From Pseudomonadota bacterium (GTDB lineage: Bacteria > Desulfobacterota > Desulfobulbia > Desulfobulbales > SURF-16), in contig JAHJKA010000031.1 of the NCBI GenBank assembly GCA_018822545.1, positions 124,001 through 188,000 of the forward strand: DNA of 64,000 bases. The letters run 5' to 3'. The position numbers and the translations under genes were made by a program. The notes beneath the pieces are model-generated. The model saw nothing but the letters and a program-made list of their open reading frames with translations. It had not been told where the DNA came from and searched no databases. This document shows, piece after piece, positions 1 through 64,000 of the stretch (position 1 is the stretch's first letter; the number at the start of each line of letters is the position of its first letter).

Positions 1-1
1 T

Positions 2-1213
2 ATTGCCGAATTTGGCCTTTGGCTCTATGCCATCGTCGGCATACTGATCACAGCACTCATGCAGTCAAGCTCAGTGAGCATCGCCATCGTTCTCACGGCC
101 TTAAACAGTAGCCTGATTACCTTTCCCATGGCTGCTGCCATGGTTATCGGTGCCAATATCGGCAGCACGGTCACTGTTTTGCTCGGCTCCATCGGCGGCA
201 TCCAGCCCAAAAAAAGGGTGAGCACCAGCCATCTTATCTTCAATGTCGTCACCGGTGCCGTGGCCTTTGCCGCTCTCAAACCCTTGACCTGGGTGGTCAG
301 CCGTTTTATAGACACCACCGCCAACAGCGTCATGGCCCTGGCCCTCTTTCATACCCTGTTCAATGTTCTGGGCGTGCTGCTCTTTTTACCCTTTATTGGC
401 ATACTGGCCCGGTACCTGATCAAAATTTTCCCGGACCACAAGGAAAAACTCACCGTCTTTCTGGGCAATACCCCCACCCAGGTGCCGGATGCGGCCACTG
501 CCTCTTTACGCAACGAGATTCTCCATCTTTTTGAGGAATGCCAACTCTACAACCTGCGCTCCTTCAAGATTGACGAAAAGCTTGTTTTCGACCATCCCCT
601 GCCCTTTGAAAAAAATACCAGCAAACGCTTTCGCCTTGAAGACCAGTACGACAACGTCAAACTCCTCCACGGCGAAATTTTTGAGTTTTACGCCAAACTT
701 CTCAATGAAAAGCTGGAAGAAGTCGAGGCCAAGGAGCTGGAACGCATCATCTTCGCCTCCCGTAATATCATGAACTCCATCAAAAACATCAAAGGCGTCC
801 GTCACAATCTCGAGGAGTTTGATGCCTCGGATGACGACCACCTCAACACCCAGTATAAATCATTCAGGCGGCGCCTCATGGAGCTGTACCATGACATCAA
901 CCGCTTTCGGGAGCTTGACAACAAACAGGAACAATACAGGGAACTGCTGCGTTCCATTGTCCACATGGAACAGGCTGACAAAAATTTCATCCAGGAAACC
1001 TTAAGAATGACGGCCTCCGGAGCCCTCAAGGAAATCGACATTGCCTCCCTGCTCATGGTCAACCGTCTCTTTAACCAGGCCTGCCGTCTGCAGATCTTTG
1101 CCCTTAAAGACCTGCTGCTTGGCCAAGAACAGATCCACGATTTTGATCATGCCCTGGAAATGAAGTCCTTTCTCGATGAAGAAAAGGCCAAAGAAGTGGA
1201 ATTCATTAAATAA
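2..1213 (+). CDS. Na+/phosphate cotransporter family protein, 5' end cut by window edge
   Basis: Inner-membrane transporter of the Na/Pi-cotransporter (PNaS, NptA/YjbB-like) family with a C-terminal PhoU-like helical domain. The frame is open from base 2, so the gene starts before the window. The visible part opens with a hydrophobic segment and the family signature TALMQSSS, the QSSS motif of the inverted-repeat transport core. A second glycine/alanine-rich membrane segment (GANIGSTVTVLLGS) follows, then two further helices up to about base 410. From about base 480 the protein is soluble, charged and helical, as expected for the PhoU-like tail (ELYHDINRFRELDN). The stop lies 3 nt before a small TusA-like selenoprotein candidate, so the two are probably co-transcribed. 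The family normally moves phosphate with sodium; the actual substrate cannot be read from the sequence. Confidence 0.85.
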   Translation: MAEFGLWLYAIVGILITALMQSSSVSIAIVLTALNSSLITFPMAAAMVIGANIGSTVTVLLGSIGGIQPKKRVSTSHLIFNVVTGAVAFAALKPLTWVVSRFIDTTANSVMALALFHTLFNVLGVLLFLPFIGILARYLIKIFPDHKEKLTVFLGNTPTQVPDAATASLRNEILHLFEECQLYNLRSFKIDEKLVFDHPLPFEKNTSKRFRLEDQYDNVKLLHGEIFEFYAKLLNEKLEEVEAKELERIIFASRNIMNSIKNIKGVRHNLEEFDASDDDHLNTQYKSFRRRLMELYHDINRFRELDNKQEQYRELLRSIVHMEQADKNFIQETLRMTASGALKEIDIASLLMVNRLFNQACRLQIFALKDLLLGQEQIHDFDHALEMKSFLDEEKAKEVEFIK

Positions 1214-1216
1214 CAG

Positions 1217-1435
1217 ATGAACAACGAACCCTTTGACTTTCGCGGTGATTGCTGAAAAGGCTTTAAGGACGTAAGGTTACGTCTGCGCCATACTCCTGCC
1301 GGAGGTCAATTCAGCTTTATCTGTGACAACAATATTGTCGGCAAAATGGACAGGGTCATCGCCATTAACGATGGTCAGACCATCGCCAAGAAAGACAGCG
1401 GCAATGACACTCTCTTTGTGGTGGAAAAAACCTGA
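1217..1435 (+). CDS. Candidate selenoprotein, TusA/SirA-like small protein with in-frame UGA (Sec13)
   Basis: This 72-codon reading frame is interrupted once, by TGA at 1253-1255; read as selenocysteine it continues to a normal TGA at 1433. The product starts MNNEPFDFRGDC-U-KGFKD and has the length and pattern of a TusA/SirA (UPF0033) fold: an initial D-x-R-G strand, the active site, an amphipathic helix, and a final beta strand ending in VVEKT. In TusA the catalytic Cys lies three residues after the conserved Gly (G-x-x-C). Here G-D-C-U puts Sec at exactly that position and adds a Cys just before it. A SECIS-like hairpin follows the UGA at the right distance. The start ATG is 3 nt after the Na/Pi transporter stop; no strong Shine-Dalgarno is visible. 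TusA proteins carry persulfide sulfur; a selenol version could act in sulfur or selenium transfer, which is inference. The alternative is a pseudogene with a nonsense mutation, made unlikely by the hairpin and the alignment of the codon. Confidence 0.72.
1259..1289 (+). promoter_or_regulatory. Bacterial-type SECIS hairpin for UGA recoding
   Basis: Directly downstream of the in-frame UGA (1253-1255) the bases GACGTAA (1268-1274), GG (1275-1276) and TTACGTC (1277-1283) form a perfect stem. With the last A-U pairs open, the apical loop is AAGGUU on a GACGU/ACGUC stem. GGC (1259-1261) can pair with GCC (1287-1289) below an internal loop. The well-studied E. coli fdhF SECIS has an AGGUCU loop with its GGU at positions 22-24 counted from the U of UGA; here GGU falls at positions 23-25. 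The match in loop composition and distance is the main reason for reading the TGA as selenocysteine. SelB binding is inferred. Confidence 0.68.
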
Positions 1436-1446
1436 GACACCGCTTA

Positions 1447-4400
1447 TCAGACCCGCTTCTCTTCTCTTTCTTCATCTTCCAATCTGAAAAACCGACCGAC
1501 ATCCTCGAAGATCAGATAGAGTGCCGGCAAGATAACCAAGGCAATCACCGTACCAAAGAGGATACCAAAGGCCAGACTGATGGCCATGGGGATAAGAAAC
1601 TGGGCCTGGGTACTTGTTTCCAGGATGATGGGTCCCAAGCCAAAAAAGGTGGTAAGGGAGGTGAGCAGAATGGGCCGGAAACGCCGCTGGGCCGCGGCCA
1701 GAACGGCATCACGCAGGGCAAGACCTCGGCCCTTGAGCTGGTTTATGTAATCGATAAGCAGCAAGGAGTCATTAACCACCACCCCTGACAGGGCAACAAT
1801 GCCGAACAGGGACATAATGGCGATATTATAGCCCAGGATAAAATGGCCCCAGACCGCACCCACCACACCAAAGGGGATGGCAACCATAATCAGCAAGGGT
1901 TGCACATAACTGCGCAGCGGGATGGCGAGCAGGGCATAGATCACCATGAGTGAGATGGCAAAGCCCCGCTTCATGCTGCCCAGAGACTCATTACGCTCCT
2001 TGCTCTCTCCTTCCAGATTAATGGTCAGGCCCGGATAATCGTCCTGAACATCTTTTAGGATGCCCGCTTCGAGCTCGGCAATAATCTCCTCAGCGTTCGC
2101 CACCTTGTTGTCCACCGAGCCGGTGAGGTTGGTCACCCTTTTGCGGTCACTGCGATTAATCTGACTAAAGCCCTTTGACTCGACAACCTCGGCGGCCTGA
2201 TAGAGGGGGATCTCGCGGCCCTCCGGTGTGCGAATCCGCAGATTTTCCAGATTCCAGAGATGCCGGCGCTCCTCCTCCGGATAACGCACCATGACCTTGA
2301 CTTCATCACGGCCCCGTTGCAGGCGTAAAGACTCCGTGCCATAAAAAGCGGCGCGCAACTGGCGCCCGAGCTCCTCCTCGGTAACCCCCAGGGTGCGGGC
2401 CTCCGGTTTGAGCCTGATCTTCATCTCTTTTTTACCGCGGCTCAGACTGTTGGTGATGTCGCCCACCCCCGGATATTCCACCAACACCGCCCGAACCCGT
2501 TCAGCGGCCTCATCAAGGACCTGAAAATCATCATGTCCAAGGCGGATGTCGATATTAGCCCCCATATGGACCAGGTTGTTTTCAAAGGTCAAGGCCTCGA
2601 CCCCGGCAATCTCACCCACCTGTTCCCGCCAATAATCAGCAACCGTATCAGAGCCCACCGACCTGAACTCACTGGGGGTAAGATTAAGAGAAAGCCGTGC
2701 CAAATGAGAGCCACCACCACCCACGGTGGAGTAAAGATGGCGGAGGATGGTTTCCTCGCCCGCCGGCAGAGTGGCGTCAAAATGGGCGATGCTCTTCAGC
2801 GCTTTGTTCTCGATAAATTGCTGGATCTCCCGGGTCTTGTGCACGGCGGTGCCGGGCGGCATCTCCAACGCAACCTGGACAGTATCACTCTCAACCTTGG
2901 GCATGAAACGAAATTTGACAATGCCGCCGCCCACCATGCCAGTGGTAATAATCAAGGTGGCAATGGCCACACTCAGGGTGAGATAGCGATGGTTGAGGCA
3001 CCATGTTAAAAACCGCTGATAGGGCCCTTCAATAAAACCATTGAGGACGTGGCCGAACTTCTGGCGCAGACGATCCGGCTTGCGGAGAATATACCAGACC
3101 TCGCCTTTGTTCCTCTGAGGCCGGGAGAGATGGGCCGGCAGCACAAAAAGACATTCCACCAAGGAAACGAGAAGGATGAGAATAACCACCTTGGGAATAG
3201 TATTAATGAACTTACCCATCACCCCGCTGACATAAAAAAGCGGCATGAAGGCGGCAACCGAGGTAAGAACGGCAAAGACCACCGGGGTCGCCACCTGGGT
3301 GGTACCCCGCACAGCAGCCTCACCAAAGGGCAGTCCTTTGCCCCGCTGGGTATAGATATTCTCGCCGACGACAATGGCGTCATCCACCACGATTCCCAAG
3401 GCCATAATAAAGGCGAACAGGGAGATCATATTGATGGAGGCGTCCATGGTGGGCATAAAGAGAAAGGCGCCGAGGAAGGAAATGGGGATACCCAACATGA
3501 CCCAGAGGGCCAGCTTGACCTCCAGAAAAAGCCCCAACACCAGAAGAACCAGAATAAGGCCCATGAAACCATTGCGGACCAGGAGATCAACCCTGCTGAC
3601 CAGGGCCTCGGAGCGATCATTCCAGACGGCTAACGTGACACTTTCCGGCAGGCTCTCATTTTTTTCCGCCACATATTGATAGACGGTGCTTGAAATATCC
3701 TTAGGGGTCTGATCGCCGATCCGAAAAATCTCAATCATGGCTGCTGGTTTGCCATCAAAAAAAGAGGTCTCATCCGTTTCGGCAAAGTCGTCTCTGATGG
3801 TGGCAATATCACTGAGCAAAACCTCGCTGCCGTCTTCCTGGTGCACTATGGCAATGGCGCCATATTCAGGCCCAAGATAACGCCTCTCCTTGGTGCGGAT
3901 AAGCACCTCACCACTGTTGGTCTTGATGGTGCCGCCGGGCAGATCAAGGGAGGCCTGTCTGATGCGCTTGGCAACCTGGTCAAGGGTCAGATTATAGCGG
4001 CGCAGGGTATGCTCTGGAATGTCGATGGAAATTTCGTAGGGCCGTACCCCGGTGAGCTCGGCTTGAGTAATATTGGGCAGGGCCAGGAGGTCTTCGCGGA
4101 TGTTGTCGGCCATCTCACGCAGACTGCGCTCAGGCAGGTCACCGTAGACGGCCAGGGTGAGGACCTCTCTTTTGCGCAGAACCTTGCTGACCACCGGTCT
4201 CTCGGCATCGCCAGGGAAGGTGGAGATACGGTCGATCTCACTCTTAATATCCTGCAGAACCAAATCCTGATCCTCGCCGGGATAGATTTCAGCAACCACC
4301 CGGGCCGAGCCTTCTGAGGCAGTGGAACGCACCTCTTTGATGCCATCTATGCCCGTGAGGTTCTCCTCGATCTTCAGGATAATGCCCTCTTCCACCTCTT

Positions 4401-4572
4401 CCGGTCCGGCGCCAGGATAGGCGACAGTTACCTCCACATAATCCAGAGCGATATCAGGAAACACCTCCTGCTTGATCTGCAAACCGACCACCAGGCCGCC
4501 AACGAGAAAAATCAGCATCAGGAGATTGGCAGCAACATGGTTGCCGGCCATCCAGCGAATGGCGCCGTTCAT
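1447..4572 (-). CDS. RND-family efflux pump inner-membrane permease
   Basis: Full-length AcrB/MexF-type RND permease of 1041 residues, the usual size for the family. It would form the proton-driven inner-membrane trimer of a tripartite pump. The N-terminus carries the first membrane helix (NLLMLIFLVGGLVVGLQI) followed by the IKQEVFPDI segment typical of RND pumps. Around residue 400 the segment GIVVDDAIVVGENIY contains the adjacent Asp pair used for proton relay. The second half repeats the architecture with a late helix bundle (IALSGVVVNDSLLLIDYIN). The start overlaps the upstream adaptor gene by 4 nt. With the TolC-like channel, adaptor and TetR regulator it makes one operon. The substrate (drug, solvent, fatty acid or other) cannot be told. 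Confidence 0.93.
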   Translation of the reverse strand: MNGAIRWMAGNHVAANLLMLIFLVGGLVVGLQIKQEVFPDIALDYVEVTVAYPGAGPEEVEEGIILKIEENLTGIDGIKEVRSTASEGSARVVAEIYPGEDQDLVLQDIKSEIDRISTFPGDAERPVVSKVLRKREVLTLAVYGDLPERSLREMADNIREDLLALPNITQAELTGVRPYEISIDIPEHTLRRYNLTLDQVAKRIRQASLDLPGGTIKTNSGEVLIRTKERRYLGPEYGAIAIVHQEDGSEVLLSDIATIRDDFAETDETSFFDGKPAAMIEIFRIGDQTPKDISSTVYQYVAEKNESLPESVTLAVWNDRSEALVSRVDLLVRNGFMGLILVLLVLGLFLEVKLALWVMLGIPISFLGAFLFMPTMDASINMISLFAFIMALGIVVDDAIVVGENIYTQRGKGLPFGEAAVRGTTQVATPVVFAVLTSVAAFMPLFYVSGVMGKFINTIPKVVILILLVSLVECLFVLPAHLSRPQRNKGEVWYILRKPDRLRQKFGHVLNGFIEGPYQRFLTWCLNHRYLTLSVAIATLIITTGMVGGGIVKFRFMPKVESDTVQVALEMPPGTAVHKTREIQQFIENKALKSIAHFDATLPAGEETILRHLYSTVGGGGSHLARLSLNLTPSEFRSVGSDTVADYWREQVGEIAGVEALTFENNLVHMGANIDIRLGHDDFQVLDEAAERVRAVLVEYPGVGDITNSLSRGKKEMKIRLKPEARTLGVTEEELGRQLRAAFYGTESLRLQRGRDEVKVMVRYPEEERRHLWNLENLRIRTPEGREIPLYQAAEVVESKGFSQINRSDRKRVTNLTGSVDNKVANAEEIIAELEAGILKDVQDDYPGLTINLEGESKERNESLGSMKRGFAISLMVIYALLAIPLRSYVQPLLIMVAIPFGVVGAVWGHFILGYNIAIMSLFGIVALSGVVVNDSLLLIDYINQLKGRGLALRDAVLAAAQRRFRPILLTSLTTFFGLGPIILETSTQAQFLIPMAISLAFGILFGTVIALVILPALYLIFEDVGRFFRLEDEEREEKRV

Positions 4573-5744
4573 GGCTTACTCTCCCCGTTATGCTGCCGAA
4601 CCACCAGGCCGTTTGCGGCACCGCTCACCGCGGTTAAGACCAGGCGTTCGCCGTCAACAAGACCTTTGCCGATCAGCACGGTATCCTTTTCCTTGCGTGT
4701 CACCTCAACCTGGCGCAAGACAAGTTCATTGTGGTCATTAACCAACCAGACCTGATCTTCACCCTGGAGTGCCTTGCGGGGAATCCGGGCCACCTTGGTC
4801 AGCATCCGGCCCTGGACCTCAACCTGAACAAAGCTGCCCACGGCCAGTTCCTGGCCATATCCTGTCTCTTTTTTCAGCAGATAGGGATCTTCGATGATGA
4901 TAACCACATCAACCATCCGGGTTTTGGCATCCACCTCACCCAGAGCGCGGCTGAGAAAACCCTGCCAGGCAAAACTTTCCCCGCCTATGGCCATGGTGAT
5001 GGTGGCCGGCGCTCCCTTGCCCTCTTTGTTTTGCCGAGGAAGCGCAAGCCAGGCGAGATCCGTCTGCGGTAACGGCACAACGACCTCAACAGCATCTGTG
5101 CCGACAACATCGAGAATCATGGTGCCGGAACGCAGGTATTGGCCAACATCAGCATTTTTTTGGCGGATAAAACAGTTAAAAGGTGCCTTTATCTTGGTGC
5201 GGGCAAGATTGACTTCAGCCAGTTTCACCTTGGCAGTGGCCGAGGCCACCGTGGCTTTAGCGCTTGCCAACTGCGGCTCATAGACCACCAAGGGAAGGGG
5301 TTCACCCTCTTGCCGGCGCAACATCTGCCACTCACGTCGGGCAATAACCGCCTTGCCTTCAATGAGGGCAAGATCAAGCTCTGCCTTGGAAAGATCGGCC
5401 CGGGCCTGCTCCAGGGCCAGCAGATAATCCGTCTCTTCAATTTTCAGGAGTAATGCACCTTTTTTGAAAAAAGCGCCCTCGACAAGGTTGGCGGCAATCA
5501 TCTCCACAACACCGCTTACCTGGGGGATGATCTCAACCTGTTGGCTGGCAGCCACAGTGCCAGTGGCCCGGACCGTTACCGGCAGATCGACAAGACTGAT
5601 GGTCGTGGTCTCCACCATGGGGCCCTGACTAAGCGGCGAAATACGCTTTGGCGCCGTGCGTTTTTTAACCATGGCCACCGCTACCATCGCGGCAATGGTA
5701 ATGATCAGAATGGGCAGTATGAATTTAATAAATGTTTTTCTCAT
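4569..5744 (-). CDS. RND efflux periplasmic adaptor (HlyD/AcrA-like membrane fusion protein)
   Basis: 391-residue adaptor that would bridge the RND permease and the outer-membrane channel. An N-terminal membrane anchor (FILPILIITIAAMVAVAMV) is followed by a barrel/lipoyl half (TGTVAASQQVEIIPQVSG), a hairpin of paired helices (about residues 105-160, rich in ALEQARADLSKAELDLA-type heptads), the second lipoyl half (KIKAPFNCFI) and a beta-barrel domain. The anchor has no lipobox. It overlaps the permease gene by 4 nt and lies 94 nt downstream of the channel gene. The family assignment is secure from domain order; the substrate is unknown. Confidence 0.9.
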   Translation of the reverse strand: MRKTFIKFILPILIITIAAMVAVAMVKKRTAPKRISPLSQGPMVETTTISLVDLPVTVRATGTVAASQQVEIIPQVSGVVEMIAANLVEGAFFKKGALLLKIEETDYLLALEQARADLSKAELDLALIEGKAVIARREWQMLRRQEGEPLPLVVYEPQLASAKATVASATAKVKLAEVNLARTKIKAPFNCFIRQKNADVGQYLRSGTMILDVVGTDAVEVVVPLPQTDLAWLALPRQNKEGKGAPATITMAIGGESFAWQGFLSRALGEVDAKTRMVDVVIIIEDPYLLKKETGYGQELAVGSFVQVEVQGRMLTKVARIPRKALQGEDQVWLVNDHNELVLRQVEVTRKEKDTVLIGKGLVDGERLVLTAVSGAANGLVVRQHNGESKP

Positions 5745-5838
5745 GACTTTTTTTTGCGACCGCCCACTTTCAAAGCGGCCCCTTCTCTTCGTTAAGGGGT
5801 TTTGATACTCTTTTTCAAGATACCGTTTTTACTACTTT

Positions 5839-7233
5839 TTATTCACTGCGCTCGTTCATTTCCGCATCCATCCAACTCCCACCGAGGGACCGTGCCAACT
5901 GGATACGACTTGATATACGCTGGCGCTGGGCAGTGATCAAAGCTATGCGGGCCGAGGCATCACTGGCCTGCGCCGTGAGCACGGGCAGGAAGTCATCAAT
6001 CCCCTGCTGGTACCTCTCCAAAGCCAGACGCAAGGTGGCAGCCGTGACCTCCTGGCGTTCAATCAATATCTGCATATTGGCATCGACGCCCCGCTCTTTC
6101 ACCAAGGCATCCTCCACTTCCTGGAAGGCCTTGAGAACTTTGAGTCGGTAAGCGGCAGCCCGTTCAGCAAAAACTGCCTTCTTGCGCTCCGCCTCCTGGC
6201 GTCGCCGTCCACCATCCACTACAGGCTGGGCCATATTAGCCAACAGATTCCAAAACAAATTGGGCGATTGCAGGAGGGAATTAAGCTCACTGCCCTGGCC
6301 ACCATAGTTGGCGGTGAGTTTGAAACTAGGGAAACGATCCGCTATAGCGGCCGCCACATCGGCATCTGCAGCTTGGAGCGAAAGAAAGGCGGCCTCAATG
6401 TCTGGACGATTGGTGATGAGATTGGCCGGCAGGCCCTGAGCAAAAGAGAGCTGAAGGTCAGGGAGAACCGCCAAGGTGCCAAAATCCTGCGTGCCAGGTA
6501 AGGCGCCGAGCAAAACGGCTAGCCTGTTGCCTGCGGCCTGCTGTTCTGCTTCAAGAAGCGGCAGCTCAGCCTGGGAGCTCAACAGGGTCTGGCGAGCCTG
6601 GTAAAGATCAAGGGAAGGCGCAACACCGCGCTGGTAACGCCACTCAACAAATTCGACGGTCTTGGCAAAGGATTCTATAATCTCTCGATTGAGGGCAATA
6701 CGATCACGGAGCTCAACCACCTGATAATAGGCCTCGGCAAGTTGGGCAGCAAGAGTGAGATAAAATGATTTGAGCTCTTGAGCAACAGCACCACGTTGCA
6801 AAGATACGGAGTGACGCTGCTGGGACAATTTCTGCCAGAGATCAAGCTCATAGCCTGCGGCAAGGGACCCTTGATAACTGGCAACATCCGTGGTGCTGCC
6901 GCTAAAACGACTGCGGCCAGCGCTACCATTCAAATCAAGACTCGGCCAGAGGGAGGATCGTTCTTTACGCTCCAAGGCCTCTGCCTGCCTGAGGCGAGCC
7001 CAGGCAATCTCCAGATCGAGATTTTCAGCAAAACCTTTGGCAATAACGGTATTAAGCTGAGGATCATTAAAATGCAACCACCAGCGCTCATGATCAGCCA
7101 GTGGTAAATCCTGGCCTGAGGGCAGCGCCTTATACTGCTCTGGCATTTCAGCAAAGGGCGTGACCTGAGGGTCATGGAGAGAGCAGCCGGCCATAAACAA
7201 GAGGATAAGAATTGTGAGAACATACACCTTCAT
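5839..7233 (-). CDS. TolC/NodT-like outer-membrane efflux lipoprotein
   Basis: 464-residue outer-membrane factor of the NodT/OprM group. The N-terminus is a lipoprotein signal (LTILILLFMAGCS, lipobox AGC), so the mature protein begins at Cys16 or so. The motif EQYKALPSGQDLPLADHERWWLHFNDPQLNTVI-type start is characteristic: the core W-W-x-x-F-x-D-P-x-L is visible. Two OEP repeats follow, each with long helices. It would provide the outer-membrane tunnel for the downstream adaptor and permease. It overlaps the tetR stop by 4 nt, so translation is probably coupled. Confidence 0.9.
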   Translation of the reverse strand: MKVYVLTILILLFMAGCSLHDPQVTPFAEMPEQYKALPSGQDLPLADHERWWLHFNDPQLNTVIAKGFAENLDLEIAWARLRQAEALERKERSSLWPSLDLNGSAGRSRFSGSTTDVASYQGSLAAGYELDLWQKLSQQRHSVSLQRGAVAQELKSFYLTLAAQLAEAYYQVVELRDRIALNREIIESFAKTVEFVEWRYQRGVAPSLDLYQARQTLLSSQAELPLLEAEQQAAGNRLAVLLGALPGTQDFGTLAVLPDLQLSFAQGLPANLITNRPDIEAAFLSLQAADADVAAAIADRFPSFKLTANYGGQGSELNSLLQSPNLFWNLLANMAQPVVDGGRRRQEAERKKAVFAERAAAYRLKVLKAFQEVEDALVKERGVDANMQILIERQEVTAATLRLALERYQQGIDDFLPVLTAQASDASARIALITAQRQRISSRIQLARSLGGSWMDAEMNERSE

Positions 7234-7856
7234 CCTTCCATCCCCTTGACAATAAATTCCGTCAGCATCTCAATCACGTCATCAATACTCTTATCTTTAG
7301 CTAAACTGCCCAGGATCGGACCATGGTTCTGGAATGTCAAGGTCTGGCTCATGGCGCCCAAAGAAAATTGCAGCTTCCAGGCCACGGATTCGCGGGAGCG
7401 GTGCGGCAGCGCTTGGCAAAGCAGGTCTACGAGCAGCTCAAGGACATCTCGTACCCTTTGCAAAAAAAGCTGACGCACCGTTGGATCAGGATCACTGAGT
7501 GAACGGCCCACCAGCATCCGGAAATAACCGGTGCTGGCATCGCTATGGAGCAGGGCAAGGGTGGGCTCGGTGAAGCACCGCAGCACCTCTTCAACCCCGG
7601 GCCTCTCGCCGCTTTTTTCAGCCAGGGCGGCCACAGCCTCCATCCGTTTAATGCGAATTTCATTTAAGGGGCCAAGATGGCGATCAAAAATGGCCCCAAG
7701 CAAGGACTCCTTAGAGCCAAAATGATAGTTCACCGCAGCCAGATTCACCCCGGCCTTCGTGGTAATTTTCCGCAGGGATGTATGATGGAAACCATCAATG
7801 GCAAAAAGTTCCTCTGCTGTTTTTAGAATTTTCGCTTTGGTATCTGGCTCTGACAT
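7230..7856 (-). CDS. TetR-family transcriptional regulator of the efflux operon
   Basis: About 208 residues with an N-terminal TetR helix-turn-helix (TSLRKITTKAGVNLAAVNYH followed by FGSKESLL) and a C-terminal ligand-binding half that resembles the CerR/YbiH (DUF1956) group. The start is placed at ATG 7856-7854 (MSEPDTK). An in-frame TTG at 7868 would add four residues but lies inside the inverted repeat at 7863-7917. The gene is first in the tetR-channel-adaptor-permease operon, which fits local autorepression relieved by a pump substrate. The last 4 nt overlap the channel gene. Confidence 0.88.
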   Translation of the reverse strand: MSEPDTKAKILKTAEELFAIDGFHHTSLRKITTKAGVNLAAVNYHFGSKESLLGAIFDRHLGPLNEIRIKRMEAVAALAEKSGERPGVEEVLRCFTEPTLALLHSDASTGYFRMLVGRSLSDPDPTVRQLFLQRVRDVLELLVDLLCQALPHRSRESVAWKLQFSLGAMSQTLTFQNHGPILGSLAKDKSIDDVIEMLTEFIVKGMEG

Positions 7857-7862
7857 GGCGTA

Positions 7863-7917
7863 TTTCAAACACTCGTTTAAATTATTTATAGCGTACGTTT
7901 AAAACGACTGTTTGAAA
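7863..7917. promoter_or_regulatory. Long inverted repeat, probable TetR operator
   Basis: The arm at 7863-7881 (TTTCAAACACTCGTTTAAA) and the reverse complement of 7898-7917 (TTTCAAACAGTCGTTTTAAA) match except for one substitution and one inserted base. The 16-nt AT-rich middle holds a TATTTATAGCGTA stretch. The site begins just upstream of the tetR start codon, where a TetR dimer would block transcription of the operon. Two arms of about 19 nt are long for one dimer, so two dimers may bind. Binding is inferred. Confidence 0.6.
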
Positions 7918-8212
7918 ATAGCAAGAAAAAATCCGCCCGCACTGTGGCTTGACCGACTAAATTGCGCGTCGGTACGCCACGCCATCACCTTCTGGAATGA
8001 GCTGATTTCAGCCAGAATTTTCTTGTCATTGCCCTGGCCAGTCTGTACTATTGAAAAGATTGACTGAGATGCATATTTTTCAGGTAAAGAGCATCTACGG
8101 CCTAAATCAAAAAAATCGATTGCCCCAATATCACCCATGATGGCGGCTGGTTATCGTTAAAAAATTTCAGGATTTATTTTCTTAATTTTTCCATCTCGAA
8201 GGAGCAGACACC

Positions 8213-8536
8213 ATGGCAAGTGACAAAATTGTCCAAATTACCGATGATAATTTTAAAGAAAAGGTTCTCAAGGCCGCCCTGCCCACCCTTGTTGATTTCT
8301 GGGCCCCTTGGTGTGGTCCCTGCAAGGCCATCGGCCCTATGATTGACGAGCTTGCTGCTGAATATGAAGGCAAAGTGCAGATCTGCAAAATGAATGTTGA
8401 CGACAGTCCTGAAACCCCAGGCAAATACGGCATCCGCGCTATTCCTACCCTGATATTTTTCAAAAACGGTGAGGTTGCAGATCAGGTGACCGGGGCTGTA
8501 GGCAAACCACAACTGGTGGCCATGCTCGCCAAATAA
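8213..8536 (+). CDS. trxA: Thioredoxin
   Basis: 107-residue cytoplasmic thioredoxin with the canonical active site WCGPC (Cys34 and Cys37) and the cis-proline loop AIPT. Full length for the family. The start ATG has a clear ribosome binding site (GAAGGAG) 8-9 nt upstream. It would reduce protein disulfides, kept reduced by the thioredoxin reductase encoded just downstream at 8756. The two genes are separated by a 219-nt gap holding a palindromic repeat element, so co-transcription is possible but the element may act as a processing or stop site. Confidence 0.96.
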   Translation: MASDKIVQITDDNFKEKVLKAALPTLVDFWAPWCGPCKAIGPMIDELAAEYEGKVQICKMNVDDSPETPGKYGIRAIPTLIFFKNGEVADQVTGAVGKPQLVAMLAK

Positions 8537-8613
8537 GCACCCTCCGGCAGGAAAAACCCCAGGCGACAATTAGAAAGAGCGTGGACTTCAAACGTTGATC
8601 TAATCATTTTCCC

Positions 8614-8683
8614 AAACACAAAAGCACAAAGACACAGAGGTCTTACATGAAGACAACCTCTGTGTCTTTGTGCTTTTGTGTTT
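8614..8683. repeat. Palindromic repeat element, copy 1 (CACAGAGG family)
   Basis: Perfect 27-bp inverted repeat: arms 8614-8640 and 8657-8683 around a 16-nt loop. The outer end reads AAACACAAAAGCAC and the inner end ACACAGAGG. Closely similar elements occur at 30473-30537, 38890-38958 and 39881-39953, so this is a dispersed family and not a private terminator. It lies between trxA and trxB. No open gene is affected by this copy. Confidence 0.9.
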
Positions 8684-8755
8684 AACCACCACCCTTTCCC
8701 GGCCTTCGCTGATGAATCTTTGGGGCCCCTCCGTTACCATCAACTTTTGTGAAAT

Positions 8756-9694
8756 ATGATGAGGAATACTGATCACCAACTTATTATTGTCGGCGGTGGG
8801 CCCGCCGGCCTCACGGCCGGGCTCTATGCAGCCAGAGGCATGGTGGATGCCGTCCTTCTTGAAAAGGGCGCCACCGGCGGCCAGATCATGCAAACCGACT
8901 GGATCGACAATTATCCCGGCTTTCCGCAAGGGATCTCCGGCTTTGACCTGTCTGAAAAATTTTCAGCCCAGGCCAAACGTTTTGATCTGAAGATCAAACA
9001 GGCAACAGTGACCAAGATGGACCTTGTCGGCCCCGTGAAAACCATCTACCTTGAGGATGGCACCACCCTCACCAGCCGGGCTGTCATTTTATGCCCGGGC
9101 GCCCGACCAAACCTGGTTAACATCCCAGGGGAAGATGTTTACCATGGCCGGGGTGTTTCTTACTGTGCCACCTGCGACGCTCCCTTTTATCGTGGTAAAA
9201 CCGTGGCCGTTATCGGTGGCGGCAATACTGCTGTTCAAGAGGCTGAATATCTCACCAAATTTGCCGACAAGGTCTACGTTATTCACCGCCGTGATACTCT
9301 GCGGGCCACAAAAATCGTTCAGGAAAAGGCCTTTGCCAACAAAAAAATTGAGTTTCTCTGGGACACCGTCCCCACTGAGGTTATTGGTGATATTCTCCGC
9401 GGGGTTATCGGCCTGGCCCTTAAAAATGTCAAAACCAAAGCAACCTCCACCATTGACCTGCACGGGGTCTTCGTCTTGATCGGTATCCGTCCCAATATGG
9501 AGACGCTGCCCTTGGATCAGCTTGATAACGACCAGGGCTTTATCCACACCAACACCGAGATGGAGACCTCGCAGCCCGGTGTTTTTGCCGCCGGCGATAT
9601 CATCTATAAAAACTTTCGCCAGGTTGCCAATGCCGTGGGTGAAGGCTGTGTCGCCTGTCTCTCGGCTGAGCATTACCTTGAAAATAACGTATAA
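8756..9694 (+). CDS. trxB: Thioredoxin reductase
   Basis: 312-residue low-molecular-weight flavoprotein thioredoxin reductase. The FAD-binding GGGPAGL motif is at residues 13-19, the redox pair CATC at Cys137/Cys140, the second nucleotide-binding motif GGGNTAVQEA follows, and the C-terminal FAD motif is GVFAAGDI. It would pass NADPH electrons to thioredoxin, whose gene lies just upstream. Two ATGs in tandem (8756 and 8759) can serve as start; neither has a strong Shine-Dalgarno. After the CATC motif the usual NADPH-binding basic residues are represented by HRRDTLRATK. Confidence 0.95.
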   Translation: MMRNTDHQLIIVGGGPAGLTAGLYAARGMVDAVLLEKGATGGQIMQTDWIDNYPGFPQGISGFDLSEKFSAQAKRFDLKIKQATVTKMDLVGPVKTIYLEDGTTLTSRAVILCPGARPNLVNIPGEDVYHGRGVSYCATCDAPFYRGKTVAVIGGGNTAVQEAEYLTKFADKVYVIHRRDTLRATKIVQEKAFANKKIEFLWDTVPTEVIGDILRGVIGLALKNVKTKATSTIDLHGVFVLIGIRPNMETLPLDQLDNDQGFIHTNTEMETSQPGVFAAGDIIYKNFRQVANAVGEGCVACLSAEHYLENNV

Positions 9695-9757
9695 TCTTCT
9701 TCAGTTACCCTTTAGCCTGTACAATATGCGGCCACAACAACTTCTTTAGGTGAATAC

Positions 9758-9787
9758 CCGGCACCACGACAGGTGCCGGTTTTTTTT
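9758..9787 (+). terminator. Rho-independent terminator after trxB
   Basis: CCGGCACC (9758-9765) pairs with GGTGCCGG (9772-9779) around a 6-nt loop and is followed by eight T (9780-9787). It lies 64 nt after the trxB stop and closes the trx unit. Confidence 0.9.
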
Positions 9788-9958
9788 ATGGCAGAAATGA
9801 ATTTTCCACGGTAAATATCCTTTTTTATGTGGTAATTGATCACTTCTTATTTTTTTCTAGAACTCTTTTTTGCATAGCGATATCTTACATATAACTTTTT
9901 CTTTCCACCCAGAGGTATCGTTTATCCCTTTGCCACCCCACCGTTTTAAGAGGATCAC

Positions 9959-10696
9959 ATGAAGTACATCTCTCTGTTTATCTCCTCCCTTCTCCTGATC
10001 TCCCTCGTCGGCTGCGCAGGAAAGTCCCTCGATCAGGCCGCAAGCCCTGAACCCATCGCTGAAGATGCCATGAAGGCGTTCAACAAAGGCAACTACATCA
10101 CCGCCCTTAAACATTTCGAAACACTTACAGATCGCTTTCCCTTCAGCCAGTACAGTCTGATGGCCGAGCTGAAATCAGCGGACTGCCATTTTTATCTCGA
10201 CCATTACGCGGAAGCTATCTCCGCTTACCAGGCCTTTGAAGAAAACCACCCCACAAATGAGGCCGTCCCCTACACCATGTTCCAAGTCGGAATGTGTCAC
10301 TACAACCGCCTGGACAGTATTGATCGCGATCCAGCCAGTGCCGTTGACGCCATTGCTGTTTTAAACAAACTTATCCGCAGTTTTCCGCAGTCATCCTATG
10401 TCGATGAGGCCCGCAGTCGCATTACTGCCGCTCGTAATTTTCTGGCCAATCATGAGATGTATGTCGCACGTTTTTATATCAAGACAAATAAGCTGAAACA
10501 GGCCGAAGTACGCCTGGAGTATCTTATCGACAATTATCCTGACTCCAGTGTGACCACGGAGGCCGAAAAGACCCTGGCCCTTTTGAAAAGTGGCAAGAAA
10601 CCACGCGGATCGTGGAAAGATTGGATTCCTGAACTGGGCATGCCTGACTGGGAGACATTCACCTCCTTTAAACAGGGCGGCGGCTCAGAGAGTTAA
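9959..10696 (+). CDS. bamD: Outer-membrane assembly lipoprotein BamD
   Basis: 245-residue lipoprotein with signal MKYISLFISSLLLISLVGC (lipobox LVGC, Cys19) followed by TPR-like repeats of the BamD/YfiO type: a first repeat AMKAFNKGNYITALKHFETL, then the conserved tract RFPFSQYSLMAELKSADCHF and a later FPQSSYVDEARSR. BamD is the essential partner of BamA in the complex that inserts beta-barrel proteins in the outer membrane. The length agrees with the family. The start is preceded by AAGAGGATCAC, an acceptable binding site. It faces a ferredoxin gene convergently. Confidence 0.9.
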   Translation: MKYISLFISSLLLISLVGCAGKSLDQAASPEPIAEDAMKAFNKGNYITALKHFETLTDRFPFSQYSLMAELKSADCHFYLDHYAEAISAYQAFEENHPTNEAVPYTMFQVGMCHYNRLDSIDRDPASAVDAIAVLNKLIRSFPQSSYVDEARSRITAARNFLANHEMYVARFYIKTNKLKQAEVRLEYLIDNYPDSSVTTEAEKTLALLKSGKKPRGSWKDWIPELGMPDWETFTSFKQGGGSES

Positions 10697-10706
10697 TCCT
10701 TGCACC

Positions 10707-10740
10707 GCAAGCCAGTGAGATTAAACTCTTCCTGGCTTGC
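10707..10740. repeat. Hairpin between convergent bamD and ferredoxin genes
   Basis: GCAAGCCAG (10707-10715) is the exact reverse complement of CTGGCTTGC (10732-10740), with a 16-nt loop. No T-run follows on either strand, so it is not a textbook terminator, although its position between two convergent stops suggests transcript end protection. Confidence 0.5.
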
Positions 10741-10765
10741 TAACGCGAAAGAGGAGGCAACAGCC

Positions 10766-10966
10766 TCACATCTCCTCAACATATATACATTTGGTAGGAC
10801 AGATGACAATGGTGCTCTCAAGGGCCGGGGTCAACTCTACCACTTCACCGATGGCTGCGACCTTTCCCGTCATCTCATCGTACGAAAAAATCTCTGGCAT
10901 CTCAACCACACAGGCCTCACACCATTTGCATCTATAAGAATCAACAAACACCCGTACTTTTTGCAT
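10766..10966 (-). CDS. Single-cluster [4Fe-4S] ferredoxin
   Basis: 66-residue acidic ferredoxin. The ligands are C13-x2-C16-x2-C19 in YRCKWCEACV and a late CP in VICPTKC, the arrangement of monocluster ferredoxins of the Desulfovibrio/Thermotoga type; the last Cys (CPTKC) is extra. It is an electron carrier whose partner is unknown. It is the last gene of a minus-strand run with a cyclic-nucleotide-binding protein 15 nt upstream, then queH and a NifA-like regulator. QueH is an iron-sulfur reductase, so this ferredoxin may be its electron donor; that is inference. Confidence 0.85.
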   Translation of the reverse strand: MQKVRVFVDSYRCKWCEACVVEMPEIFSYDEMTGKVAAIGEVVELTPALESTIVICPTKCIYVEEM

Positions 10967-10981
10967 GGCCCCACCCCGTCC

Positions 10982-11395
10982 TTAGGAATTGTTCACTCTC
11001 TTTTCTAGTTCCTTAATCCGGACAAGATATTCCATATTTTTGGCCTCCATCTCCTGGAGACGTCTGGCCAGTTGGGTGACGATATCCTTCATAACCGGGA
11101 GTTCTTCGTTAATCAGGGCCAACTGAAAGGTGCGTTCATTGACCTGGATGATCCACGTTTTTTCGGCGGCCCGGACACTGGCATTGCGGGGCTGACCGGT
11201 GAGCAGGGACATCTCACCCAGAATGTCGCCGGTGCCAAGAATGGCAACAACTTCCGGTTCCCCATCGCCGCCTTCCCTGAGCACCTCCACCTTGCCCTCC
11301 ATGATATAGGCGAGATGACCGCCGTCACTGCCCTGGGCAATGATTATTTCACCGGGTTCATAGAGCTTGGTTTCAAATGTCTTTGCTGCGGTCAT
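10982..11395 (-). CDS. Cyclic-nucleotide-binding (CAP_ED) domain protein
   Basis: 137 residues made almost only of a cNMP-binding beta-roll (about residues 10-115: LYEPGEIIIAQGS, the GDILGEMSLLTGQPRNASV phosphate-binding cassette), followed by a coiled-coil-like tail (ARRLQEMEAKNMEYLVRI). There is no DNA-binding helix-turn-helix and no enzyme domain, so it is a stand-alone sensor or an oligomerising adaptor. The cassette has G-E-x-S-L-L and PRNASV rather than the usual PRxAT; the invariant Arg is present. It sits between queH and a ferredoxin gene in one probable operon. Confidence 0.85.
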   Translation of the reverse strand: MTAAKTFETKLYEPGEIIIAQGSDGGHLAYIMEGKVEVLREGGDGEPEVVAILGTGDILGEMSLLTGQPRNASVRAAEKTWIIQVNERTFQLALINEELPVMKDIVTQLARRLQEMEAKNMEYLVRIKELEKRVNNS

Positions 11396-11450
11396 AAGAG
11401 TCTCCTTTCAAAAAGAACCATCCCAACTGGTGAAACAGCTTGGGACAAGC

Positions 11451-11999
11451 TTAAGCAGTTTTTCTCCCCATCTTTTTATCATACCGTTCCTGCTCGCTAT
11501 AAATACAGCCACAATAGGGTTGACGGTAGAGTTCCATGGCAAGAGAGCGATCGATTCCCTCCTGCCACCCCTGCCGAAAATCCTCATAGTAAAAGGCAAG
11601 TCCATGCTGTGCGGCCAGCTCTTCACCCTGGCTGCGAATCTCGCCATGCTGCTGATAGCGGCTATAGAGAAGCGTTGAGGAAAAAGCGTCAAAACCTTGT
11701 TCCGCTGCCAGCCTTGCCACCTCAGAAAGGCGCATACCATAACAGATCCGGCAGCGCTCCTGCTCCTTAAAGACCACCTGGCGCAAATACTCTTTGAGGC
11801 CATATGTGCTGTCATAAGTCACCGTAAAATCTTCCTTTTCTGCCAACACACGCATGGCTGCCAGTCGTTTTTTAAACTCCTGGAAGGGATGGATATTAGG
11901 ATTATAAAAATAGCCGGACACTTGGTGGCCCTGCTCCCGAAGACGGGCAAGGGGATAGATGGAGCAAGGGCCGCAGCAGGTATGGAGAAGAATTTTCAT
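11451..11999 (-). CDS. queH: Epoxyqueuosine reductase QueH (DUF208)
   Basis: 182-residue protein of the DUF208/QueH family, which performs the last step of queuosine synthesis in tRNA without cobalamin by reducing epoxyqueuosine. The N-terminus MKILLHTCCGPC carries the vicinal Cys pair (Cys8, Cys9) and Cys12; a further CRICYGMRL motif lies in the middle and PYCGC near the C-terminus. These cysteines bind the iron-sulfur cluster and metal site. Length is typical. The gene begins 3 nt after the stop of the NifA-like regulator and is followed 55 nt later by the cNMP-binding gene. Confidence 0.92.
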   Translation of the reverse strand: MKILLHTCCGPCSIYPLARLREQGHQVSGYFYNPNIHPFQEFKKRLAAMRVLAEKEDFTVTYDSTYGLKEYLRQVVFKEQERCRICYGMRLSEVARLAAEQGFDAFSSTLLYSRYQQHGEIRSQGEELAAQHGLAFYYEDFRQGWQEGIDRSLAMELYRQPYCGCIYSEQERYDKKMGRKTA

Positions 12000-12002
12000 C
12001 TT

Positions 12003-13556
12003 CTACTCCCGACCTGTCCGGTAATCTTTGGGTTCGATGCCGTACTTATGAATTTTATAATTGATGATACGCAACGAGGAATCAAGATACTTGGCAGCCC
12101 TAGTCTGGTTGCCGTTCGTGTGCTTCAAGGCCTCGATAATAAGTTCCCGCTCAAAATTGTCCACGGCTGCGGCAAAGGAGAGGGGATTTTTCTCAGAGGA
12201 GCTATCGGCTGTCTGCAAAGTGGGGGGAAGATGAAAACTCTTAATGGCATCGCCGTCACAGATCAACACGGCCCGCTCCATACAATTTTGCAATTCCCTG
12301 ACATTCCCCGGCCAATGGTACTGCATGAGAAGATCAATGGCAGGTGTTGAAATCCGGGAAATCTCCTTGTTGTTTTCCTTACAGAATTCCTCAAGAAAAT
12401 GCTCAGCCAGCAGCAGAATATCAGTACGTCTTTTGCGAAGCGAAGGAAGATAGATAGGAAAGACATTAAGGCGATAATAAAAATCTTCGCGAAAACGACC
12501 AGCCTCAACCGCCTTTTCCAAATCAACATGGGTGGCAGTCACCAGACGGACATTACACTTGATCGGAGAAATTCCGCCTAAACGTTGAAACTCACGATCC
12601 TGAATAACATTAAGAAGCTTGACCTGAACGGCCTGGCTCAATTCACCGATTTCGTCAAGAAAGAGTGTGCCCCCTTCGGCCAGTTCAAAGCGACCTTTCT
12701 TGGTCGCAGTTGCCCCGGTGAACGCACCTTTTTCATGGCCGAAAAGCTCACTTTCGAGAAGGGTTTCCGGCAGGGCCGAGCAGTTCACCACCACAAAGGG
12801 CTTATCGGCCCGATTACTATTGTAGTGCAGGGCCTTGGCAACAAGGGTCTTACCGGTTCCGGACTCGCCGCGCAACAATACGGTGGCGTTGGAATCAGCC
12901 ACCCGATGGATCATCTCGAAAACCTCGCGCATCCTTGAGCTGTTACTGACAATATTGCCAACCTGATATTTGCCGGAAAGCTGGCGCTTGAGCGATATAT
13001 TTTCGCGCACCAGCTGCCGCTTTTCTTCATTAACCGCCTTGATCCGGATAACGGCCTGGGCAATGAGCCCGGACAGGATGGTCAGAAATTGCAGATCGTT
13101 CTCAAAATTGATGTCCCGGTCATACTCCCGATCAACACTTAAGGCGCCAATGACCTGCTGTCCATGGGTGATGGGCACACAAAAAAAAGAAATCTGCTTC
13201 TGGGAGATATCACCGCGGGTTCTGGTTCTGTTGAGAAAAAGCGGCTCATCACCGATGGAAGGAACAACAATGGGGGAACCACTGGCCACTACCCGGCCGG
13301 TGATACCTTCACCAACCTCGTATTTGCCACGCTTGCGGGCCTCGGCCGTCATGCCGTGGGCAACCTCAATTTCGAGCTGGCCGGTGGTGGGATTAATAAT
13401 ACTGACCGTACCGTTCGCCATACCACGGCTGGAGGAGAGAATTTCCATGATCTGCTCAAGGCATTCCCTGAGATCAATGGAGGATGCCAACACCTTGGTA
13501 ATCTCATAGAGGCTGGTTACATCCGCAAGTTCCTGATCTATCTTGTTTTTGGTCAT
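12003..13556 (-). CDS. NifA-like sigma-54-dependent activator (GAF-AAA+-Fis)
   Basis: 517 residues in the order GAF sensor domain (about 10-175), short linker, sigma-54 AAA+ domain (about 205-440) and Fis-type helix-turn-helix (about 470-510). The AAA+ part shows Walker A GESGTGKT, the sigma-54 contact loop GAFTGAT, Walker [13 protein letters not shown] and the arginine-finger region. The C-terminal helix is [20 protein letters not shown]. The layout is that of NifA. The cysteine pattern of oxygen-sensitive NifA between AAA+ and HTH is not seen. It is first in an operon with queH, a cNMP-binding protein and a ferredoxin, none a nitrogen-fixation gene, so the name NifA is not justified without a binding site or nif genes. 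Confidence 0.9.
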
Positions 13557-13755
13557 GTTCGTTTATCTGTCAAGGAGCTTTAGAGTAACCCCAATAATGT
13601 CATTGCAGAAGCTGATCACCATCGACATTATGCTATTTTCAAAGCACGATACCCAGCAGGAGCAATTTATACAGCACGCGCCCTGAAGCGCAAGATCGGC
13701 TAAATATCCATTAAAATCAGCTTTCTTTTGCTGTACGCCTTTAAGCTCTAGGCAT

Positions 13756-13795
13756 AAAAAAAAGCCGCTGAAAGCAAACTATCTCTTTCAGCGGC
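13756..13795 (-). terminator. Rho-independent terminator on the minus strand
   Basis: Stem GCCGCTGAAAG (13764-13774) with CTTTCAGCGGC (13785-13795); read on the minus strand it is followed by eight U (A-run at 13756-13763). It ends the 13923-14177 gene. The rest of the 366-nt gap 13557-13922 is AT-rich and includes the unrecognised promoter of the NifA-like gene; no sigma-54 box was recognised. Confidence 0.85.
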
Positions 13796-13922
13796 AAACA
13801 TATTACAATTTTGAAAAAAATTCGAGCCTTTCAACAATACTAATTAAAAAATAAATACCTTTTTGACTTGAAGAATTATAAGGGGTAAAAAGACCGTTCT
13901 GGCCCGAAACGGCAGCAATCCT

Positions 13923-14177
13923 CTAATCTTCAGATTCTATAGGACAGATCACCGTTACTTCATTTTTGTTTAAACTCAGAAACTCGGTGGTATGGAGAAC
14001 CTCGCCGGTGATGATACTGGACACTATGGCATAGGTGACCGGGATGAAGGTTTTTTCCGTTTCCTCCATATAATCGGTCATCCTCTCCTGGGGCAGGAGA
14101 TGGATGGTTCCCTCAACCTTGAGGCTCTCGGTAAAAATTACAGCCCTGAATTTTTCCTTTTCTACCTGAATTAACAT
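13923..14177 (-). CDS. Small conserved-looking beta-rich protein of unknown function
   Basis: 84 residues, no signal peptide, no cysteine except one near the end. The pattern FRAVIFTESLKVEGTIHLLP, then a segment with RMTDYMEE and KTFIPVTYAIV, suggests several beta strands; it recalls small DUF6812-type proteins, but this is from memory of pattern only. A strong Shine-Dalgarno (GGAGGAGAGG) precedes the ATG, and a terminator follows, so it is likely a real single-gene unit. No function is proposed. Confidence 0.72.
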   Translation of the reverse strand: MLIQVEKEKFRAVIFTESLKVEGTIHLLPQERMTDYMEETEKTFIPVTYAIVSSIITGEVLHTTEFLSLNKNEVTVICPIESED

Positions 14178-14313
14178 ATCCTCTCCTCCTGACAGGCAGC
14201 TCTATAAACGACTGCACTGCATGCCGTCGACCAGTACATAAACCACCCGCAAATCCCTCTTCAAAATCAGCTTATTGCCAGCGCCTGAAAAAGTCAATGT
14301 TGGATAAGCTGCC

Positions 14314-15339
14314 TCAAATAGCATCGCCACATCTCTGGCATATTTCGCCATGCACCCTGTCCACCGTTATTTTTTCCATACATTGCCAGTCACGGCAAGG
14401 TTTCCAGCGGTAACAGGGGGCACAATCCATCTCCTCACGGATAACGGTATGGATAGCACCGTATGGCCCAGTCCGCACTGGATTTGCCGGCCCAAAGATG
14501 GCAAAAACCGGCACATTCTTGGCAGCTGCAATATGCATGGGTCCCGTGTCGTTGGTGACAAAAAAGGCGGCCTTTTCAATCACCGCCACCAGTTCTTTAA
14601 GATTGGTCCGGCCGGCAATGGACAGGGCCTTGTTGCCCGATGCCTCCACGACCTGGCGGGCCACGCCCTCTTCAGCCCGGCTGGCAATAATCACCACCGG
14701 GATATTCAGCCGTGCGGCCAGCTCACCAAAACGCTGGGCCGGCCAGCGATTGGCCTCCTTGCCTGCAGAGGGTGCAAACACAGCATAGCGCGGCGGCAGT
14801 TCCCTACAGATTGGCGGATAGCTGTCATAGGGGGCAAAGGGATAAACCACTTCGCTGGTATCACACCCGAGAAGAGCGGCAAGCTTCAGGTACCGGTCAA
14901 TGGCGTGAATGGCCTCGCCGCCGGCAATCATCTTATTGTAAAAAAAAGGGCTGCCCTCGTTTGAATCGGAAAAGCCCAGGCGCCGATCAGCGCCCCCGGC
15001 CCAGGTCAGCAGACCACTGCGCAGCAGACCGGACAAATCCACCGACACATCGAATTTCTGGCGGCGCAGTCCCTGCCACAGCTCTTTGAGCTCAACCAAG
15101 GTCCGCCCCAGATGGAACACCTGCTTCCAGCGCTGCTTATCAAAGAGCCAAAGGCGATCAATCAGAGGATGACCTTCGAGAAAGGTGTGCAGCCCCTTGG
15201 CCACCAGCCAGTGCACCTCGCAGTCGGGGTATGTTTTTTTGATGGCGGCCAGAAAGGGCAGGCTGTGGACAATATCACCCAGGGCGCTTGGCTTGATAAG
15301 GAAAAGTTTCTTTATTTTGGGGGGAGGGCCAGGGGGCAT
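14314..15339 (-). CDS. Glycosyltransferase family 9 (LPS heptosyltransferase-like)
   Basis: 341-residue GT-B glycosyltransferase of family 9, which adds ADP-heptose residues to the lipopolysaccharide inner core on the cytoplasmic side of the inner membrane. The N-terminal signature is LIKPSALGDIVHSLPFLAAI, the second Rossmann half contains the donor-binding tract TNDTGPMHIAAA and FGPANPVRTGPYG. The Cys-rich end CAPCYRWKPCRDWQC is common in heptosyltransferase-like members of this family. No other LPS gene is adjacent. The start ATG is preceded by a weak binding site; a 129-nt gap with an A/T-run follows upstream. Confidence 0.9.
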   Translation of the reverse strand: MPPGPPPKIKKLFLIKPSALGDIVHSLPFLAAIKKTYPDCEVHWLVAKGLHTFLEGHPLIDRLWLFDKQRWKQVFHLGRTLVELKELWQGLRRQKFDVSVDLSGLLRSGLLTWAGGADRRLGFSDSNEGSPFFYNKMIAGGEAIHAIDRYLKLAALLGCDTSEVVYPFAPYDSYPPICRELPPRYAVFAPSAGKEANRWPAQRFGELAARLNIPVVIIASRAEEGVARQVVEASGNKALSIAGRTNLKELVAVIEKAAFFVTNDTGPMHIAAAKNVPVFAIFGPANPVRTGPYGAIHTVIREEMDCAPCYRWKPCRDWQCMEKITVDRVHGEICQRCGDAI

Positions 15340-15468
15340 TACCTATATCCTTAATCCGATTAGCTAATCAGAAAATGTTTTTTTTTTGTAGAGCACACTT
15401 GCTCCGGCAAGGCATTTCACGGCGACAAGGCAACCTTTTATCAGCCCTGAGAAACTGCTCAAAAAACC

Positions 15469-15981
15469 TCAGGGCTGCTTCCGCAGCCAGTTCGCCAGGA
15501 CAGCTGCCCAGCGGCGATACCCTTCAGCACTTAAATGCACCCTGTCTTCCAGGAAACAGGATCGTGTCTCGCCATCCTTGAAGGAGTGACAGATATCCAG
15601 ATACACGCCCCAATCCTGGTTGGCAAGTTCTTTCAGAAGGTCATTGAGACGCTCCACCGCACCGGGAGCAAGCCAGGGCAACTCAAGGGGCAACAGGCTG
15701 CACACGGCAATGGTGGCCTGGGGATAGCCGTCATGCAGATCGGCAAGCAACCCCTCGTACTCGCGTAAGAAACCGAAGTCGGCCATCACCAGATTATTGG
15801 TGCCGATCATCGCCACCACCAGATCAGTCTGGGGGTGGCGACGCAAAATCTCCGGCACCTGGCCCCGGCAACCGGCCACGGTCTCACCGGGCACCCCGAG
15901 ATTAACACAGCTATATCCAGGAAAAGAGCGCTGCCAGTCATAATAGGCAATCAGGGAGTCACCGACAAAAAGAATCTTCAC
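15469..15981 (-). CDS. SGNH/GDSL-family hydrolase
   Basis: 170-residue SGNH hydrolase with block I GDSLIAYYDW (catalytic Ser), block II Gly in NLGVPGET, block III GTNN and block V DRVHLSAEGYRRW (catalytic Asp-x-x-His). Such enzymes cleave esters of lipids or acetylated sugars. No signal peptide is seen, so it is probably cytoplasmic. The start overlaps the glgX stop by 4 nt, hence translational coupling with glycogen debranching; a role in removing an acyl group from a sugar is a guess. Confidence 0.87.
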   Translation of the reverse strand: MKILFVGDSLIAYYDWQRSFPGYSCVNLGVPGETVAGCRGQVPEILRRHPQTDLVVAMIGTNNLVMADFGFLREYEGLLADLHDGYPQATIAVCSLLPLELPWLAPGAVERLNDLLKELANQDWGVYLDICHSFKDGETRSCFLEDRVHLSAEGYRRWAAVLANWLRKQP

Positions 15982-18086
15982 CCAACCCCCTTGGGCTTGG
16001 AGATCAACACCACAGCAGCCATGGCCTTGACATAGACATCTCGGTGTCCCACCTCTGTTGCCCTCTCCTCCTCAACAAAATCAGCTGGCGATTCCGCTGC
16101 CGTGTCCACCAGCAGACGCCAGCTCCGCACAGGGGCGAGGGTCGGCACCGTAAAACTCCGGGCAACCGGGGAACCGTTCAGCATCACAAAGAAATCGTCG
16201 TCGCGACTGCCGTGCTCCTTGTCGCCATGGAGCTGAAAGGCCAGACAGAGATTGTCTTCCGACCAGTCCGGCTCTCCGGCGTCAAGGGCCTGCCAGGTGA
16301 TGCCCGGGGTATGTTCCTCATCTTCAAAGAACTCACAACGTCTGAATATTTTATGGCGGCGACGCAGGGCAATGAGCATTTTAAAAAAACGCAACTGCCC
16401 CTTGTTTTGCTCAGCGAGCTGCCAGTTAAGCCAACTGAGCTCATTATCCTGACACCAGGCATTATTATTGCCGAGCTGCGATTTGCCGAACTCATCACCG
16501 GCCACCAGCATGGGAACCCCCTGGGACAGCATGAGGATCACCGCCATGGTCCGCAGCCTGGTCTGGCGCAATGCATGAATAGCATGATTCAAGGTCGGCC
16601 CCTCAAACCCGCTGTTCCAGCTGATATTATGGTTTTCGCCATCCATGTTATCCTCGCCATTGCGCAGATTATGCTTCTGGTCATAACTGACCAGATCAAG
16701 GAGAGTAAAGCCGTCATGGCTGGTGATAAAATTGATGGAATTATAGGGGGTCCGGGCACTCCACTTATAGAGATCGGAACTACCGGCAATCCGGGTGGCC
16801 AATGCAGCCACGGAATTTTCGTGACCGCACATGAAGCTGCGAACATCATCTCTAAAGCGGCCATTCCATTCGGCCCAGCGCCGATGGGTGGAGAAACTGC
16901 CCACCTGATAGACCCCGGCCGCATCCCACGCCTCGGCAATGATCTTGGTATTGGCCAATACCGGATCCTCGGCGATCTGCTCCACCATGGGCGGATTACT
17001 GAGAACCTCGCCGCTGGGTGAACGACCGAGAATGGAGGCCAGATCAAAGCGAAAGCCATCAACATGCATCTCAATGACCCAGTAGCGCAGGCAATCCATG
17101 ATGAACGTACGCACCAGGGGGTGGTTGCAGTTGAAGGTATTGCCGCACCCGGAAAAATTCAGATACTGGTGCTCCTTGTCCAACAGATAGTAGATGGTAT
17201 TATCCAGGCCGCGAAAAGAAAAGGTCTCGCCCTGGTAATCGCCCTCGCCTGTGTGATTAAAAACCACATCAAGGATCACCTCAATTCCGGCACTATGGAA
17301 GGCCTTGACCATCTCCTTGAATTCCCGTACCTGCCCGCCACGCGGGCCCGTGGCCGCAAAACCGGCCTTGGGGGCGTAAAACGCAATGGGATTATAACCC
17401 CAGAAATTTTTGAGAAATTCACCGCTCTCCGGATCAACAAACAGATGCTCGTTTTCGATAAACTCATACACCGGCATGAGCTCCACCGCCGTCACCCCGA
17501 GCTCTTTGAGATAGGGAATCTTTTCAATCAACCCCTGATAGGTGCCGGGATGGGCAACGCCGGAACTCTCATGGCAGGTAAAGCCCCGGACATGGAGCTC
17601 ATAGATTACCGAGTCTTTGAGGGGAATATTAAGGGGCCTGTCGTTACCCCAATCAAAATCATCATGGCTGACAATGCCCCGCCGGACAAAACTGCGGTCG
17701 ACCTTGCTGCCCCCTTTCAGGCGCACCTCCTCACCCCAGACCCCACCGTTACTTAAGGCCCCGGCACAAGGATCAAGGACAAACTGGTCGTGGCGGAAAC
17801 AGTGGCCCTTACCCTCTGGATCATTGGGACCGACAACCCGGTAGCCGTATTCTATCAGGGGAGGCAGACCCCAGATCTGGATATGCCAGATGTCTCCTGT
17901 CCGGTTGATCTCGCAATCAAAAAAAATCTCCTGCCATTTTTTGGTTTGCCCCGGCAAAAATAAGACCAGGGAAACCTGTTCGGCATGGCGAGAGAACAGG
18001 GAAAAATTAACCCAGTCCTCATGTAGAGAAACCCCCAGAGGCAGCGGCACCCCAAGACCAAATGCAAGTTGTGATGTATCTTTCAT
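15978..18086 (-). CDS. glgX: Glycogen debranching enzyme, GlgX/isoamylase type
   Basis: 702-residue GH13 enzyme that hydrolyses alpha-1,6 branches in glycogen or limit dextrins. An N-terminal CBM48 domain (about residues 10-110, with PNDPEGKGHCFRHDQFVLDP) precedes the catalytic barrel. Visible catalytic-core motifs are DVVFNHT, DGFRFDLASILGR (nucleophile Asp), IIAEAWDAAG (acid Glu) and ITSHDGFTL (Asp). The full N- and C-terminal domains are present. It overlaps a downstream SGNH hydrolase gene by 4 nt. No other glycogen gene is in the window. An AT-rich palindrome-like site lies 7 nt upstream of the start (18093-18107). Confidence 0.95.
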   Translation of the reverse strand: MKDTSQLAFGLGVPLPLGVSLHEDWVNFSLFSRHAEQVSLVLFLPGQTKKWQEIFFDCEINRTGDIWHIQIWGLPPLIEYGYRVVGPNDPEGKGHCFRHDQFVLDPCAGALSNGGVWGEEVRLKGGSKVDRSFVRRGIVSHDDFDWGNDRPLNIPLKDSVIYELHVRGFTCHESSGVAHPGTYQGLIEKIPYLKELGVTAVELMPVYEFIENEHLFVDPESGEFLKNFWGYNPIAFYAPKAGFAATGPRGGQVREFKEMVKAFHSAGIEVILDVVFNHTGEGDYQGETFSFRGLDNTIYYLLDKEHQYLNFSGCGNTFNCNHPLVRTFIMDCLRYWVIEMHVDGFRFDLASILGRSPSGEVLSNPPMVEQIAEDPVLANTKIIAEAWDAAGVYQVGSFSTHRRWAEWNGRFRDDVRSFMCGHENSVAALATRIAGSSDLYKWSARTPYNSINFITSHDGFTLLDLVSYDQKHNLRNGEDNMDGENHNISWNSGFEGPTLNHAIHALRQTRLRTMAVILMLSQGVPMLVAGDEFGKSQLGNNNAWCQDNELSWLNWQLAEQNKGQLRFFKMLIALRRRHKIFRRCEFFEDEEHTPGITWQALDAGEPDWSEDNLCLAFQLHGDKEHGSRDDDFFVMLNGSPVARSFTVPTLAPVRSWRLLVDTAAESPADFVEEERATEVGHRDVYVKAMAAVVLISKPKGVG

Positions 18087-18092
18087 CTTATT

Positions 18093-18107
18093 TAGTAATA
18101 ATTATTA
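18093..18107. promoter_or_regulatory. Imperfect TAGTAAT-A-ATTATTA palindrome upstream of glgX
   Basis: The 15-mer is a one-mismatch copy of the perfect palindrome TAGTAAT-A-ATTACTA at 55451-55465, in front of a small winged-helix gene. On the minus strand both places share TAATTATTACTAAATAA. Sitting just before the glgX start, it could be an operator. Regulator unknown; the 55190-55423 gene is a candidate. Confidence 0.35.
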
Positions 18108-18135
18108 TTGACAAACAAACTGACGCTGCTAACAT
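18108..18135 (+). promoter_or_regulatory. Possible sigma-70 promoter towards the DUF1566 gene
   Basis: TTGACA at 18108-18113 and TAACAT at 18130-18135 are 16 nt apart. The gene it would serve starts 206 nt downstream. The good -35 box and acceptable spacing support it; the AT-rich context makes chance matches likely. Confidence 0.35.
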
Positions 18136-18341
18136 TGTAACATGTCAGTTGCGGTTTTTTGCTTTTTTTTCTGAACGCCAGGCAACACTTTCCCTTGCAG
18201 GCAATGGGCGGCAAGAGAGGCAGGGCAAGGATTGCCCTGCCCTGACCACGGCAGACAAACTTGTAGCGAACCCTTCTTCAGCGAGGCTGTACCCGCCGTG
18301 AAAGGTTCTTTTCATGTAAACCATATTCACAAAGGTGACCC

Positions 18342-19280
18342 ATGGGACTGTTCGACAAACTCGCCATCGACACAAAAATTACCCCCTCCATCGACTGGGA
18401 TCTGCTGCCAGCCGAGACCTTCACCATCTTTGAAAGTTGGGGCACCAAAATTCGCGACATCAACCCTCGGGAGCGCTTCTACTATTTCTTCATAGATGGC
18501 TGGGGTGCGCCGCCGAGCCTTCACCTCATGGAACGGGGCATCAAACACGCCCGGGTTTTAGCGCGTATTGACGCACCGCAAGAACTTATCGACCAAGCAG
18601 TACGTGATGAAGGCAAATCCCATTCCCTCGATCGCAATTATGCCATCAATGACACCCTTAAAAAATGGCTGAAAGCAAATGTAATAGACAGCTCTCATGA
18701 TCCCAGGGTGACTCCTTTTGTCGCGCAACAGGAAGAACCGCAAGAAAACATCACCCTTCCCGAGGCTAATACACCCCTGCCTACTAACCTGAGCACGGTT
18801 TCTCTGCCCAATAAAGGCAGACATGTCCAGGAAGAAGACATCCCCGGCATTGTTAAAAACAACAATTTTTATGATGCCATCCGCAATCCCAAGGGAATTT
18901 TTAATAATTTCCTCGTTGACAACGGCAATGATCTCACCACCGACAAGACCACCGGCCTCATGTGGCAACGCCACGGTCTTGACATCACCTCAATCCGCAA
19001 GATGCGTAAAAACGTTGAGCGCCTGAATAAAGAGAAATATGCCGGTTTTTCAGACTGGCGCCTCCCCACCATGGAAGAGGCCCTGTCTCTCATGCAGCCA
19101 GAAAAGAACCGCAACGATCTCCATCTTGACCCGGCATTTTCAGGGGATATCCCCTTTATTTTCGTGGCTGAAGAACGTGACCCAGGCGGCTACTGGTTCT
19201 GCGACTACAAACGCGGCTCAGTCTTCTGGGCCTCTGGCACCATTCCTGGTGGTTTCGGCCGGGTGTGCCGGACAGCGTAA
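18342..19280 (+). CDS. DUF1566 (Lcl C-terminal) domain protein
   Basis: 312 residues in two parts. The N-terminal half (about 1-130) has no recognised domain but begins with MGLFDKLAIDTKITPSIDWD and is rich in aromatic residues (RFYYFFIDGWGAPP). From about residue 190 it shows a DUF1566 domain: DLTTDKTTGLMWQR, then SDWRLPTMEEALSLM and the closing WFCDYKRGSVFWASG, similar to FGE-sulfatase/Lcl-like folds. No signal peptide is present, unlike many DUF1566 proteins. A GGTGA binding site precedes the ATG. A terminator follows. Function unknown. Confidence 0.82.
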   Translation: MGLFDKLAIDTKITPSIDWDLLPAETFTIFESWGTKIRDINPRERFYYFFIDGWGAPPSLHLMERGIKHARVLARIDAPQELIDQAVRDEGKSHSLDRNYAINDTLKKWLKANVIDSSHDPRVTPFVAQQEEPQENITLPEANTPLPTNLSTVSLPNKGRHVQEEDIPGIVKNNNFYDAIRNPKGIFNNFLVDNGNDLTTDKTTGLMWQRHGLDITSIRKMRKNVERLNKEKYAGFSDWRLPTMEEALSLMQPEKNRNDLHLDPAFSGDIPFIFVAEERDPGGYWFCDYKRGSVFWASGTIPGGFGRVCRTA

Positions 19281-19302
19281 AAAGTAAAACCCAATTGTTA
19301 AT

Positions 19303-19343
19303 AAAAAAAGGCGGCGGAGAATGTAATCTCCACCGCCTTTTTT
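19303..19343. terminator. Terminator after the DUF1566 gene
   Basis: GGCGGCGGAGA (19310-19320) pairs with TCTCCACCGCC (19327-19337) with one mismatch, flanked by an A-run on the left and a T-run on the right, so it can work in both directions. On the minus strand it would end the porin whose tail remains at 19414-19452. Confidence 0.8.
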
Positions 19344-19413
19344 AGTTTCCAACATACTGGTTTCAAAAAGTCTTAAACCAGTCCTGCCTTTTTTCTTTCA
19401 TGATCAAAACAGC

Positions 19414-19452
19414 TTAGAACATGGCCTCGATGGACAGGTAGAACTGGTCCAT
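19414..19452 (-). pseudogene. C-terminal remnant of an outer-membrane porin-like gene
   Basis: On the minus strand 12 codons read MDQFYLSIEAMF followed by TAA. Ending in an aromatic Phe after alternating residues is the classical outer-membrane beta-barrel signature. Upstream of these codons the sequence turns directly into the plus-strand AraC-type remnant. Only the tail survives, with its terminator at 19303-19343. The fragment is short and could be chance. Confidence 0.45.
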
Positions 19453-19885
19453 TGTTTCTCAATGTGCAAAATCACTGGTCGTCGACAGGGGCCGGGTCTC
19501 GCAGACCCCTTACTCAGTGTTCCATTTCCAGCGGGGACACAGCGATGACCAAATTCTCAAGATTCAGGACACCCTGGAAAAGGACTTCAACAAAGATATT
19601 GATCTTGACCAATTATCCCAACAACACGCCATAGGACGGCGTACCATGGAACGCAGGTTTAAGGCCTCGACAGGTGATACTCCCCTCATGTACCTGCAAA
19701 GGGTCAGAGTTGAAGAGGCAAAACGAAGCCTTGAATCGAACAACAAGACCTTTGATGAGATCAGCTATCACGTCGGTTACCAAGACACCTCTTTCTTCCG
19801 GAAAATTTTCGTCAAGCATACCACCATGCGCCCCAACGAATATCGGGCCAAATTCATCAAAATGGTTGATTTTGGCGGCCAATAG
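19442..19885 (+). pseudogene. 5'-truncated AraC-family regulator (GlxA-type C-terminal half)
   Basis: The frame from 19442 to 19885 encodes CAKSLVVDRGRVSQTPYSVF, the end of a DJ-1/PfpI-type domain, and then a complete two-helix AraC DNA-binding domain (DLDQLSQQHAIGRRTMERRF and SYHVGYQDTSFFRKIFVKHT). This is the order of GlxA-type regulators, which need about 200 further N-terminal residues. An in-frame TAG at 19439 and the porin tail lie directly upstream, so the N-terminal domain is lost. A GTG at 19517 could start a 122-residue DNA-binding fragment, which might still be expressed; no good binding site is seen. Confidence 0.8.
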
Positions 19886-19938
19886 ACACATGAGGGAGTG
19901 AGCACTTCCTAAAACCAGAAGGCAAAACCAGGCCAGAT

Positions 19939-19988
19939 GCAATAAGAAAAGCAGCGGAGAATTGATTCTCCGCTGCTTTTCTTATTGC
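19939..19988. terminator. Perfect 24-bp palindromic bidirectional terminator
   Basis: Arms 19939-19962 and 19965-19988 are perfect reverse complements with a 2-nt centre; the inner stem is GC-rich (GCAGCGGAGA) and the outer part has A/T tracts that give U-runs on both strands. It separates the AraC remnant and the convergent ampG gene. Confidence 0.88.
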
Positions 19989-20004
19989 AGTCATGATGTT
20001 TTTT

Positions 20005-21237
20005 CTACTGACCATCTCCTTCTGGGGGCCAGGGCGCACATTTACGCAGAAGAAAGAGGCCGGGGAGGGCAAGAAGGGTGCAGAAAAGAAAAAACCAGAA
20101 CCAGCCAAGGCTGCTGGCCATAAAGCCGGAAGATGAGGCGAGGACGACGCGGGGAATCCCCATGATGCTGGAAAGCAGGGCATACTGACTGGCCGTGAAT
20201 TGTTTATTGGTCAGGCTGGCCATGTAGGCAACAAAGGCAGCAGTGCCCATGCCTGCGCTCCCATTTTCAGCCGCAACCACCAGAGCCAACCAGCCGAGAT
20301 GGGCTCCTTTAAGGGCCAGCAGGGCAAAGCCGGCGGTGGAGATCATCTGCAAAAGACCAAAGATCCACAGGCCGCGCCTGATACCAATGCGCAGGATGAA
20401 AACACCGCCCATCCCTGCCCCGACAATGGTACCCCAGAAGCCGAAGAGCTTAACAACAGCGGCAATTTCACTCTTGCTGAAGCCCAAATCAAGATAAAAC
20501 GGCATGGTCATGGCCTGGGCCAGGGTGTCACCCAGTTTGTACAACAGAATGAACAGCAGAACCCAGATGACCTCCGGCCGCTGCAGCAGATCCGTGAAGG
20601 GGGCGAGGATGGATCCTTGTCTACATCGGCTGGCCGGCGGCAATTCCGCGGGTTCATGACAAAACAGGGTCAGGAGCAGACCGGGCAGCAGACAACAGGC
20701 CACACCCAAAAAGGTCAGCCGCCAGGAAAAAAGATCTGCAATAAACAGCCCGCCTGATCCGGTGATAAGCATACCAAGCCGATAGCCGTAAACGTAATAG
20801 GATGAACCGAGACCGAGCTCGTGATTCTGCAGGTCCTCGCGGCGAAAGGCATCAATAAGAATATCCTGGCTGGCGCTGAAAAAGGCAATGGTCGTGGCCA
20901 GGGTGATGAGCAGTACCAGTCCGCCAGGCTCATTACCTGGGTTACTGAACCCAAGAACGCCTATGGTCAAGACGAGGCCGACCTGCATCACCAGCAGCCA
21001 GCCGCGGCGGCGACCAAGAAAGGGCAGGCGAATGTAATCAAAGAGAGGGGCCCAGACAAACTTCAGTGAATAGGGCAGGCCAACCAGGACCAGAAGGCCA
21101 ATCTTCTCCAGAGATATCCCTACCTCGCTGAGCCATGCCTGCAACAGGGTCATGGTGACCATCAAAGGCAGGCCGGAAAGAATTCCCATAAAAAAGGAAA
21201 GACGGAGCGCTTTGCTGAAAAGCCGGCGCGTCATCAT
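20005..21237 (-). CDS. ampG: AmpG-like muropeptide MFS transporter
   Basis: 410-residue major-facilitator protein with about 12 hydrophobic segments. The family marks are the early GLPLMVTMTLLQAWLSEVGI, the YSLKFVWAPLFDYIRLPFLG loop typical of AmpG/SLC33 and the central SASQDILIDAFRRE. AmpG imports anhydro-muropeptides (GlcNAc-anhMurNAc peptides) for cell-wall recycling. It stands alone, ending at a strong palindromic terminator. No ampD, nagZ or beta-lactamase gene is near. Other substrates (acetyl-CoA transporter-like members exist) cannot be excluded. Confidence 0.85.
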   Translation of the reverse strand: MMTRRLFSKALRLSFFMGILSGLPLMVTMTLLQAWLSEVGISLEKIGLLVLVGLPYSLKFVWAPLFDYIRLPFLGRRRGWLLVMQVGLVLTIGVLGFSNPGNEPGGLVLLITLATTIAFFSASQDILIDAFRREDLQNHELGLGSSYYVYGYRLGMLITGSGGLFIADLFSWRLTFLGVACCLLPGLLLTLFCHEPAELPPASRCRQGSILAPFTDLLQRPEVIWVLLFILLYKLGDTLAQAMTMPFYLDLGFSKSEIAAVVKLFGFWGTIVGAGMGGVFILRIGIRRGLWIFGLLQMISTAGFALLALKGAHLGWLALVVAAENGSAGMGTAAFVAYMASLTNKQFTASQYALLSSIMGIPRVVLASSSGFMASSLGWFWFFLFCTLLALPGLFLLRKCAPWPPEGDGQ

Positions 21238-21495
21238 CTATTTAGATCGGTCCTAAGCATGAAAGAAGTATACCTTCTCTTTGTTTAGCAGAGATGCGTG
21301 GAAAATCTCTGCTCATTTAAATCACTGAAGTGGCGCCTGGCCATATCATACCAGAAGACACCAAAGAAGACTCACGAGTGCCGTCTGCCTGCTTACCGGT
21401 GCATGCTGCCACACTTGTGTGTTATTTCGCCGTGATTCCTGTTGTGCTGCTGAAGTGGGAATGCTATATTCCAACTACTTTGCAAAGGAGGCACC

Positions 21496-22728
21496 ATGAA
21501 GGCCCAGTCCTTAAAGTCCTTTAAACAGAAATTTAGTTATTCCGGCCACATTTTATCCGGTCCCTACAGTGGGTTGTTACAAAAACGGCTGATCAGGGCC
21601 ATGATTCATCTTGATGCCCTCGAACAATTTGGCTCTCCTGTCATTCCTTACATAGCTGCCTGGCGCCCAGACGACAATTATATCTGGTACGAGTATTGCG
21701 GCAAGCGTTTTCATGATTTACTGGGCCAGCCGACCACGGAGCTGGCCAACACCTTTCGCGATCACATTGTGAGTCGCTATCTCTATCGTTACCAGGGCAA
21801 TCCCCCGACCATTACCAAGATTACTCGTGACAAGGAGCAGCTTGATCGCATGCGGCCCGGCCTGCGACGCATGGTCATGCGCGGCGGTGAAGCCGATGCG
21901 GTATACAAGGTTGCGATAAATGGCAGCCCCCTCTGGTTGAAGGATCTGGCCAAAGTGGAGGTCTTTGCCGAAGATAACATCGTGCTCTCCTGGGGTTCCC
22001 TCATTGATGTCAGCAGTGAAATGCGCCTGGAAGAGGCCCTGGTGGAAACCCAGCAGGAGCTCAACATCCACAAGGAACACCTTGAGCTGCTGGTGGACAA
22101 GAGAACACGGGAATTACACAAGAGCCAATTGGAGGTGGTATCCCGCCTTACCCAGGCCCTTGCCTGCCGCCATGACGAGTCAGGCCTGCATGGTCAACGG
22201 CTGAGGGCGTACAGTTCCATCCTTGGCTCTGCCCTGGGGCTTAAAAAAGGGGTGCAGTGGCTGTTGAGTCAAGCCGTACCCATGCATGACGTGGGCAAGG
22301 TGGGCATTTCCGATGCCATACTCCTGAAGGAAGGGGCTCTTTCTCCTCCGGAATTTGACATTATCAAAACCCATTGCCAGATGGGAGCCGACCTTCTCCA
22401 GGGCGGGAATTCTCAACTCTTGCAGGTGGCCCGGGTTGTTGCCCTGACCCATCATGAACGATGGGACGGTTCAGGCTACCCTCACGGCCTGGAAAAGCAC
22501 CGTATTCCTTTGGCTGGCCGGATAACCGCCCTCTGTGATGTTTTTGATGCCCTCACCTCACCACGCTGCTATAAATCGACCTGGAGCTTTGAAGATGCCA
22601 CCGATGAGATTGACAGCATGCGTAATATTCATTTTGATCCAAAGCTGGTGGACCTGTTCATGGTCAACCTTCCCAAAATACGTCGTGTTATAGCGCAAAC
22701 CAATCTCGCAACCGAACAAGCTGTATAA
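21496..22728 (+). CDS. PAS-like sensor with HD-GYP c-di-GMP phosphodiesterase domain
   Basis: 410 residues. An N-terminal PAS-like sensory domain (about 35-175) leads through a coiled-coil linker (about 180-215, EALVETQQELNIHKEHLELL) into an HD-GYP domain. The catalytic HD is at His264-Asp265 in PMHDVGKVGI, and the second signature reads HHERWDGSGYP, with the GYP motif intact, so hydrolysis of cyclic di-GMP is expected. No receiver or membrane segment is present; it is cytoplasmic. A textbook binding site (AAAGGAGG) precedes the ATG. It is monocistronic. Confidence 0.9.
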   Translation: MKAQSLKSFKQKFSYSGHILSGPYSGLLQKRLIRAMIHLDALEQFGSPVIPYIAAWRPDDNYIWYEYCGKRFHDLLGQPTTELANTFRDHIVSRYLYRYQGNPPTITKITRDKEQLDRMRPGLRRMVMRGGEADAVYKVAINGSPLWLKDLAKVEVFAEDNIVLSWGSLIDVSSEMRLEEALVETQQELNIHKEHLELLVDKRTRELHKSQLEVVSRLTQALACRHDESGLHGQRLRAYSSILGSALGLKKGVQWLLSQAVPMHDVGKVGISDAILLKEGALSPPEFDIIKTHCQMGADLLQGGNSQLLQVARVVALTHHERWDGSGYPHGLEKHRIPLAGRITALCDVFDALTSPRCYKSTWSFEDATDEIDSMRNIHFDPKLVDLFMVNLPKIRRVIAQTNLATEQAV

Positions 22729-22845
22729 CCAAGCCCAGCACCGAAGCCTGCGCCACACAAGAGCTGTGGCTGAAAACAACGTACCGGGTCGTCACAGCGC
22801 CAAACCAGGCCGCTTATCCCACAAAGATCGCTGTGAAATTACGGG

Positions 22846-23080
22846 CTAGCCCTCAGACTCCATACAGTGCTGGCAGCCATTAAATCCAGCCCCTACCCCC
22901 TTGTCCTAACGAGAGAAAATTCAATTTGTTCCTGTTTGCCATCAGGTTCACCCACCGACAACTCGGAAGATGAAGTTCTTTTGACTTCTTGTTGCCGACA
23001 AAATGCACAAAATGCTGGTTGTTTCTGACGCTGTTGAGACAGAAGAGCAGATCATCAGCTGTCCTTTGGTCCTGGTCCAA
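22846..23080 (-). pseudogene. Frameshifted remnant with Ada-like zinc-ribbon motif
   Basis: The minus-strand frame from 23080 encodes VGNKKSKELHLPSCRWVNL, a motif seen in small Ada-type metal-binding domains that normally ends in G-[FY]-x-x-C-x-x-C. In the original frame the protein stops after GRGWI. If one base is changed in the five-G run (plus-strand C-run at 22896-22900), it continues as VGAGFNGCQHCMESEG and stops at 22846, restoring the second Cys pair exactly. The N-terminal side has a stop immediately upstream. So it is either a decayed fragment, a sequencing error in a homopolymer or a frameshift-expressed gene. Confidence 0.6.
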
Positions 23081-23095
23081 CCTTGATCAGAGTAT

Positions 23096-24016
23096 TTATG
23101 CCAGCAATATGCCGGCGATAACCGGCATGATAAGGAAGGCTGCTCCTATTTCAAAGGTAATGATGGAAGCCATGGTTTCGGTGTCACCACCCAGTTGTCG
23201 GGCCAGAATATAGGCGGCCGGCGATGTTGGCGTCATAAATGCGATGACAAGGACGCCGGCGGCAATCCCGGTGAGTCCTGTGTATGCAATAAGCAAGGCC
23301 GCAGTCAGGGGTTTCAAGCCGAACTGTACCAGCGAAGAAATGACAATCGCTCCCATATGGCCACGAACAACCTCCGGTTTCAATGCCGCACCCACGGCCA
23401 GAAGCCCGAAGGGTAAGGCCGCCCGCCCAACGATCTCTAAAATATTATCCGTTATACCTGGCAGGCCAAAGCCGCTCAGACTCAGAAACCAGCCTATCGC
23501 GCAACCGATGATGAGGGGGTTAGCAACCACTTCACGAATAAAAGGCGCTATCCCCCGGCATGTCGCCTTGCCCCAAACGACAAAAGCTGAAACACAGAGC
23601 AGATTGATTAGGACGATCATGAAACCGGCGGCCACCGAAGCTAAGGCCAGGCCTTCCGCACCAAACAGACCGTGGGCGACAGAGAGGGTGATATAGGTAT
23701 TAAAACGGACGCCGCCTTGAAATATCGAGGTAAAAGTCGAACTCTTTACGGAGGGCCGAATGAGATGGAAAATGATCAGCACTGCCGCTGAGGTGATCAA
23801 GGTGCCGGCGACAACCACCAGCATGGAAGGCCAGGGAGCGCCCACCAGGGTTTGCTTCCCCAGGGTACGGATAAGCAGGGCCGGAAACAGCACAAAATAG
23901 GTCAGTTTCTCCATCCCGGCCCATGCCTCTTCTGGCAGAAACCTGCCTTTTTTCAAGGCAAAACCAACAACAATGAGCACCATAATCGGGGCAAGGGCAA
24001 CGAAGAAAGCAGTCAT
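23096..24016 (-). CDS. AEC-family transporter (auxin efflux carrier-like permease)
   Basis: About 306 residues from ATG 24016 (MTAFFVALAPIMVLIVVGF), with GGGAGAG-type binding site upstream; an earlier in-frame start at 24067 would add 17 residues that do not look like the family. Ten hydrophobic segments are visible, in two five-helix halves, with the first-half landmark FPALLIRTL and second-half GLPGITDNILEIVGRAALPFGLLAVG. Bacterial AEC members export or import organic acids such as malonate or malate. The gene stands alone. An 11-G tract lies about 135 nt upstream of the start. Confidence 0.88.
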   Translation of the reverse strand: MTAFFVALAPIMVLIVVGFALKKGRFLPEEAWAGMEKLTYFVLFPALLIRTLGKQTLVGAPWPSMLVVVAGTLITSAAVLIIFHLIRPSVKSSTFTSIFQGGVRFNTYITLSVAHGLFGAEGLALASVAAGFMIVLINLLCVSAFVVWGKATCRGIAPFIREVVANPLIIGCAIGWFLSLSGFGLPGITDNILEIVGRAALPFGLLAVGAALKPEVVRGHMGAIVISSLVQFGLKPLTAALLIAYTGLTGIAAGVLVIAFMTPTSPAAYILARQLGGDTETMASIITFEIGAAFLIMPVIAGILLA

Positions 24017-24150
24017 AGATAAAACTCTCCCAGACACATTTACGAAGAAAAAAGCCCGGCAACACAAAGCCGTTTTTTTATGTGTCTATTCGCCTTAAGC
24101 CAGACACGCGGTATTACAAAAGTCACAAGCAGAGTTCACCCTTGAAAAAT

Positions 24151-24161
24151 GGGGGGGGGGG
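24151..24161. repeat. Run of 11 consecutive G upstream of the AEC transporter
   Basis: A homopolymer of 11 G on the plus strand (C on the coding strand of the AEC gene) in the 223-nt gap between the YajG-like gene and the AEC transporter start. It is not coding. Tracts of this length can slip in replication and change promoter spacing, and they are also a common place for sequencing errors. Confidence 0.9.
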
Positions 24162-24239
24162 CTCTCAAACAAAGGTAACAGTCTCACCTTGCCTGACTTC
24201 CGGGTTGTTCAGAGCTGGAGAGACACTGCCGTGAAAACC

Positions 24240-24887
24240 TTAATGCTTATGACGCAGAGAAGAATAAAATTGCTCGGAGGCAAACTCTTCCATTGCAGCA
24301 TTTAAGGTCTTGGTTATGGCTTCTCTGACTATTCTTTCATATTCCCCTGTTGCCCCAACCCAGAGCGTTCTTTTTTCTGAGCCGGCAATCTCCTTTCCCC
24401 ACAAGACGTTGCCACTGGCAGGGTCAATAGCTTTTACGTCTACGTTAACTCTGTGCCATACTGCCATATATAAATCCATCCAAAACTCTAAGATGCTCCC
24501 TTCAATAATCGCATCAAAATTTTGCTGTGAGCTGTTTATACCTGACTGGCCATTATCGATGGTGACCCTGTATCCATTTTCCTGCAAGGCTTCGGCAAAA
24601 TATCTTGTCATAATCGACTCAAGACTCTCAGTGCCGTGTATACCAACATGGCCTAAGACCATCCCAAAACCATTTCTTTTATTGCCGATGTAAATTGTAT
24701 TTTTTCTTGCATCTACGAATTGTTTTACTAACAGGTTTCCTTCTCTCTTTACCGAAACTTGATTAAGGGTGTTATGATTTATTTGCAGCTGTGTTGTCCC
24801 AGCCGCACAGCCCCCAAGGAGAGTTAATGCAATAAAAACTAAGAAGATGTTTCCAAATCGTTTGTTAACCATATTAATCTTTACCAT
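24240..24887 (-). CDS. YajG-like lipoprotein
   Basis: About 215 residues from ATG 24887 (MVKINMVNKRFGNIF), chosen because GAGGTGTGG lies just upstream. The signal LVFIALTLLGGC is a lipobox with Cys at about residue 26, so the protein is anchored in a membrane, probably the outer membrane. The body resembles the YajG family: RKNTIYIGNKRNGFG, then ALQENGYRVTIDNGQ and a late GKEIAGSEKRTLW. Function of the family is not settled. It overlaps the upstream small membrane gene by 14 nt; the two probably form an operon. Confidence 0.78.
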   Translation of the reverse strand: MVKINMVNKRFGNIFLVFIALTLLGGCAAGTTQLQINHNTLNQVSVKREGNLLVKQFVDARKNTIYIGNKRNGFGMVLGHVGIHGTESLESIMTRYFAEALQENGYRVTIDNGQSGINSSQQNFDAIIEGSILEFWMDLYMAVWHRVNVDVKAIDPASGNVLWGKEIAGSEKRTLWVGATGEYERIVREAITKTLNAAMEEFASEQFYSSLRHKH

Positions 24888-25044
24888 TTCCACACCTCTT
24901 TTTAAGTTTGTAAATTGCAAGGATTAGCACAACAACAAATGGTATTGTGATCAACGACACCATGCTTGCTGGCACAATATATATTGTGCCGATGTAAAGA
25001 ATTACCCCTATGGCACTTAAAAAATATATGCTCTTGTGTTTCAT
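24874..25044 (-). CDS. Small two-helix membrane protein
   Basis: 56 residues from ATG 25044 (MKHKSIYFLSAIGVILYIGT), selected by the AAGGAGG binding site 11 nt upstream; an earlier start at 25083 would put that site inside the gene. Two hydrophobic segments (YFLSAIGVILYIGTIYIV and LITIPFVVVLILAIY) are followed by a basic KLKKRC tail. It overlaps the YajG-like gene, suggesting coupling. No family is recognised. Confidence 0.68.
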   Translation of the reverse strand: MKHKSIYFLSAIGVILYIGTIYIVPASMVSLITIPFVVVLILAIYKLKKRCGNGKD

Positions 25045-25524
25045 CTGTCGAGCAACCTCCTTATGACTGAGATGAGCAATCAACTCGCGGTTATCATGCA
25101 GAAAGTATACAAGTTAAGCACCATTCATTTCTAATCCTTAAAGTCCTTTCGCCTGGTTGAATGTTGCGTGTGCAGCCTTCCCAAATATTGATCATAGTCT
25201 ACGCGCTTCCTTAGCCAGGATATTTATTCAAAAACTTCAACCTGTCAATGTCTTTACGCCCAAAGAAGTGGTTAGACATTTTCCTCAATATTCCTCTGCT
25301 CAGGCCCCCTCAACATAACCCGAAAGAACCGGTGATTGAGTCGGCGTTTTGTCTGCTCACTTTTTAAGACAAAAAATACCTGGCGAATTTTACGAAAAAC
25401 GTGGCTCCTTTCTATTTTTTTAGAACTTTTCCACCGCCCATCCTCTCCTTGACAACGTCCCTCCCCTTCTTTATTGTTCTGACACTTACTTTTTTTAATA
25501 ATTTTACAACTATCCAGTATTCCT
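25045..25524. other. 480-nt AT-rich intergenic region before the Bat operon
   Basis: Divergent promoter region between the minus-strand small membrane/YajG genes and the plus-strand MoxR operon. It is AT-rich with tracts such as TTACTTTTTTTAATAATTTT close to the moxR start. No open frame with a convincing start, no terminator and no recognisable operator was found. Confidence 0.6.
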
Positions 25525-26505
25525 ATGCAAATTCAAGAAATCAGCGAACAGGTCCAGGGCCAGGCCGCCCTCATCCAGCAGACCAGGGACGAGATCAGCA
25601 AGGTCATCATCGGCCAGGACCAGCTCATCGACCGCCTGCTCACCGCCCTGCTCTGCAACAACCATGTTCTGATCGAGGGCCTGCCTGGTCTGGCCAAGAC
25701 CCTGGCTGTCACCACCCTGGCCCAGGCCACCGGCACCGATTTCAAGCGCATCCAGTTCACCCCTGACCTGCTGCCCGGCGATCTCCTCGGCACCCTGATC
25801 TACAACCCCAAGAGCGGTGAGTTCACCGTCAAAAAGGGGCCGCTTTTTGCCAATCTCATCCTGGCAGATGAGATCAACCGCGCTCCAGCCAAGGTGCAGA
25901 GCGCGCTGCTTGAGGCCATGCAGGAACGGCAGATCACCATCGGCGACACCAGCTTTTCCCTGGAAGAACCCTTCATGGTGCTGGCCACCCAGAACCCGGT
26001 GGAACAGGAGGGCACCTATCCCCTGCCCGAGGCCCAGGTGGACCGTTTCATGTTCAAGCTCAAGGTCGACTATCCCTCCAAGGCCGAGGAGCTGGCCATC
26101 ATGCGGGCCCGCTCCATCAACCCCACCGACCAGGTGACGCCGGTGATCAGCCCGGCCGACATCCTGGCCCTGCGGCGGCTCACCACCACCATCTATCTTG
26201 ATCCGACCCTGGAGGAATACATCGTCAATCTGGTGGACGCCACCAGGAACCCAGGCCACTACAAGCTCGACATCGGCCCCTTTATCCAGTTCGGCGCCTC
26301 GCCGCGCGCCACCATCTTCCTGGCCCAGGCCGCCCGCGGCACCGCCCTTCTGGCCGGACGCGGCTATGTGACTCCCCAGGATATCAAGACCATTGCCCTG
26401 GATGTCCTGCGCCACCGTCTGCTGCTTACCTACGAGGCCGAGGCCGAGGAGATCAGCAGCGACGAACTCATCGGCCGCCTCCTGGCCACCGTCGAGGTAC
26501 CATGA
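25525..26505 (+). CDS. MoxR-family AAA+ ATPase
   Basis: 326-residue AAA+ chaperone-type ATPase of the MoxR group, first gene of the Bat operon. Walker A is GLPGLAKT (a MoxR variant of GxxGxGKT), Walker B ILADEINRAPAK, and sensor 1 is in VLATQNPVEQEGTYPLPEAQ. A C-terminal lid follows. MoxR proteins are believed to act with von Willebrand A proteins to mature or insert metal cofactors or assemble complexes. It overlaps the DUF58 gene by 4 nt. The N-terminal region is rich in Gln/acid residues and helical. Confidence 0.93.
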   Translation: MQIQEISEQVQGQAALIQQTRDEISKVIIGQDQLIDRLLTALLCNNHVLIEGLPGLAKTLAVTTLAQATGTDFKRIQFTPDLLPGDLLGTLIYNPKSGEFTVKKGPLFANLILADEINRAPAKVQSALLEAMQERQITIGDTSFSLEEPFMVLATQNPVEQEGTYPLPEAQVDRFMFKLKVDYPSKAEELAIMRARSINPTDQVTPVISPADILALRRLTTTIYLDPTLEEYIVNLVDATRNPGHYKLDIGPFIQFGASPRATIFLAQAARGTALLAGRGYVTPQDIKTIALDVLRHRLLLTYEAEAEEISSDELIGRLLATVEVP

Positions 26506-27383
26506 TCTCCCACGAGCTGCAGCAAAAAATCCGTCAGATCCAGATCACGGCCAGTAAGGCGGTGAGTGATGTCCTGGCCGGCGAGTATCACTCGGTGTTC
26601 AAGGGCCGCGGCATGGAGTTTGACGAGGTCCGCCTCTACCAGCCCGGCGATGACGTACGCACTATTGACTGGAATGTCACGGCCCGCACCGGCGAGCCGC
26701 ACATCAAGCGCTATGTGGAGGAGCGGGAGCTCACCATCCTCTTTTTGGTTGATTTGTCGGCCTCAGGGGCCTTTGGCTCGGCGGATCGTCTCAAAAATGA
26801 TATTGCCGCCGAGCTTTGCGGCCTCCTGGCCTTTGCCGCCATCCGCAACAACGACAAGGCCGGCCTCATCGCCTTCAGCGATGACATCGAACTCTTCATC
26901 CCCCCCAAGAAAGGCACGAGCCATGCCCTGCGCCTGGTGCGAGACATCCTCCATATCCAGCCCAAAGGGCGTAAAACCGACATCAACACGGTGCTCAACT
27001 ATGTGGCCCGGGTCCAGAACAAGCGGGCTGTGATCTTCCTGATCTCCGACTTCCGGGCCCCCGACTTCAGCAAGACCCTGCGCGCCACGGCCAGGCGTCA
27101 TGACGTCATTGCCATCTCCATCACCGATCCGGCCGAGCTTGCGCTGCCCAAGGCCGGCCTGTTGCGCCTGGTGGACAACGAGAGCGGGAAGGTGGAGATC
27201 ATCGACACCTCTAACAGCACAGTGCGCCGCCGCTTTCAGACCCTGGCTGCTGACCGGCGCCAGGGCTTGGCCCGGCTCTTTAAAAAACAGGCCATTGACC
27301 ATATCCCCCTGGTCACTGACGACGATTACGTGGTGGACCTGGTCCGCTTCTTCCGGGCCCGCGAACGACGGAGGGTACATTGA
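26502..27383 (+). CDS. DUF58 domain protein (VWA-like)
   Basis: 293-residue cytoplasmic protein with the DUF58 signature YQPGDDVRTIDWNVTARTGE and a following vWA-like fold (LFLVDLSASGAFGSADRLKN, a degenerate MIDAS with D-x-S-x-S). Genes of this type always follow MoxR. The likely role is as a MoxR substrate adaptor; this is from the family, not visible here. The start overlaps moxR by 4 nt; the next gene begins within its stop codon. Confidence 0.9.
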   Translation: MISHELQQKIRQIQITASKAVSDVLAGEYHSVFKGRGMEFDEVRLYQPGDDVRTIDWNVTARTGEPHIKRYVEERELTILFLVDLSASGAFGSADRLKNDIAAELCGLLAFAAIRNNDKAGLIAFSDDIELFIPPKKGTSHALRLVRDILHIQPKGRKTDINTVLNYVARVQNKRAVIFLISDFRAPDFSKTLRATARRHDVIAISITDPAELALPKAGLLRLVDNESGKVEIIDTSNSTVRRRFQTLAADRRQGLARLFKKQAIDHIPLVTDDDYVVDLVRFFRARERRRVH

Positions 27384-28342
27384 TGATCCGCCTTATGAGC
27401 TGCCTTGGCGGCCTGCTCCTGCTCCTACCGAGCCTGGCTGCTGCCACTCTCCTTGTTGAGCTTAACGGCAGCGAGGGCGAGCTCAGTGCCCACCTCGTCA
27501 TCAGTGGTGACACCCTGCTGGTTGATGAGAAGGGCCAGACCCTCCTCACCGCCGCCGATCAGCTCCTCTGCACCCTGACAGTCACCGCCCCGGAAGAGAT
27601 GGCCGTGAAACTCCCCAGTTTGACCGGCGCCGGCTTCGGCGATTTCACCCTCCTGGACCAAGGCGAGACCACGGTAAGAAGAACGACGCAGGGTCTGGTC
27701 CATGAACGCCAGTGGCTGATCGAGCCTTACAACCCCGGTCCCTATCAACTCCCGGAGCTGTTGATCAGCGGCCGCCAGGGCGTCATGACCACCGAGCTCA
27801 TCCTGCCGCGCCCGGAACTCATAGTGCAGGACATTAACGGCGCCGAGGAAGGCCTGGATGACATCCTGCCCCCCCAGGCCCCGCAACCTTCTCGGCTTTG
27901 GCTGCTGGCCTGGTCCGCTGCAGCCCTTTCCTTCCTTGCCGCAGCAGCCTGGCTCGTGGTGCGCCTCAAGAAGAGAGGCCCCAACCCCCTCCCCCCCCAG
28001 GAACGGGCCCTGGCCGAGATGGCGCTGCTCAACGAACTACCGCCCCGCGCCCAGATAGAAAAACTGGCCTTCATCCTGCGCTGCTATCTGGCCAGCCGCT
28101 TTGCGCTGCGCTGCCTGGAACAGACCTATGACGAGTATAGTCCGGAGCTTGAGGCCTGCGCAGAGATCCCGGCCGACAGCCGCACCCTCTTTCTGGAGGT
28201 GCTGAAGCGCTGTGACCTGATCAAGTTCAGCAATATCGAGCCTGGCCCGGGCGAGCTCGAAGAGATAACCCGCCAGATCAAGGAAGGCCTCACCGCCTGT
28301 CCCCTGGCCAGACCAGACGACAAGACCTGTGGCCGCTGGTGA
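27383..28342 (+). CDS. DUF4381-like membrane protein of the Bat operon
   Basis: 319 residues from ATG 27383, which overlaps the DUF58 stop by one base (TGATG) and has GGAGGG upstream. A signal peptide (LMSCLGGLLLLLPSLAAA) leads into a periplasmic beta-rich domain, a membrane helix (LLAWSAAALSFLAAAAWLVV) near residue 180 and a cytoplasmic tail with LRCYLASRFALRCLEQTYDE and EVLKRCDLIKFSNI, which recalls the DUF4381 tail. The BatD C-terminus in this operon has a similar layout, so the two may be related. Role: inferred membrane partner of the VWA proteins. Confidence 0.8.
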   Translation: MIRLMSCLGGLLLLLPSLAAATLLVELNGSEGELSAHLVISGDTLLVDEKGQTLLTAADQLLCTLTVTAPEEMAVKLPSLTGAGFGDFTLLDQGETTVRRTTQGLVHERQWLIEPYNPGPYQLPELLISGRQGVMTTELILPRPELIVQDINGAEEGLDDILPPQAPQPSRLWLLAWSAAALSFLAAAAWLVVRLKKRGPNPLPPQERALAEMALLNELPPRAQIEKLAFILRCYLASRFALRCLEQTYDEYSPELEACAEIPADSRTLFLEVLKRCDLIKFSNIEPGPGELEEITRQIKEGLTACPLARPDDKTCGRW

Positions 28343-28391
28343 CAATAACTGCCGCCATCCGGTGGATGGCCCCGACGATACCTAAGCAACC

Positions 28392-29423
28392 ATGACCTTT
28401 GCCAGCCCTTGGGCCTTCTGGGCCCTCCTCATCCTACCCCTGCTTGTGGTGCAGCGCCTGAGAAGGCAGCGCCATCGGCCCGGTCTGGCCTTCTCCGATC
28501 TCAGTGAGGCCGCCCGGGCCGGCCGTTCCCTGCGTCAACGGTTCCTCCAGCTGCCCTTTGTCCTGCGCCTGCTGGCCCTGGCCCTGCTCATCACCGGCCT
28601 GGCCCGGCCCCAACAGGGTATTGAAAAAATCGAACAGATCAGCCATGGCATCGCCATTGAGATCGTTGTCGACCGCTCATCAAGCATGGCCGAAACCTTT
28701 GTCTACCAAGGCAGCAAAATGAATCGCCTGGAGGCGGTGAAGCTGGCCTTCCACGATTTTGTCATGGGCAACGGCAAGGAACTTACCGGTCGACCCAACG
28801 ATCTGGTGGGTATGGTGGCCTTTGCCCGTTTTGCCGAAACCGTCTGCCCCCTCACCCTGGCCCATGGCGCTGTTGATGGTTTTGTCAAACAGGTCAGCCT
28901 GGTCAGCCGCGACGAGCGTCAGGAGGACGGCACAGCCATCGGCGACGGCCTGGCCCTGGCTGCGGCCCGACTCAAGGCCGCCGACGAGGAAAGCAAGGGT
29001 AAAGACGGCTATGAGATTAAGAGTAAAATCATCATCCTGCTCACCGACGGCGTCCATAATGCCGGCCAGCAGAACCCCATGCAGGCTGCTGCCCTTGCCA
29101 AGGACTGGGGAATCAAGATCTACACCATCGGTATTGGCGATGCCAAAAAAAGCTCGTTTTTTGGCCTGAGTCAGGGACCTGATGTGGATATCAGAACCCT
29201 TTCCGCCCTGGCCAAGGAAACCGGAGGCCAGTTCTGGCTGGCCTCGGACGGCAAGGCTCTCCAGGAAATCTATGAAACCATTGACCGTCTGGAAAAAAGC
29301 GAGATCGAATCGATCCGCTACATGGACTACAAGGAACATTTCCGCAACTTCGTCCTGAGCGCTCTGGCCCTGCTGGTCCTGGCCCTGGGCCTGGAGTGGA
29401 GCATCCTGGCGGTGCTGCCATGA
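28392..29423 (+). CDS. batA: BatA-like vWA membrane protein
   Basis: 343 residues with two N-terminal membrane segments (SPWAFWALLILPLLVVQRL and LPFVLRLLALALLITGLA), a vWA domain whose MIDAS is DRSSSMAE (D-x-S-x-S) with later Thr and DG-type residues (LLTDGVHNAG), and a C-terminal membrane helix (VLSALALLVLALGL). The vWA domain faces the periplasm. The neighbour gene encodes a similar BatB protein, overlapping by 4 nt. The name follows the Bacteroides aerotolerance operon; direct involvement in aerotolerance is not shown by sequence. Confidence 0.9.
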   Translation: MTFASPWAFWALLILPLLVVQRLRRQRHRPGLAFSDLSEAARAGRSLRQRFLQLPFVLRLLALALLITGLARPQQGIEKIEQISHGIAIEIVVDRSSSMAETFVYQGSKMNRLEAVKLAFHDFVMGNGKELTGRPNDLVGMVAFARFAETVCPLTLAHGAVDGFVKQVSLVSRDERQEDGTAIGDGLALAAARLKAADEESKGKDGYEIKSKIIILLTDGVHNAGQQNPMQAAALAKDWGIKIYTIGIGDAKKSSFFGLSQGPDVDIRTLSALAKETGGQFWLASDGKALQEIYETIDRLEKSEIESIRYMDYKEHFRNFVLSALALLVLALGLEWSILAVLP

Positions 29424-30436
29424 CCTTTCAGTTTCTCGACCCCCATGCCCTGCTCCTGTTCTGGGGCCTGCCCCTGCTCGCCGCGCTGCTGGTCGTCCAT
29501 GGCCAGCGGCGGGCCCGTAAACTACGGCTCTTCAACCAGGACAGCGACGCCGGCCTCCTCTGGTTGCTGGTCACCCTCGCCCGCCACACCCTGCTCTTTG
29601 TGGCCCTGGCCCTGATCATTATCGCCCTGGCCCGGCCAGCCTGGCAGCAGAAACCCACCAAAGTCAAACGCGAGGGCCGCGATGTGGTCTTCATGCTCGA
29701 CGTGTCGCGCTCCATGCTGGCCGAGGACCTCTCGCCAAATCGGTTGGAACGGGCCAAGCTGGCCATTATGGATTGTGTGGAGCGCTTGCAGGGCGACCGA
29801 GTCAGCCTGGTGGCCTTTGCCGGTTCGGCCAAGGTGCGCTGCCCGCTCACCATGGATTACGGCTTTTTCCGCCAGATGCTGGAGCGGCTGAGCACGGACA
29901 TGGAGGTCAAGGGCGGTACCAATATCGGCGACTCTCTGCGTCTGGTTCAGCAAGAGGTCTTTGACAACCAGGTCAAGGCCTATAAAGATATCATTCTGAT
30001 CACCGACGGCGAGGACCACGAGTCCTTCCCGGTCAATGCTGCCGAGGCCGTGGGCGACGAGGGCATCCGCCTCATTGTCATCGGTCTCGGTGATGAGCGC
30101 CAGGGCCAGCCCATCCCCATTATTGACGAGCAGGGCCGCCGTCGTAATCTTACCTATGAGGGCAAAGAGGTCGCCACCAAGCTTGACGCGGCCACCCTGG
30201 CCAAGATCGCCCTGGCCACCCCGGGCGGCCGCTATCTGCCAGTGAACACCGGCGCCATTGACCTGGGCCAGGTCTATCTTGACCTGATTGCCGGCGATGC
30301 CAAACGGCAGCTGGCTGAAGAAACCATTGAAAATTTCGATGAGAAATTTCAGTATTTCCTAGGCGTTGCCCTGCTGTTACTGATAGTAGAAATGCTGCTA
30401 TTGACCACACAAAACAAGGGAATGGCTCGGAAATGA
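29420..30436 (+). CDS. batB: BatB-like vWA membrane protein
   Basis: 338 residues from ATG 29420, overlapping the batA stop by 4 nt; an upstream ATG at 29396 lies inside batA. The layout repeats BatA: N-terminal helices (LLFWGLPLLAALLVV and TLLFVALALIIIALARPAW), a vWA domain with the MIDAS DVSRSMLAEDL and ITDGEDHESF, and a final helix (YFLGVALLLLIVEMLLL). The DVSRSM/P-x-R-L-x-x-A-K signature is that of BatB. It overlaps the next gene by 4 nt. Confidence 0.9.
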   Translation: MTFQFLDPHALLLFWGLPLLAALLVVHGQRRARKLRLFNQDSDAGLLWLLVTLARHTLLFVALALIIIALARPAWQQKPTKVKREGRDVVFMLDVSRSMLAEDLSPNRLERAKLAIMDCVERLQGDRVSLVAFAGSAKVRCPLTMDYGFFRQMLERLSTDMEVKGGTNIGDSLRLVQQEVFDNQVKAYKDIILITDGEDHESFPVNAAEAVGDEGIRLIVIGLGDERQGQPIPIIDEQGRRRNLTYEGKEVATKLDAATLAKIALATPGGRYLPVNTGAIDLGQVYLDLIAGDAKRQLAEETIENFDEKFQYFLGVALLLLIVEMLLLTTQNKGMARK

Positions 30437-31668
30437 TGTTAAGATCCATAGTAAAAAAATCTGTTTTGGTTGACCACAGAGACACAGAGACACAAAGTTT
30501 TACTTGTTTTATCCCTGTGTCTCTGTGCCTCTGTGGTGCTTTTATCATTAGCCTTTTTCTCAGTCATGCCGCTGTTGCCGCAGATACTACCATTTTGCAG
30601 CGCCAGGGGGTAAAGGCCTATCAGGAAGGCAATTATGACCAAGCCCTGAATCTTTTCAGTCAGGCTGTGGCCAAGGAGCCAGATAATGCCACCGCCCTCT
30701 ATAACCAGGGCACGGCTCTCTACAAACAGGGACGCTTCGATGAGGCGAGCCAGACCTTCAGCGCCAGTGCCGGAATAGATATAAATCGAAAGACAAGGGC
30801 TAAGGCCGAGTATAATCAAGGTCGCGCCCTGCTCGCTGAGGCTGGCACGCATCAGGAGCCAGACACCAAGAAAGAGCTGCTTCTGGCCGGCAACCAGGCC
30901 TTTCAACAGGCCCTGCGCGACGATCCTCGTTTGCTGGCGGCCCGCAAGGGCATTGAAGATTTCCGCCAAGAACTCGCCAAAGTTAAAGAGCAGGAAACAA
31001 AAGCCAAACAAGACCAACAGCAGCAAGGCGACAAGGGCCAGGACCAAGGCCAACAAGACCAGAGCGCTCAGGGGCAAGGCCAGCAGGACCTCAAGGACCA
31101 ACTCAGTGAGGCGGGCCAACAGCAGCAGGACATAGCTAACCAGAGCAAAAAGGCTGGCTCCGGCCAGGGCAAGGAAGGCCCGGGCAAACAGCAGCGTGAG
31201 GAAATGGCGGCCCAGCAGCAGAGTGTGCGCCAGTCTCTGGAACAAATCAAGGATGAGCTCCAGAAGAACCAACAAGGCCAGGATGGCACACCAGACAACA
31301 AGGAACTCACCAAAGAGCTGGATCAGGCCATCCAGGCCCAAAAAAAGGCGGAGGAGGCCCTGAAAAAAGGGGACCTCAGCCAGGCCCAGCAGCACCAGCA
31401 ACAGGCCGCCGACAGCCTGCGGGAGATGGCCGCTGATCAAAAGGACAAAGCGCAGCAATCGGCGGACGCCGCAGGCGCTGATGACAAACAGAACGAACAG
31501 CCACAGGACACCTCAGCAATGGCAAAAGACCAGGCCAGCGAGCAAGACCTTGAGGCCAAAAAAATCGAAAACACCGTGGCCGACATCCTGGACGGCGAAA
31601 AGGCCCTCCATGAAATGCGCCGCCTGCGCATGCAACAACAGCGCCCGGCCAGCGGCAAGGATTGGTAA
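30433..31668 (+). CDS. batC: BatC-like TPR protein with palindromic repeat in its N-terminus
   Basis: 411 residues. The N-terminal 50 residues form an unusual signal region, because codons 14-35 are translated from a copy of the dispersed palindromic repeat (30473-30537), giving HRDTETQSFTCFIPVSLCLC before the hydrophobic stretch FIISLFLSHAAVAA. A TPR pair follows (QGVKAYQEGNYDQALNLFSQ, NQGTALYKQGRFDEASQTF), then a 180-residue Gln/Lys/Glu-rich helical region and a C-terminal conserved block LDGEKALHEMRRLRM. The start is fixed by a 4-nt overlap with batB. The region between about 190 and 370 is low-complexity and likely coiled coil. Confidence 0.85.
   Translation: MMLRSIVKKSVLVDHRDTETQSFTCFIPVSLCLCGAFIISLFLSHAAVAADTTILQRQGVKAYQEGNYDQALNLFSQAVAKEPDNATALYNQGTALYKQGRFDEASQTFSASAGIDINRKTRAKAEYNQGRALLAEAGTHQEPDTKKELLLAGNQAFQQALRDDPRLLAARKGIEDFRQELAKVKEQETKAKQDQQQQGDKGQDQGQQDQSAQGQGQQDLKDQLSEAGQQQQDIANQSKKAGSGQGKEGPGKQQREEMAAQQQSVRQSLEQIKDELQKNQQGQDGTPDNKELTKELDQAIQAQKKAEEALKKGDLSQAQQHQQQAADSLREMAADQKDKAQQSADAAGADDKQNEQPQDTSAMAKDQASEQDLEAKKIENTVADILDGEKALHEMRRLRMQQQRPASGKDW
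30473..30537. repeat. Palindromic repeat element, copy 2 (inside batC)
   Basis: Imperfect 25-bp inverted repeat: 30473-30497 against 30513-30537, three mismatches. The arms share ACACAGAGACACAAAG-type units with the copies at 8614, 38890 and 39881. This copy lies in frame within the start of the BatC-like gene and has no stop in that frame. Confidence 0.85.
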
Positions 31669-31673
31669 CAACC

Positions 31674-33509
31674 ATGTCATCACAATACATAACCATGTCA
31701 AGACATCTGTTTTCTAAACTGACCATCGCCCTCTTCGCCCTTTTGCTCCTGCCCGCCCCAGGCCAGGCCACCGACGAGATCACGGTGCAGGCCCAGGTGG
31801 CAAGCCGTGAGGTCTATGTGGGCCAGCCCTTTACCCTGCAGCTTGAGATCAACGGCGCCGAGGCTGCCGAGCAGCCCACCATCAACCTCCAGGATTTCCG
31901 GGTGGAGCCCCAGGGCGGCACCAACCGCAGCCAGAGCTACCAGATCTCCATTAACGGCAAGGTGCAGACCACCAAGACCTTAAGCTACACCTACCAATAC
32001 CTGCTCACCGCCACCAAGGTCGGCACCCTCACCATCCCAGCCTTTCCAGTGGTCATTAAGGGTGTCACCTACCGCACCACCCCCATCGCCATGACGGTGA
32101 AAGAACCCGAGGAGATCGATGAGTTCAAGCTGCACATCGAGCTCTCCAAGACGCAATGTTATCTTGGCGAGCCTATTACCATGACCACCACCTGGCTCAT
32201 CGGTCAGGACCTCCAGGGTTTTGAGTTCAACCTGCCCCTCTTCAACGACCCGCGCTTTGAACTCTATACCCAGACACCCTCCCCGGCCTCGGGCCGCAAG
32301 GAGTTGGTGGAAATCGAGGTGGCAGGCGACAAGGTGATTGCCCAAAAACAAGCGACAACGCATAACGGTCGCGACTATATCAGCCTGTCCTTTCGGCATA
32401 CCCTTGTCCCCAGAAGTCCCGGCAAGATCAAGCTGCCAGCGGCCTCCCTGGCCATCAACGCCTTTGATGGCTACAGCCAGTCCCGAGGCCGCCAGTTCGG
32501 CACAGACCCCTTTGACATGTTCGGTTCCGGCCGCCGCAAGATGTATCGCACCGTGGTCATCCCTGCCAACCAGCTGGGCATTGAGGTCCTGGCACTGCCG
32601 AGCCAAGGCCGGCCTCCCCATTTCAGCGGCCTGGTGGGCAAATACACCATCCTCACCGAGGCCAGCCCCACCACGGTCAATGTCGGCGACCCCATCAGCC
32701 TGACGGTGAGCATCGGCGGCACCTTTGTCGACAACCTCAGTCTGCCGCCCCTGGAAGCGGCCCTGCCCGGCCGCGACTTCAAAATTGCCACCGAAAAGCC
32801 GCAGAGCACTGTTAACGGCGGGATCAAAAGCTTCACCACCACCATCCGTGCCAGCCATGACCAGGTCAACAAGATCCCCGGCCTCAGCCTGCCCTTTTTC
32901 AATACCGACACCAAGAAGTATGAGGTGGCCCGCAGTGCCGAGATCAACCTCGTTGTCAACCCCACCCGGGTGGTCACAGCCGAAGACGCCCTGGGCTCTG
33001 GCGAGAAAAACTCCGGCAACGGCCCCTCCCAGACCGCAATCAGCAACGAGGCCACGCAGGATATCCGCGCCAATTATGTAGAGATCAATTCCGCCCCACC
33101 CGAACAAGAAAGCAACCTTCTTTTCATCGCCATCCTGCTGCTGCCGCCCCTGCTCTTCGGGTTGCTTTTCTTTATTGATTATTACCAGCACGACGACAGC
33201 AGGGAGAGCCGGCATCGCCGGCGCCAGGCCTATCGCCGCCTACGCAAAAAGCTGCATAGCTGTGGCCAGGATGAGTTTTTTGAGGCCTGGCTCGAATTTC
33301 TCGGGGATAAACTGGGGCGGCCAGGCAGGGCTATTACCAGGGACGATGTCCTTATTGCTCTGGCTGATCACCCTGATGACCCGGAAATGAAACGTGAGGT
33401 GGAAAAGATCTTTACCCTGGGGGAAGCCGCCCTCTATGGCGGCCTTGGCCATGTCCTTGAAAAAGACACCCTGCTGCGGGTGGCTAAAAATATCGCCAAG
33501 GTGCTGTGA
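31674..33509 (+). CDS. batD: BatD-like periplasmic protein
   Basis: About 611 residues. Start taken at ATG 31674; ATG 31695 (MSRHLFSKLTIALFALLLL) is equally possible and gives a cleaner signal peptide ending PAPGQA. The body has several immunoglobulin-like beta modules; BatD marks are the early VYVGQPFTLQLEINGA and the tract LSYTYQYLLTATKVGTLTIP. A membrane helix (LLFIAILLLPPLLFGLLFFI) near residue 485 is followed by a cytoplasmic tail with RRQAYRRLRKKLHSC. The ORF runs into batE with a 4-nt overlap. The family is thought to sit between the VWA proteins and their client. Confidence 0.88.
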   Translation: MSSQYITMSRHLFSKLTIALFALLLLPAPGQATDEITVQAQVASREVYVGQPFTLQLEINGAEAAEQPTINLQDFRVEPQGGTNRSQSYQISINGKVQTTKTLSYTYQYLLTATKVGTLTIPAFPVVIKGVTYRTTPIAMTVKEPEEIDEFKLHIELSKTQCYLGEPITMTTTWLIGQDLQGFEFNLPLFNDPRFELYTQTPSPASGRKELVEIEVAGDKVIAQKQATTHNGRDYISLSFRHTLVPRSPGKIKLPAASLAINAFDGYSQSRGRQFGTDPFDMFGSGRRKMYRTVVIPANQLGIEVLALPSQGRPPHFSGLVGKYTILTEASPTTVNVGDPISLTVSIGGTFVDNLSLPPLEAALPGRDFKIATEKPQSTVNGGIKSFTTTIRASHDQVNKIPGLSLPFFNTDTKKYEVARSAEINLVVNPTRVVTAEDALGSGEKNSGNGPSQTAISNEATQDIRANYVEINSAPPEQESNLLFIAILLLPPLLFGLLFFIDYYQHDDSRESRHRRRQAYRRLRKKLHSCGQDEFFEAWLEFLGDKLGRPGRAITRDDVLIALADHPDDPEMKREVEKIFTLGEAALYGGLGHVLEKDTLLRVAKNIAKVL

Positions 33510-34282
33510 TGAGACAACTCACCTCTTTACTTCTTCTGCTGATTCTCTTTTTCACCGGCCCTGCCCAGGCGCAAAGCCCCGCAGAGATTATCAGCGAGGC
33601 CCACGCCCTCTTCCACCAGGCCAGCGACGAAACTAATCCTGCAACGGCCAAGAATCTTTACAGCCAGGCCTTGCTCCGTTACGAGCAGGTCTATCGCGAC
33701 CAGCCCGAGGCCCGGCTGGCCTATAATATCGGCAATACCTATTACCGCCTGGGCGATCTAGGCCGGGCCCTGGTTAATTACCGCCGGGCTGAACAGGAGC
33801 TGGCCGCTGATGTTAACCTCCAGCATAATCTGGCCCTTGTCCGCTCCCAGCGTCAGGACCAGTTTGCACCAAACAACCGCAAGGTGGAGCGCTTCAACCT
33901 GCACCGCAGCCTGTCCCTTAAACTGCGCACCCATATCTTTTTGGGTCTCTATGTCGCCTTCTGGCTGGCCGCAGTTCTCTGGTACCGCAAAAGAACTCCC
34001 CTGCCGACCTGGATGGCCGCCGTTCTTCTTCTTGCCACCTTGCTGGCCTTTACCTCGGTGGGCCTTGACAAGGTACAGCCCCCTGCGAAGGAGGGGGTCA
34101 TCGTCACCCCTGAAATCATGGCCCGCCAGGGAGACGGCCGCAACTACCAGGCCGCCTTTGCCAGCCCTTTGCACAGCGGCACTGAATTTGTTCTGGTTCA
34201 AAAAAGAGACTACTGGCTGCAGATTGAGCTTGCCGATGGCCGTCAGTGTTGGATCCCGAGCCGCAGCGCCGAGTTGATATAG
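33506..34282 (+). CDS. batE: BatE-like TPR/SH3 membrane protein
   Basis: 258 residues, last gene of the operon. A signal peptide (LLLLLILFFTGPAQA) is followed by a TPR region (YNIGNTYYRLGDLGRALVNY, typical of BatE), two membrane helices (IFLGLYVAFWLAAVLWY and MAAVLLLATLLAFTSVGL) and a C-terminal bacterial SH3-like segment (LVQKRDYWLQIELADGRQCW). It overlaps batD by 4 nt. After the stop there is no strong hairpin; 76 nt separate it from a convergent gene. Confidence 0.87.
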   Translation: MMRQLTSLLLLLILFFTGPAQAQSPAEIISEAHALFHQASDETNPATAKNLYSQALLRYEQVYRDQPEARLAYNIGNTYYRLGDLGRALVNYRRAEQELAADVNLQHNLALVRSQRQDQFAPNNRKVERFNLHRSLSLKLRTHIFLGLYVAFWLAAVLWYRKRTPLPTWMAAVLLLATLLAFTSVGLDKVQPPAKEGVIVTPEIMARQGDGRNYQAAFASPLHSGTEFVLVQKRDYWLQIELADGRQCWIPSRSAELI

Positions 34283-34358
34283 AATCAGGAATCAGAATTT
34301 ACAACACAGAATTCACGAGACAGGAGACAGGGTGTGCAGAAGGGCTGCTTGCTGAGCT

Positions 34359-34709
34359 CTACCTTCTTCGCTGTTTGGGAAAATGTTTGATCTTCTGGAG
34401 AATCACCCGGACAAAGGCGCAGGCGCATTTCGCCGGACAGGGTTTGAGTTCTTTTTCGTTAAGACAATAACCGGGACATTGCTCGGAACCGGTGGCCCGC
34501 TCTTCATAGACCGGCCCCGCATAGAGATTCTCGAACTGGCTCACCTCAATGGAAAAGGTCGTCTTACAGGAATGATTGAACATGATGAGCCCCTCCAGCA
34601 AATCATCGAAACAGACTTGCAGCCCCAGGAGCGAAACATCAGGATCGGCCAGGAACTCCTCCTGATTCTGCCATATCTTGGCGCATGAGGTACATTGCCT
34701 AAAGTTCAT
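34359..34709 (-). CDS. Small cysteine-rich protein of unknown function
   Basis: 116 residues with nine cysteines in a clear pattern: CTSC at residues 6-9, then a helical stretch LLGLQVCFDDLLEGLIMFNH, SCKTT in the centre, and CPGYCLNEKELKPCPAKCAC near the end. This suggests a zinc or iron-sulfur site. No signal peptide. It lies 3 nt after the stop of the lipoprotein gene upstream and is probably co-transcribed with it. The family is not named here. Confidence 0.72.
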   Translation of the reverse strand: MNFRQCTSCAKIWQNQEEFLADPDVSLLGLQVCFDDLLEGLIMFNHSCKTTFSIEVSQFENLYAGPVYEERATGSEQCPGYCLNEKELKPCPAKCACAFVRVILQKIKHFPKQRRR

Positions 34710-34712
34710 CTC

Positions 34713-36326
34713 TCATTGCCCTTCTTGAACTTTTTTAGTCATGGGCGCCTTTGAACCAACAGCCTCTTTGCCAGCGGCAACCTTCTGCCTGGCCTCCTCC
34801 GTTGCCAGCAGTTCAGCCCGGTCCGGCAAGGGGTACTGGTAGACAAAGGCATCATCGAAGAGGTACGGGTCATCCAAATAGGCCCTGCCGATCAAAGTAA
34901 TGGGTTGCCGCCCCCGCTGCCGCATGGCGCCCACCTTGGGAATCCCCATGGGGAAGAGAAAAAAGCGTTCCAACCTATTGGTTCCAGGCACCCGACCCTG
35001 ATTATCAAACAGACTGACGACTTCATCGCCGTCGTGGAAGTACTCCAAACCCTCATAGGGCAACAACTGATAGGTCGGCTGTTTGTCAACGACGCCGGTG
35101 GCCTCAAGCCGGGCAATCTGGTGCCAACCGGAAGTGACGGTAAAGTGCAGCCGCTCTCTGTCCTGCAAGGCAGGCAGTCGGCCGCCGACAAAGGGCTGAA
35201 AGCCTTTGGGGTCAGGACGCTTGCCACTGACAAGATCGTCATTAAACAAGACAAAATGGTAACAACCGCACTGGAAAGTGACATCAACGAATACCGGTTG
35301 CCCCTGCCCGTTCAAGGTTACCCGGAAGAGAAGACCATCCAGGTTGCCATGCTCAAACCAGGGGGCCGGGTCGGTGCGCTCGGTAAACCAGATGGCATAA
35401 TTAATTTGTAAGGCAGGAATACCCTGAACAAAGGTTTGGCTCAAATAATAATAGACAACCGGATCATGGCCATCCACCGCAAAGCCCTTCTGACTCCGGA
35501 CAATTCTCCCGAAGCGATTTTGAGCGGCACCGTTGGCCATGGACAGCACAGGCGCAAATTTCCGGACAAGGTCTATCAGATCCGGCCCCGAAAGGTCGAG
35601 GGAGAACATGGGTTGATGACGATTTCGGCTTAGAAGATCGGCCAGATCAGCTGAAGAAATCGAACCCTGTTCCAGGGGCCAGAAGGTAATCAGATCTTCC
35701 GCCCCCTCCTCAAGAGGCGGCGTGCTGAGCTGAGCAACCATTTCCGCCTGGGCCTTGGCCGCCAAATAGTCGACAACCAAGGAGGTCAGGGGGTACAATC
35801 CTACACTTCTCAGCCATAAGGAATAGTCCCTGTCCAAATCTATACCGCGCCGAACACGGTCAAAAAAATCAGGGTTTTTCTTGTCGCCAGCCAGAAAGTC
35901 TTGGGAACAGGCGGCGAGGGTCTGCGCCAGGGAGGTTTGTTCAGCTCCAGGGTGATGGCCGACAAGAGTATCAACAACGTTCTCAGGAATTCTGGTCAGC
36001 TCCAGCGCTCTTTTTTCAAGATCGAGATGGCGCATCTCCTCAAGGACAAAGGCCTGCTCCTCCTGGGTTTCGGTCATTCCGGCCAAGGCCTCCAGGAACC
36101 TGGTGCTGCGCAGATAGGGGAATCCGTGCACCCGCACGGCCGTATTGTCTGCTACCTGCCGGGCATAAATGACCTCTTCAAACTCCTGCCACAACTGCCG
36201 GCATTCCCCATTATCAGAGGTGGCGTTAAAGGAAACGACCTTACCACCACATCCTGCCAGCATGAGGAGGAGAAAGAGAGCAAGCAATCCCCTGATCTTC
36301 CATACAAAATCAATCACCTGCACCAT
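34713..36326 (-). CDS. Large hypothetical lipoprotein
   Basis: 537 residues from ATG 36326 (MVQVIDFVWKIRGLLALF); a GTG at 36353 could add nine residues. The signal LLALFLLLMLAGCGG has a lipobox (AGC). The mature protein is long and mostly soluble; visible tracts include FPYLRSTRFLEAL, LSQTFVQGIPALQINYAIWF, TFQCGCYHFVLF and TSGWHQIARLEATG. No enzyme motif is recognised. It is followed 3 nt later by the Cys-rich gene. Upstream it is divergent from, and overlaps the leader region of, a sensor kinase gene at 36374. Function unknown. Confidence 0.7.
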   Translation of the reverse strand: MVQVIDFVWKIRGLLALFLLLMLAGCGGKVVSFNATSDNGECRQLWQEFEEVIYARQVADNTAVRVHGFPYLRSTRFLEALAGMTETQEEQAFVLEEMRHLDLEKRALELTRIPENVVDTLVGHHPGAEQTSLAQTLAACSQDFLAGDKKNPDFFDRVRRGIDLDRDYSLWLRSVGLYPLTSLVVDYLAAKAQAEMVAQLSTPPLEEGAEDLITFWPLEQGSISSADLADLLSRNRHQPMFSLDLSGPDLIDLVRKFAPVLSMANGAAQNRFGRIVRSQKGFAVDGHDPVVYYYLSQTFVQGIPALQINYAIWFTERTDPAPWFEHGNLDGLLFRVTLNGQGQPVFVDVTFQCGCYHFVLFNDDLVSGKRPDPKGFQPFVGGRLPALQDRERLHFTVTSGWHQIARLEATGVVDKQPTYQLLPYEGLEYFHDGDEVVSLFDNQGRVPGTNRLERFFLFPMGIPKVGAMRQRGRQPITLIGRAYLDDPYLFDDAFVYQYPLPDRAELLATEEARQKVAAGKEAVGSKAPMTKKVQEGQ

Positions 36327-36373
36327 GTCTCCTGTTGACTTCCCGCTTGCCACTGTTTACCCTTGAAAACGCA

Positions 36374-37981
36374 ATGAACACCTACCAGCTCATATTATCA
36401 CATATTACTGCTGTACTCTTTTGCTTTTCGCTCTACCATCTGGGCAAGGTATTCATCGTTCATAAAAAACTCAATAACTATACCTATTTCTGCATAGCCA
36501 CCTTTGGCGGTTGCCTCTACGTTTTTTTAGGACTGCTGCTTTCCTTCCCCTTTCCAGACCCACGCCCCTTATTCTTGCACCGCGCCAGACTCTTGGTTCT
36601 CATGCTCGGTTTTACAGCCTGGATCTCGATTTTATACGATATCAATTTTGAGTCGAGCCGCATCCCCCGCCTCTTTCTGACGATCACCGGCCTCATCGCC
36701 CTCACCGTGCCCACCGACCTTTTCCTCAGAGCCCCTATCACCTTAAAGACCGTAACCTTTTACGGCATTGACTTTGACTACCGCTTCGGCACCCCCGGGC
36801 CTGTTTTCAGCCTCTATGCCACCATTGTTATCCTCTTTTGCGGCTACACCCTTTTTCGCCTCCTTACCGTTGAGACCAAAGGAGCCCATGGCCTTTTTTC
36901 CCGACTGGCCTTGCTCTGCACCTTCCTGGGTGGCATCCACGATTACGCCGTCCATCAGGAGGTTATTCATAATATTTTCATCGGTGAGTTTCTCTACACC
37001 GCCTTTCTGATCACCATTTTCGCAGTTTTACTCTTTGACGACCAGACCCAGCAAAGAGAACTGGAAAAATTGAACCTGGAGCTTGCTAACCATCGCACCA
37101 GCCTGGAGCGCGAGGTGCGCGAACGGACCCAGGCCCTGGCCGATGCCAACCGCCAGCTCCAAGAAGAAATCGCTGAAAAACAACGGGTGGGACTGGCTCT
37201 ACAAAAAGCCCATGCCCAGCTCGAAGACAGGGTGAAGCAAAAAACTGCCGAGCTCAAAAAAACCTACGACCAACTGCTGCATGCCGAGAAACTTAGCGCC
37301 ATCGGTAAGCTGGCCGCCAGTATTGCCCATGAATTCGGTAGCCCCATTGTCGCCATTCGCCTTTTCATCGTCAACATGCTCATGCGGGGCCGACTCAAAA
37401 AGGGCGAGGATGAAATGGCCGCCATGGCCGTTGACGAGTGTGATCGCATTAAGGGTCTCATCAAAAACCTGCAGGATTTTAACCGCCCCACCACCGGCAA
37501 GCTTGCCGCGGTGAACATCCATGAAATCCTCGACAGCATGATTCTGCTGTGCAATAAAAACTTTGACCAACACCATATTACTATTCATCGCAATTATGCC
37601 CCGGTACTCCCCGATGTCCTCGGCGTTGCCGACCAGCTCAAGCAGGTGGTGCTTAATCTTTTCAATAACTCCACCCAGGCCATGGGTGCCGCTGGCGGAT
37701 CTCTGACCATCACCACCCACCAGGTTGGTGACATGATCCAAATTGATGTTAAAGACACCGGAATGGGCATAAAACGAGAGCATCGCGATGCTATCTTTCA
37801 GCCATTTTTCTCCACCAAAGATGAGGTGGAAGGAACAGGATTGGGCCTAGCCGTTATTTACGGTATCATCAAGCGCCATAACGGCCGGATAGACGTGGTG
37901 AGCAGGGAAGGTCGGGGCACAACCATGTCCATCCGGTTGCCAATTTACCACGGTGTGCCAGCCAACGCCCTTGCCATCTAA
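36374..37981 (+). CDS. Membrane sensor histidine kinase
   Basis: 535 residues from ATG 36374 (MNTYQLILSHITAVLFCFSL); an earlier start at 36335 lacks a binding site and lies inside the divergent gene's leader. Seven hydrophobic segments (about 1-220) form the sensor; a coiled coil (about 225-300) follows, then a dimerisation domain with the phospho-acceptor His319 in IAHEFGSPIV and a catalytic domain with the N-box NNSTQAMGAAG and G2 box GTGLGLAVIYGI. The kinase probably pairs with the LuxR-type regulator 142 nt downstream. The signal is unknown. Confidence 0.9.
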   Translation: MNTYQLILSHITAVLFCFSLYHLGKVFIVHKKLNNYTYFCIATFGGCLYVFLGLLLSFPFPDPRPLFLHRARLLVLMLGFTAWISILYDINFESSRIPRLFLTITGLIALTVPTDLFLRAPITLKTVTFYGIDFDYRFGTPGPVFSLYATIVILFCGYTLFRLLTVETKGAHGLFSRLALLCTFLGGIHDYAVHQEVIHNIFIGEFLYTAFLITIFAVLLFDDQTQQRELEKLNLELANHRTSLEREVRERTQALADANRQLQEEIAEKQRVGLALQKAHAQLEDRVKQKTAELKKTYDQLLHAEKLSAIGKLAASIAHEFGSPIVAIRLFIVNMLMRGRLKKGEDEMAAMAVDECDRIKGLIKNLQDFNRPTTGKLAAVNIHEILDSMILLCNKNFDQHHITIHRNYAPVLPDVLGVADQLKQVVLNLFNNSTQAMGAAGGSLTITTHQVGDMIQIDVKDTGMGIKREHRDAIFQPFFSTKDEVEGTGLGLAVIYGIIKRHNGRIDVVSREGRGTTMSIRLPIYHGVPANALAI

Positions 37982-38123
37982 AGCAGTTTATGCCGAGGGA
38001 AAATATTAATTGTGGCAAAGATTATTTTTTACCGTATGTTTCAAGCCAAGGGGCGTTTAGAAGAATTGGGCAGAACGAAGCACCAGGCATATTGCCTGCC
38101 GACTCATAATACCGGGTGAACAC

Positions 38124-38801
38124 ATGACTCAGTCTCCGACCCATCCCCCCATTACCACTGTTTTAGTGGATGATCACCACCTGCTGCGCCAAGGCATTAT
38201 CAGTATCCTCTCGGAACTTCGAGACGTAAAAGTGGTGGGCGAGGCCGGTGACGGCATTGAAGGCCTCCGGGTCATTGACAGAACGAAACCGGATGTTGCC
38301 ATCCTTGATATCACCATGAAGGGTTTAAGCGGTATTGAGATGATCCCGCGCATTAAGTCTATCTCGCCCCGCACCAAGATTATCATGTACACCATGCATG
38401 AAAACTCCGATTTTATCCAACAGGCCATGCAGGCCGGGGCCAAGGGCTTTGTCCTTAAGCTTGACCCTTCAACGGAGCTTGAAACCGCCATCCGCCAAGT
38501 ACACAGCGGCCAGAACTACCTAAGCTCCACCGCCTCTGCCAAAATTATCGACTGCATCATTACCGGCAAAGATCCCGGGAGCACCGATGATTCCAATAAT
38601 GCCCTCACCCCACGAGAGCATGAGATCAGCAACCTTATCGCCCAGGGCTTTGATACCACCAAAATCGGCCAGGTTCTCTTTATCAGCCCTAAAACCGTTC
38701 GCGTCCATCGGGCGAATATCATGAAAAAACTCTCCTGCGAGACCACCAGCGAACTTATCGTCCGCCTCCGCGACCAGCTCAACTCACAAACCGGCATGTA
38801 A
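38124..38801 (+). CDS. LuxR/NarL-family response regulator
   Basis: 225 residues. The receiver domain (about 10-130) has the acidic pair in VDDHHL and phosphorylation site Asp62 (DVAILDITMKGLSG); the Thr and Lys sites are in IIMYTMHENS and GFVLK. A LuxR-type helix-turn-helix (about 155-215, LTPREHEISNLIAQGF and SPKTVRVHRANIMKKL) binds DNA. It lies 142 nt after the histidine kinase gene in the same direction and is its likely partner. Confidence 0.93.
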   Translation: MTQSPTHPPITTVLVDDHHLLRQGIISILSELRDVKVVGEAGDGIEGLRVIDRTKPDVAILDITMKGLSGIEMIPRIKSISPRTKIIMYTMHENSDFIQQAMQAGAKGFVLKLDPSTELETAIRQVHSGQNYLSSTASAKIIDCIITGKDPGSTDDSNNALTPREHEISNLIAQGFDTTKIGQVLFISPKTVRVHRANIMKKLSCETTSELIVRLRDQLNSQTGM

Positions 38802-38889
38802 ACTTCTCCTAGCCTTTCACCTTCCGGCCCCCAACGCCACCCAAACAAAAAAAAGGTTCCTCCTCCAAGTCAAGGGAAAGTTGTTTATC

Positions 38890-38958
38890 AAACACAAAGG
38901 CACAAAGACACAGAGGTTTTCTTAATGAATCTCTCTGTGTCTTTGTGCCTTTGTGTTT
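38890..38958. repeat. Palindromic repeat element, copy 3
   Basis: Perfect 26-bp inverted repeat: 38890-38915 against 38933-38958, with a 17-nt loop. The arm reads AAACACAAAGGCACAAAGAC then ACAGAG. It lies in the 449-nt gap (38802-39250) between the response-regulator and PilZ genes. The rest of that gap contains no other open frame or hairpin that I recognise. Confidence 0.92.
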
Positions 38959-39250
38959 AGTAAAATGGTTAGATACAATTTGCAAGCTAACCATTTCTCT
39001 CTTTATGCTCATTTCCCAGGGCATTCCGCAGCAAAAACAATTACCTCGTTCATAAACATTGCCCGGCCATAAACAGCATAAGTTTTACCGCAATGAAATG
39101 GCTATGAATGCCACGGGTATTCTTTAACGACCCCTAAACGTTTCGCCTAGATGTTTTTTAAACACTCCGCTAATTGTCGCGCCCGAGAAGTTAGCGTACA
39201 TTATGCCTCAACACTGATGGAGATTTACAACTTTCAAAATCGAGGACACG

Positions 39251-39685
39251 ATGAACCAAATGGAACCGACAGCAATGACAAATCTTTCGACGCCGTCTGT
39301 TTCACATCCAGGTACCGGACAAGTGAAGGCCAGAAAATCTGAGCGTTTTTTCCTTAAACAAGGCTTTGTCGCATTCAGTTCCAGCAACTTTTGCGAAATA
39401 CGTAACATCAGTAAAACCGGCATCGGCCTCCAGTATCTGGCCCATAAAGGTTCAGATTGTGCAGAGATGAATGAAATCAACATCCTCAATAACCTTGAGG
39501 GCTTTCTGCTCGGTCAAATTTCCTGTCGAATTGCCTATGTGAGTGACATCGTCCCGTCAGGACAACATGGCCAGTCTGTTATCCGTAGAATCGGCCTGCA
39601 ATTTATTAATGTTTCCCAAGATCAGCAAGAGCAGATTGACGATATGCTCGCCAGATTCACCACGGAGAAAGACACCTTTCATTAA
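39251..39685 (+). CDS. PilZ-domain protein, probable c-di-GMP receptor
   Basis: 144 residues with a PilZ domain from about residue 24. The N-terminal binding arm is RKSERFFLKQ and the second motif is NISKTGIGLQ, matching N-x-S-x-x-G of the family; the first motif has R-x-x-x-R only partly (ER-F-F), so affinity for c-di-GMP is uncertain. The C-terminal half RRIGLQFINVSQDQQEQI is typical. It would be a cytoplasmic effector of c-di-GMP. A GAGGA site is 5 nt before the ATG. Two copies of a terminator follow the gene. Confidence 0.82.
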   Translation: MNQMEPTAMTNLSTPSVSHPGTGQVKARKSERFFLKQGFVAFSSSNFCEIRNISKTGIGLQYLAHKGSDCAEMNEINILNNLEGFLLGQISCRIAYVSDIVPSGQHGQSVIRRIGLQFINVSQDQQEQIDDMLARFTTEKDTFH

Positions 39686-39704
39686 CTGACCACCACCATA
39701 CCTT

Positions 39705-39767
39705 GTGCCCCCAGGGCGGGACTGTCACCCCGTGCAAGCTTTACCGACAGTCTTGCCCTTTTTTTTT
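39705..39767 (+). terminator. Duplicated terminator, copy 1
   Basis: Stem AGGGCGGGACTGTC with GACAGTCTTGCCCT (one mismatch or G-U pair), a 19-nt loop, and nine T (39759-39767). It starts 20 nt after the PilZ stop. A second, nearly identical 63-nt unit lies 81 nt downstream. Confidence 0.85.
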
Positions 39768-39785
39768 GCTCAACACCTATACCCA

Positions 39786-39848
39786 GTGCCCCCAGGGCAG
39801 GACTGTCACCCCGTGCAAGCTTTGCCGACAGTCTTGCCCTTTTTTTTT
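39786..39848 (+). terminator. Duplicated terminator, copy 2
   Basis: Same 63-nt unit as 39705-39767 with two base changes; stem AGGGCAGGACTGTC with GACAGTCTTGCCCT and nine T at the end. Two perfect terminators in tandem are unusual and point to a recent duplication, or to two short RNAs. Confidence 0.85.
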
Positions 39849-39880
39849 ATTCTTCGGCACAATGCAGGGGAAGTCCTTTT

Positions 39881-39953
39881 CTAAAGACAAAGGCACAAAG
39901 TCACAGAGGGCTGGTAAAAGAAAACCTCTGTGGCTTTGTGCCTTTGTCTTTAG
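39881..39953. repeat. Palindromic repeat element, copy 4
   Basis: 29-bp inverted repeat with one mismatch: 39881-39909 against 39925-39953, loop 15 nt. The arm reads CTAAAGACAAAGGCACAAAG then TCACAGAGG. It lies 33 nt after the duplicated terminators, in the 449-nt gap before the TRAP operon; nothing else was identified in that gap. Confidence 0.9.
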
Positions 39954-40134
39954 AAAATTGGTAAATACACGTTTACAGACTGACCCTTTTCACTTCTCCC
40001 TCTGGCTGTCAAGCCCTCCCCCCACCTCACAACGTCTTGCTTCTTCTTCGAAATTACACCCCAGAAATCACCCTTTCGCCCCCTACCCTGGCTCGGCCCG
40101 GTTCGTGATCCAGGCGGCGAAAGAACTCTTTTCA

Positions 40135-41400
40135 TTATCCCCACAGCCCCACAAGAAACAAACTCAAGAAGGGGAAATAGGTGATCAACAACAGCGTCAC
40201 CAACAACAGCAGGAGAAAGGGAAAAGTGGCGGAGTAAAGCTGAACCACCGGCTTGTTGAAGCGATAGGAGGCCAGAAAAAGGTTCAGGCCCACCGGCGGC
40301 GTGCAATAACCAATCTGTAGATTGGTTAGAAAAATGATGCCCAGATGAATAAGGTTGACCCCGTACCCTTCAGCGATGGGAACAATGAGCGGCACCACCA
40401 GAACCAGGGCAGAAAAAATATCCAGCATGGAGCCGACAATGAGCAGAAAAATATTAAGCAGCAGCAGAAAGGTATATTTACTGGAGATATAGTGCTGAAT
40501 AAACTCAAAGAGCCGGATGGGCACCTGCAGGTCCACCAGATAATTAGTGGAGGCCATGGAGGCGGCCAGAATCACCAAAATGCCGCCAAAGAGCATCATG
40601 CTCTGGATCATACTTTTCGGCAGTCGCGCGTAGGGCACATCACGTTTTATAAAGACCTCAACCACGATAACATAGAGGGCCGTGACCGCGGCCGCCTCTC
40701 CCGCCACAAAAAAACCTCCGTAAATACCGCCGAGGACGATAACCGGCAGGGGAAGCTCCCAGGCTGCCTCGCGAAGACCGGCAAAGATCTCCTTCATTGT
40801 CGGGGCCTGATATCTGCCCTTTCTCTCCGGACTTTTTTTAATGCTGTAGCCCACCAGCAGGGCAAGCATGAGCAGACCCGGCAAAATACCGGCCAGAAAA
40901 AGCTGATCAATGCGGGATTCGGAGATAACCCCATAGAGAATAAGGGGGAGGCTTGGCGGAAAAAGAAGCCCCAGACTACCGGACGACGTTATCAGTCCCA
41001 GAGAAAATTTTTCAGAGTAGCGGTCTTGAAGAAGAGCGGGCATGAGCAGGCCGCCCAAGGCAAAAATGGTTACCCCTGAGGCGCCGGTAAAGGCGGTGAA
41101 AATAGCGCAAACCACCAGAGACACCACAGCCAGCCCCCCTGGCATCCAGCCGAGAAGAAGCTGAGAAACCTTCAACATGCGCTGGGGAGCGCCGCTGTCG
41201 GATAGCAGGGTGCCGGCAAAAATAAAAAGCGGCAACGACAGCAACAGCGGGGTGTCGGCCAGTCGTGACATCTCGATAATCACCACCGAGATATCGATAC
41301 CCTCGCTGTAAAATGACAAGAGGGCCAGGGCCGAGATAATGATAAAAAGCGGCGTGCCGAGCAGGGCCAGAAAGATAACGAGAAATTTAAAAAGGGTCAC
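40135..41400 (-). CDS. dctM: TRAP transporter large permease
   Basis: 421-residue DctM-type permease with about 12 hydrophobic segments, the membrane channel of a TRAP uptake system that uses the sodium or proton gradient with a periplasmic receptor. Landmarks are ADTPLLLSLPLFIFAGTLLS, FTGASGVTIFALGGLLMPAL and the late LGIIFLTNLQIGYCTPPVGLNLF-type core (T-P-P-V-G-x-N-L). It overlaps dctQ by 4 nt. The order large-small-receptor-TatT on the minus strand means tatT is first. The substrate is unknown. Confidence 0.92.
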   Translation of the reverse strand: MTLFKFLVIFLALLGTPLFIIISALALLSFYSEGIDISVVIIEMSRLADTPLLLSLPLFIFAGTLLSDSGAPQRMLKVSQLLLGWMPGGLAVVSLVVCAIFTAFTGASGVTIFALGGLLMPALLQDRYSEKFSLGLITSSGSLGLLFPPSLPLILYGVISESRIDQLFLAGILPGLLMLALLVGYSIKKSPERKGRYQAPTMKEIFAGLREAAWELPLPVIVLGGIYGGFFVAGEAAAVTALYVIVVEVFIKRDVPYARLPKSMIQSMMLFGGILVILAASMASTNYLVDLQVPIRLFEFIQHYISSKYTFLLLLNIFLLIVGSMLDIFSALVLVVPLIVPIAEGYGVNLIHLGIIFLTNLQIGYCTPPVGLNLFLASYRFNKPVVQLYSATFPFLLLLLVTLLLITYFPFLSLFLVGLWG

Positions 41401-41927
41401 GGCACCAGCCTCAGTGGGGACTTTTGCCTTTCTTTTTTACCAAGGAGGATAAGAAGGTCGGTCACACAGGAAGTTAAAAACCGCAGAGCAATGAGGGCAA
41501 AGGCCAGGGGAAAGACCAGATTCCAGTACCAGGAAGGCACAGAAAGCAAAAGAGTGGCGCCAAACTCTGCCTCATTGCGGACAAAGATAACGGCGGCATA
41601 GACAAGGACCAGGGCCACCAGAAAGGAAAAAAAATCCAGCAGGCATTTGAGCCAGGGCTGCAGCTGTTCCGGCACCAGAAAATTAACAACGTCCAGGGCA
41701 ATGTGTTTGCCCTTTCTGGTGGCCAGGGCCGCGCCAAACATCCCGCTCCAGAGCACGAGATAGCGCAAAAAAGGGTCGGCCCACAGCAGGCCGCCTGAAA
41801 AGAAGGTACGCAGGCTAATCTGAACAACGGCAAGGCCAATCATGGCCAGTAAAAGCAGGCAGAGAAACCCTTCTTCAAGCCTGTGGAGAATTGCCGCTGT
41901 TTTCTTGAAAAAATTCTGGGAAATCAT
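41397..41927 (-). CDS. dctQ: TRAP transporter small permease
   Basis: 176-residue DctQ-type subunit with four hydrophobic segments. The landmark LRYLVLWSGMFGAALATRKG followed by HIALDVV is the family signature. It forms the membrane part together with DctM, which it overlaps by 4 nt. It starts 100 nt downstream of the receptor gene. Confidence 0.9.
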   Translation of the reverse strand: MISQNFFKKTAAILHRLEEGFLCLLLLAMIGLAVVQISLRTFFSGGLLWADPFLRYLVLWSGMFGAALATRKGKHIALDVVNFLVPEQLQPWLKCLLDFFSFLVALVLVYAAVIFVRNEAEFGATLLLSVPSWYWNLVFPLAFALIALRFLTSCVTDLLILLGKKERQKSPLRLVP

Positions 41928-42027
41928 GGGATATCAGCACCGGTTTTATTGCGAGCCACGGATATGCCTTATCAACCATCACCTTGCCGGGAAACAGCTG
42001 TTTGTCCCTCTGCAAGTAAAGGCCGGC

Positions 42028-43035
42028 TTAGCGGCGATCATTATTGAGTAGGCGCATGGTTTCCACATAGATCTCTTTTGAAAAGGCCTCGCCACTCATG
42101 CGCGTAACAGCTTCATCGCGCTTACGCACCAGTTCCGCAATGGCTTCTTCGGTGGGCTGGACAAAGACCACACCATTGTCTTTGAGTACTGCCAGTGAAT
42201 CGGCATTACTCTTCCGGGTATCGTCCAGTAAGGCCTTAAAATGCCGGGCCGCGGCCTCTCTTACTAATGCCATATAGTGAGGGGGCATGCTGGTAAATTT
42301 ACGCTGATCCACCAGAAAGGCCCCGTAGGCATAGCCAAAGGGGATATCGGTGATAAACTTGGCCCTGGTGAACCATTGCAGCACAATAGAGCCGTAGAGC
42401 CCGTTGAATACCGTATCAATCATGCCGGTCTGCAGACCCGTGAGCACATCTGGAATGGTTAGAGGGATGGGGGAAACGCCGATAGCTTTAAAAAATTCCT
42501 CGCTCACCGGGTCTCCCTCAGGGAGCCAACATTTGCCAGCCTGGAGTTGGGCCATGGTGGTCATGGCTGAGGTGGACATGGTGTAGACAAAGCCTACCTC
42601 GGTGTAGGCCAAGAACTCCAGCCCTTTATCGGCAAAGGCTTTTTTCAAGGGGGCATCCAAGCCCTGACGGACCAAGTCCACCTCTTCATAGGAGCGGAAG
42701 AGAAAGGGAATACCCATCACCCTGAAATCAGGGACCACGGCACCAATCCCCGTCATGGTAAAGCCGCCGCCATGAAGCTGGCCGGCCTGCATCTTGCGAT
42801 ACATAGCCCGGTCATCCCCCATGGCGCCACCGAGGTATACCCGAAAACCGATATCACCGTTGCTCTTGGTCTCCACCTCCTTGACGAAATCACGAAAGCG
42901 CTGGGCCCAGATACTGCCGTCCGGGGCCACCGAAGCCACCTTAAAAAGGTATTTCGGAGCCGCAAAGCAGACCTGCGCATAAGACAGAGCCATCAGCATG
43001 ATAAAAAGCTGTACTCCGCGTGCCCTGAAGCTCAT
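42028..43035 (-). CDS. dctP: TRAP transporter periplasmic receptor
   Basis: 335-residue DctP-type solute-binding protein. The signal peptide MALSYAQVCFA-type end precedes the mature start; family marks are FKVASVAPDGSIWAQRFRDF, the mid region GIPFLFRSYEEVDLVRQGLD and VFNGLYGSIVLQWF. It would bind the substrate in the periplasm and hand it to DctQM. It lies 9 nt downstream of the tatT gene. In several TRAP systems with TatT, the receptor and the TatT lipoprotein form a trimer complex. Confidence 0.9.
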   Translation of the reverse strand: MSFRARGVQLFIMLMALSYAQVCFAAPKYLFKVASVAPDGSIWAQRFRDFVKEVETKSNGDIGFRVYLGGAMGDDRAMYRKMQAGQLHGGGFTMTGIGAVVPDFRVMGIPFLFRSYEEVDLVRQGLDAPLKKAFADKGLEFLAYTEVGFVYTMSTSAMTTMAQLQAGKCWLPEGDPVSEEFFKAIGVSPIPLTIPDVLTGLQTGMIDTVFNGLYGSIVLQWFTRAKFITDIPFGYAYGAFLVDQRKFTSMPPHYMALVREAAARHFKALLDDTRKSNADSLAVLKDNGVVFVQPTEEAIAELVRKRDEAVTRMSGEAFSKEIYVETMRLLNNDRR

Positions 43036-43044
43036 AAAATCTCC

Positions 43045-43905
43045 TTAAAAATAAAGTTCCATCTCTTGTAAAAGCTGGCTGGCCTGTCGTTTTGCCACCT
43101 GATTGGCCAGATAAAGATCAGGTCTGTCTTCAAGTTCGAAATCAAGAACCTCCTGCAGGAGACTTCTGTAGAGATCGAGATCCAAAACAGTTCTGGCATA
43201 GCTCTGGGCATAGGCAACCTGAGCAGCCAGCAGCTGGCGGTTGCTTAACTCCAAGGACCGACCAAAATGGTATTTGCTCAATTCAGGTTTCCCCCCCAGC
43301 ATGGCAGGTCGTCCCCCGTAATACATACCAAGAAAGAGATGAGCGCTGCCATGATAAAAGCCCTCGTCAAGCTCGATAATCCGCAGCATGATCTGCTCAA
43401 CCCGCAAGAAATCGGCCAGGGCCGCTGGTGCGCCGCCTTGATACTGGAGCCAGACCGCCCAACCATAAGCACCCCAGAACAGTGAAGGTACATCTGCCTT
43501 ACCAAAATTCTGTAAATTTTGGTGCATGATGTCCAGGGGGACCTTACTCCCCTTACAGAGCCCGACCTGAAAAAGGAGGCCGAGGCCATACTCCCGGGAC
43601 TTTTCGCTGAGCACTCCGGCCCGTTCATTGCGTCCGCATACGTCAAGCGCTGCTGTATAGGCGCCGTAGGCCTGGGTGGCGGTGATCAGCAGATTCTTAT
43701 TATCCGGCTCCGAGGCCAGCATGCTGTCAATCATGAGCAAAAAAGAAGGCGCCCCCTCACAGACAAGATCAACATCTTTTTGCTTCTGCAGATTTTCCAC
43801 GGTAGGCCCCACAAACCTGGTGATAACCAGTGAGGTGCAGCCACTCAAAAAAAACAGGGCGCAAAACGCCACCAATATTCCTTGTATTTTCAGCTTCATA
43901 GCCAT
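43045..43905 (-). CDS. TatT-like TRAP-associated lipoprotein
   Basis: About 286 residues from ATG 43905 (MAMKLKIQG). The signal VAFCALFFLSGCTS has a lipobox (SGC). The mature part contains several TPR-like helices (ITATQAYGAYTAALDV, FGRSLELSNRQLLAAQVAYA) and the conserved ALADFLRVEQIMLRIIELDE, with FYHGSAHLFLGMYYGGRP as a strong family mark of TRAP-associated TatT proteins. TatT trimers in Treponema pallidum are known to bind the receptor TatP. It is the first gene of the operon. Confidence 0.86.
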   Translation of the reverse strand: MAMKLKIQGILVAFCALFFLSGCTSLVITRFVGPTVENLQKQKDVDLVCEGAPSFLLMIDSMLASEPDNKNLLITATQAYGAYTAALDVCGRNERAGVLSEKSREYGLGLLFQVGLCKGSKVPLDIMHQNLQNFGKADVPSLFWGAYGWAVWLQYQGGAPAALADFLRVEQIMLRIIELDEGFYHGSAHLFLGMYYGGRPAMLGGKPELSKYHFGRSLELSNRQLLAAQVAYAQSYARTVLDLDLYRSLLQEVLDFELEDRPDLYLANQVAKRQASQLLQEMELYF

Positions 43906-44129
43906 CTTGCCACTATATCGGGACCATGGAAATTCTGTCAAGCATTGGCCCGTCAGTTCCTGAGGCCGCGGCCCCGTTGTTTTTCATTCTCAACGTCAGA
44001 TAAAGGCTGGTGATCCGCTCCAGGAAATCCCTTGCAAACCTTCACCCCTGTCCTCACGAAATTCTTATTAAACGACATTATCTATATCTATAAAGGATCA
44101 ATGCACAAGCTTAATATGAGGGTATGGTT

Positions 44130-44264
44130 ATGCTCAAACTAAATATTGCCTTGATGGTCTGTTTTTTCGCCCTGCTTCTTCGAGACGTATTTCAGCTGAA
44201 ATACGTGAGAATACCCGCAAACAGTGATCTGGTCGTCCACATGTTCAATAAATACTGCGCATAG
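44130..44264 (+). CDS. Candidate small membrane or secreted protein (44 residues)
   Basis: A 44-codon ORF in the 415-nt gap between the TRAP operon and the CoA-transferase gene. A GAGGG site stands 7 nt upstream of the ATG. The product begins MLKLNIALMVCFFALLLRD, one hydrophobic helix, and continues with FQLKYVRIPANSDLVVH to end FNKYCA. No homologue is recognised. The good ribosome site and the membrane helix make expression plausible, but length alone gives no confidence. Confidence 0.4.
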   Translation: MLKLNIALMVCFFALLLRDVFQLKYVRIPANSDLVVHMFNKYCA

Positions 44265-44320
44265 CGGTCAATACCAGCCTGTACATTTTCTCCTGCCCTG
44301 GACCTCCTGGCCTGCATCAT

Positions 44321-46195
44321 TCACCCCCCCGGCTCATCAAAGACAAAGCAAAACGACAAACAATCCTCCTCTGAGGTGAAACGGGTAGCATAGGGCACGG
44401 TCTTCAAAATATGGACCATGGGGTCGTTTAATTTGAGAACCTCACCCTCAAAACCCCGCACCCCCTTCTCTTTGGCGATATCGATCAGTTTTGACACCAT
44501 ATGGCTCGTAAGCCCCTGGTTGCGGAATTTCTCGGCCACGGTAAAGGCTATTTCCGCCATATTGGTGGCCCTACTTAAATAATAGGAGCCAATGGCAACA
44601 ATCTGCTGACTTTCTTCTGCGCCCACCAGGCCGACAATGGCAAAAACCGTTTCGTAATCGACATTGACCGTATGCTGGGTCTCGTTATGGCTGAAAGTTG
44701 TCTTTGGCGCAAAGAAGCGCAGCTTGCGATCTTCAACATCAAGATCATAATAGAGTTCCTGCAGCAATCGTTCGTCCGTGGTTTTCACCGGCCGGAAAAA
44801 AATCTTTCCCATATCGCGGCTCTGGAAATGCCACTCGTACTTATCGGGATAGAGCACCACGACCCCGTCCTTGGTCAGGGGCAGGAGCTGATCCTGGTAG
44901 ACGAAATTAAAGCGTTTGGCTTCAGCCAGCAACTCCTGCCTGAAATTCGGATGGGCAATGCCGATCATCTGCAAGACCCGATCGCGGATACTCTTGCCAT
45001 GCAGGAAAGCGACCCCCCACTCGGTAACGACATAATGCACCTCACTACGCGGAATAACAACGCCGGAGGCGGGGGCAAGAGTGGCGACAATGCGTGAGAT
45101 CTTACCGTCATGGGTGGTACTCGGCAGACAGATTATGGGCTTACCACCCTTTGACAGGGCGGCCCCCCGTGTAAAATCAAGCTGCCCCCCTACACCACTG
45201 TAGATATCAGCGCCGATGCTATCGGAGTTGACCTGGCCGGTCAGCGACACGGATAAGGCGGCATTGATCGAGACCTGCTTGCTGTTTTTGGCAATATTAA
45301 TGAGATTATTGATATGACTGGTGGGTTGAAACTCAACAAAGGGATTTTCCCGAACATAGTCATAAAGACGTTGCGACCCCATGGCAAAGGAGGTCTGAAT
45401 ATGGGGATGATGGTTATTGCGGCAGGTAACCACCCCCTCCTCAATGAGGTCGATCACTGAGTCGGAGATCACCTCACTGAAAATAGCCAGGTCTTTTTTA
45501 TCCTTGAGATACTCAAGAGTGGCATTGGGGATCGTGCCGATGCCGAACTGCAGAGTGGAACCGTTTTCAATGATCCGAGCGCAGAGACGGCCGATTTTCT
45601 GAGTTGTTTCGTCAGGCTGCGGATATGCAAACTCCAAAAGTGGCGACTCATGGTAGACAAAATGGTCAATATCGCTAAAGCGCACAAACGAGTCGCCAAG
45701 AGTGCGGGGCATCTGGGGATTAATCTGGGCAATAACCATCTTGGCGTGGTCAAACACCGTACGGTTGATATCAACATTGATGCCCAACGAGCAGAAACCA
45801 TATCTCCCTGGCGGGCTCACCTGCAGTAAAGCAACATCTATGCGAAGCCTGCCTGATTTGATCAGTTCCGGGATATCGGAAAGGGAAATGGGGATGTAAT
45901 CGGCCTTGCCGTCATTAACGGCCTGCCGAATGGTCGGCCCTACGAACAGGGCCTGGTGCCGGTAAGGGGAGGGTTCCTTATCGTCAAAAAATTTATTGCC
46001 GGACAGGGTGAGGAAATGGATGATTTCGCAATCAGTGAAACTATTTTTCCGGAGAATAAGCTGTTCCGTAAGGATCGTGGGTTCACTGCAGCCGGAGCCA
46101 ATATAGATCCGGGAACCAGGGTGGATAAAATCTGCTAATTTCTCCGGAGCTATCTCCCTGTCACTGCTTTTCTGCCACCAGTCATCACTGTACAT
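44321..46195 (-). CDS. CoA-transferase/hydrolase fused to a GNAT acetyltransferase domain
   Basis: 624 residues. Residues about 20-440 form an acetyl-CoA hydrolase/4-hydroxybutyrate CoA-transferase domain: IYIGSGCSEPTILTEQLI, FGIGTIPNATLEYLKDKKDL, the presumed catalytic Glu in IFSEVISDSV, and GGQLDFTRGAALSKGG. The last 170 residues are a GNAT acetyltransferase (VGAEESQQIVAIGSYYLSR, then EKFRNQGLTSHMV with the acetyl-CoA loop R-N-Q-G-L). Such fusions occur in Deltaproteobacteria. A GNAT domain can acetylate a protein lysine, perhaps the partner half, but this is not shown. The gene stands alone; 258 nt separate it from the activase operon. Confidence 0.88.
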   Translation of the reverse strand: MYSDDWWQKSSDREIAPEKLADFIHPGSRIYIGSGCSEPTILTEQLILRKNSFTDCEIIHFLTLSGNKFFDDKEPSPYRHQALFVGPTIRQAVNDGKADYIPISLSDIPELIKSGRLRIDVALLQVSPPGRYGFCSLGINVDINRTVFDHAKMVIAQINPQMPRTLGDSFVRFSDIDHFVYHESPLLEFAYPQPDETTQKIGRLCARIIENGSTLQFGIGTIPNATLEYLKDKKDLAIFSEVISDSVIDLIEEGVVTCRNNHHPHIQTSFAMGSQRLYDYVRENPFVEFQPTSHINNLINIAKNSKQVSINAALSVSLTGQVNSDSIGADIYSGVGGQLDFTRGAALSKGGKPIICLPSTTHDGKISRIVATLAPASGVVIPRSEVHYVVTEWGVAFLHGKSIRDRVLQMIGIAHPNFRQELLAEAKRFNFVYQDQLLPLTKDGVVVLYPDKYEWHFQSRDMGKIFFRPVKTTDERLLQELYYDLDVEDRKLRFFAPKTTFSHNETQHTVNVDYETVFAIVGLVGAEESQQIVAIGSYYLSRATNMAEIAFTVAEKFRNQGLTSHMVSKLIDIAKEKGVRGFEGEVLKLNDPMVHILKTVPYATRFTSEEDCLSFCFVFDEPGG

Positions 46196-46310
46196 GGCCC
46201 CTCCGCCGTTAGGTAGTATTACGGACCATGGTAGCAGATCGGAGTTGAAATATTAACGACTAAAATGGCCGCCCGGCAATTTGCGTACACAGTGGCCAGG
46301 TCGTTTTTTT

Positions 46311-46406
46311 TTTGCCATGGAATCCACGAAATTTTAGAGAGTGCGAAAAAAGCCTGGAAACGAGAAAGCCCCTGCCTTGCCGTGAGTTCAGTGGATTCCG
46401 TGGCCA
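46311..46406. repeat. Inverted GGAATCCAC repeat pair
   Basis: GCCATGGAATCCAC (46314-46327) is the reverse complement of GTGGATTCCGTGGC (46391-46404) with one mismatch, 63 nt apart. The left arm plus flanks (46311-46331) recurs in reverse near 55574-55595. It lies between the CoA-transferase fusion and the activase gene; the region has no real gene although an antisense frame exists. Confidence 0.6.
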
Positions 46407-46453
46407 GACTGCCTTTTGACTGGCGACACGGGTGAACCAACCCTTGGCAGAAA

Positions 46454-47455
46454 TCAGCTCTGCTCCTGGCCCTGTTTTTTACCCTCGGAATAGCGGCCGC
46501 AGCGGTCATTCCAGAAGGAGACGGCCTTAGCGTCGCGATGGAGGCGCAGCACCGTGCACTCCTCCTCGCATTTGCGGCAGGTGAAGCTGTCCACCGCAAA
46601 TTCCCTCTTTAATAGCTCAAAGCCCTGGAAGGGTGGACGCTGACCTTGAGCCTTGGAGGCATAGATGGCAGCGCCATAGGCCCCTGCCACCCCGTAATAG
46701 GGAAAGACTTCGATGGGATGACCGGTCTGTCGCTCAAATTCTTTGACAATGCCCTTATTGGCCGCCACGCCGCCCTGAAAGACCACAGGTGCCAGAATCT
46801 GTTTACCACGGGCCACGGTGGCCAGATAGTTGCGGACCAGAGACTGGCAGAGGCCGGCGACGATCTCGTTGCGGCCCACGCCGATCTGCTGTTTGTGGAT
46901 CATATCGGTTTCGGCAAAGACCGTGCAACGCCCGGAAATAGAAGCTGGGCTCTCTGAAGCCAGGGCCATCTCCCCCATATCCTCCACCTTCACCCCCAAG
47001 CGGCCGGCCTGCTGGTCAAGAAAAGAGCCGGTGCCGGCGGCGCACACCGTGTTCATATTAAAATCAATGGCCATCCGGTCGCGGACAATGATGATTTTTG
47101 AGTCCTGACCGCCGATCTCGATAATGGTCTGGGCGTCCGGGGCAATGGTCAGGGCGGCCAGGGTGTGGGTGGTGATCTCATTTTTGATAAGATCGGTGCC
47201 GATCAGCTTGGCGGCCAGCATCCTGCCGCTGCCGGTGGTGGCGGCAGCCAGGACCTGAAACGGGCGGGGGTCGCTCTCAATGCGTTCCATAACCTGACGG
47301 ATGGAACGGATTGGATCGCCCTTGGTGCGCAGATAGACATGGTCAAGCACCTCCATGCTGCCGGCGGCAAGCAGCACCATCTTGGTGGTGACTGAACCGA
47401 CATCAATGCCGAGATAGACCGGCACCGCCTCCCTATTAACGTGTGGTGATTCCAT
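46454..47455 (-). CDS. Acyl-CoA dehydratase activase (BadF/HgdC-like ATPase)
   Basis: 333 residues of the ASKHA ATPase fold: phosphate loop VYLGIDVGSVTTKMVLL, ADENOSINE-type motif EIGGQDSKIII, and GGVAANKG. The two cysteines that bind the shared [4Fe-4S] cluster in the dimer are in NTVCAAGTGSFLDQQ and SGRCTVFAETDMIH. A C-terminal extension FTCRKCEEECTVLR ... RCGRY adds four cysteines, likely a second metal site. Such proteins use ATP to push electrons to a low-potential iron-sulfur partner. It overlaps the next gene upstream (47436) by 20 nt. The extension is common in the split module type. Confidence 0.9.
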   Translation of the reverse strand: MESPHVNREAVPVYLGIDVGSVTTKMVLLAAGSMEVLDHVYLRTKGDPIRSIRQVMERIESDPRPFQVLAAATTGSGRMLAAKLIGTDLIKNEITTHTLAALTIAPDAQTIIEIGGQDSKIIIVRDRMAIDFNMNTVCAAGTGSFLDQQAGRLGVKVEDMGEMALASESPASISGRCTVFAETDMIHKQQIGVGRNEIVAGLCQSLVRNYLATVARGKQILAPVVFQGGVAANKGIVKEFERQTGHPIEVFPYYGVAGAYGAAIYASKAQGQRPPFQGFELLKREFAVDSFTCRKCEEECTVLRLHRDAKAVSFWNDRCGRYSEGKKQGQEQS

Positions 47456-48380
47456 CTATCACATCCAAAAAAGCTTCCAGGCGGGTGACCACATGCTCGC
47501 GTTGGCTATGCTCGTCACCCACCAGGACCATCATGGGAATTTTGCCTGCTAATTTCTTATGTAAACTCATGAGCTCGATGCGGACCAGGGCATCCACTCC
47601 ACAGTTAAAGGAGAGCAGATAGATAATACCGGCCGGCGCCATCTCCTCGGTGACATGCATAAAGGCCCCTAAGCATTCCCGGGCGCCACGCCAATACATG
47701 GTCTTGGCGTAATAATCGTTGCGGGCCGCCACCTGGTCCAGGGTCTGAAAATCAAGGTCCTGGGGGGTGACCACGCCATAGCCCTGGCCATTCAAAATCT
47801 CCGGGATACCCATATTGAGATGCGGATCCTGGAGCATATAGGCCCGGCCGATGAGGGCAATGTTCTTGGCATAGGGGGCAAGCTTGGCGCTCAGTTTGGC
47901 CGCCTTGGCCTCAGCACTCTCAGGACGGGGGAAAGCCATCCTCTGCGCAGGAAGACGGCTTGCAAACAGCCCTTTCAGCACCTCGGCCCGCACGCACTCC
48001 TCATCCTCCCGGCTGCTGATATCCACCACCGTATCGATAATCGACGTCGCCTTTTCCGGGCCGGGCAAGCGATCCCTGTTCATGATCACAAGATCTGGAA
48101 AGGCCCGGAAATTGGGACAGAGCAGATGGCCATCCAGGCGGACCAGGCGGGGGATGAGAAGACGATCCACCTCGGGCAGCAAGGCCATGGCCGTACGGAT
48201 CATCTTTTTAAAGGGAAAGCAGGCATCGCCTTCTGAAAGCGGCCTGGTCTGCAGCCCACTGTTGGCCTCAGCGGCCACATGGCAAAACTGGACATCAGGC
48301 ACCAGCCTGCCGACATCCTCCTTGAGGCGACGCACCCATTCAAAACTGAGCAACTCCACGGGCAGACCTATTTTCATCAT
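47436..48380 (-). CDS. DUF2229-like component of the activase/dehydratase module
   Basis: 314 residues related to the CoA-substrate-specific enzyme activase/DUF2229 domain of large fused proteins. Conserved cysteines are in SEGDACFPFKK, HLLCPNFRAFPD and YLLSFNCGVDALV, which likely bind iron-sulfur clusters; GEILNG-type segments NMGIPEILNGQGY and EEMAPAGIIYLL are family tracts. Its start is 6 nt after the stop of the HgdB-like gene and its end overlaps the activase. The substrate cannot be inferred. Confidence 0.82.
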   Translation of the reverse strand: MMKIGLPVELLSFEWVRRLKEDVGRLVPDVQFCHVAAEANSGLQTRPLSEGDACFPFKKMIRTAMALLPEVDRLLIPRLVRLDGHLLCPNFRAFPDLVIMNRDRLPGPEKATSIIDTVVDISSREDEECVRAEVLKGLFASRLPAQRMAFPRPESAEAKAAKLSAKLAPYAKNIALIGRAYMLQDPHLNMGIPEILNGQGYGVVTPQDLDFQTLDQVAARNDYYAKTMYWRGARECLGAFMHVTEEMAPAGIIYLLSFNCGVDALVRIELMSLHKKLAGKIPMMVLVGDEHSQREHVVTRLEAFLDVIDGITTR

Positions 48381-48386
48381 GACCTC

Positions 48387-49487
48387 CTAGAGTAAATGCC
48401 CACTTCGTTTCATGTGCATAATATCGACAAAGGCCTCGATCTGGGTGTCGATACGCAGGCCCATGTCCTTTCTGTCCAGGGGTAAAGAAAGCACAGGGAT
48501 GCCAAGCTCAGTGGCCACGGTGGACAGTACACTTGCGGCCGTGGTTTCCGGCATGCAGGAAAAGGGATAGACATGAACCACGCCATCATAATCCCTCTTT
48601 TTAGCAAGCACCGTCTCAGCCACGGAGAAATTACACTCAGCTCCCACATCGTACTTGAGATAAGGCACCGCAAGTTCCATGAGCTCTGCCCTCTCCTTGA
48701 GCAGTCCCTTGTCTAAACGCGATCCCCGGCGGATATGGCTGCTGAAATAGGAGGAGCGCTCCACCTCAACACCCTGATGACCGAGACGCTGCTCGATATT
48801 CATATTGATGGAAGGCTCCATCACCGTGTACACCTCGCCAACCATCATGACCTTCAAGGGTTTACGGCCATGCTCTTTAATCTCGTTAAGGGCATCAACA
48901 GACTTTTTCCCGACCCGGGAGATGGCAAGCAGACTGCGGGCCTTATCAAGTGCAGCCAGAGCCTCTTGCAGCCAGCGTTCCACCTCAAGGGGATACGCTG
49001 CCACCGCCCGCTTCTTGGCCGCCAAACCCTCCAGATGCTCGCACCACCTCATCTTGCGCCAACCAATCATGATGGCCCGCGGGAACTTGAGAAAATTAGC
49101 AATTGTCAGCTCACGGCGCAGCTCCTTGGTCTCATCATGGTTCTGGAGAAAGGCCTGCCAGGTAAAGATACCGGGGATAGTAAGCCAACGGAACTCATAG
49201 CCCAGATCGGTCAAAATGATCTTGATGGTTCGGTCATAAAGCCCCAGACGGCAGGGAGGTCCACTGCCCACCATGACAATGGTATCAGCACCGGCATCCA
49301 GGGCCTCAATAAAGTTGCCCAGGATGATTTTTAAAGGCAGGCACACTGATTCGTTGGTGTGGAATTCGCCGATCTCCCTGGTTTTATCCGTGGTGGGCGG
49401 CGGCAGGACATAGGGGATTCCCGCCTCTTCAGCAATGGCCTTGCAAAAGATATACATGCTGCCTAAATGGGGAAAGGTGACTTTCAT
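48387..49487 (-). CDS. HgdB/DUF2229-like 2-hydroxyacyl-CoA dehydratase-type subunit
   Basis: 366 residues from ATG 49487 (MKVTFPHLGSMYIFCKAIAE); an in-frame start at 49538 would add residues that do not fit. Conserved cysteines are in HTNESVCLPLKI, GSGPPCRLGLYDR and YPFSCMPETTAA. The pattern is that of HgdB-type [4Fe-4S] or double-cubane subunits. With the activase and the DUF2229-like gene it forms a three-gene operon in the order HgdB-like, DUF2229-like, activase. In many relatives the activase and DUF2229 parts are fused; here they are separate. Confidence 0.85.
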   Translation of the reverse strand: MKVTFPHLGSMYIFCKAIAEEAGIPYVLPPPTTDKTREIGEFHTNESVCLPLKIILGNFIEALDAGADTIVMVGSGPPCRLGLYDRTIKIILTDLGYEFRWLTIPGIFTWQAFLQNHDETKELRRELTIANFLKFPRAIMIGWRKMRWCEHLEGLAAKKRAVAAYPLEVERWLQEALAALDKARSLLAISRVGKKSVDALNEIKEHGRKPLKVMMVGEVYTVMEPSINMNIEQRLGHQGVEVERSSYFSSHIRRGSRLDKGLLKERAELMELAVPYLKYDVGAECNFSVAETVLAKKRDYDGVVHVYPFSCMPETTAASVLSTVATELGIPVLSLPLDRKDMGLRIDTQIEAFVDIMHMKRSGHLL

Positions 49488-49831
49488 AATACCGACACAC
49501 AAAAAATAGAGAATGGCAACCGCTGACTCCAAAATCAAATCCAGCTAGCCAGACAAAAGGTACCAATAAAATGACGAATGCGCCCTAAACAATTTTCCGC
49601 AAAGTCGCTAAGCCCCTGCCATGTTTCAGGCGCTTAAAAACGCGGTGTACAGGTCACAGATCTCTGTAGCAAAAGGGCTTTGCCAATACAAAAAATGTGG
49701 TATAGTCCCGGCCAAACTATGCCATTGCACACTGCTCTTTGCAGTGTACTCTCCCCAAGAAGCCTCAACCTTTCCGACTCTTTTACCGAGCAAGCTCCGC
49801 CCCAATCCACTCAGCCCATAGGTCTCTTGTT
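49488..49831. other. Intergenic region with possible promoter for the OmpV-like gene
   Basis: 344-nt divergent region. TTGCCA (49680-49685) and TATAGT (49701-49706), spaced 15 nt, could be a plus-strand promoter 126 nt upstream of the OmpV-like start. No real gene is seen here; an in-frame extension of the OmpV-like frame to 49739 lacks a binding site and would not be a signal peptide. Confidence 0.45.
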
Positions 49832-51178
49832 ATGAAAATATCAATACAGAGTATTTTGCTGTCAGCCCTTTTTTTTGCCCTAACCACTCCGGTGGCCGCC
49901 CAAGAGCAGGAGACTGCAATTTCCTCTCTCAGCAAAACGCCCTCCGTTCTTGAGTGCAAGGAACAGCAATGGGGAATCGGTTTCGGGGTGCGGGTGGCGT
50001 CCATTCCTTTTAAAGGTGACAACTCCACCCTCCATGACTTGATTCCTCTGCTCTATTACGAGGATGACCATCTCTTTCTCGATGGCCTTGAGGGCGGGGT
50101 CAAGTTACTGACCCAGGACGATTGGCAGTTGCGCCTTCTGGCCCGCTGGCGATTCTTTGATGTGCCGGATGATGATTATGATGCCCAGGTTGACACCGAT
50201 GTCCTCGATTGGGGGCTTCAGCTGCATTATCAACCTACGCAGAGTCCCCTCTCTTTCGATATTGATTTCATGGCCGACGAGCGTCAGCGCCTGTCGTCAA
50301 ACTGGCGGGCCAGCCTGGAGATAGATGGTGGCCCCCTTACCTTTAATCCCTATATGGGCCTGCGTTTCAAGAGCTCACGCTTCAACAATTATTACTACGG
50401 CCTGACCCTTGACCATGTCGGCTCAGGCATGGATGTCATCGCTGGTGTCGAGGCCAAGTATCACCTCTTTGACGATGTCTTTCTGCTTGCCTCCCTGGAG
50501 GCAACCTGGCTCGACAGTAATGCCCGTGACTCCTTCTATGTGGAGGATGATTTCCAGGAAAATATCTTTCTCGGCATCAGCTATCAAAACGGCAGTAAGA
50601 CCCTGTGCCAATCAGCCATTAAGGCCAAACCTTACGTCCGCATAGCCCATGGCTGGGCCACGCCATCTGACCTCAACGACATTATTTCCTTTAACCGCGA
50701 ACGCGATTACGACAATAACCAGCTCACCTCAATTTTTTACGGTCATCCCCTGGCCGATGATTTTTTGGGCATGCCCCTGGAGTCCTACCTCACCCCTGGT
50801 TTTGTCTGGCATTGGAACTCCGGGGTCCAGGAATCCAGTCAGGAGTTTGTCCTGGCCTTTAAGCATTATTACACCTTTGACTGGCCCGTCACCTGGCGTT
50901 TCGGAGTGGGCGAGGGTCTGTCCTATGCCGCCGAAGTCAGCTATATCGAACAGATAGAAATGGATGACAAGGAAATTGAGGCCAGCAAGTGGTTACTCTT
51001 TCTCGATTTCTCCCTTGATCTTGACCTGGGTGAAGCCCTTCACCTTGATGCCCTTGACGATGTCTGGCTTGGCTACTCCATCCACCACCGCTCCGGCATC
51101 TTCGGCAGTTCGTCCATGTTCGGCAATATCAAGGGTGGCAGCAACTACAACTCTGTCTATCTGCAATACCATTTTTAG
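49832..51178 (+). CDS. MipA/OmpV-family outer-membrane protein with long C-terminal barrel
   Basis: 448 residues from ATG 49832, giving a normal signal peptide (ISIQSILLSALFFALTTPVA). The N-terminal half carries the MipA/OmpV tract IPLLYYEDDHLFLDGLEGG. The second half is beta-barrel and ends in the aromatic signature QYHF. Near the end GYSIHHRSGIFGSSS with GGSNYNSVYLQY recalls the His/Ser arrangement of PagL-type lipid A deacylases, so a fused or related enzymatic barrel is possible. The assignment to OmpV is good for the first half only. It is monocistronic and has a strong terminator. Confidence 0.75.
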   Translation: MKISIQSILLSALFFALTTPVAAQEQETAISSLSKTPSVLECKEQQWGIGFGVRVASIPFKGDNSTLHDLIPLLYYEDDHLFLDGLEGGVKLLTQDDWQLRLLARWRFFDVPDDDYDAQVDTDVLDWGLQLHYQPTQSPLSFDIDFMADERQRLSSNWRASLEIDGGPLTFNPYMGLRFKSSRFNNYYYGLTLDHVGSGMDVIAGVEAKYHLFDDVFLLASLEATWLDSNARDSFYVEDDFQENIFLGISYQNGSKTLCQSAIKAKPYVRIAHGWATPSDLNDIISFNRERDYDNNQLTSIFYGHPLADDFLGMPLESYLTPGFVWHWNSGVQESSQEFVLAFKHYYTFDWPVTWRFGVGEGLSYAAEVSYIEQIEMDDKEIEASKWLLFLDFSLDLDLGEALHLDALDDVWLGYSIHHRSGIFGSSSMFGNIKGGSNYNSVYLQYHF

Positions 51179-51200
51179 CGATTTTTCCCCCTGGCGCTCA

Positions 51201-51246
51201 AACAAACAAAGGCCCATCCGAAATCTCGGATGGGCCTTTGTTTGTT
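51201..51246. terminator. Perfect 21-bp terminator after the OmpV-like gene
   Basis: Arms 51201-51221 and 51226-51246 with a 4-nt loop (AATC). The inner stem GGCCCATCCGA is GC-rich and the ends give TTTGTTTGTT on the plus strand. It lies between convergent genes and can serve both. Confidence 0.85.
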
Positions 51247-51309
51247 ATATATAATTCGAAATGATGAGAGAAACCCATGATTCGCTTGCGCTTTCAGCCT
51301 ACCGACAGC

Positions 51310-53190
51310 TCACCCCAACCAGTGCCCTAGTTTTTCCCGTAAAACATCCTTCTTAACCGGTTTAGCCAGGTAATCATCCATGCCCGCATCCAGACATTTT
51401 TGGCGATCTCCGTCGATGGCATTGGCGGTCATGGCGATAATGGGCAGGCGCTTCAGGCCTTGGCTCTTCTCGCGCTCGCGGATGGCCCGGGTGGCCTGAT
51501 AGCCATCCATAACCGGCATCTGACAGTCCATGAGAATGAGGTCAAACTTGTTCTCGTCACAGGCGTGGAAGGCTCTCTCGCCATTTTCCTCCATCTGCAC
51601 GGTGAGGCCAAGACTTAAGAGCATCTTCATGGCCACCATCTGATTAACCTTATTATCTTCCACCAGCAGGACAGAACCAGCAAGCTCATCGATTTTGGCG
51701 GGTATGTCTTTGATCTCCTCCGCTTCGAGCTCACCACTGGGCGGCACAAGAAAATCAAGCTCGCACCAGAAGGTAGAACCATCACCCAGCTCGCTGCTCA
51801 AGCCAAACTGCCCCCCCATGAGCAGGACCAGCTGTTTGACAATGGCAAGCCCCAGACCGGTACCACCATACTTTCTGGTGGTGGAGCCATCCGCTTGGGT
51901 AAAGGGTTGGAACAAGGAATCCTGTTGCCCTTTTGCAATGCCGATGCCGGTATCCTCTACCTCAAGGCGTACACCGATCGTGTTGCCAGAGCCGGGGAGA
52001 CAGTGAACTCGAACGGTGATAAGGCCATGGTCGGTGAATTTAATCGCATTGGTCAGCAGGTTGCCCAGAATCTGCCTGATACGGATGGAATCACCCATGA
52101 GGCGAGCGGGCAGCGTGCTGTCAATTTCCGCCTTCAGATCGATGGATTTTTCCTTGGCCAGATTGCTAAACAGGCTCACCAATTCCTTAACAACCTGGCT
52201 TAGATTAAAGGGAACATCCTCAAGCACCAATTTACGCGCCTCAATCTTTGAAAAATCAAGGATATCATTGAGAATGGTGAGCAGGGCATCAGCCGAGGAA
52301 TGGGCCACCTTGACATACTGCTTCTGGTTTTCCTGAAGATCGGTCTCTTCCAGGATTTGCAGGGTGCCGAGAATGCCGTTCATGGGGGTGCGAATCTCAT
52401 GACTCATGTTCGCCAGAAATTCATCCTTGGAACGACTGGCGGCCTCTGCCACTTCCTTGGCCTTGATCAACTCCTTTTCCGTTTGCCGACGGCGCTCATT
52501 CTCAGCTACAAGCTCCTCATTAAGGGCATCACTCTCAACCCGGGCATCCTTCAGGTTGGTCACCAGTTCCTCGTTGGCAAAACCCTTTTTAAGGGAATCC
52601 ACCAAGGCTGCCTGCATGCTTTTAGCCGAGTTTATTAAAACCAAGAGATAAAAAAGTAAGATGAGGGACATGGTCAGGTAAACCTCACCACCCTCGCTGA
52701 ACAACATGTAGGCCAAGGGAAGGGCCGCTGAAAATATATAGAAATAGTAAAGCCTGAGCATGGGGGAAAGAATAGGTATGGCTCCGGCTGTCAAACCGGC
52801 AACAATAAAAACCAAACCAAGCTGAGCCAGGGGCTCTCCAACAGGAAAGAGAACCACCACGCCAAAGCCCCATAAAAGACCAGTGGCCACCACCATGGCC
52901 ACATACATTCTCACACAACGCAAGGTGACCAAGACATTCTGGATATTCCTGCGTTTGTAGCAGCGCGTTGCCCAAAGACGAACAATGAAAATAAGGGCCA
53001 TGATCCCGCCCCAGGGTGGCATCAGCGGCGGCGAAATGTAAAATCCCATCATAACGATCAAAGCGACAACAAGGACCATGGAGGCCACGCTGCTGCTATA
53101 GCCGTTGTCCATAACCAGCTTGAGAAGCTCTTCTTCGACCTTGCTCTTATTGGGTGTATTCTGGCGTAATGAAAGAAATAATTCCAGCAT
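51310..53190 (-). CDS. Membrane hybrid sensor histidine kinase with receiver domain
   Basis: About 626 residues from ATG 53190; a TTG at 53202 would add four. Five or six hydrophobic segments (about 35-190) form a membrane sensor, followed by a coiled coil. The kinase core has the phospho-acceptor His in ANMSHEIRTPMNGI, N-box NLLTNAIKFTDHG and G box GGTGLGLAIVKQL. The C-terminal receiver is VLLVEDNKVNQMVAMKML with the phospho-site Asp in DLILMDCQMPVMDG. No separate Hpt is present; the BarA-like layout without Hpt implies a distant phosphotransfer partner. It is monocistronic. Confidence 0.9.
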   Translation of the reverse strand: MLELFLSLRQNTPNKSKVEEELLKLVMDNGYSSSVASMVLVVALIVMMGFYISPPLMPPWGGIMALIFIVRLWATRCYKRRNIQNVLVTLRCVRMYVAMVVATGLLWGFGVVVLFPVGEPLAQLGLVFIVAGLTAGAIPILSPMLRLYYFYIFSAALPLAYMLFSEGGEVYLTMSLILLFYLLVLINSAKSMQAALVDSLKKGFANEELVTNLKDARVESDALNEELVAENERRRQTEKELIKAKEVAEAASRSKDEFLANMSHEIRTPMNGILGTLQILEETDLQENQKQYVKVAHSSADALLTILNDILDFSKIEARKLVLEDVPFNLSQVVKELVSLFSNLAKEKSIDLKAEIDSTLPARLMGDSIRIRQILGNLLTNAIKFTDHGLITVRVHCLPGSGNTIGVRLEVEDTGIGIAKGQQDSLFQPFTQADGSTTRKYGGTGLGLAIVKQLVLLMGGQFGLSSELGDGSTFWCELDFLVPPSGELEAEEIKDIPAKIDELAGSVLLVEDNKVNQMVAMKMLLSLGLTVQMEENGERAFHACDENKFDLILMDCQMPVMDGYQATRAIREREKSQGLKRLPIIAMTANAIDGDRQKCLDAGMDDYLAKPVKKDVLREKLGHWLG

Positions 53191-53384
53191 GATAACGGCC
53201 AATATAGGTTAGAAATTCAACGATATCAATCGTTCTTAACTCTCAACTGTGCCGTTGCCCCCGGCATTAAGCAACCTTCATCCCCCGTAAGTCCCAAACC
53301 TCTCCTGCGTCTTTGAGACAAAGAATCACGCTGCGTTACTTCTGTAACACTATACTGCAAACGCCAAACCCAGAAGCAATTCTT

Positions 53385-54755
53385 TCACTTTCCCTTATCC
53401 GCAACCAGATAAAGCCAGACAAAGCCACTTACCCCAGCAATAACCGAAGAGAGAAGAACACCGACCTTGGCCTCGAGTAACAGCTCAGGTTGGCCAAGAA
53501 AGGCCAGTTCACCAATAAAAATAGACATGGTAAATCCTATCCCGGCAAGCAGAGAAACCCCGAACATCTGGCGCAGACCGATCCCTGTCGGCAAGCGGGA
53601 GGCCCCGGCCTTGACAAGCAGCCAGACGCTTAGGTATATGCCCACACATTTACCGCCGACAAGACCCATCACCACACCCATGGTCACCGGATGTTTGAGG
53701 TTATCGGCCAGGTTGGCAAGCTCAATGGGTATCCCGGCATTCACCAGGGCAAAGAGAGGCAGTATAAAAAAAGCGCTCCAGGGATGCAGGCCCTGCTCCA
53801 GGCGCTGAAGGGGCGAAGCCATACTATGGACGCCATTTTCCAAACTCTGCAACACACCTTGCACCTCACTGTTGCGCATCACCGAATGTTCAGGATCATG
53901 AATCTTTTCAAAACGCCAGAGCAGGTTGAACATCAGCTCGCTGAATTTAAGCGGTGCACAACGCGAGTTGGCAGGGACCGTCAGAGCCGTGAGCACCCCG
54001 GCCAAGGTGGCATGGACCCCTGACTTGAGCAAGGCCAGCCACAGACAACTCCCCAAGATCACATATGGAAGAGGGCCACGCAGCCCGACGAGATTACAGA
54101 CAACCAGCAGACCGAAAAAAAACACGCCAGCCAGCAGGGCCTGCCAGACAATGGTTTGGGTATAAAACACGGCAATGACAATAACAGCGCCCAAGTCATC
54201 AACAATGGCCAAGGCCAGCAAGAAGCCGAACAAAGCCTTGGGGGCACGGTCGCCCAGTAAAACCAAGGCACCCATGGCAAAAGCGATATCCGTGGCCATG
54301 GGAATGGCCCAGCCGCCCATGCCAACTCCTCCCCTATTAATCATGGCATAGATAAGGGCCGGCACCAGCATGCCGCCAAGGGCAGCGCCAATGGGCAACA
54401 GGGCCTGCCGCAGGACGGCAAGCTCGCCCACCAAAATCTCACGCTTGATCTCAAGACCGACCAGAAAGAAGAAAAGGGCCATGAGACCGTCATTAATCCA
54501 ATGATGGAGGGTGTGCTTAAGAACAAGAGAGCCAAAATGAAGGCTCACCTCGGTATGACGGATATGGTCATAATAGGGCGCGAGTTTGGTGTTGGCAACA
54601 ACCAAGGCCAGCACCGTGCAGCCCATGAGCAGAAGCCCGGAGGCGATATCGTCGTGGATAAATGCCTCGATAGGCATCTTGATACGTCGGAATGTTTTTT
54701 CCCATCGCGATGAATCGAGTGCACAATCCTCCGCCGAAGTCTTCTTAACCGCCAT
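53385..54755 (-). CDS. nhaA: Na+/H+ antiporter NhaA
   Basis: 456 residues with about 12 helices. The ion-binding Asp pair is in FLLALAIVDDLGAVIVIAVF and the pH/assembly tract is IPMATDIAFAMGALVLLGDR, both as in E. coli NhaA. It expels sodium in exchange for protons. The N-terminal 30 residues before the first helix are longer than in E. coli. Sodium export agrees with a marine or saline lifestyle and with the sodium-linked transporters in the window, which is inference. A 29-bp palindromic terminator lies upstream, on the divergent side of rubredoxin. Confidence 0.94.
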   Translation of the reverse strand: MAVKKTSAEDCALDSSRWEKTFRRIKMPIEAFIHDDIASGLLLMGCTVLALVVANTKLAPYYDHIRHTEVSLHFGSLVLKHTLHHWINDGLMALFFFLVGLEIKREILVGELAVLRQALLPIGAALGGMLVPALIYAMINRGGVGMGGWAIPMATDIAFAMGALVLLGDRAPKALFGFLLALAIVDDLGAVIVIAVFYTQTIVWQALLAGVFFFGLLVVCNLVGLRGPLPYVILGSCLWLALLKSGVHATLAGVLTALTVPANSRCAPLKFSELMFNLLWRFEKIHDPEHSVMRNSEVQGVLQSLENGVHSMASPLQRLEQGLHPWSAFFILPLFALVNAGIPIELANLADNLKHPVTMGVVMGLVGGKCVGIYLSVWLLVKAGASRLPTGIGLRQMFGVSLLAGIGFTMSIFIGELAFLGQPELLLEAKVGVLLSSVIAGVSGFVWLYLVADKGK

Positions 54756-54828
54756 CCCCTGTCACCTTGTGATATTTACCCTTCGCATGCTGCCCGGAAA
54801 TTTCATTATAGCAAGTTCTCTAGGAATT

Positions 54829-54891
54829 CCCCCCTGTTTACATAAAAAAAGCCCCGGGGATACCGGGGCTTTTTTTATGTAAACAGGGGGG
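54829..54891. terminator. Perfect 29-bp palindrome, strong bidirectional terminator
   Basis: Arms 54829-54857 and 54863-54891 are perfect reverse complements with a 5-nt loop. The inner stem GCCCCGG is flanked by A7 and T7, the outer part carries TGTTTACAT and six C or G. It lies downstream of the rubredoxin gene and upstream of nhaA, so it can end the rubredoxin transcript on the minus strand before nhaA. Confidence 0.88.
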
Positions 54892-54926
54892 AGGCCTGTG
54901 TTTTCTGGTGACAAGTTATTGCTGTT

Positions 54927-55085
54927 TCAGTCAAGTTTTTTGAAAAAATCCTTTTCCACCCCGCACAAAGGACAACACCACTCTGCCGGCAGATCATGAA
55001 AAGCGGTCCCGGCACTAACGCCATTGACGGGATCGCCCTTGGCCGGATCATAAACATAACCACAGGGACATTGATATTTTTCCAT
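54927..55085 (-). CDS. Rubredoxin
   Basis: 52-residue rubredoxin, too short for many gene finders. The iron ligands are C6-x-x-G in [11 protein letters not shown] (C6 and C8, spacing C-x-C rather than the usual C-x2-C) and C-x2-C in WCCPLCGV. The family tract YVYDPAKGD and the conserved Asp-Leu-Pro before the second pair are present. The shortened first motif (CPC) occurs in a known minority of rubredoxins. It is an electron carrier for oxygen or peroxide reductases. A GGAGG site is 8 nt before the ATG. A 29-bp palindrome ends the transcript. Confidence 0.9.
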
Positions 55086-55189
55086 CAGGTATTCCTCCGC
55101 TGATTAAACCTCAGTTACTCTTAACCAATCCCCCCACCAGACTCCGGGGCGTATACCCGATCTGGCTAAAGATGATTGCAACGTTCTCA

Positions 55190-55423
55190 TTACAGCGCGG
55201 CCTTGCCCTCTGCGGTAATGGCATACTTACAACGAACCGGACTATCGATATAACCCTTGTTTTTGAGGCCAGTAAGCTTACAACTCACGGCCTTGCTCTC
55301 CATACCCACTGCAGCGGCAATCTCTTTGCCTGCGGCAGGCTCGCTCATCCCGACCATAGCGGTAAGAATTTTTTTCTGCTCGTCACTTAAGCCCGTGCTG
55401 CAACTGCATCCACATTTTGCCAT
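55190..55423 (-). CDS. Small winged-helix transcriptional regulator with CGCSC N-terminus
   Basis: 77 residues. The N-terminus MAKCGCSCSTGLSDEQ carries three Cys in C-G-C-S-C, a possible metal or redox site, and the remainder is a MarR/ArsR-like winged helix (ILTAMVGMSEPAAGKEIAAA and SKAVSCKLTGLKNKGYIDSP). A strong AGAGGAG site precedes the ATG. A perfect 7-bp palindrome (55451-55465) lies 28 nt upstream, so autoregulation is plausible. It sits between rubredoxin and recQ but in its own transcription unit. Confidence 0.78.
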   Translation of the reverse strand: MAKCGCSCSTGLSDEQKKILTAMVGMSEPAAGKEIAAAVGMESKAVSCKLTGLKNKGYIDSPVRCKYAITAEGKAAL

Positions 55424-55450
55424 GATAATCTCCTCTTGACAATAATTATT

Positions 55451-55465
55451 TAGTAATAATTACTA
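55451..55465. promoter_or_regulatory. Perfect TAGTAAT-A-ATTACTA palindrome upstream of the winged-helix gene
   Basis: Seven-bp arms with a 1-nt centre. It lies 28 nt upstream of the ATG of the regulator at 55190-55423. A 17-nt part (TAATTATTACTAAATAA on the minus strand) recurs exactly in front of glgX. Confidence 0.45.
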
Positions 55466-55573
55466 TGTAGAATAGTTTTATCTAATCTTCAATCCTTTTT
55501 TTAAAAAACCATCCTTAGCCTCGTCTCCAGGTAAGCCTCTGCCCACTCGCAATTAAAACCAATACTTCCTTGT

Positions 55574-55595
55574 TTTCGTGGATTCCATGGCCAAA
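55574..55595. repeat. Single copy of TTTCGTGGATTCCATGGC repeat
   Basis: This stretch is, to 17-18 nt, the reverse complement of the left arm at 46311-46331. It lies 39-60 nt upstream of recQ. One further arm at 46391 is more diverged. Confidence 0.6.
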
Positions 55596-55633
55596 TAAGA
55601 TGCTAAATTTATGTGCTCTGGTAAAATCGGGCC

Positions 55634-57076
55634 ATGCAACAAGCCCATGACATTCTCACATCACACTTTGGCCACCAAAAGTTCCGGGCCCGCCAGGAAG
55701 AGATCATCGACACCCTGTTGGCTGGCAAGCATTGCCTGGTCATGATGCCCACCGGCATGGGAAAATCGATCTGTTATCAAATCCCGGCCCTGCTTTTAGA
55801 TGGCCTCACCCTGGTCATCTCACCCCTCATTGCCCTCATGCAGGATCAGGTGAGCGCCCTGCGCGCCAAAGGCATTGATGCCACCTTTATCAACTCTTCC
55901 CTCACTGCCGAGCAGCGCCGACAAAGATATGACGAGGTGGGCGCCGGCCGTTACAAGCTCCTCTATGTCACTCCGGAGCGTTTCCGCAAAAAAGAGTTTA
56001 TCGATATCCTTGCCAAACGTTCTGTTACGCTACTGGCAGTGGATGAGGCCCATTGCATCAGTGAATGGGGTCACGATTTCAGACCAGACTACACCCGCAT
56101 TGCCGAAATACGCGCCATCACCGGTAACCCCACCACCATTGCCCTCACCGCCACAGCCACCCCGGAGGTGCAGCTCGACATCATCAACCAGCTTGGCTTA
56201 GACCCCCAGGAAATTTCTGTTTTCCACCAGGGCATTGAACGCCCCAACTTGATCCTCAAGGTTCACGACCTTTTTGGTGTTGATCAAAAACTTTTCGCAA
56301 TTTTAGAGAATCGGCAACGGCAACCAGGTAATGCCATTGTCTATTTTTCCCTGATCAAATCCCTGGAGACCATGAGCCAGCTCCTTGACGAGCAGCACGT
56401 CCCCCATCTCGTCTATCACGGCGGCTTGGAGCAAGGCCAGCGGCGGGCAGTACAAAAGAAATTCATGGGTGGTGAAAATAACCTCATCTTAGCCACCAAC
56501 GCCTTTGGCATGGGCGTCGACAAAGACAATATCCGCATGGTGATCCATGCTGAAATCCCCGGCTCCATGGAATCCTATTACCAGGAAATAGGCCGGGCCG
56601 GTCGAGATGGCAAGGCTTCTGAATGCATCCTCCTCTATGATCAATCAGACCTGCTCATCCAGATGGATTTTATCAAATGGAATAATCCTGAGGCTGATTT
56701 TCATAACCGCCTCTGGCAGATTCTTCACGACGATATTGACGAGGCAAATGGCCTTGGGCTGGCCTGGATTAAAGACAAAATGCTCTTCAAGCATAAGTCA
56801 GACTTCCGCCTGGAAACCTGCCTGGGCCTTTTTGATCGTTACGGGGTCACCGAAGGTTCCCTTGACAAGCGCACTCTTCGCCTCTGCGGCCCCCTTGCTC
56901 CGCAACTTCACCCTAAAAAGATCGCCGCCAAGGTTCTCTCTGAACAAAAAAAGCTGCACCTCATGGTGCAATACATTAAGATAAAGGGCTGCAGGAAGGG
57001 TCTCATCCATGATTATTTTGGTATGGACCATGCCGACGTATGCAATGCCTGCGACAACTGCCTCAACATCTCCTGA
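55634..57076 (+). CDS. recQ: RecQ-family ATP-dependent DNA helicase, short form
   Basis: 480 residues. Helicase motif I is MPTGMGKSICYQIPALL, motif II AVDEAHCISEWGHDFRPDY, motif VI QEIGRAGRDGKASECILLY; the zinc-binding part follows with GCRKGLI and CNACDNC at the C-terminal end. The winged-helix and HRDC domains usual in E. coli RecQ (about 600 residues) are missing, so the protein ends just after the zinc site. This short type exists in many bacteria. It unwinds DNA during repair and recombination. No binding site is obvious upstream. Confidence 0.92.
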   Translation: MQQAHDILTSHFGHQKFRARQEEIIDTLLAGKHCLVMMPTGMGKSICYQIPALLLDGLTLVISPLIALMQDQVSALRAKGIDATFINSSLTAEQRRQRYDEVGAGRYKLLYVTPERFRKKEFIDILAKRSVTLLAVDEAHCISEWGHDFRPDYTRIAEIRAITGNPTTIALTATATPEVQLDIINQLGLDPQEISVFHQGIERPNLILKVHDLFGVDQKLFAILENRQRQPGNAIVYFSLIKSLETMSQLLDEQHVPHLVYHGGLEQGQRRAVQKKFMGGENNLILATNAFGMGVDKDNIRMVIHAEIPGSMESYYQEIGRAGRDGKASECILLYDQSDLLIQMDFIKWNNPEADFHNRLWQILHDDIDEANGLGLAWIKDKMLFKHKSDFRLETCLGLFDRYGVTEGSLDKRTLRLCGPLAPQLHPKKIAAKVLSEQKKLHLMVQYIKIKGCRKGLIHDYFGMDHADVCNACDNCLNIS

Positions 57077-57132
57077 GCACGGTCACGAGATGCTGAATTA
57101 CAAAAGGGGCCTAAGGACAGGGGACAACGTCC

Positions 57133-58878
57133 ATGCCTGTAAAAAAAAATGAATCCTCGCCCCATCTTTGGGGTGGGCTGCTCCTTGGCTCAGCCTGGCT
57201 CTCAGGCCTTGTCATCAGCCGTTACGCACTGCCTTCTTATTGGCATGCCATTGCCCTACTGATCATCCTTTCCCCTCTCCTTGTGTGGCGAAAGTCCTGT
57301 TCCGCCCCCCCCCTCGCCTCTCCCAAAAAAATACAGGCCACCCTTGTTGAAGCAAGCCCCTCACCTCAACCTGCTGATTTCCCCTTTGACAACGAAGAAA
57401 GCTCAACCTACAGCCAACCGCAAACCAACGAGGCCCTGGCCGCCTCCTTCACTCTGCAGCTGCAGCTCCTTTGCCATAACCTCCACCTGACAACCGCTAT
57501 CCTTGCAACAGCAAGCAAAAGCGGCGAAACCTTGGATCTCAGGGCCTCCTATTCGCAGGAAGAACTTGAGTTTGCCCACAGCTTCCCTGCCGAATCAGGG
57601 ATCTTCGTCAGCCTAAGACAGGGTCGGCAGGAGATCGCCGGCCAGCCTTCCACGCCGCTTTTTCAGGGTTTGCCTTACTATCCCAATGGCCATGCCGTGG
57701 GAAGCTTCTTTGCCCTGACCTTGGACAGGATAACCACCTCTTGTCCCTCGGGCTATCTCTGCGTGGATCGAGCCAAGGCCGAGTCGTGGACCGATAAAGA
57801 AAAAGACCTCCTGCGAGCGGCGGCCCGCAAGATAAGCCTTGATATCTTTCTGGCCCTGCAACTTGCTGACATTGATCGCGACAAAAAGGCGACAAACCAA
57901 GTCTGCCTCGCCCTCCAGGAACTTAACGGCGTCCTGGGCCTGGAAGCTGCCTTCCAGGCCGCCGAGAATGCTGTCCGCAATCTCACCGGCGCTGATTTTG
58001 TCGCCATTACCCTGCAAAACAAAAAAAATCACACCATTGTCCTGGCCAAAGGCCCTGGCGCCGAAGGGCTTGAGGGCTCTGAGGTCTCTGAAGACACCTG
58101 TCTTGTCAACCAGGCCATGAAGATGCAACGAACCATGCCGCCCCGGCCCGAATACACCGGCCCGGCCCCCATCTTTTCTCAGGTATCACCCATTGCAGGC
58201 TTCGGCTCCCTGCTCATCCTGCCGCTTATGATCAAACAGGAAGAACCCATCGGCACTTTGATCGTTGCCGGACGGGCGCCAGGACTTTTCAGCAAAGAAC
58301 GTCAGAATATTCTGGAGGTCATCGGCGCCCAGATCGCCACCAAAATTGACCTGGGCCGCGCCCATGAAAAGGTCTACCAACTGGCCACCACCGATGGTCT
58401 CACCGGTTTGGCAAATCACAGAACCTTTCAAAGTGCCTTGACCAACATGACGGATCGCGCTCACCGCATGGGGTCGCAAATCGCCCTTCTCCTCTGTGAT
58501 ATCGATCACTTTAAAAAGGTTAATGACACCTATGGCCACCCCTTTGGCGATGAAGCGCTCAAGGGGGTGGCCAAAGTATTAGGGGACTCGGTGCGCACCA
58601 TTGATCTGGCGGCCCGTTATGGCGGTGAAGAATTCACCATTATTCTCGAGAATACCGACCGTAAAGGCGCCCTGCTGCTGGCTGAAAGAATACGGTCCCA
58701 GATTGAGAGTCTGAGGATCTGTTGCGGCACAACCCCGGTGCCTCTCACCATGAGTCTTGGCATCGCTATTTTTCCCGATCACAGTTCCGACACCACCTCG
58801 CTTATTGCCAAGGCCGACCAGGCTCTCTATGCGGCTAAAGAGAATGGCAGAAACCAGGTGCAGTGCTGGCCGGCGTAG
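57133..58878 (+). CDS. Membrane GAF-GGDEF diguanylate cyclase
   Basis: 581 residues. A short helix pair (about 12-55) anchors it to the membrane; a GAF-like domain or two (about 120-400) follow, then GGDEF (about 415-578). The active site is GGEEF at 497-501, an accepted functional form, and the inhibitory site R-x-x-D is present as RTID at 488-491, five residues before it. It would make cyclic di-GMP. The start codon is 57 nt after the recQ stop, so it may share a transcript, but a weak binding site stands before it. Confidence 0.9.
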   Translation: MPVKKNESSPHLWGGLLLGSAWLSGLVISRYALPSYWHAIALLIILSPLLVWRKSCSAPPLASPKKIQATLVEASPSPQPADFPFDNEESSTYSQPQTNEALAASFTLQLQLLCHNLHLTTAILATASKSGETLDLRASYSQEELEFAHSFPAESGIFVSLRQGRQEIAGQPSTPLFQGLPYYPNGHAVGSFFALTLDRITTSCPSGYLCVDRAKAESWTDKEKDLLRAAARKISLDIFLALQLADIDRDKKATNQVCLALQELNGVLGLEAAFQAAENAVRNLTGADFVAITLQNKKNHTIVLAKGPGAEGLEGSEVSEDTCLVNQAMKMQRTMPPRPEYTGPAPIFSQVSPIAGFGSLLILPLMIKQEEPIGTLIVAGRAPGLFSKERQNILEVIGAQIATKIDLGRAHEKVYQLATTDGLTGLANHRTFQSALTNMTDRAHRMGSQIALLLCDIDHFKKVNDTYGHPFGDEALKGVAKVLGDSVRTIDLAARYGGEEFTIILENTDRKGALLLAERIRSQIESLRICCGTTPVPLTMSLGIAIFPDHSSDTTSLIAKADQALYAAKENGRNQVQCWPA

Positions 58879-58954
58879 GATGCCGCGCCAAATTTAAGGC
58901 AACTAGCCGGTTTGACCTGATGTTGTCCGCATTTTTAGTTGGAATGCGTTTTCT

Positions 58955-59051
58955 GTTTACGGTTTACAGTTCCCGGTTGCCGGTTCATGGATGTTGTCGT
59001 TATCTAACGGTTCTTCCACAAACCGTAAACTGTGGACCGTAAACCGTAAAC
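58955..59051. repeat. Inverted GTTTACGGTTTAC repeat pair
   Basis: The arm GTTTACGGTTTAC (58955-58967) is the exact reverse complement of GTAAACCGTAAAC (59039-59051), 71 nt apart. More copies of GTTTACAG or CCGTAAAC units lie between them (59021-59030). This fills most of the 379-nt gap between the diguanylate cyclase and ettA genes; no gene was seen in it. Confidence 0.75.
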
Positions 59052-59257
59052 TTCTCATCTTGTGCCGCCATCACTTTTCTATGCCGCCACAATTTTGCTG
59101 ATTCTAAGGGCAACAAAAAAACAATCTCTTATTTCCAGCAAAACCCTGCAAAAAATCGTACCGTTTCCACGCATTCGCGGCTAGAATAGCCCTCTGACAA
59201 ACTCCGTGCCTCCTAAACGGCGGCCAAACGATCCATATATACTTTCAGGTGAATACC

Positions 59258-60940
59258 ATGAGTGACGAGCCCAATAAGATCATCTACTCCATGATCAAAG
59301 TTTCTAAGTTTTACGAGAAAACCCCCATCCTGGAAAACATCAACCTCTCCTATTTTTATGGGGCCAAGATTGGCGTTTTGGGTCTCAACGGCTCTGGCAA
59401 GAGTTCGCTGCTGCGCATTCTGGCTGGCAAAGACAAAGATTTCCTGGGCGAGACCTCCATCTCTCCTGGCCTCACTGTGGGTTTTTTAGAACAAGAGCCC
59501 GATATTGGCGTGGGTAAGACCGTCAAGGCGGTTGTTGAGGAAGGGGTCCAAGAGACAGTTGACCTGATCGCGGAATTCAACGAGATCAATAACAAGTTCG
59601 CTGAACCCATGACGGATGACGAGATGGACGCCCTCATTACCCGCCAGGGTGAGGTCCAGGAGAAGCTCGACCATTTAGGGGCGTGGGATCTTGATGCCCG
59701 CCTTGACATGGCCATGGACGCCCTGCGCTGCCCCCCCGGTGATGCCCTTGTCGACGTGCTCTCCGGTGGTGAACGCCGCCGGGTGGCGCTATGCCGTCTC
59801 CTGCTCCAGAAACCGGACATCCTACTGCTGGACGAGCCCACCAACCATCTTGATGCCGAGACCGTGGGCTGGCTGGAGCAACATCTCCAACGCTACGAGG
59901 GTACGGTCATCGCCGTCACCCATGACCGTTATTTCCTCGACAATGTCGCGGGCTGGATCCTTGAACTCGACCGCGGCAAGGGTATTCCTTGGAAGGGCAA
60001 CTACTCATCCTGGCTCGACCAGAAACAAAAACGCCTGGCTCAGCAGGAAAAACAGGAAACCGACCGCCAGAAGACCTTAAAACGCGAGCTGGAATGGATC
60101 AGCATGAGCCCCAAAGGCCGCCATGCCAAATCCAAGGCCAGGATCAAATCCTATGACCAGTTGTTGAACCAGGACCAGGAGTCCAAGATCAAGGATCTGG
60201 AGATCTTCATTCCACCCGGCCCCCGTCTTGGTAATATTGCCATTGAGGCCAAAAATGTCACCAAGGCCTTTGGCGACAAACTCCTGGTGGAAAACATGAC
60301 TTTCTCGCTGCCGCCAGGCGGCATTATCGGCGTCATCGGCCCTAACGGCGCCGGCAAATCAACGCTGTTTAAGATGATCACCGGCCAGGAAAAGCCCGAC
60401 AGCGGCGAGATTATCCTGGGTGACACGGTCAAACTGGCCTTTGTCGATCAGTCCCGCGATGTGCTTGATCCCAACAAAACCATCTGGGAGGTTATCTCCG
60501 AAGGCAGCGATGTTCTTACCCTGGGCGACCGGGAGGTCAACTCCCGGGCTTATGTGGGTCGCTTCAACTTCTCCGGCAGCCAGCAACAAAAAAAGGTGGG
60601 CCTGCTTTCCGGCGGTCAGCGTAACCGGGTTCATCTGGCCCGCATTTTAAAAGAGGGCGCCAATGTCATCCTCCTTGATGAGCCCACCAACGATCTTGAC
60701 ATCAACACCCTGCGCGCCCTGGAGGAGGCTCTGGAAAACTTCGGTGGCTGCGCCGTGGTAATCAGCCATGATCGCTGGTTCCTTGACCGCATCGCCACCC
60801 ATATCCTGGCCTTTGAAGGCGACAGCCAGGTCAACTTCTTTGATGGCAACTACACCGAGTACGAAGAGGATCGCAAGAAACGGTTGGGTGAAGCAGCGGT
60901 CCAACCCCACCGACTCAAATACCGCCATCTGACCAGATAA
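59258..60940 (+). CDS. ettA: Energy-dependent translational throttle protein EttA (ABC-F)
   Basis: 560 residues from ATG 59258, with AGGTG 8 nt before it; a GTG at 59249 would add three residues. Two ABC domains are joined by an interdomain linker (about 245-325, QKRLAQQEKQETDRQKTLKR, with the EttA arm). Walker A motifs are GLNGSGKSSLLRIL and GPNGAGKSTLFKMI; signatures are LSGGERRRVALCRLLL and LSGGQRNRVHLARIL. There is no membrane segment. EttA binds the ribosome E site and stops initiation when ATP is low. The gene is monocistronic and followed by a strong terminator. Confidence 0.94.
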   Translation: MSDEPNKIIYSMIKVSKFYEKTPILENINLSYFYGAKIGVLGLNGSGKSSLLRILAGKDKDFLGETSISPGLTVGFLEQEPDIGVGKTVKAVVEEGVQETVDLIAEFNEINNKFAEPMTDDEMDALITRQGEVQEKLDHLGAWDLDARLDMAMDALRCPPGDALVDVLSGGERRRVALCRLLLQKPDILLLDEPTNHLDAETVGWLEQHLQRYEGTVIAVTHDRYFLDNVAGWILELDRGKGIPWKGNYSSWLDQKQKRLAQQEKQETDRQKTLKRELEWISMSPKGRHAKSKARIKSYDQLLNQDQESKIKDLEIFIPPGPRLGNIAIEAKNVTKAFGDKLLVENMTFSLPPGGIIGVIGPNGAGKSTLFKMITGQEKPDSGEIILGDTVKLAFVDQSRDVLDPNKTIWEVISEGSDVLTLGDREVNSRAYVGRFNFSGSQQQKKVGLLSGGQRNRVHLARILKEGANVILLDEPTNDLDINTLRALEEALENFGGCAVVISHDRWFLDRIATHILAFEGDSQVNFFDGNYTEYEEDRKKRLGEAAVQPHRLKYRHLTR

Positions 60941-60963
60941 ACTTAAGTTGTCCGTAGGCAGTT

Positions 60964-61008
60964 AAAAAAAGAGCTCATTGGTTTTTCTACCCAATGAGCT
61001 CTTTTTTT
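60964..61008. terminator. Terminator after ettA
   Basis: Arms 60964-60981 and 60991-61008 with a 9-nt loop. The stem GAGCTCATTGG/CCAATGAGCTC is flanked by A7 and T7 and so may also end the minus-strand bioF transcript. Confidence 0.9.
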
Positions 61009-61082
61009 TATGTCTTCCTACTTTTTAGTTACTTTTTACGGCAAGGAGCAACGCAGAGGAGTCAAAAAACAACGGTACATTA

Positions 61083-62231
61083 TCAAACAAGCGCCGCAAC
61101 ATGCTTGGCAAGCGAGGCCAGATCATCCTCACTCTGATGGAGGGTGACGGAAAAACGGAGCCGCGCCGTATTTTCCGGCACCGTGGGTGGGCGGACAGCG
61201 GTGACAAAAAAACCCGCCTCACCAAGCTTGGCCGCAAGCGCAACAGCCGCATCACTTTCCCCGACCACAAGGGGCATAATCTGGGTGGATGACTCCATCT
61301 TCAGGTTACAGGAAGCCAGGGCGTTCTTAAAGAAAGCTGCCCGGGCCAAAAGCGTATGTCCCAAGTCTGGATTTTCTGCAACTACCTGCAGGGCGCCGAG
61401 ACTGGCGCCAATAACCGCCGGCGGCAATGAGGTGGAATAGATGAAACTGCGAGCCCGATTGAGCAGGAAATCAATCCAGACCTGACTTGCCGCCACATAG
61501 GCCCCGTAACTGCCCAAGGCCTTGCCAAAGGTGCCCATAACCAAATCAACCTGGTCAGTGACCCCGGCCTCTTCAACAAGCCCGGCACCGGTGGCTCCGA
61601 AAATACCGGTGGCATGGGCCTCATCAACCAGCAGTAAGCAATTATACTTTTCTTTAAGCTGGACAAGTTGAAGCAAGGGCACCTTGTCACCATCCATTGA
61701 GTAGAGAGACTCCACCACAATCAGGGCCTGGCCGTTGCCTCTTTTCTCGGAAAGCAGCTGCGCAAGATGCTCCATGTCATTGTGACGGAAACGGACAATC
61801 CGGGCGCCGGAGAGCACACAGCCGTCAACAATGGAGGCATGGTTGAGCTTATCGGAAAAAATCACATCATGCCGACCCATGAGGGCAGGGATGACGCCGG
61901 TATTGGCCATATAGCCACTGCCAAAAAGAACGGCTGCCTCCTGGCCCTTGAAGCGGGCAATCGCCTCTTCAAGCTGGTGATGGAGGGCAAGGTCGCCACT
62001 CATCAAGCGGGCGGCGCCGCTGCCTGCCCCGTGCTCCTCAAGAAACTGACGGCTTGTGGCAATGACCAGGGGATGGCTCGACAGGGCAAGATAATCGTTG
62101 GAGGAACAATCAATGAGGGGCCGCTGGCTGCCGGCAAGATGGGGTGAGCCCATTACGGGCCTGACCAGGGGCCGCAAGCTGCGCAAATTGCCGTGCTGCC
62201 GCTGCTTGGCCAGCCATTTCAGCGGGTCCAT
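61083..62231 (-). CDS. bioF: 8-amino-7-oxononanoate synthase
   Basis: 382-residue PLP-dependent enzyme that condenses pimeloyl-ACP (or -CoA) with alanine in biotin synthesis. The PLP-binding Lys is in VMGTFGKALGSYGAYVA and other marks are LLVDEAHATGIFG and GSGAARLMSGD. Length agrees with the family. It overlaps the bioB stop by 13 nt and follows it in the same operon. The enzyme acts in the cytoplasm. Confidence 0.93.
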   Translation of the reverse strand: MDPLKWLAKQRQHGNLRSLRPLVRPVMGSPHLAGSQRPLIDCSSNDYLALSSHPLVIATSRQFLEEHGAGSGAARLMSGDLALHHQLEEAIARFKGQEAAVLFGSGYMANTGVIPALMGRHDVIFSDKLNHASIVDGCVLSGARIVRFRHNDMEHLAQLLSEKRGNGQALIVVESLYSMDGDKVPLLQLVQLKEKYNCLLLVDEAHATGIFGATGAGLVEEAGVTDQVDLVMGTFGKALGSYGAYVAASQVWIDFLLNRARSFIYSTSLPPAVIGASLGALQVVAENPDLGHTLLARAAFFKNALASCNLKMESSTQIMPLVVGESDAAVALAAKLGEAGFFVTAVRPPTVPENTARLRFSVTLHQSEDDLASLAKHVAALV

Positions 62232-63190
62232 AGGGCCTGCATCCTGGCAACAAAGTGCAAATCCTGTTCTGGAGTCCGGCCACGCTGGGTAAGATAGCCC
62301 CCTATCATCATGGCGTCCGCTCCCGCCATAAAGGCGGTGCTCAGGAAATCTCCCAGGGCCGACTCGCGGCCGGCAGCAAGACGGACAGGCACCTTCGGCA
62401 GCAGCAAGCGAAAGAGGGCAATGGCCCGAAGGATCTCCTCAACGGCCAGTGGCTTGATATCGGCAAGGGGAGTACCCGGCAAAGGGATAAGGATATTAAG
62501 GGGCACCGAATCCACTCCCAGCTCAGCCAGCGTGGCTGCCAGAGAAACGCGGTCACCTTCATCCTCCCCCAGACCAATAATGCCACCGCTACAGACAGAA
62601 AGCCCCAAGGACTGCGCTGCTCTGACGGTGGCAACACGTTCTTCAAAACTATGGGTGGTACAGACGGTAGGGAAAAATTCGCGGGAGCTTTCCAAATTAT
62701 GATGATAGCGGTCCATGCCTGCCCCTTGCAAAAGGGCAAGCTGGTCCGCCCTCAAAATACCAAAGGAACCGCAAACCTTGATATCAACCTGATTGCGGAT
62801 GGCGGTAATACGCTCGGCCAGGGCCGCAACCTCACGGTCTGAGGCGCCTCGCCCGCTTGTGACCAGGGAAAAACGACTGGCCCCGTTCTCCTTGGCCTGC
62901 CGGGCTGCGGCGACAATTTCATCAACCGCAAGCAAAGGATAGACTGGGGTGTCGGTGCTGAAATGGGCCGACTGGGTACAAAAGCGGCAATCCTCACTGC
63001 AGGCCCCGGATTTGGCATTGATGATGGAGCAGAGGGAAAAAGAATCCTGCCGGTTGACAAGTTTTACCTCCAGAGCCTCGGACATCAGCTCCCGGGTAGA
63101 GCTGGCAGCGATATTTTCTTTGTTATACGGTTCTTGTAACAAAGTATCCACCTTGACTGAAACTTTCTCTTTCCCCAATATAAACACCAA
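62219..63190 (-). CDS. bioB: Biotin synthase
   Basis: 323-residue radical-SAM enzyme that inserts sulfur in dethiobiotin. The radical-SAM motif CSEDCRFC gives cluster ligands Cys64, Cys68 and Cys71 (counted from the TTG start); the YHHNLESSREFF, GGIIGLGE and MGGYLTQRGR-type (MIGGYLTQRGRTPE) tracts are visible. The start is not certain: TTG 63190 is first in frame, and a GTG at codon 14 (KVDTLL) is possible; no ATG exists before residue 36. A degenerate CACAGAGACA piece lies just upstream of the TTG. It is followed by bioF with a 13-nt overlap. Confidence 0.9.
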   Translation of the reverse strand: MVFILGKEKVSVKVDTLLQEPYNKENIAASSTRELMSEALEVKLVNRQDSFSLCSIINAKSGACSEDCRFCTQSAHFSTDTPVYPLLAVDEIVAAARQAKENGASRFSLVTSGRGASDREVAALAERITAIRNQVDIKVCGSFGILRADQLALLQGAGMDRYHHNLESSREFFPTVCTTHSFEERVATVRAAQSLGLSVCSGGIIGLGEDEGDRVSLAATLAELGVDSVPLNILIPLPGTPLADIKPLAVEEILRAIALFRLLLPKVPVRLAAGRESALGDFLSTAFMAGADAMMIGGYLTQRGRTPEQDLHFVARMQALWTR

Positions 63191-63303
63191 AACACAGAGA
63201 CATTCTTTTCAATGGCCCCGTGCAGAGCTAGGAAAAACAAAATATTTTAGTATCATTATGACAACGTGTTTAAAGAGGGATCAACAAATCGTAAGACTGC
63301 TCA

Positions 63304-63409
63304 AGCAGGTGACTGAAAAACGTAGCGAGCGCCGGAAAGACAAGGCGTAAGTACTCCTTGAGGGGTAAACGCCGTATTTCTTAGCGCAGTAGTTTTTCAA
63401 TTACCTGCT
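63304..63409. repeat. Intergenic repeat with 18-bp inverted ends
   Basis: AGCAGGTGACTGAAAAAC (63304-63321) and the reverse complement of 63392-63409 (AGCAGGTAATTGAAAAAC) match in 16 of 18. The interior holds GCGAGCGCC and a GGCGTAAGT / AACGCCGTA pair. It resembles small non-autonomous intergenic elements. The right end includes the stop codon of the pcnB-like gene. No gene is inside. Confidence 0.75.
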
Positions 63410-64000
63410 AGCGTTTGAAGCCAAACACCCCGCCCTTTTGTTTGCCCTTGGCCCAGGAAGGACCCTGTCCCTGCCGGCGCGGCTTTTTATCTGCTGACCG
63501 CGATGGCCGTTCCGGACGCTGGACCGGTTTAGGAAAGAGATCTGCATCCACCGGCTCACCCCCTGCTGCCTCAGCACAGAGGTGATAAAAAAGCAGGTGA
63601 TCTTGAAAATAGCTCTTCTTCTTCAGCCAAGACGGCCAGCCTTTGCTGGAAAAATTTTGTTCAAAAAGGGGCAGCAAAGCCAGTTTATGGGCAATCCTTT
63701 CCTTGGTCGCCCTATTGATATCAATATGGGCAAGATCCGTGCTTAAATAATCTCTGATCTTCCGGGCAAGGGCAAATGCCTCGCCTATCTTTAATGGGGC
63801 CGAGAGTTCCGGGCAGGTCTTTCTGGCCCAGGGCAAAAGAAGAATGCTTAAATAGACATCATCCTCAAAGACAACCCCTTTCGCCCAAAGTCTATCTGTA
63901 ACGGCGAGGTAACTCTGGAGGGAAGTGACCATGGGCGCATCAAGCATCCCTTTATAACAAGGGATCAGCACACTCAAAAGGCCGCAGTCCGCAGCAATTT
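63408..64000 (-). CDS. PcnB-like poly(A) polymerase, C-terminal part (5' end beyond the window)
   Basis: The minus-strand frame is open through the window end, so this is the C-terminal ~197 residues. Visible tracts are CGLLSVLIPCYKGMLDAP, DDVYLSILLLPWARKTCP, then INRATKERIAHKLALLP and SYFQDHLLFYHLCAEAAGG; these and a basic, Arg/Lys-rich tail (KKPRRQGQGPSWAKGKQKGG) agree with the C-terminal domain and arginine-rich tail of bacterial poly(A) polymerase I. The nucleotidyltransferase domain would lie outside. CCA-adding enzymes are related; the basic tail favours PcnB. The stop codon lies inside the 63304-63409 repeat. Confidence 0.68.
   Translation of the reverse strand, partial: IAADCGLLSVLIPCYKGMLDAPMVTSLQSYLAVTDRLWAKGVVFEDDVYLSILLLPWARKTCPELSAPLKIGEAFALARKIRDYLSTDLAHIDINRATKERIAHKLALLPLFEQNFSSKGWPSWLKKKSYFQDHLLFYHLCAEAAGGEPVDADLFPKPVQRPERPSRSADKKPRRQGQGPSWAKGKQKGGVFGFKR

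Follow-up and report, generated by a model that had tools for sequence, protein, structure and literature searches.

TusA-type proteins carry sulfur, and YedF, a protein with a TusA domain, has been linked to selenium metabolism (PMC5322559). As regards selenoproteins, the authors of deep-Sep state that Cys-containing homologues now seem to exist for every known one, and that a selenoprotein lacking them may be filtered out by their method (PMC12013277). Desulfolithobacter dissulfuricans GF1 was one of the organisms on which it was tested, and no new selenoprotein was listed for it (PMC12013277); a member of the family described below (L054) lies in a single-contig genome (G071) that is putatively of this strain. 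In addition, neither TusA nor SirA appears among the 119 selenoprotein families tabulated in a 2026 review (PMC13188914), and no fitting model was found in NCBIfam 20.0, the scan of 21 members giving nothing convincing. The family is unlisted in the catalogues examined, which cover the open-access literature, and an earlier mention is possible. The omission probably stems from search methods which expect close Cys-containing relatives.

The window, that is, the whole 64,000-nucleotide stretch of contig JAHJKA010000031.1 that was analysed, contains near its start a frame which a previous sequence-only reading had described as 72 codons broken by one TGA, directly after a Na/Pi-type transporter gene. 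Both descriptions were confirmed (Table 1). The frame translates as MNNEPFDFRGDC-U-KGFKDVRLRLRHTPAGGQFSFICDNNIVGKMDRVIAINDGQTIAKKDSGNDTLFVVEKT-stop; its sole internal TGA lies at 1253-1255 and its terminal TGA at 1433-1435, with the residues DFRGDC-U-KGFKDVRLRL around Sec. Reassignment of TGA in the host has been ruled out, since the same gene ends in TGA. No match to the window protein was found in Pfam and NCBIfam, and an Rfam scan returned chance matches only. The read-through products of four other TGA-plus-hairpin candidates in the window were also scanned and none was supported as a selenoprotein, the sole Pfam match among them being a Na+/H+ antiporter that starts 3' of its TGA.

Table 1. 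Position and basis of the features at the locus (window coordinates)
Feature	Position	Strand	Description and basis
Na/Pi cotransporter gene	2..1213	+	Start outside the window; PF02690, E 1.3e-8; ends 3 nt before the ATG of the selenoprotein gene
Selenoprotein gene	1217..1435	+	72 residues and stop; internal UGA = Sec at residue 13; homologues with TGA at the same codon
Vicinal Cys12-Sec13 pair	1250..1255	+	TGC-TGA; Cys before Sec in nearly all family members
SECIS hairpin	1267..1284	+	Stem 1268-1273 with 1278-1283, loop AGGT 1274-1277, outer G-T pair 1267-1284; covariation and synonymous-recoding test

The gene belongs to a family of about 140 members spread across one bacterial phylum. A six-frame search found relatives in 84 of the 258 genomes of the host's class, nearly all with exactly one internal TGA, and the homologues extracted from this class have that TGA at one codon, within the motif D-[YF]-R-x-[DH]-C-U-x-G-x-x-D-V-R-x-R-L. 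When 395 genomes sampled across the phylum were searched with a profile, TGA was present in all 32 matches with E <= 1e-14; a narrower earlier profile had matched 26 genomes, again with TGA in all, and two further classes gave TGA in 18/18 and 24/24 matches. In the most distant branch the motif is [DN]-S-[RK]-x-x-C-U, and some genomes contain, next to the first type, a paralogue type with the sequence MRKRVRIDIDYRKDCUWG; each of the two forms one group in a tree of 142 rows, which rests on 69 columns only and carries no deep branching order. Sec-containing homologues are numerous, and the description of Sec-containing TusA-like proteins as rare in the sequence-only reading does not apply to the host's phylum.

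The family is also under purifying selection. Between codons +12 and +49 past the TGA, 150 of 151 members have no stop in the reading frame, while the two alternative frames are interrupted in 122 and in 117 members. Of the differences between members, 54% lie at codon position 3. Four single copies are broken, either by decay or by assembly error: L005 (sister genome G225) has a one-base shift after the TGA, L080 carries TAA in place of TGA, and L084 and L107 have later stops. Scans of viral contigs for relatives gave chance matches only, as judged from their broken frames.

A hairpin with a GG/GU loop was found at a fixed distance from the UGA in 133 distinct sequences. In the window its conserved core is GACGTA-AGGT-TACGTC (1268-1283), which begins 12 nt past the UGA. 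The hairpin announced by the sequence-only reading exists; its outer GGC/GCC pairing, which in the window begins nearer the UGA, is not conserved in the family. Considered across the 133 sequences, 97% of the hairpin cells pair, and sliding one side by 1-3 bases lowers this share to 24-60%. Changes on both sides (at least one each) were found at six of the seven stem pairs, as in AT to GC at one pair (18 sequences) and at another (48 sequences), or TA to CG (8 sequences), these figures being sequences counted and not events. Moreover, the mean hairpin energy is -8.0 kcal/mol, compared with -2.3 for synonymous recodings that preserve the protein, and in 110 of 115 members it lies within the lowest 5% of such recodings; two members (L109 and L114) are without a good stem at this position. 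Folded by itself, the 50-nt stretch of the window is ordinary (z -0.37), and the case for the hairpin rests on comparison because of this unremarkable local fold. On the family-wide evidence a chance origin was rejected, because the place of the hairpin is conserved, its stem carries compensatory changes and it is stronger than synonymous recodings.

The hairpin of the window also agrees with the published model for bacterial SECIS elements such as that of E. coli fdhF: 18 nt separate the UGA from the loop, and one of the first two loop positions is a G. The spacing in fdhF is similar to that of the window gene; the fdhF element carries a bulged U, which is missing from the short, near-palindromic GACGT/ACGTC stem of the window. 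Constraints on RNA and protein overlap here, as the stem codes for D-V-R-x-R-L. The retention of D-I-R-x-R-L in relatives without the hairpin suggests that the protein itself constrains these residues too.

Those relatives come from four genomes of a single genus; in them the Sec codon has become one for Leu, preceded by Thr or Ile. Their genes sit after a TatC-like gene, in the same place as those of their Sec-type relatives, and have kept the full-length frame with the hairpin gone. Together with L116, which retains the TGA without the Cys and without a good hairpin, they form one clade. Sec, Cys and SECIS have been lost together in this clade, as expected of a hairpin that serves Sec insertion. 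With the full-length frame kept, the scaffold of these five proteins (L099, L100, L117, L121 and L116) may act without the active pair.

An ordinary stop at the UGA would make of the locus a pseudogene, or a 12-residue peptide followed by a relic frame. Gene callers would in fact terminate there, missing the gene as the earlier reading had foreseen, and the energy of the hairpin in the single sequence is ordinary; nevertheless, several classes have conserved the TGA together with the frame and the hairpin, where that reading had allowed for a degraded frame without hairpin, and the Leu-type relatives retain the whole frame. A pseudogene was rejected on this conservation, and an ordinary stop is hardly credible. 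That the frame is a genuine selenoprotein gene is, for its part, practically certain.

The machinery for Sec insertion named by the sequence-only reading (selA, selB, selC and selD) is present in the host genome: selA, selB above the curated cut-off, a tRNA-Sec of 72.8 bits with anticodon TCA, and two selD genes above the cut-off (L242, G000:C5:14986-15903, and L241, G000:C50:39033-39959). One selD has an internal TGA, being probably a selenoprotein itself, and the other has none. This machinery was to be expected and is weak evidence when taken alone, because selA is present in 215 of the 258 genomes of the host's class.

The relation of the product with TusA was approached by several comparisons. 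The family profile aligned to the TusA profile with an hhalign E of 6e-4, and an earlier family profile had beaten 200 of 200 column permutations, by a narrow margin (19.6 against a maximum of 19.0). The best member scored 22.2 bits (E 1.2e-4) against PF01206, under the Pfam gathering cut-off of 28.6 bits, and the window protein had no match to this model. The CPxP motif is absent from the family, whose members read CU-x-G or similar. On these two defining points, cut-off and CPxP, the family stands outside PF01206 itself; of the term TusA-like, used from the outset for this protein, the distant kinship holds and the domain membership does not. In the phylum search the five best matches below the Sec forms had E values of 5e-5 to 1e-3; their G-x-x-C-P motif marks them as TusA-domain proteins, and three of them lie in YedF-like frames of 213-220 residues. 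As for structure, a single-sequence AlphaFold2 model (pLDDT 49) was uninformative on the fold, and a profile search of solved structures found no match.

A true selenoprotein unrelated to TusA, its likeness being the convergence of a small alpha/beta fold, would agree with the score below the Pfam cut-off, the lack of CPxP and the narrow permutation margin, and also with weak BRCT_2 matches, which are equally many (6 of 31 members, best E 0.0037). Such convergence is improbable, however, since the same relation emerges from several independent comparisons, almost collinear along most of the protein. Distant kinship to TusA is very likely judging from the profiles, and the product would apparently be a divergent branch of the TusA superfamily, with the predicted order beta-alpha-beta-alpha-beta-beta. 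When the alignment is made from the domain start, Sec falls on the TusA Cys (profile position 10), and when it is made on helix 1 the preceding Cys falls there instead; the Cys-Sec pair would accordingly lie at or next to the sulfur-carrying Cys of TusA, at the start of helix 1, with a register uncertain by one residue. The identification of the product as a selenoprotein distantly related to TusA is highly probable, a judgement that concerns its identity and leaves its chemistry aside.

Close Cys-containing homologues, the usual support for a bacterial selenoprotein, were not encountered, TusA itself being no more than a distant Cys relative. No close homologue with Cys for Sec was found in the genome searches of the class, the phylum and the two further classes, nor in plasmids, nor with the pattern DYRxDCC[KWR]G among 84,980 species, a narrow pattern that is the sole coverage of other phyla. 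The two contig pattern scans, neither of which turned up a relative, demand a Cys codon at the TGA site and are therefore a narrow negative search, for Cys forms only. The family may thus be a phylum-wide one without close Cys orthologues, in which a Cys-Sec pair on a TusA-like scaffold would perform sulfane-sulfur or selenium chemistry that is beyond cysteine, a proposal to which we give slightly less than an even chance. If it is true, the loss of Sec means the loss of the whole pair, as with Leu, and not a change to Cys, and such a Sec-only family would contradict the statement that the known selenoproteins all have Cys homologues (PMC12013277).

As to how the protein might work, we infer that Sec is incorporated in the cell, the UGA being decoded by SelA, SelB, SelD and tRNA-Sec under the direction of the hairpin. 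The selenolate would then attack a substrate such as sulfane sulfur, a polysulfide or another oxidised compound, which it would carry, the adjacent Cys would close a selenenylsulfide, freeing the reduced product, and a thiol or thioredoxin system could reset the pair. A function as small selenolate redox or sulfane-sulfur carrier is put forward tentatively, with chances somewhat below even. A thioredoxin gene (PF00085) lies at 8213-8536 of the window, followed about 220 bases on by a thioredoxin reductase-like frame (8756-9694, named from sequence); at some 7 kb from the selenoprotein gene they would be possible partners at most.

The main rival on mechanism is selenium or sulfur trafficking, in which selenide or sulfide, bound to Sec in a perselenide-type group, would be passed on to SelD, to an enzyme that modifies tRNA or to some other acceptor. 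TusA-type kinship favours it, TusA doing the same with sulfur, as does the tie of the TusA-domain protein YedF to selenium metabolism (PMC5322559) and the position of a paralogue-type (group-B) gene directly after selB, on the same strand, in three genomes. These belong to one genus, however, most genomes of the class have selA without the family gene, and five ordinary TusA proteins are already encoded in the host genome, so that trafficking is rather unlikely. Even less likely is a role of the Cys-Sec pair in binding or detoxifying soft metals or metalloids, for example mercury, arsenic or copper: CU motifs do occur in selenoproteins of organometallic chemistry such as SaoL and MbdU (PMC13188914), but genes for metal resistance or metal transport are not constant among the neighbours. 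The selenolate carrier remains our preferred reading.

In fact, no constant gene partner of any kind was found in the neighbourhoods of the family. The Na/Pi cotransporter recurs beside a member in another genome of the same genus (L124, G223) and is not conserved more widely. A polyphosphate kinase-like gene, a label based on sequence inspection, stands close to or immediately before eight paralogue-type members, and with the Na/Pi cotransporter before the window gene a link through phosphate is conceivable. Three members from other families of the phylum follow, on the same strand, a LysR-like regulator, so called from the start of its sequence; other work has proposed a LysR with a link to selenium (PMC9312934).

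With these results the selenoproteome of a selenoprotein-rich phylum gains a widespread family, and a blind spot becomes visible, namely that methods requiring Cys-containing or known Sec homologues drop such families. Furthermore, the standing question of which reactions depend on Sec, with Cys no substitute, becomes testable: at 72 residues the protein is small, a likely host has been cultivated, and there are natural relatives from which Sec, Cys and SECIS have all disappeared.

Compared with the known systems, the family shares with TusA (PF01206, formerly SirA/UPF0033) a length near 70 residues, the apparent order of strands and helices, and D-x-[RK]-G before the active residue, and differs from it in having Sec with a preceding Cys, no CPxP, a score below the cut-off and no close Cys form. 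With YedF, in which a TusA domain is followed by a DsrE-like domain, it has the TusA-type domain in common, YedF-like proteins being among the next-best profile matches; the window protein, however, ends after the TusA-like part, with no C-terminal DsrE-like domain, and is a selenoprotein, whereas YedF itself is not reported as one in the literature covered. Finally, Cys directly before Sec is shared with known CU-pair selenoproteins such as HgcA, SaoC, SaoL and KCU-star (PMC13188914), which belong to other domain families, whereas the present family is without an NCBIfam match.
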